This document shows positions 1 to 8,260 of a DNA stretch of 8,260 bases, piece by piece. Both the position numbers and the translations under genes were made by a program. Numbering within the stretch: position 1 is the first letter of the stretch; the number at the start of each line of letters is the position of its first letter. This stretch comes from Candidatus Zixiibacteriota bacterium (GTDB lineage Bacteria > SM23-81). The stretch spans positions 1 to 8,260 of the forward strand of contig DAOVRJ010000105.1 in the NCBI GenBank assembly GCA_030628225.1, given 5' to 3'. The notes beneath the pieces are model-generated. The model had not been told where the DNA came from and ran no database searches. It saw only the letters and a program-made list of their open reading frames with translations.

Positions 1-600
1 CAATTCATATAATACCACCCCGAAGGAAAAAATGTCGCTGCGCCGGTCCACCGTCTCTCCCGAGGCCTGTTCCGGAGACATGTAGGCCACTGTTCCGAGG
101 GTGGACGGTGTCTGAGTGATCTGCTCGGCGTCCTTGCGCTTGGCCAGGCCGAAGTCCATGATCTTCACCCGCCCCTGGGGTGTGAGCATGATATTGGCTG
201 ATTTGATGTCCCGGTGCACGATGCCCTTCTCGTGGGCCGCCATCAGGCCCTCGCACACCTGGATGCTGCTATCCAGGACCTCCTTGACCTTCAGCTCTTC
301 CTTCCCGACGATCTCCTTCAGGGTCTTCCCCTCGACGCACTCCATGACGATGAAGTCGCCCTGGGGGCCGCTCTCGATGCCGTGGATGGTGGTCACGTTA
401 GGATGGTTGAGGGACGACGCCGCCTGCGCCTCGTGGACGAAGCGGGCTTTTTCCCGGGGATGCTCGGAGATGTCCGGCGGCAGGAATTTCAGGGCCACGG
501 TCCGTTTCAGCTTGGTGTCCTCGGCCTTGTAGACGACACCCATGCCCCCTTCGCCGAGTTTTTGAAGGATCTTGTAGTGGAGAATAGTTTTGCCGATCAT
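1..600 (-). CDS. Ser/Thr protein kinase, N-terminal 200 residues (runs off left edge)
   Basis: Partial gene with its start at base 600; it reads without a stop to the window edge. It encodes a Hanks-type kinase domain that transfers phosphate from ATP to Ser/Thr of partner proteins. Visible residues are the glycine loop GEGGMGVV (16-23), ATP-anchoring Lys38 in VALKF, catalytic HRDIKSAN (His129-Asp131, Lys133, Asn136), the metal-binding DFG at 149-151, the activation-segment end SPE at 175-177, and [11 protein letters not shown] at about 189-199. All key catalytic residues are present, so an active enzyme is expected. The start is chosen because [12 protein letters not shown] matches the starts of the two upstream paralogues; the ribosome site is weak (AAAGG, 11 bases upstream). 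By family habit a TolB-like or TPR tail should follow outside the window. The catalytic core resembles the 976-aa neighbour more than the 744-aa one (for example HPNVTTI and [12 protein letters not shown]). Sampled lines are 58-68% G+C, higher than the rest of the window. Confidence 0.95.
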   Translation of the reverse strand, partial: MIGKTILHYKILQKLGEGGMGVVYKAEDTKLKRTVALKFLPPDISEHPREKARFVHEAQAASSLNHPNVTTIHGIESGPQGDFIVMECVEGKTLKEIVGKEELKVKEVLDSSIQVCEGLMAAHEKGIVHRDIKSANIMLTPQGRVKIMDFGLAKRKDAEQITQTPSTLGTVAYMSPEQASGETVDRRSDIFSFGVVLYEL

Positions 601-650
601 GGAGGTCACCGCCTTTGTTTTAGCTTTAGTTTTGGGTTCTAAAGAAGGGG

Positions 651-682
651 TCGAGGATTCGAGGATCCAAGGGTTCGAGGGA
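651..682 (+). repeat. 8-base tandem array (TCGAGGAT type), left arm
   Basis: Four consecutive 8-base units start at 651, 659, 667 and 675: TCGAGGAT, TCGAGGAT, CCAAGGGT and TCGAGGGA. The spacing is exact although the units vary. The reverse complement of this array closely matches the array at 736-767, so the two arms could pair as a long imperfect stem with a loop of about 55 bases. Confidence 0.75.
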
Positions 683-735
683 ACTTCGTTCCTCTCCATA
701 GATCACCTTATGATTGTGACGCAAGATTTTCACTC

Positions 736-767
736 GAACCCTAGAATCCTTGACTCCTTGAATCCTA
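736..767 (+). repeat. 8-base tandem array (GAATCCTT type), right arm, inverted
   Basis: Four consecutive 8-base units start at 736, 744, 752 and 760: GAACCCTA, GAATCCTT, GACTCCTT and GAATCCTA. Read on the opposite strand they give AGGATTCA-like units, the same consensus as the array at 651-682. About 23 of 28 positions between 654-681 and 739-766 are complementary by hand alignment. Confidence 0.75.
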
Positions 768-801
768 TGTTTTTCACGAACACAAACACGTGCTTTTCTT
801 C

Positions 802-827
802 CAATTCAATTTTCAATTTTCAATGCC
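802..827 (+). repeat. 7-base CAATTTT array overlapping a gene end
   Basis: CAAT occurs at 807, 814 and 821 with exact 7-base spacing, plus an extra CAAT at 802. The last codons of the 976-aa kinase (Lys-Ile-Glu-Asn-stop, TGA at 808-806 on the minus strand) are read from this repeat, so the present C-terminus of that protein is made of array sequence. Confidence 0.65.
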
Positions 828-3736
828 TTTAGCCTTCCCCTCGCATCCTCCACCTCCCCAATCCCCTCATCGGCATCCTTCCAGATCTCCAAAAACTCCT
901 CGTACTGCTCCATGGCCTTTTTGTTCCAGCCCGATCTCTCATAAGCCTGGCCCAGATAATAGTGGGCTTTCACAGAAGCGATGGCGTTCAACGCTCGGGT
1001 ACGATTGTGGCAGGAAAGTATATTTTCAAAAGCGCTCACCGACTCTGCCAGCATACCCTGCTCTAAATAGGTCCTGGCCAGCGTGTTGTGAATATAGAAG
1101 TGCGTCGGGAATTCAATTGTATCTTGAAAAGGCTTTTCAAAGTAGGATAGAGCATCCTGAGGTCGACCTCTTGCCAGCTCAACGTGACCTCTGGCATTCC
1201 AGTAATACCCTTTGACCCGAATGGGCTTCCCGGGGATATCTTGCTCCATGATTTCGATCATATGCTGGGCTTTTTCCAACTCACCGTTTTCCGATAAGAA
1301 CTGGACATAATACATCCGCCATTGGTTCGCTAAATACTGGTCGGTTCTGCTGGAGATCTCGATGGCCGTTTCGAGTTCCGATAAGGCCGCATCGAGGTTC
1401 TTCTGCTCTCGGTAGATCGCCGCTTTTACAAACAGCTTGTCATCCTGCCGAGCTTCGGTCCGCTCCATCTCATCCGCCGCCAGCCCATGGTCAAGAACCT
1501 TGAGGGCTTCGTTCAGCTTTCCCTGATAAAGGGGAACGAGGGCTAAAAAAGCTCTCCCCCCTGAGCGAGCCACTTTCTCTGAGCACGAGGTCAGTTCTTT
1601 GTAACAGCTTTCAGCTTTGGCATATTCCCGTGAAAACAGGTACATATGACCCAGCTTTGCCAGGGACGTGTGAAAGTCCGGCTTGATCTGCAAAGCTTTT
1701 TGATACGATTCGATGGCCTGCTCTGTTTTTCCGTTGTTCGCATAGATATCAGCTCTGGTGTCATAAGGGTTGGCTTCCTGCGGAGCTAAGGCAATATATT
1801 TATTGATGGCCCAGAGAGACCTCTCAAAATCGCCCAGCTCGTTGTACATATATGCAAGCCAGTTATAGGCTGGTTTATAAAAAGGATCTATCTCAATGGC
1901 TCTCTCGAACTGATTAGCAGACTTTTCGGCATCGCCAAGGAAATCGCTATAAATGATCCCTAAATAGAGAAAAGCATATTTCTCATCCGTATAGCATTCG
2001 ACTATTTCCTGCAATTCATTGATGGCCTGGTCATATTCTCCCGAAACCAGCGCATGCATGCTGTGAATGTACTTCCGCTCCATACGGCTGACTCTGCCAG
2101 AGTATTTCACTGCTTTACTGAGCAGCTCCTCCCGATTCTCAATTCCCGTTATGTTGGCAAGCTGATAATAGGCCATGGCAAAGGTGGAATCGTACTCCAG
2201 AGCTTTGCGTAAGCTCTTCTCTCCTTCCAAAATATATACCTTGGACAGATAGTCAACGCCCTCAACATAATAACGGTAGGCCTCGGGCGAATGAGTGGTC
2301 ACATCGGCGATCTCAGGATCCTTCTCGTGCTGAGCTTCGACAGGAAGGGAAAGGTCCTCCTTTACCTCAACGGTCAGCCTATCCACCAGGGAAAATATCT
2401 TCTCGCCAGACTCCCCGGTGATTCGCTGCGAGGCTATCACCTTGCCGCTTGATACTTCGACTAGCTGAGAGGTCAGCACGACCTGTGGTTCCACCTGGAG
2501 GATGTTGCCGAGAAGCATATATTTGGCCTTCGCTTCGTTGGCCACCTCCGAGGCCACTTCTCGATCGATGACCTTGTCTCCCTCCCTGCCCAGCAGTTTC
2601 AGAATGTCGTACAGCCTCTGGCTGGAAACCACTCTCATATATTGAGACTCTGAGAGATCGGTGATCAACAGATTGGTGACGATCTCGCCCAGTCGTTTTT
2701 CGTCCTCCCCATCCGTCAGATTCTCGAAATACATGATGGCCAAAGAATTCTCCTGAGCGCTGGCCTCCTGCTGCGGACCGATCTCTACCCGGAAGGGCTT
2801 GAAGATGAAGAACAGAGTGATGGCCAGAAAAACGACCGAGGCGGGCACGATCACCGAGAGGCGGGCTTTCTTCGGCCTGGCCATGCTCACTCTGGAAGGA
2901 GCTCGACCTGTGGTGGTATACTCCAGAATCCTCCTCTCATGTTTCAGATCTGCCAATACCCCATCGATGTGTTGATAGCGTTCTTCCCTGTCTTTCGTCA
3001 ATGCTTTTTCCACGATCCGCTGCAGCCCCTCCGGAACATTGGCTTTATACCGTGCCAAAGGCTCCGGCGTCTCGTTGACGATGGAGTAGATCACGGCCGC
3101 CTCGTGATCGCCCCTGAACGGCAACTGTCCGGTGATCATCTCGTACAAGACCACACCGAAGGAGAAAATGTCCGACCGCTGATCCACCTCCATGGCCTGG
3201 GCCTGCTCCGGAGACATGTAGGCCACCGTCCCCAGGGTCGAGCCGGTGGAGGTCAGCTTGGTGGCCCCCTTCAGCTTGGCCAGCCCGAAGTCCATGATCT
3301 TCACCCGGCCCTCGGGCGCGACCATGATGTTGTCCGACTTAATGTCCCGATGGACCACATCCTTCTCGTGAGCTGCCGTCAATCCCTCGCAGATCTGAAC
3401 GGCGATGTCCAGGACCTTCTTGAGGGTTAGCTTCTCCTTCTCGATCAGTTCCTTGACACTCTGACCCCGGCAGTACTCCATGACGATGAACAGCCGGCCG
3501 TCGAATTCATCGATTTCATAGATCGTGGTGACATTTGGATGATTCAAAGAAGATGCCGCCTTGGCTTCGTGGATGAACCGCTCCTTCCCGACCTCATCGG
3601 CGGTCATGTGCTCGGGCAAAAACTTCAAGGCCACCAGCCGGTCCAGCTTGAGGTCCTGGGCCTTGTACACCACGCCCATGCCACCCTCGCCGAGCTTGTA
3701 GATAATTTCATAATGTGAGATGGTTTTGCCGATCAT
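806..3736 (-). CDS. Membrane-anchored Ser/Thr kinase with TolB-like domain and TPR array
   Basis: A 976-aa receptor-like kinase. The Hanks-type domain (about 1-270) has GEGGMGVV (16-23), Lys38, HRDIKSDN (129-136), DFG (149-151) and SPE (175-177), so it should be active. A basic stretch (RPKKAR, 287-292) precedes one hydrophobic span (about 294-312), which places the kinase in the cytoplasm and the remainder outside the inner membrane. Residues 330-465 resemble the TolB/FlgO-like domain found in COG5616-type proteins (LAIMYFENL..., then KYMLLGNI and [14 protein letters not shown]). Residues of about 480-965 are TPR-like helical repeats (for example [49 protein letters not shown]), a likely protein-binding or ligand-sensing scaffold. 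The start overlaps the previous gene's stop by 4 bases (ATGA), which suggests translational coupling; a GGGA lies 8 bases upstream. Sampled lines are about 53-63% G+C in the kinase part and about 37-48% in the TPR part. The partner and signal are unknown. Confidence 0.95.
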
Positions 3737-5967
3737 TTTCCCAATCCCATTTTCTTCAGCAACGCCGTGAACCTTGGATCCGAGCGCATATTGTCAAATG
3801 CTGGTTCCACTTTGATCTCACATAGCAAACTATCACGTTCCTCATAAGCCTTTTCAAGCCATTGGAATACCTGATCCTTCTTACCAAAGGCGGTGTGGAT
3901 TAAAGCTATCCCGTACGATGAGACATACTTTCGTTTCGATAGCTCCTTCAATTCGTCGAGTATTTTCAGCGCCTCACCTCTCTTGCCTGCCACTGCATAG
4001 GCGTGTCCAAGCTGCGTTATGAATATGGGGCTGCCCAAGGAGAGGTTTGTTGCCTCTTGAAATTCTGACACGGCTTCCTCACACATCCCCTTTCGCAGAT
4101 ACGCCTCACCGAGATTGCTGTGCGCCGGGATGAAGTTCCGCTCCATTTCGAGCGCTTTTCTGCATTGCCCTATCGCCTGGTCGTACTGACGCGCCTCGCA
4201 AAATACCGCTCCTACGAGCGCGTTTATGATGAGCGAAAGCGGGTCAAGTTCTTGAGCTCGTTTAGCCTCGGCGATTGACTCATCGTGCCTCCCCATTACC
4301 GCTAAATAATAAGCATACCACTGGTGAGCTGTTGCATAGCTTGGGTTGAGCTCAATGGCTCGCTTGAATTCCCTCTCAGCGCTTTCCCAGTTCCAATCGT
4401 GTACCGCTCTGACGAATGCCAGCGAGTTGTGAGCCTCGGCAAGGGTTTCATCTATCTCCAGTGCCTTCTTTGCTGCCACCTTTGCCCGAGGGTAAACCTC
4501 TTTAGGGTGAAGATAACCAAAGTGGCCAACGAGATTGTAATAGTCGGCTATTCCTGCGTAGGCCGAAGCATAGGTCGGGTCTTTTTCGATCGCCTGCTGA
4601 AAGTATCCCAGACCCTTCTTCAGTCCCTCCTCTGTTCTCTTGTTCAAGAAGTAGCGGCCCTTTAAATATAGGTTGTACGCATCCGGACTCTCTGTATGAC
4701 GTTTCACAATAGCCGCTTTTTCTTTTCCTAAAAGCTTAACCTTCAACTTTTCTACAATCGCCAGGGATATCTCATCCTGAATGGCGAAGATATCCTCCAT
4801 ATCCCGGTCGTACCGCTCCGACCAGAGATGGTAGCCGTCAGCAACGTTGACAAGCTGTGCCGAGATACGCAGGCGATTATCCACTTTCCGCACACTGCCT
4901 TCTAACAGCGTCTTCACTTTCAGCTTTTTACCAATATCGCGGATGTCCTCCCTCTTATCCTTGAACACAAAACTTGAGGTCCGAGCAACGACACGCAAAC
5001 CTTCAACATGCGTCAGAGCATTGATGATCTCCTCTGTCATGCCATCACAGAAGTACTCCTGCTCTGGGTCGGCGCTCATATTCGTAAACGGTAGCACAGC
5101 AATGGAGGGCTGAGACTTGGTGGCAGCCGGTACCTTTAAAACCCCGGACTCCAGATCTTTCCGGACCTTTCTCAAATCGACCAGAATCTCCTCAGTGTTT
5201 GGGTAACGTTCCTCCGGTCTTTTGGCAAGCGCCTTGTTGACCATCTGCTCTAACTCCATCGGCACGCCGGTCCGCAAACCTGTTACCGGCTCCGGCTCTT
5301 CATTCAAAATCGAGTACACCACAGCCTGATCATATTCCCCTTTGAACGGCAGCTTCCCGGTAAGCATTTCATACAGGACAACACCCAGAGACCAGATGTC
5401 CGTCCGGCGATCTACCTTCTCCCCACGAGTTTGCTCCGGGGACATATAAGCCACTGTTCCTAAAGTTGCGCCTGCTTTTGTTAGCTTGCTCTGCCCAGCT
5501 AACTTGGCCAGCCCGAAATCCAAGATCTTCACCTGGCCATCTTCGGTGACGAAGATGTTGCCTGGTTTTATATCCCGATGCACAATCCCCTGCCCGTGTG
5601 CCTTGGTCAGACCCTGGGCCACTTGAATGGCGATGTCCAGCGCTTCGTCTAACTTCAAATGCCCTCGCTCGACCTTCTCGTCCACCGTCTCGCCCTGGTA
5701 GCAGGCCATGGCAATGAACATTCGCCCATCGTCGGTTTCATCAATTTCATAAATGGTGCAGATGTTTGGGTGATCCAATGCCGAGGCCGCTTGAGCTTCC
5801 TGAATGAAACGCTCCTTGGCCTCGGCATTGCGGGTTAAATCAAACGGCAGGAATTTCAAAGCAACGATGCGTTTGAGCTTCGTGTCCTGAGCCTTGTACA
5901 CCACGCCCATGCCACCCTCGCCGATTTTTTCCAGGATCTTGTAATGTAGAATAGTTTTGCCGATCAT
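3733..5967 (-). CDS. Soluble Ser/Thr kinase with TolB-like domain and TPR repeats
   Basis: A 744-aa protein and the first gene of the kinase cluster. The Hanks-type domain (about 1-270) has GEGGMGVV (16-23), Lys38, HRDIKPGN (130-137), DFG (150-152) and SPE (176-178). A short linker (271-285) with no hydrophobic span leads to a TolB-like domain (about 286-415: [23 protein letters not shown], split here as [10 protein letters not shown] and [11 protein letters not shown]; then [25 protein letters not shown]). TPR units follow (about 427-700), including [29 protein letters not shown] and [12 protein letters not shown], and the C-terminus ([21 protein letters not shown]) is typical of this kinase/TPR family. 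Without a membrane span or signal peptide it is predicted to be cytoplasmic, unlike the kinase it overlaps. Role inferred: phosphorylation signalling with TPR-mediated partner choice; the substrate cannot be told. The start follows GAGG 8 bases upstream, and its MIGKTI opening matches the paralogues. Confidence 0.95.
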
Positions 5968-5975
5968 TTTTCCAA

Positions 5976-5979
5976 CCTC
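5976..5979 (-). promoter_or_regulatory. Ribosome binding site of the 744-aa kinase gene
   Basis: GAGG on the minus strand, 8 bases ahead of the ATG at 5967. It supports the chosen start for the first kinase of the cluster. I could not find a convincing sigma70 promoter between this site and the repeat arrays upstream. Confidence 0.5.
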
Positions 5980-6058
5980 ATCCTGTTTATCAGCAATCTA
6001 AGGTGAGATTTGAGAAAAGATTAAACTCTTGGCAAGAATTTGTGAGTGCTTTAAGTGA

Positions 6059-6117
6059 AGGATGCTGGTAAAGGAAAGACCGATCCTTGATCCTTGATCC
6101 TGGATGCTGGTTAAAGG
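6059..6117 (+). repeat. 7-base GATCCTT/GATGCTG array with flanking direct repeat
   Basis: GAT starts at 6082, 6089, 6096 and 6103 at exact 7-base steps (GATCCTT, GATCCTT, GATCCTG, GATGCTG). The motif GGATGCTGGT followed by TAAAGG occurs at both ends (6060-6074 and 6102-6117, the second with one extra T), so the block looks like a duplicated element with the tandem units between. Confidence 0.7.
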
Positions 6118-6118
6118 C

Positions 6119-6166
6119 CGAGATTCGAGACTTGAGACTCGTTGAACCCCGAGACTAGAGACTCGT
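6119..6166 (+). repeat. 7-base GAGACTC/GAGATTC array
   Basis: GAGA starts at 6120, 6127 and 6134, then, after a degenerate stretch and a 3-base phase shift, at 6151 and 6158. The units read GAGATTC, GAGACTT, GAGACTC. The block sits between two TAAAGGC linkers (6112-6118 and 6166-6172). A sister array of the same family is at 8229-8255. Confidence 0.7.
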
Positions 6167-6191
6167 AAAGGCTGAAGTCAAAATATTTTCC

Positions 6192-6233
6192 CATTTTGCA
6201 TTTTTCACTTTTCATTTTTCACTTTGCATTTCT
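6192..6233 (+). repeat. 7-base CATTTTT/CACTTTT array
   Basis: CA starts at 6192, 6199, 6206, 6213, 6220 and 6227, six times at exact 7-base steps, with units CATTTTG, CATTTTT, CACTTTT, CATTTTT, CACTTTG. The array overlaps the 3' end of the minus-strand 95-codon ORF and encodes its last seven residues and stop. Confidence 0.8.
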
Positions 6234-6499
6234 TTTACCAGGATCCAGTATCCAAAAATCATACCGTGATACCTAATTAAAACCGGAATTTTCTTGTTGT
6301 CAATGGAAATGGTGGGGTATTCTGACCTAAAGGATATTTTCAGGATGGAATCGACCCTGCACGGATTAAATTTAGGGTCCTTTGCCATGGATGTCAAAGC
6401 ATTTTTCTGTGTTTGGGACAAAAGATACACAGAGATACAATTCAGTTCGATAACACAAGCGTGAGAATACTGAGCGGCTTTCATTTTTAAAGAAGGCAT
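6212..6499 (-). CDS. Small hypothetical protein, 95 aa, possibly a gene remnant
   Basis: I do not recognise this protein. It runs from an ATG at 6499 to a TGA at 6214-6212. No signal peptide, membrane span or known motif is evident; the middle is mildly basic and the C-terminal half reads like a beta-rich segment (TISIDNKKIPVLIRYHGMIFGYWILVKEM). It has three cysteines (15, 21, 47). There is no clear ribosome site ahead of the ATG, and the in-frame codons upstream reach a stop after only four residues. Its last seven codons (KEMQSEK plus start of stop) fall inside a 7-base repeat array, which suggests that the original 3' end has been replaced. It is transcribed away from argF and in the same direction as the kinase cluster, about 245 bases ahead of the first kinase. 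It could be a real lineage-specific gene, a truncated gene or a chance ORF; I cannot separate these by eye. Confidence 0.4.
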   Translation of the reverse strand: MPSLKMKAAQYSHACVIELNCISVYLLSQTQKNALTSMAKDPKFNPCRVDSILKISFRSEYPTISIDNKKIPVLIRYHGMIFGYWILVKEMQSEK

Positions 6500-6604
6500 C
6501 GTTAAACCAGACTACGAAATGCTCATTGAACCTGTTTTTGGAAGATCCGACACAGGAACTTCGCTGGTCCTCTCCACTTTATTAACGGTTGATTTTAAAA
6601 AGGC

Positions 6605-6632
6605 TTGACTTTTCTAAAAAAGACAACATAAT
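6605..6632 (+). promoter_or_regulatory. Probable sigma70-like promoter for argF
   Basis: TTGACT at 6605-6610 (5 of 6 to consensus) and CATAAT at 6627-6632 (5 of 6) are separated by 16 bases, with an A-rich spacer and an AT-rich region after it. Transcription would start near 6639 and give a leader of about 210 bases before argF. A weaker alternative pair lies closer (TTGAAT at 6755, TTTAAG at 6778). Confidence 0.5.
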
Positions 6633-6702
6633 TTATTTGCCTTGGTTATTGAATTTTGTTTGTTATTTGGTACTTGGGATTTTTAGAGTAAGTTTATCAA
6701 TA

Positions 6703-6745
6703 ACTTCTAAAATCAAAAATCGCTAATCAGCAATCGCAAATCATC
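6703..6745 (+). repeat. 7-base ATC-N4 array upstream of argF
   Basis: ATC starts at 6712, 6719, 6726, 6733 and 6740, five times at exact 7-base steps, with units ATCAAAA, ATCGCTA, ATCAGCA and ATCGCAA. It is introduced by AACTTCTAA, as is the sister array at 8159-8203 on the other side of argF. Confidence 0.75.
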
Positions 6746-6838
6746 GGAAAAAACTTGAATCTATCTACTTATGGACATTTAAGTAAAACGAATCCTATGC
6801 TCGGAAATACCCGCTGGGGCCTTACTGGAAAAACATTT

Positions 6839-6845
6839 GAAAGGA
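6839..6845 (+). promoter_or_regulatory. Ribosome binding site of argF
   Basis: GAAAGGA, 7 bases ahead of the ATG at 6853. It fixes the start of the carbamoyltransferase gene. Confidence 0.7.
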
Positions 6846-6852
6846 CGTTATC

Positions 6853-7860
6853 ATGGCAGTTAATCTTCGAGGTCGAAGTCTCGTAAAGTTGCTCGATTTT
6901 ACCCAGGATGAGATTCAATTTCTCCTGGTTCTTGCAAAAGACCTAAAAGATGCCAAATACAGCGGGGATGAGCAACCGTGTTTAAAAGGGAAAAACATCG
7001 CCCTTATCTTTGAGAAAACCTCTACCCGGACGAGATGTGCTTTCGAAGTTGCTGCTTATGATCAGGGGGCTCAAATTACTTATCTGGGACCAACCGGCAG
7101 TCAAATCGGGCATAAGGAAACAATGAAAGACACAGCACGTGTTCTGGGAAGAATGTACGACGGTATTCAATACCGGGGGTTCGGCCAGGAGATCGTCGAG
7201 GAACTTGCCAAATACGCCGGCGTGCCGGTCTGGAATGGATTGACCGACGAGTTTCACCCCACCCAGATTCTGGCTGACATGCTCACGATGCATGAGCATA
7301 CCGCAAAGCAAATAAATGAGATCACTTACTGTTACCTGGGTGACGCACGGAACAACATGGGCAATTCGCTGTTGGTCGGCGGGGCAAAACTGGGAATGGA
7401 TGTGAGATTATGTGCCCCAAAAGAGTGTTGGCCGAGCGAAGACCTGGTGAAGCAGTGTCGGGAAATAGCGAAAAAAACTGACGCCCGGATCACATTGACG
7501 GAGGATGTCACGGAAGGGGTAAAAGATGCTGATTTTCTGCATACCGACGTCTGGGTGTCGATGGGAGAAGCCGCCGAAAAATGGGAAGAGCGCATCAAGC
7601 TGCTTAAACCTTACCAGATCAATAGAGAGCTAATGGAATATACCGGAAACCCGAAGGTGAAGTTCATGCATTGTCTGCCTGCCTTCCATAACAGGAATAC
7701 CACAGTGGGAGAGGATATCTATCAGAAGTATGGATTAGACGGAATGGAAGTGACCGAAGATGTATTCGAATCCAGGTACTCCATTGTTTTTGACCAGGCG
7801 GAAAATCGCATGCATACAATTAAAGCTATTATGGTCGCAACATTAGGGGATCGAGCATAG
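6853..7860 (+). CDS. argF: Ornithine carbamoyltransferase
   Basis: A 335-aa cytoplasmic enzyme that joins carbamoyl phosphate and ornithine to give citrulline and phosphate, the sixth step of arginine synthesis; in arginine-deiminase organisms it runs in reverse. The N-terminal carbamoyl-phosphate domain carries STRTR (57-61), with SQIGHKET (83-90) and [11 protein letters not shown] (100-110) after it, and HPTQILAD (135-142). The ornithine domain carries [10 protein letters not shown] (163-172), DVWVSMGE (232-239) and the catalytic-site HCLP (273-276, Cys274). The C-terminal [13 protein letters not shown] is also typical. Length and all motifs fit the E. coli ArgF/ArgI (and ArcB) subgroup; nothing is missing. 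No other arg or arc gene is next to it, so synthesis versus catabolism cannot be settled here; ArcB is the alternative name. The start is supported by GAAAGGA 7 bases upstream and a family-like N-terminus. It is transcribed away from the kinases and is followed almost directly by a DUF4143 remnant. Confidence 0.97.
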
Positions 7861-7874
7861 TAGTAAAGAATTAA

Positions 7875-8132
7875 ATCAATTTCTGGAGGACAAAGTCAGG
7901 TTTGGAAGTCGACTTTGTGCTGGGAGGAGGCGAGGTTGCCATCGAGGTGAAGGGTACGAGTCGCATCGATAAAAGGGACTTGCGCCCTCTGAGAGCTTTT
8001 ATAGAGGAATGTTCGCCGCGCAAGGCTCTGGTAGTATGCAATGAGCGGGAGGAGAGAGTTCATGGGCAAATACGAATAATGCCCTTCAGAAAATTTTTAC
8101 GTGATTTATGGCAAGACAAGATTATTGGCTGA
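7875..8132 (+). pseudogene. C-terminal remnant of a DUF4143-type AAA ATPase
   Basis: The frame from just after a stop at 7872-7874 to TGA at 8132 encodes about 85 residues that match the C-terminal DUF4143 domain of the AAA_14/DUF4143 ATPases, which are usually around 380-450 residues long and often act as stand-alone, mobile or toxin-like accessory genes. Diagnostic pieces are FWRTKSGLEVDFVL, VAIEVKGTSRIDKRDLRPLRAF and KALVVCNE; from memory this domain has a PD-(D/E)XK-like fold, and the EVDF and EVK residues suit that. A TTG at 7902 with GGAGGA at 7885-7890 mimics a start, but FWRTKSG, part of the conserved domain, lies upstream of the TTG, so the SD-like bases are old coding sequence. The ATPase domain (Walker A/B) is absent. 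The fragment begins within about 15 bases of the argF stop, which points to a deletion or recombination junction there. Confidence 0.8.
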
Positions 8133-8158
8133 TTATCTTGATTTGCGAAGAAAAGATA

Positions 8159-8203
8159 AACTTCTAAGATCAAAAATCTTCGATCGTAAATCGCAGATCT
8201 TCA
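8159..8203 (+). repeat. 7-base ATC-N4 array downstream of the DUF4143 remnant
   Basis: ATC starts at 8169, 8176, 8183, 8190 and 8197, five times at exact 7-base steps (ATCAAAA, ATCTTCG, ATCGTAA, ATCGCAG). It begins with AACTTCTAA like the array at 6703-6745; the first 20 or so bases of the two differ at only one or two positions, then diverge. Confidence 0.75.
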
Positions 8204-8214
8204 CAATAACGAGC

Positions 8215-8260
8215 TTCGTAAAAACCGGGGTTCGGGATTCGAGACTCGAGATTCGTAAAA
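8215..8260 (+). repeat. 7-base GGATTCGA/GACTCGA array with TTCGTAAAA flanks
   Basis: TC recurs at 8232, 8239, 8246 and 8253 at exact 7-base steps, with units GGGATTC, GAGACTC and GAGATTC. The array is bracketed by the direct repeat TTCGTAAAA at 8215-8223 and 8252-8260. The same unit family occurs at 6119-6166. It may continue beyond the window edge. Confidence 0.7.

Follow-up and report, generated by a model that had tools for sequence, protein, structure and literature searches.

The short tandem arrays that lie between genes in the window, by which we mean the whole 8,260-nt stretch analyzed here, are read by us, with a probability of roughly 0.7, as arms belonging to small hairpin elements that are akin to the S23/IVP intervening sequences, whose protein is a four-helix bundle (PF05635). 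As judged from sequence comparisons, the anatomy of this element recurs across many phyla and its gene-bearing form is present or absent as a single block. The window has no PF05635 gene and no S23p/IVP ORF between arms, and its arrays are most likely gene-less derivatives or remnants of such IVS-like S23 elements. They are probably not free-standing microsatellites.

Each array (Table 1) was scored by its matches at the claimed step and compared with the window's intergenic sequence (~1.5 kb) after dinucleotide shuffling, repeated 300 times, counting those shuffles that reached the same match number anywhere in the shuffled sequence. The arrays were found near the places given by a sequence-only reading of the window, and both of its period-8 arrays and five of its seven period-7 arrays exceed the shuffles, whereas the two ATC-N4 runs, which are alike in direct orientation (score 20), do not do so singly. 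The exact period claimed in that reading holds for the step but not for the units, and its description of the arrays as unrelated was too strong: the GAGACTC and GAGATTC arrays resemble each other (direct similarity 18), as do the CAATTTT and CATTTTT arrays (14), and the two period-8 arrays are inverted copies of one another (inverted score 18, direct score 5).

Table 1. Arrays and associated features of the window, with matches at the step and the number of shuffles reaching them
Positions	Strand	Feature	Support
651-682	+	Left arm of gene-less hairpin; 8-base array, unit approximately GAGGATTC	18/24 at step 8; 0/300 shuffles
736-767	-	Right arm of the same hairpin as 651-682; inverted 8-base array	19/24 at step 8; 0/300 shuffles
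805-827	+	CAATTTT heptamer array	13/16; 4/300 shuffles
6082-6110	+	GATCCTT/GATNCTGG heptamer array	20/22; 0/300 shuffles
6119-6165	+	GAGACTC heptamer array, two blocks in the same orientation	24/40; 2/300 shuffles
6189-6233	+	CATTTTT/CACTTTT heptamer array	28/38; 0/300 shuffles
6237-6256	-	Candidate inverted partner of 6082-6110 (CCAGGATCCAGTATCC), short and weak	Inverted score 11, direct 6
6706-6745	+	ATC-N4 degenerate heptamer run, weak	20/33; 15/300 shuffles
8162-8203	+	ATC-N4 degenerate heptamer run, weak	19/35; 51/300 shuffles
8224-8256	+	GAGATTC heptamer array at contig end	19/26; 0/300 shuffles

The region spanning the period-8 pair (645-772) folds as one long hairpin (z -5.2), and relatives of its right arm occur within the source genome at L018, L064 and L020. 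L032 was weighed as the empty counterpart of L018, where a dispersed repeat holds a pair of arrays, and was rejected, as its right side fails to resume. No partner was seen for the CAATTTT array, and within the window there is no clear inverted partner for the CATTTTT or the GAGATTC array; the candidate partner at 6237-6256 is not above chance as an array on its own (194/300 shuffles). A 53-bp block (8208-8260) is found in identical form on contigs C110 and C20. An Rfam search with six sources including the window returned nothing at gathering score.

The genome-wide peak at period 7 that the sequence-only reading had put forward as a check was indeed recovered when the check was run. Among the intergenic periods of the source genome (G000), 7 predominates, and it is spread over many unit families; in samples and pattern counts it amounts to 24 tandem repeats per 100 kb, with 13 at period 14, 11 at period 21 and 8 at period 8, compared with 2 per 100 kb for period 7 in coding sequence and 0 after shuffling. 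In a family-mate belonging to another genus the figure is 61 per 100 kb, in regions partly chosen for repeats. The pattern GAGATTCGAGATTCGAGA has 174 matches in the source genome at up to 2 mismatches and its reversal has none, and ATCCAGNATCCAGNATCC, with the unit ATCCAGN related to that of 6082-6110, has 184 against 0 for the control. The source genome gave a single PF05635 match, on contig C261 outside the window, but more than 100 arrays in a sample of ~0.5 Mb that was in part picked for arrays, so that the majority of its arrays are gene-less. Pairing among them (11 inverted versus 8 direct) is not decisive alone. On the sampled contigs, which include some chosen for arrays, a contig end is no more than 500 bp away for 40% of the arrays, as against 23% of intergenic sequence; array elements may explain breaks between genes in some metagenome assemblies.

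The gene-bearing form was studied in 80 PF05635-type loci from many phyla, which were found with the profile of a close alignment and all belong to one PF05635 subfamily; gene calls around them are those of a crude ORF scan. An array lies within 250 bp upstream of the gene in 46 of these loci and downstream in 56, and among these 102 arrays 72 have period 7 and 26 period 8. Control intergenic windows contain an array in 33 of 211 cases (p <= 8e-12 versus the PF05635 flanks). The two flanks match as inverted arrays at 52 of 79 loci versus 8 of 140 control ORFs (p 7e-22), leaving about one third of the loci with no detectable inverted pair; matches in direct orientation were seen at 7 of 79, and flanks swapped between loci matched in 4%. 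The units vary from locus to locus, and both arms of one locus match. Inverted-array flanks were found at 3 of 1654 other ORFs, one of which itself proved to be PF05635. All 9 aligned proteins match the four-helix-bundle family PF05635, and a solved relative of the S23/IVP proteins is XCC0516 (PDB 2gsc, E 8e-33). These loci combine an S23p/IVP four-helix-bundle ORF with, in the 52 of 79, complementary ends that could pair as a stem; the fold of the L270 element has z -7.0 and that of L215 z -4.0. The left arm begins a median of 4 nt past the upstream gene and the right arm ends a median of 12.5 nt before the next, with 35 of 46 sitting among co-directional genes. A search for S23 in a phage collection gave no match.

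On cyanobacterial plasmids there are empty sites, otherwise near-identical, in which the arms and the gene are missing together as a single block. Comparison of the filled sites L268 and L279 with the empty L277, L286 and L287 delimits a 423-bp element whose 5-bp target, GTAAT, is duplicated. Other filled and empty sites are L270 and L273 against L280 and L288, L272 against L285 and L291, and L285 against L272; the left junction of the gene-less arm pair L281 is that of the gene-bearing L270 and L273. The gene-bearing element starts at the upstream gene's stop codon or close to it. All these sites lie outside the window, and the clean target duplication is seen at one of them only, several other junctions having diverged. 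Arm length at a given site varies between copies in steps of entire units (L268 differs from L279 by 14 bp, and L270 from L273 by 7 bp), so that slippage, one of the mechanisms offered in the sequence-only reading, does contribute. As the annotated plasmid copies are placed between protein genes, and not in loops of rRNA helices, we call them IVS-like and not rRNA IVSs.

A link from the arrays of the source genome to such loci is provided by its sister genus: 62 of 107 sampled arrays share 12-mers with the flanks of the 8 PF05635 loci of that genus, compared with 1.7 on average when 8 loci of other organisms are used. Intergenic windows drawn at random from the sister genus, in regions picked for GAGATTC, also have 12-mers in common with an average of 22 arrays (maximum 52), and hence part of this link is background. 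Several of the source genome's unit families are found again beside PF05635 genes of that genus, those of two window arrays among them: the CATTTTT array shares 12-mers with the flanks of L142 and L144, and the GAGATTC array with those of L127. The shared source proposed earlier for the arrays is supported, and the guess that it was an element pointed in the right direction, in that the arrays look like arms of S23/IVP-linked hairpin elements.

A full element comprises, from left to right, an array with units of 7, 8 or 9 bases, a gene encoding a four-helix-bundle protein of ~120 residues, and a right array that is an inverted copy of the left one. In mRNA the arms are predicted to form a long stem, which RNase III might cut as it does in rRNA IVSs, and insertion between the genes of an operon would be tolerated because of such cutting. 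In-register slippage combined with hairpin-templated correction could keep both arms alike while the unit drifts, and the many unit types may coexist because several element lineages do.

An origin as ordinary simple-sequence repeats, produced by slippage that favors 7 to 9 bases, often in palindromes, with S23/IVP genes hitchhiking between them, would agree with the great excess of arrays over PF05635 genes in the source genome, with the changes of unit number at fixed sites, and with the arrays that have no inverted partner. We nevertheless regard it as unlikely, given that empty sites miss arms and gene together, that inverted arrays flank PF05635 genes specifically, and that every locus has its own unit, common to both arms. 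Regulatory signals (terminators, protein or G4 sites) held at a fixed spacing by selection are a distinctly improbable source: the units vary at every site and among 7, 8 and 9 bases, and close relatives differ in the presence of blocks, even though the arrays sit between genes, fold strongly, and include G-rich units with the potential to form quadruplexes, an idea put forward for Xanthomonas and Nostoc (PMC4692102). The occurrence of steps of 7, 8 and 9 in the same setting also argues against the single helical spacing considered earlier.

We accord similarly little credence to REP/BIME-like hairpins mobilized in trans by Y1 (RAYT) transposases. Y1_Tnp is present in 25 of 25 genomes with PF05635 versus 16 of 35 without it (60 genomes, own and relatives; p 2e-6), and one RAYT gene of the source genome sits amid heptamer blocks; however, this gene is adjoined by different hairpins of its own (CCCCCGCTCGTGAGCGGGGG), and the genomes of L179, L180 and L192, which have PF05635 elements, gave no Y1_Tnp match. 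The 5-bp duplication is unexpected from Y1 transposition and also counts against it. The least credible source, with a probability close to negligible, is a reverse transcriptase that writes the arrays in partnership with an S23/Avd-like protein, as in diversity-generating retroelements. The Avd proteins of those retroelements do belong to a related four-helix-bundle family (bAvd match), but RVT_1 was matched neither in the source genome nor in its family-mate (G001), nor in 5 of 12 other PF05635-bearing genomes, and nothing favors the polymerase templating 7-mers that had been suggested from the sequence.

The reading of the arrays as arms of S23/IVP-linked elements invites a wider and tentative generalization, to which we assign rather less than even odds. 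Heptamer repeats in general, in the source genome, Xanthomonas, Nostoc and others, might be the termini of a single class of mobile element, widespread and undescribed, with S23/IVP as its sole gene and mobility factor and with arms that rewrite themselves in 7-9-base units; the rRNA IVSs would then be copies inserted into rRNA. For years both heptamer repeats and rRNA intervening sequences have been known with no agreed origin, and linking the two to one small element, with filled and empty plasmid sites, opens the source of the repeats and the function of the S23 protein to direct tests.

Among known systems, MITEs and REP/BIMEs are likewise short, intergenic and hairpin-forming, with gene-less copies outnumbering gene-bearing ones, but the arms here are tandem arrays that vary by element and have no known transposase ends. 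The TAACTGA repeats of Beggiatoaceae, Cyanobacteria and Bacteroidetes, proposed as translational regulators, are also intergenic heptamer direct repeats in distant lineages whose mechanism of spread is unknown (PMC4679880); unlike the arrays here, they have a single unit and almost no inverted copies. The dispersed intergenic heptamers of Xanthomonas (GGGAATC) and Nostoc (GGGGAYT) are closer, with 70 convergent inverted pairs in X. campestris, the species to which XCC0516 is ascribed (PMC4692102; PMC4990558 for XCC0516). That study deals with a single G-rich unit type and describes no general association of heptamers with mobile elements, whereas the arrays here are of many coexisting units and are linked to S23/IVP genes. 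The likeness to cyanobacterial heptamer repeats drawn in the sequence-only reading was apt, for Nostoc-group S23 elements have heptamer arms, e.g. GGGAGTA. Closest in organization are the rRNA IVSs of Salmonella, Leptospira and Coxiella, which share the S23p/IVP ORF between complementary, stem-forming ends; in Coxiella, GACAGAT heptamers of strain-variable number lie 5' of the S23p ORF and RNase III cuts at the first repeat (PMC4990558). The elements described here differ from them in lying between protein genes, in having arms that are arrays of many unit types, and in the predominance of gene-less forms in the source genome.

The sequence-only reading had proposed either a shared generating mechanism or selection on spacing for the period-7 arrays of several unit families, and the genome-wide repeat scan it asked for proved positive: in the source genome (2.34 Mb in 306 contigs, 92% complete, the window being its entire contig C165) 7 is the top intergenic period, at 24 per 100 kb versus 2 in coding and 0 in shuffled sequence, followed by 14, 21 and 8 (40 contigs totaling 319 kb, chosen regardless of repeats). 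The many 7-base unit families include GAGATTC, ATCCAGN, AAATGCA, GGGGTTA, TTACTGC, GTTCCGA and TTAGCTG, beside longer 9-base (GAGAGTTNN) and 8-base (GAGGATTC) units; the patterns GAGATTCGAGATTCGAGA and ATCCAGNATCCAGNATCC have 174 and 184 matches, and their reversed forms none. Within the window, tandem-repeat and shuffle tests bear out six arrays; the CAATTTT array is less secure (4 of 300 shuffles do as well); taken singly, the ATC-N4 arrays do not rise above chance. GAGATTN heptamer arrays resembling those of the source genome (e.g. GAGATTGGAGATTAGAGA) also occur in a genome from another phylum (G012).

In the sister-genus genome (G001), a four-helix-bundle gene of the 23S rRNA intervening sequence protein family (S23/IVP, PF05635) is bracketed by inverted GAGATTC arrays. 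Among 80 fetched loci with PF05635-type genes, drawn from many bacterial phyla, 46 have a tandem array no more than 250 bp upstream of the gene, and 56 have one as close on its downstream side; of these 102 arrays, 72 have period 7, 26 period 8 and 3 period 9. In control intergenic sequence at a distance of over 1 kb, 33 of 211 windows hold arrays, of mixed periods (Fisher p <= 8e-12), against 6 of 211 after shuffling. The two flanks of a locus match in inverted orientation in 52 of 79 cases and directly in 7 of 79, as against 4% inverted matches when flanks are swapped between loci and 8 of 140 for other ORFs of 90-200 residues (p 7e-22). As flanks match within loci and rarely across them, each element has its own unit, common to both arms; in one locus (L215) a variant unit occupies the equal position in the left and right arms. 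A scan of 1654 other ORFs recovered strong inverted-array flanks around 3, one of which, previously unknown, matches PF05635 at 2e-11. The median gap is 4 nt between the upstream gene and the left arm and 12.5 nt between the right arm and the following gene, and all three genes are co-directional in 35 of 46 cases. PF05635 is matched by 9 of 9 proteins, and bAvd also by 4; solved relatives are 2gsc and 2rld. Genome G011 has 19 PF05635 matches, many of them paired on opposite strands at a spacing of a few hundred bases.

On cyanobacterial plasmids, PF05635-type genes sit between neighboring genes, for example in CRISPR operons and beside transfer genes, and heptamer arms accompany most copies. 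At one insertion site (site 1), the element is present in plasmids from Trichormus and Scytonema (L268, L279) and absent from ~97% identical ones from Aulosira, Nostoc and Microchaete (L277, L286, L287); GTAAT frames the element and occurs once in the empty site. The two filled copies differ by 14 bp, i.e. two units, a partly deleted remnant persists in L278, and ~78-83% identical copies of the element lie elsewhere in the Aulosira and Nostoc C052 plasmids (L284, L285). Site 5, at a TAATG stop/start overlap, is filled in L272 and empty in L285 and L291; site 6 is filled in L285 and empty in L272; site 2 is filled in L270 and L273 and empty in L280 and L288. At site 2, L281 carries a gene-less inverted pair of a related unit, with the left junction of the filled form. 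The junctions of sites 2, 3, 4, 6 and 7 are too diverged for a confident reading of target duplication. Gene-bearing elements insert as blocks, tightly placed between genes, with inverted, matched arms whose lengths differ by whole units. The four-helix-bundle genes in L269, L271 and L275 lie within CRISPR type I-D and III-B operons.

Coordinates of features in the window and in compared loci
Feature	Location	Remark
Ser/Thr protein kinase ORFs, adjacent	1-600, 806-3736, 3733-5967	minus strand
Step-8 arrays	651-682, 736-767
CAATTTT array	805-827
Step-7 arrays	6082-6110, 6119-6165, 6189-6233, 8224-8256
Ornithine/aspartate carbamoyltransferase gene	6853-7860	PF00185, PF02729
Short ORF	7902-8132	no Pfam match
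53-bp block	8208-8260	identical copies on two further contigs
Site 1 element	L268:2443-2865	423 bp, directly after stop codon
GC-rich ~200 bp block	L018:3994-4233, L026:10514-10750, L032:447-613; also L020, L061, L064	dispersed; several hairpins (GGGGGAAGTTTCCCCCTCGCTCCGGCC...)
Y1 transposase (RAYT-like) gene	L293:1366-1905	own hairpin CCCCCGCTCGTGAGCGGGGG on both sides
GAGATTC, shared with sister genus	L127
CATTTTT/AAATGCA, shared with sister genus	L142, L144
9-base unit, shared with sister genus	L130
8-base unit, shared with sister genus	L122

The window's 8-base arrays are mutual inverted copies (score 18 inverted versus 5 direct) that fold into a single long hairpin (-53.5 kcal/mol, z -5.2), with relatives in the same genome at L018, L064 and L020. 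Further, 62 of 107 sampled arrays of the source genome, including those at 6192-6225 and 8226-8255 of the window, have 12-mers in common with the sequences flanking the eight PF05635 loci in G001, versus 1.7 on average for eight loci from other organisms. Random intergenic windows of G001 also match, 22 arrays on average and at most 52 (300 draws, in regions chosen for GAGATTC), so G001, too, holds many arrays without a gene and does not make a clean comparison. The single PF05635 gene of the source genome has weak GGGGTTA-type flanks, and this unit builds arrays elsewhere in the genome. On the best reading, elements of several separate lineages have left gene-less derivatives or remnants in the window, and this would account for coexisting unit types with a common step. 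The dispersed GC-rich block, which adjoins array pairs in several copies, had no match in an Rfam search.

In a transcript the arms would pair as a long stem (the L270 element folds with z -7.0), which RNase III could cut, as is established for the intervening sequence (IVS) of Coxiella, where GACAGAT heptamers in the 5' part vary in number between strains (PMC4990558). Slippage with hairpin-templated correction would hold the arms alike during sequence drift. No reverse transcriptase was found in the source or sister-genus genome. Among relatives, Y1 transposases occur in 25 of 25 genomes with PF05635 versus 16 of 35 without; the genomes of L179, L180 and L192, all with PF05635 elements, gave no Y1 match. 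The Y1 gene of L293 is nested among AAATGCA heptamer blocks.

The kinase ORFs of the window, ~67-72% identical in the DNA of their kinase parts and with TPR repeats in the two complete ones, probably represent a tandem duplication. ATC-N4 runs in direct orientation flank the carbamoyltransferase gene on both sides, and the short ORF beyond it is possibly a decayed gene end.

In the open literature searched we found no paper joining heptamer repeats with S23 IVSs, nor one describing S23 elements that lie between protein genes and have heptamer arms; the claim of novelty extends no further than that literature. Heptamer repeats as such have been described in Xanthomonas and Nostoc, with 70 inverted pairs in X. 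campestris and, for the repeats in general, no association with mobile elements (PMC4692102), as have TAACTGA repeats (PMC4679880). S23 IVSs, for their part, are known as selfish inserts in rRNA with complementary ends.

Follow-up and report, generated by a model that had tools for sequence, protein, structure and literature searches.

A composite heptanucleotide repeat block between two protein genes of a Candidatus Zixiibacteriota genome: probably an arms-only copy of a hairpin-type insertion element

The window, that is, the whole stretch of 8,260 nt that was analysed, belongs to a Candidatus Zixiibacteriota genome (G000; 2.34 Mb in 306 contigs), and a genome of the same family (G001) was compared with it. 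A composite repeat block lies at 6059-6253 between two protein genes, not in a 23S rRNA gene. On its left, two neighbouring serine/threonine protein kinases with TPR repeats occupy 806-5967 of the minus strand and a third begins at 1-600. On its right, the carbamoyltransferase at 6853-7860 has up to 78% identity to proteins of Anaerolineae and Melioribacteraceae, its best match in G001 is merely 42% identical, and its closest relatives are spread over several unrelated groups. As judged from these sequences, this suggests horizontal transfer or a different subtype. A site orthologous to the block was not found in G001, where the neighbouring carbamoyltransferase is only 42% identical. The features of the window were as follows:

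645-766, strand not assigned: second inverted insert, of period 8 (GGATTCGA / GAATCCTT) and purine-first polarity, with arms at 645-679 and 733-766 (TRF)
3733-5967, minus strand: flanking gene, protein kinase with TPR repeats (Pfam PF00069 and TPR)
6060-6077, plus strand: outer left arm GGATGCTGGTAAAGGAAA with the first TAAAGG inside; inverted match of 16/18 to 6229-6246
6082-6110, plus strand: type B array of GATCCTT/GATCCTG, purine-first, four units (TRF); the class is present throughout the genome
6111-6119, plus strand: B/A linker TTAAAGGCC; the junction is repeated in other contigs
6120-6140, plus strand: type A array GAGATTC GAGACTT GAGACTC (TRF)
6151-6165, plus strand: second type A array GAGACTA GAGACTC G, read from the sequence; the A-A-C order also occurs in contig C137
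6166-6191, plus strand: A/C linker TAAAGGCTGAAGTCAAAATATTTTCC; the same in contig C266 and slightly changed in C137
6192-6231, plus strand: type C array of CATTTTG/CATTTTT/CACTTTT, pyrimidine-rich, about 5.7 units (TRF)
6229-6253, plus strand: outer right arm, CTTTTACC and then reversed type B units AGGATCC AGTATCC; inverted partner of 6060-6077
6853-7860, plus strand: flanking gene, ornithine/aspartate carbamoyltransferase family (Pfam PF00185, PF02729)
8215-8260, plus strand: single purine-first arm of TTCGAGA units between copies of TTCGTAAAA, cut by the contig end (TRF)

The block thus runs from the type B array through two type A arrays and a type C array to two reversed B units. The first TAAAGG faces the complementary CTTTTACC across the block, and in DNA folding 6060-6077 base-paired with 6229-6246 (z = -2.94), beating 200 of 200 shuffles. 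When a wider stretch around the block was folded as RNA, the result was unexceptional (z = -1.44). Clear pairing was limited to the outer arms, and the inner A and C arrays had no like partner, so that nesting or decay has to be assumed. The block has inverted short-period arms with the purine-rich side first, its order B, A, A, C, b (reversed B) reading L L L R R. It also has the properties of a heptanucleotide STRR, the name used for the short tandem heptanucleotide repeats of cyanobacteria: its 7-bp units stand head to tail, it is intergenic, and it has many dispersed copies. Rfam gave no matches in the window, and a known structured RNA was therefore ruled out as the identity of the block. 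The period-8 insert of the window showed inverted matches between 645-660 and 744-759, 654-665 and 755-766, and 670-679 and 733-742, while 53 bp of the arm at 8215-8260 recurred identically, in inverted orientation, in contig C20.

Arrays of these types were numerous in the genome. In searches of the whole genome that allowed up to one mismatch, a two-unit type A pattern gave 301 matches against 0 for the reversed control, and a three-unit type C pattern gave 270 against 10. All other array counts cover about 801 kb of the 2.34 Mb, and many of these stretches were picked for holding arrays. Among short tandem periods, 7 was dominant with 76 arrays in the first, array-rich 191 kb, and 32 arrays had its double unit of 14; period 9 occurred 12 times, period 12 five times and period 8 three times, with zero at 4, 5, 6, 10, 11 and 13. 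An unselected sample, with four contigs of N left out, contained 14 arrays of period 7, six of period 14 and 0-3 of the others. One long array (L271, 1819-1980) consists of CTGNNNN units, in which CTG is fixed every seven bases and the four other positions vary. Arrays lay between genes of every orientation, and a promoter- or orientation-specific regulatory role was ruled out on this ground. Furthermore, 42 of 190 contig ends (22%) in the sampled contigs of G000 were within 150 bp of an array, compared with 7% of random positions, indicating that the repeats break the assembly. The proposed identity of the repeats would also account for one cause of broken assemblies.

The preliminary description had drawn attention to TAAAGG at 6069-6074, 6112-6117 and 6166-6171, each time at a boundary between array types, and these positions proved exact: the word stands before the GATCCTT array, between the GATCCTT and GAGACTC-type arrays, and before the CATTTTT array. 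The similar linker reported for the right-end array was also present, as TTCGTAAAA at 8215-8223 and 8252-8260. The plus strand of the window contains five TAAAGG, the other two at 1527 and 6328, against an expectation of about 1.7. In the 801 kb of the genome, TAAAGG was roughly tenfold in excess beside arrays: within about 20 bp of array ends, and relative to the purine strand, there were nine on the 5' side (0.75 expected) and six on the 3' side (0.73 expected). However, other words were commoner at array ends in the same 801 kb, namely AAAGGC (25 against 1.5 expected), AAAGAA (27 against 1.3), GTAAAA (15 against 0.9) and CGTAAA (13 against 0.55). Because these words are stronger, TAAAGG is better seen as one form of a degenerate linker, which is A/G-rich on the strand where the adjoining array is purine-rich, and the idea of TAAAGG as a fixed joining site was rejected.

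The junctions themselves recurred. Contigs C266, C75 and C293 carry the B-linker-A junction as GGTTAAAGGCC or, in reverse complement, as GGCCTTTAACC, and variants of it stand elsewhere. The junctions repeated genome-wide were B-GGTTAAAGGCC-A, A-GTAAAGGCTGAAGTCAAAATATTTTCC-C and, with many variants, A-GTTAAAAGAAAAACCG-B. Larger parts of the block were present in C42 (138 bp, 99% identity), C158 (131 bp, 95%) and C266 (155 bp, 86%), and the linker TAAAGGCTGAAGTCAAAATATTTTCC at 6166-6191 falls inside the matches to C42 and C158. One of these 131-155 bp copies was cut by a contig end, and other loci showed other array orders. The recurring stretches and the differing orders together indicate that the composite was both copied as a unit and reshuffled. 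The array boundaries, whose comparison was proposed in the preliminary description, showed recurrent linker junctions, TAAAGG linkers far above chance and a variable array order. Its argument that independent slippage does not explain the block was borne out, since array-linker-array junctions recur genome-wide and other contigs contain copies of parts of it. Its modular element was right in being modular and dispersed, but the 'cassettes' are the arms of inverted, hairpin-like inserts. On the whole its interpretation was partly supported: it had missed the polarity, the complementary linkers of the two sides and the inverted-arm unit with PF05635-carrying relatives.

Opposite pairs of the same array type within 600 bp of each other occurred in one order only. 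For B followed by reversed B the count was 12:0, for A 3:0 and for D 5:0, while type C pairs ran from reversed C to C (6:0); in terms of composition, the purine-rich array always came first and the pyrimidine-rich array second. After copies were collapsed by the spacer sequence between the arrays, the purine-first polarity was 12:0 in G000 and 7:0 in G001. Collapsing by shared 14-mers was uninformative for G000 (5 to 3), since the arrays share those words, and spacers were used instead. The purine-first order is identical on both strands, like that of a hairpin. G000 and G001 have a median protein identity of 75% (137 reciprocal pairs), and their orthologous junctions differed: one measured 8 bp versus 319 bp with three arrays, and another 307 bp with arrays versus 47 bp without, indicating that arrays come and go. 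At a further locus (L243, 1340-1970), a protein that by eye reads as a RAYT-type Y1 transposase stands beside recurring palindromes rich in GC (CGCCTCTCCTGAGGCG).

In one spacer of G001, inverted type A arrays enclosed a small gene that belonged to PF05635 (23S_rRNA_IVP, a four-helix bundle, S23). Four genomes of the phylum contained one (G000), eight (G001), six (G002) and seven (G003) PF05635 genes, and inverted short-period arrays stood on both sides of many of them. The sole PF05635 gene of G000 had weak arms of its own, and the same genome holds hundreds of arrays. In G001, arrays of two of the window's three types flanked PF05635 genes, type A at L275 and type C at L292; the latter surround a broken copy, and the type C pattern had no other exact match in G001. 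No PF05635 gene was seen with type B arrays next to it. We tested 60 loci: 20 from the own phylum, 26 from elsewhere in the domain, belonging to other families, and 14 from plasmids, mostly cyanobacterial. Of the 60 loci, 53 had strongly inverted flanks or arrays of period 7, 8 or 9 beside them, against 89 of 473 small control genes, and strong left/right complementarity (inverted flank score of at least 18) was seen at 37 of 59 against 4 of 473; these figures are estimates and no census, because the loci were the best-scoring ones and the controls came from array-rich contigs of two genomes. Period-7 arrays occurred in 42% and 48% of PF05635 flanks within 200 bp versus 4% farther out, while other periods reached 0-5%, except for 8 (15% outside the phylum) and 14. 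The polarity was that seen above: left flanks were purine-rich in 27 cases versus 7, and right flanks pyrimidine-rich in 21 versus 3.

When the flanks of each locus were compared with swapped flanks, 17 of 25 loci outside the phylum scored above the 99th percentile of swapped pairs. In the own phylum, 14 of 20 were above the 95th percentile and none above the 99th, because some copies there share arms. Each copy therefore has its own arm pair, or nearly so: arms vary between copies and match within a copy. The PF05635 loci that had no period-7 arms had no rRNA near them (12 of 12 tested) and were ruled out as rRNA inserts; several have arms of period 8 (L301, L305, L311) or 9 (L302), and each copy seems to have an arm period of its own. 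PF05635 elements also occurred inside CRISPR operons, with either cas6 and cas4 or cas10 and cmr3 as their neighbours (L322, L326, L327), which may be the reason why PF05635 is listed among cas-associated genes (PMC3936711).

In cyanobacterial plasmids, arms and gene were present or absent together as units of 414 to 507 bp, and on plasmids of Nostoc, Calothrix and Tolypothrix the element was missing from relatives whose flanks are about 77-95% identical. Alignment revealed a 506-bp insert, flush at both ends, in L323 versus L339; a 414-bp insert in L340 and L342 versus L339, at a different junction of the same gene set; a 507-bp insert in L325 versus L336 and L337; and a 481-bp insert between nrdB and nrdA in L319 versus L338. 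One site was found in three states. It is empty in Nostoc C057 (L333), carries arms and gene in Nostoc C052 (L321) and N. edaphicum (L334), and in Nostoc ATCC 53789 (L335) carries arms with a 28-bp inverted match around another interior with no annotated gene. Gene-less arm pairs, like that of the window, and full elements can thus share one site. The inserts of the two full copies (L321/L334) differ in length by 7 bp. The sites compared showed no clear target-site duplication, and at one site about 40 bp differed in addition to the insert. By alignment, the differences in presence may reflect insertion or excision, in either direction.

We regard the window block as probably a copy, likely nested, of a hairpin-type insertion element of which only the arms are present, a reading that draws on the anatomy, the arm-gene association across families, the polarity, the presence or absence of units at several sites and the three-state site. 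A PF05635 gene does not lie between its arms, and it is for this reason named an arms-only derivative rather than a full element. A search for a PF05635 remnant in the window gave chance-level hits only, the best of them (E 0.004) inside a TPR gene, and a reverse transcriptase was absent from the Pfam results of the window. The results suggest that hundreds of hairpin-shaped inserts, the block among them, are dispersed over this genome, and that inserts of the same shape carry a PF05635 gene in many phyla. The full element would be about 0.4-0.5 kb long and consist of a purine-rich array, usually of period 7, the PF05635 gene and a complementary second array; the window block would have lost the gene or never had it. 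Such an element would fold into a hairpin whose loop contains the gene, like the intervening sequences (IVS) of 23S rRNA, and the stem-loop, as RNA or single-stranded DNA, would be copied. The IVP protein may bind the hairpin and recruit a host polymerase, nuclease or reverse transcriptase; a host enzyme is invoked because the protein is too small for a known kind of transposase. That arms are alike within a copy and unlike from one copy to the next suggests that one arm serves as template for the other. The arms may grow in unit steps, of which L321/L334 offer one case of 7 bp, and template switching between them would preserve their complementarity. A role of the PF05635 protein in mobility is put forward tentatively, and we hold it to be rather doubtful.

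Other explanations were weighed against the same observations. Ordinary heptamer microsatellites might have arisen between genes by polymerase slippage, and chance or the tolerance of such spacers for inserts might account for the inverted pairs and PF05635 genes in them. The variable array length is in keeping with this, slippage has been proposed for heptamers (PMC4692102), and the arrays of G000 far outnumber its PF05635 genes. However, slippage does not foresee the one-way polarity in either genome, nor arms that are complementary within a locus and different between loci, and it is further disfavoured by the joint absence of arms and gene from relatives; we consider it improbable. The arrays might also be regulatory hairpins, maintained between genes because they terminate transcription in both directions, stabilise RNA or bind proteins. 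Their intergenic location, the A-rich before T-rich order and the base-paired outer arms would fit, and TAACTGA heptamers have been proposed as translational control sites (PMC4679880). Nevertheless, orthologous junctions vary in the presence and type of arrays, blocks lie between genes of every orientation, and an Rfam family match was absent, which leaves this explanation improbable too.

An explanation closer to the hairpin-type insertion element is that the elements are moved by another enzyme, e.g., a RAYT (Y1) transposase acting in trans, and that PF05635 only travels with them or regulates them. By inspection only, G000 has a RAYT-like protein and repeated palindromes where a relative has a PF05635 element (L243 vs L183), and the PF05635 protein is small and described merely as a helical bundle. 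Against this, the arms, and likewise the arrays of the block, do not resemble REP palindromes, which are short and GC-rich with a GTAG-type foot, and like arms recur around PF05635 in loci of many families. We therefore judge it unlikely.

On a broader scale, many dispersed heptamer arrays of bacteria could be the arms of mobile hairpins that form a single widespread class and are copied through the action of a four-helix-bundle protein. The array ends would be particular to each copy and complementary to each other through copying of one arm from the other, and the 23S IVS would be members that landed in rRNA. This is a possibility to which we give somewhat less than an even chance. In the open-access literature, where our search was made, no paper joining heptamer arrays to PF05635 was found, and earlier reports may exist. 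If heptamer repeats, which have been described from bacterial genomes for years, and 23S IVS are one thing, the questions about both become testable, with a candidate protein, a defined unit, cyanobacterial carriers that are easy to work with in the laboratory, and sites with and without the element to hand.

Several known systems resemble the inserts in part. MITEs and REP/RAYT elements are likewise short and dispersed, with inverted ends and gene-less copies. However, the ends of the present inserts are copy-specific tandem arrays with no common terminal sequence or clear target duplication; their arms are inverted, as in MITEs, yet not common to different loci, and no parent transposase was found. 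Beggiatoaceae TAACTGA repeats (PMC4679880) form many intergenic heptamer sets in a bacterial genome, but they have one motif and are nearly always direct, with a single inverted case. GGGAATC repeats in Xanthomonas and GGGGAYT repeats in Nostoc, with paired convergent heptamers in Xanthomonas, are also dispersed intergenic heptamer arrays; in the available part of that paper (PMC4692102) they are read as G-quadruplex repeats, with few pairs in Anabaena and no gene linked to them. Xanthomonas campestris, which has such paired GGGAATC arrays, also has a PF05635-type protein of solved structure, XCC0516 (PMC3936711). The P6b stem of the Nostoc tRNA-Leu(UAA) intron shares with the present arms seven-nucleotide motifs of unknown origin and the replacement of motif classes, but it lies inside a group I intron, and a PF05635 gene is not reported in the part of the article at hand (PMC4476775). 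Avd, which diversity-generating retroelements have as their accessory protein, has been reported as a homologue of PF05635 (PMC10053308). In the 23S IVS of Coxiella burnetii, the S23/IVP ORF lies in the loop and the terminal inverted repeats form the stem; the IVS was called selfish, and its function and origin were stated as unclear (PMC4990558). IVS lie in 23S rRNA helices and are excised by RNase III, whereas the present inserts stand between protein genes, have stems made of short-period tandem arrays and are plentiful as arms-only copies. Nevertheless, in both the loop encodes a protein of the same family, complementary ends make the stem, and the length is 0.4-0.5 kb.
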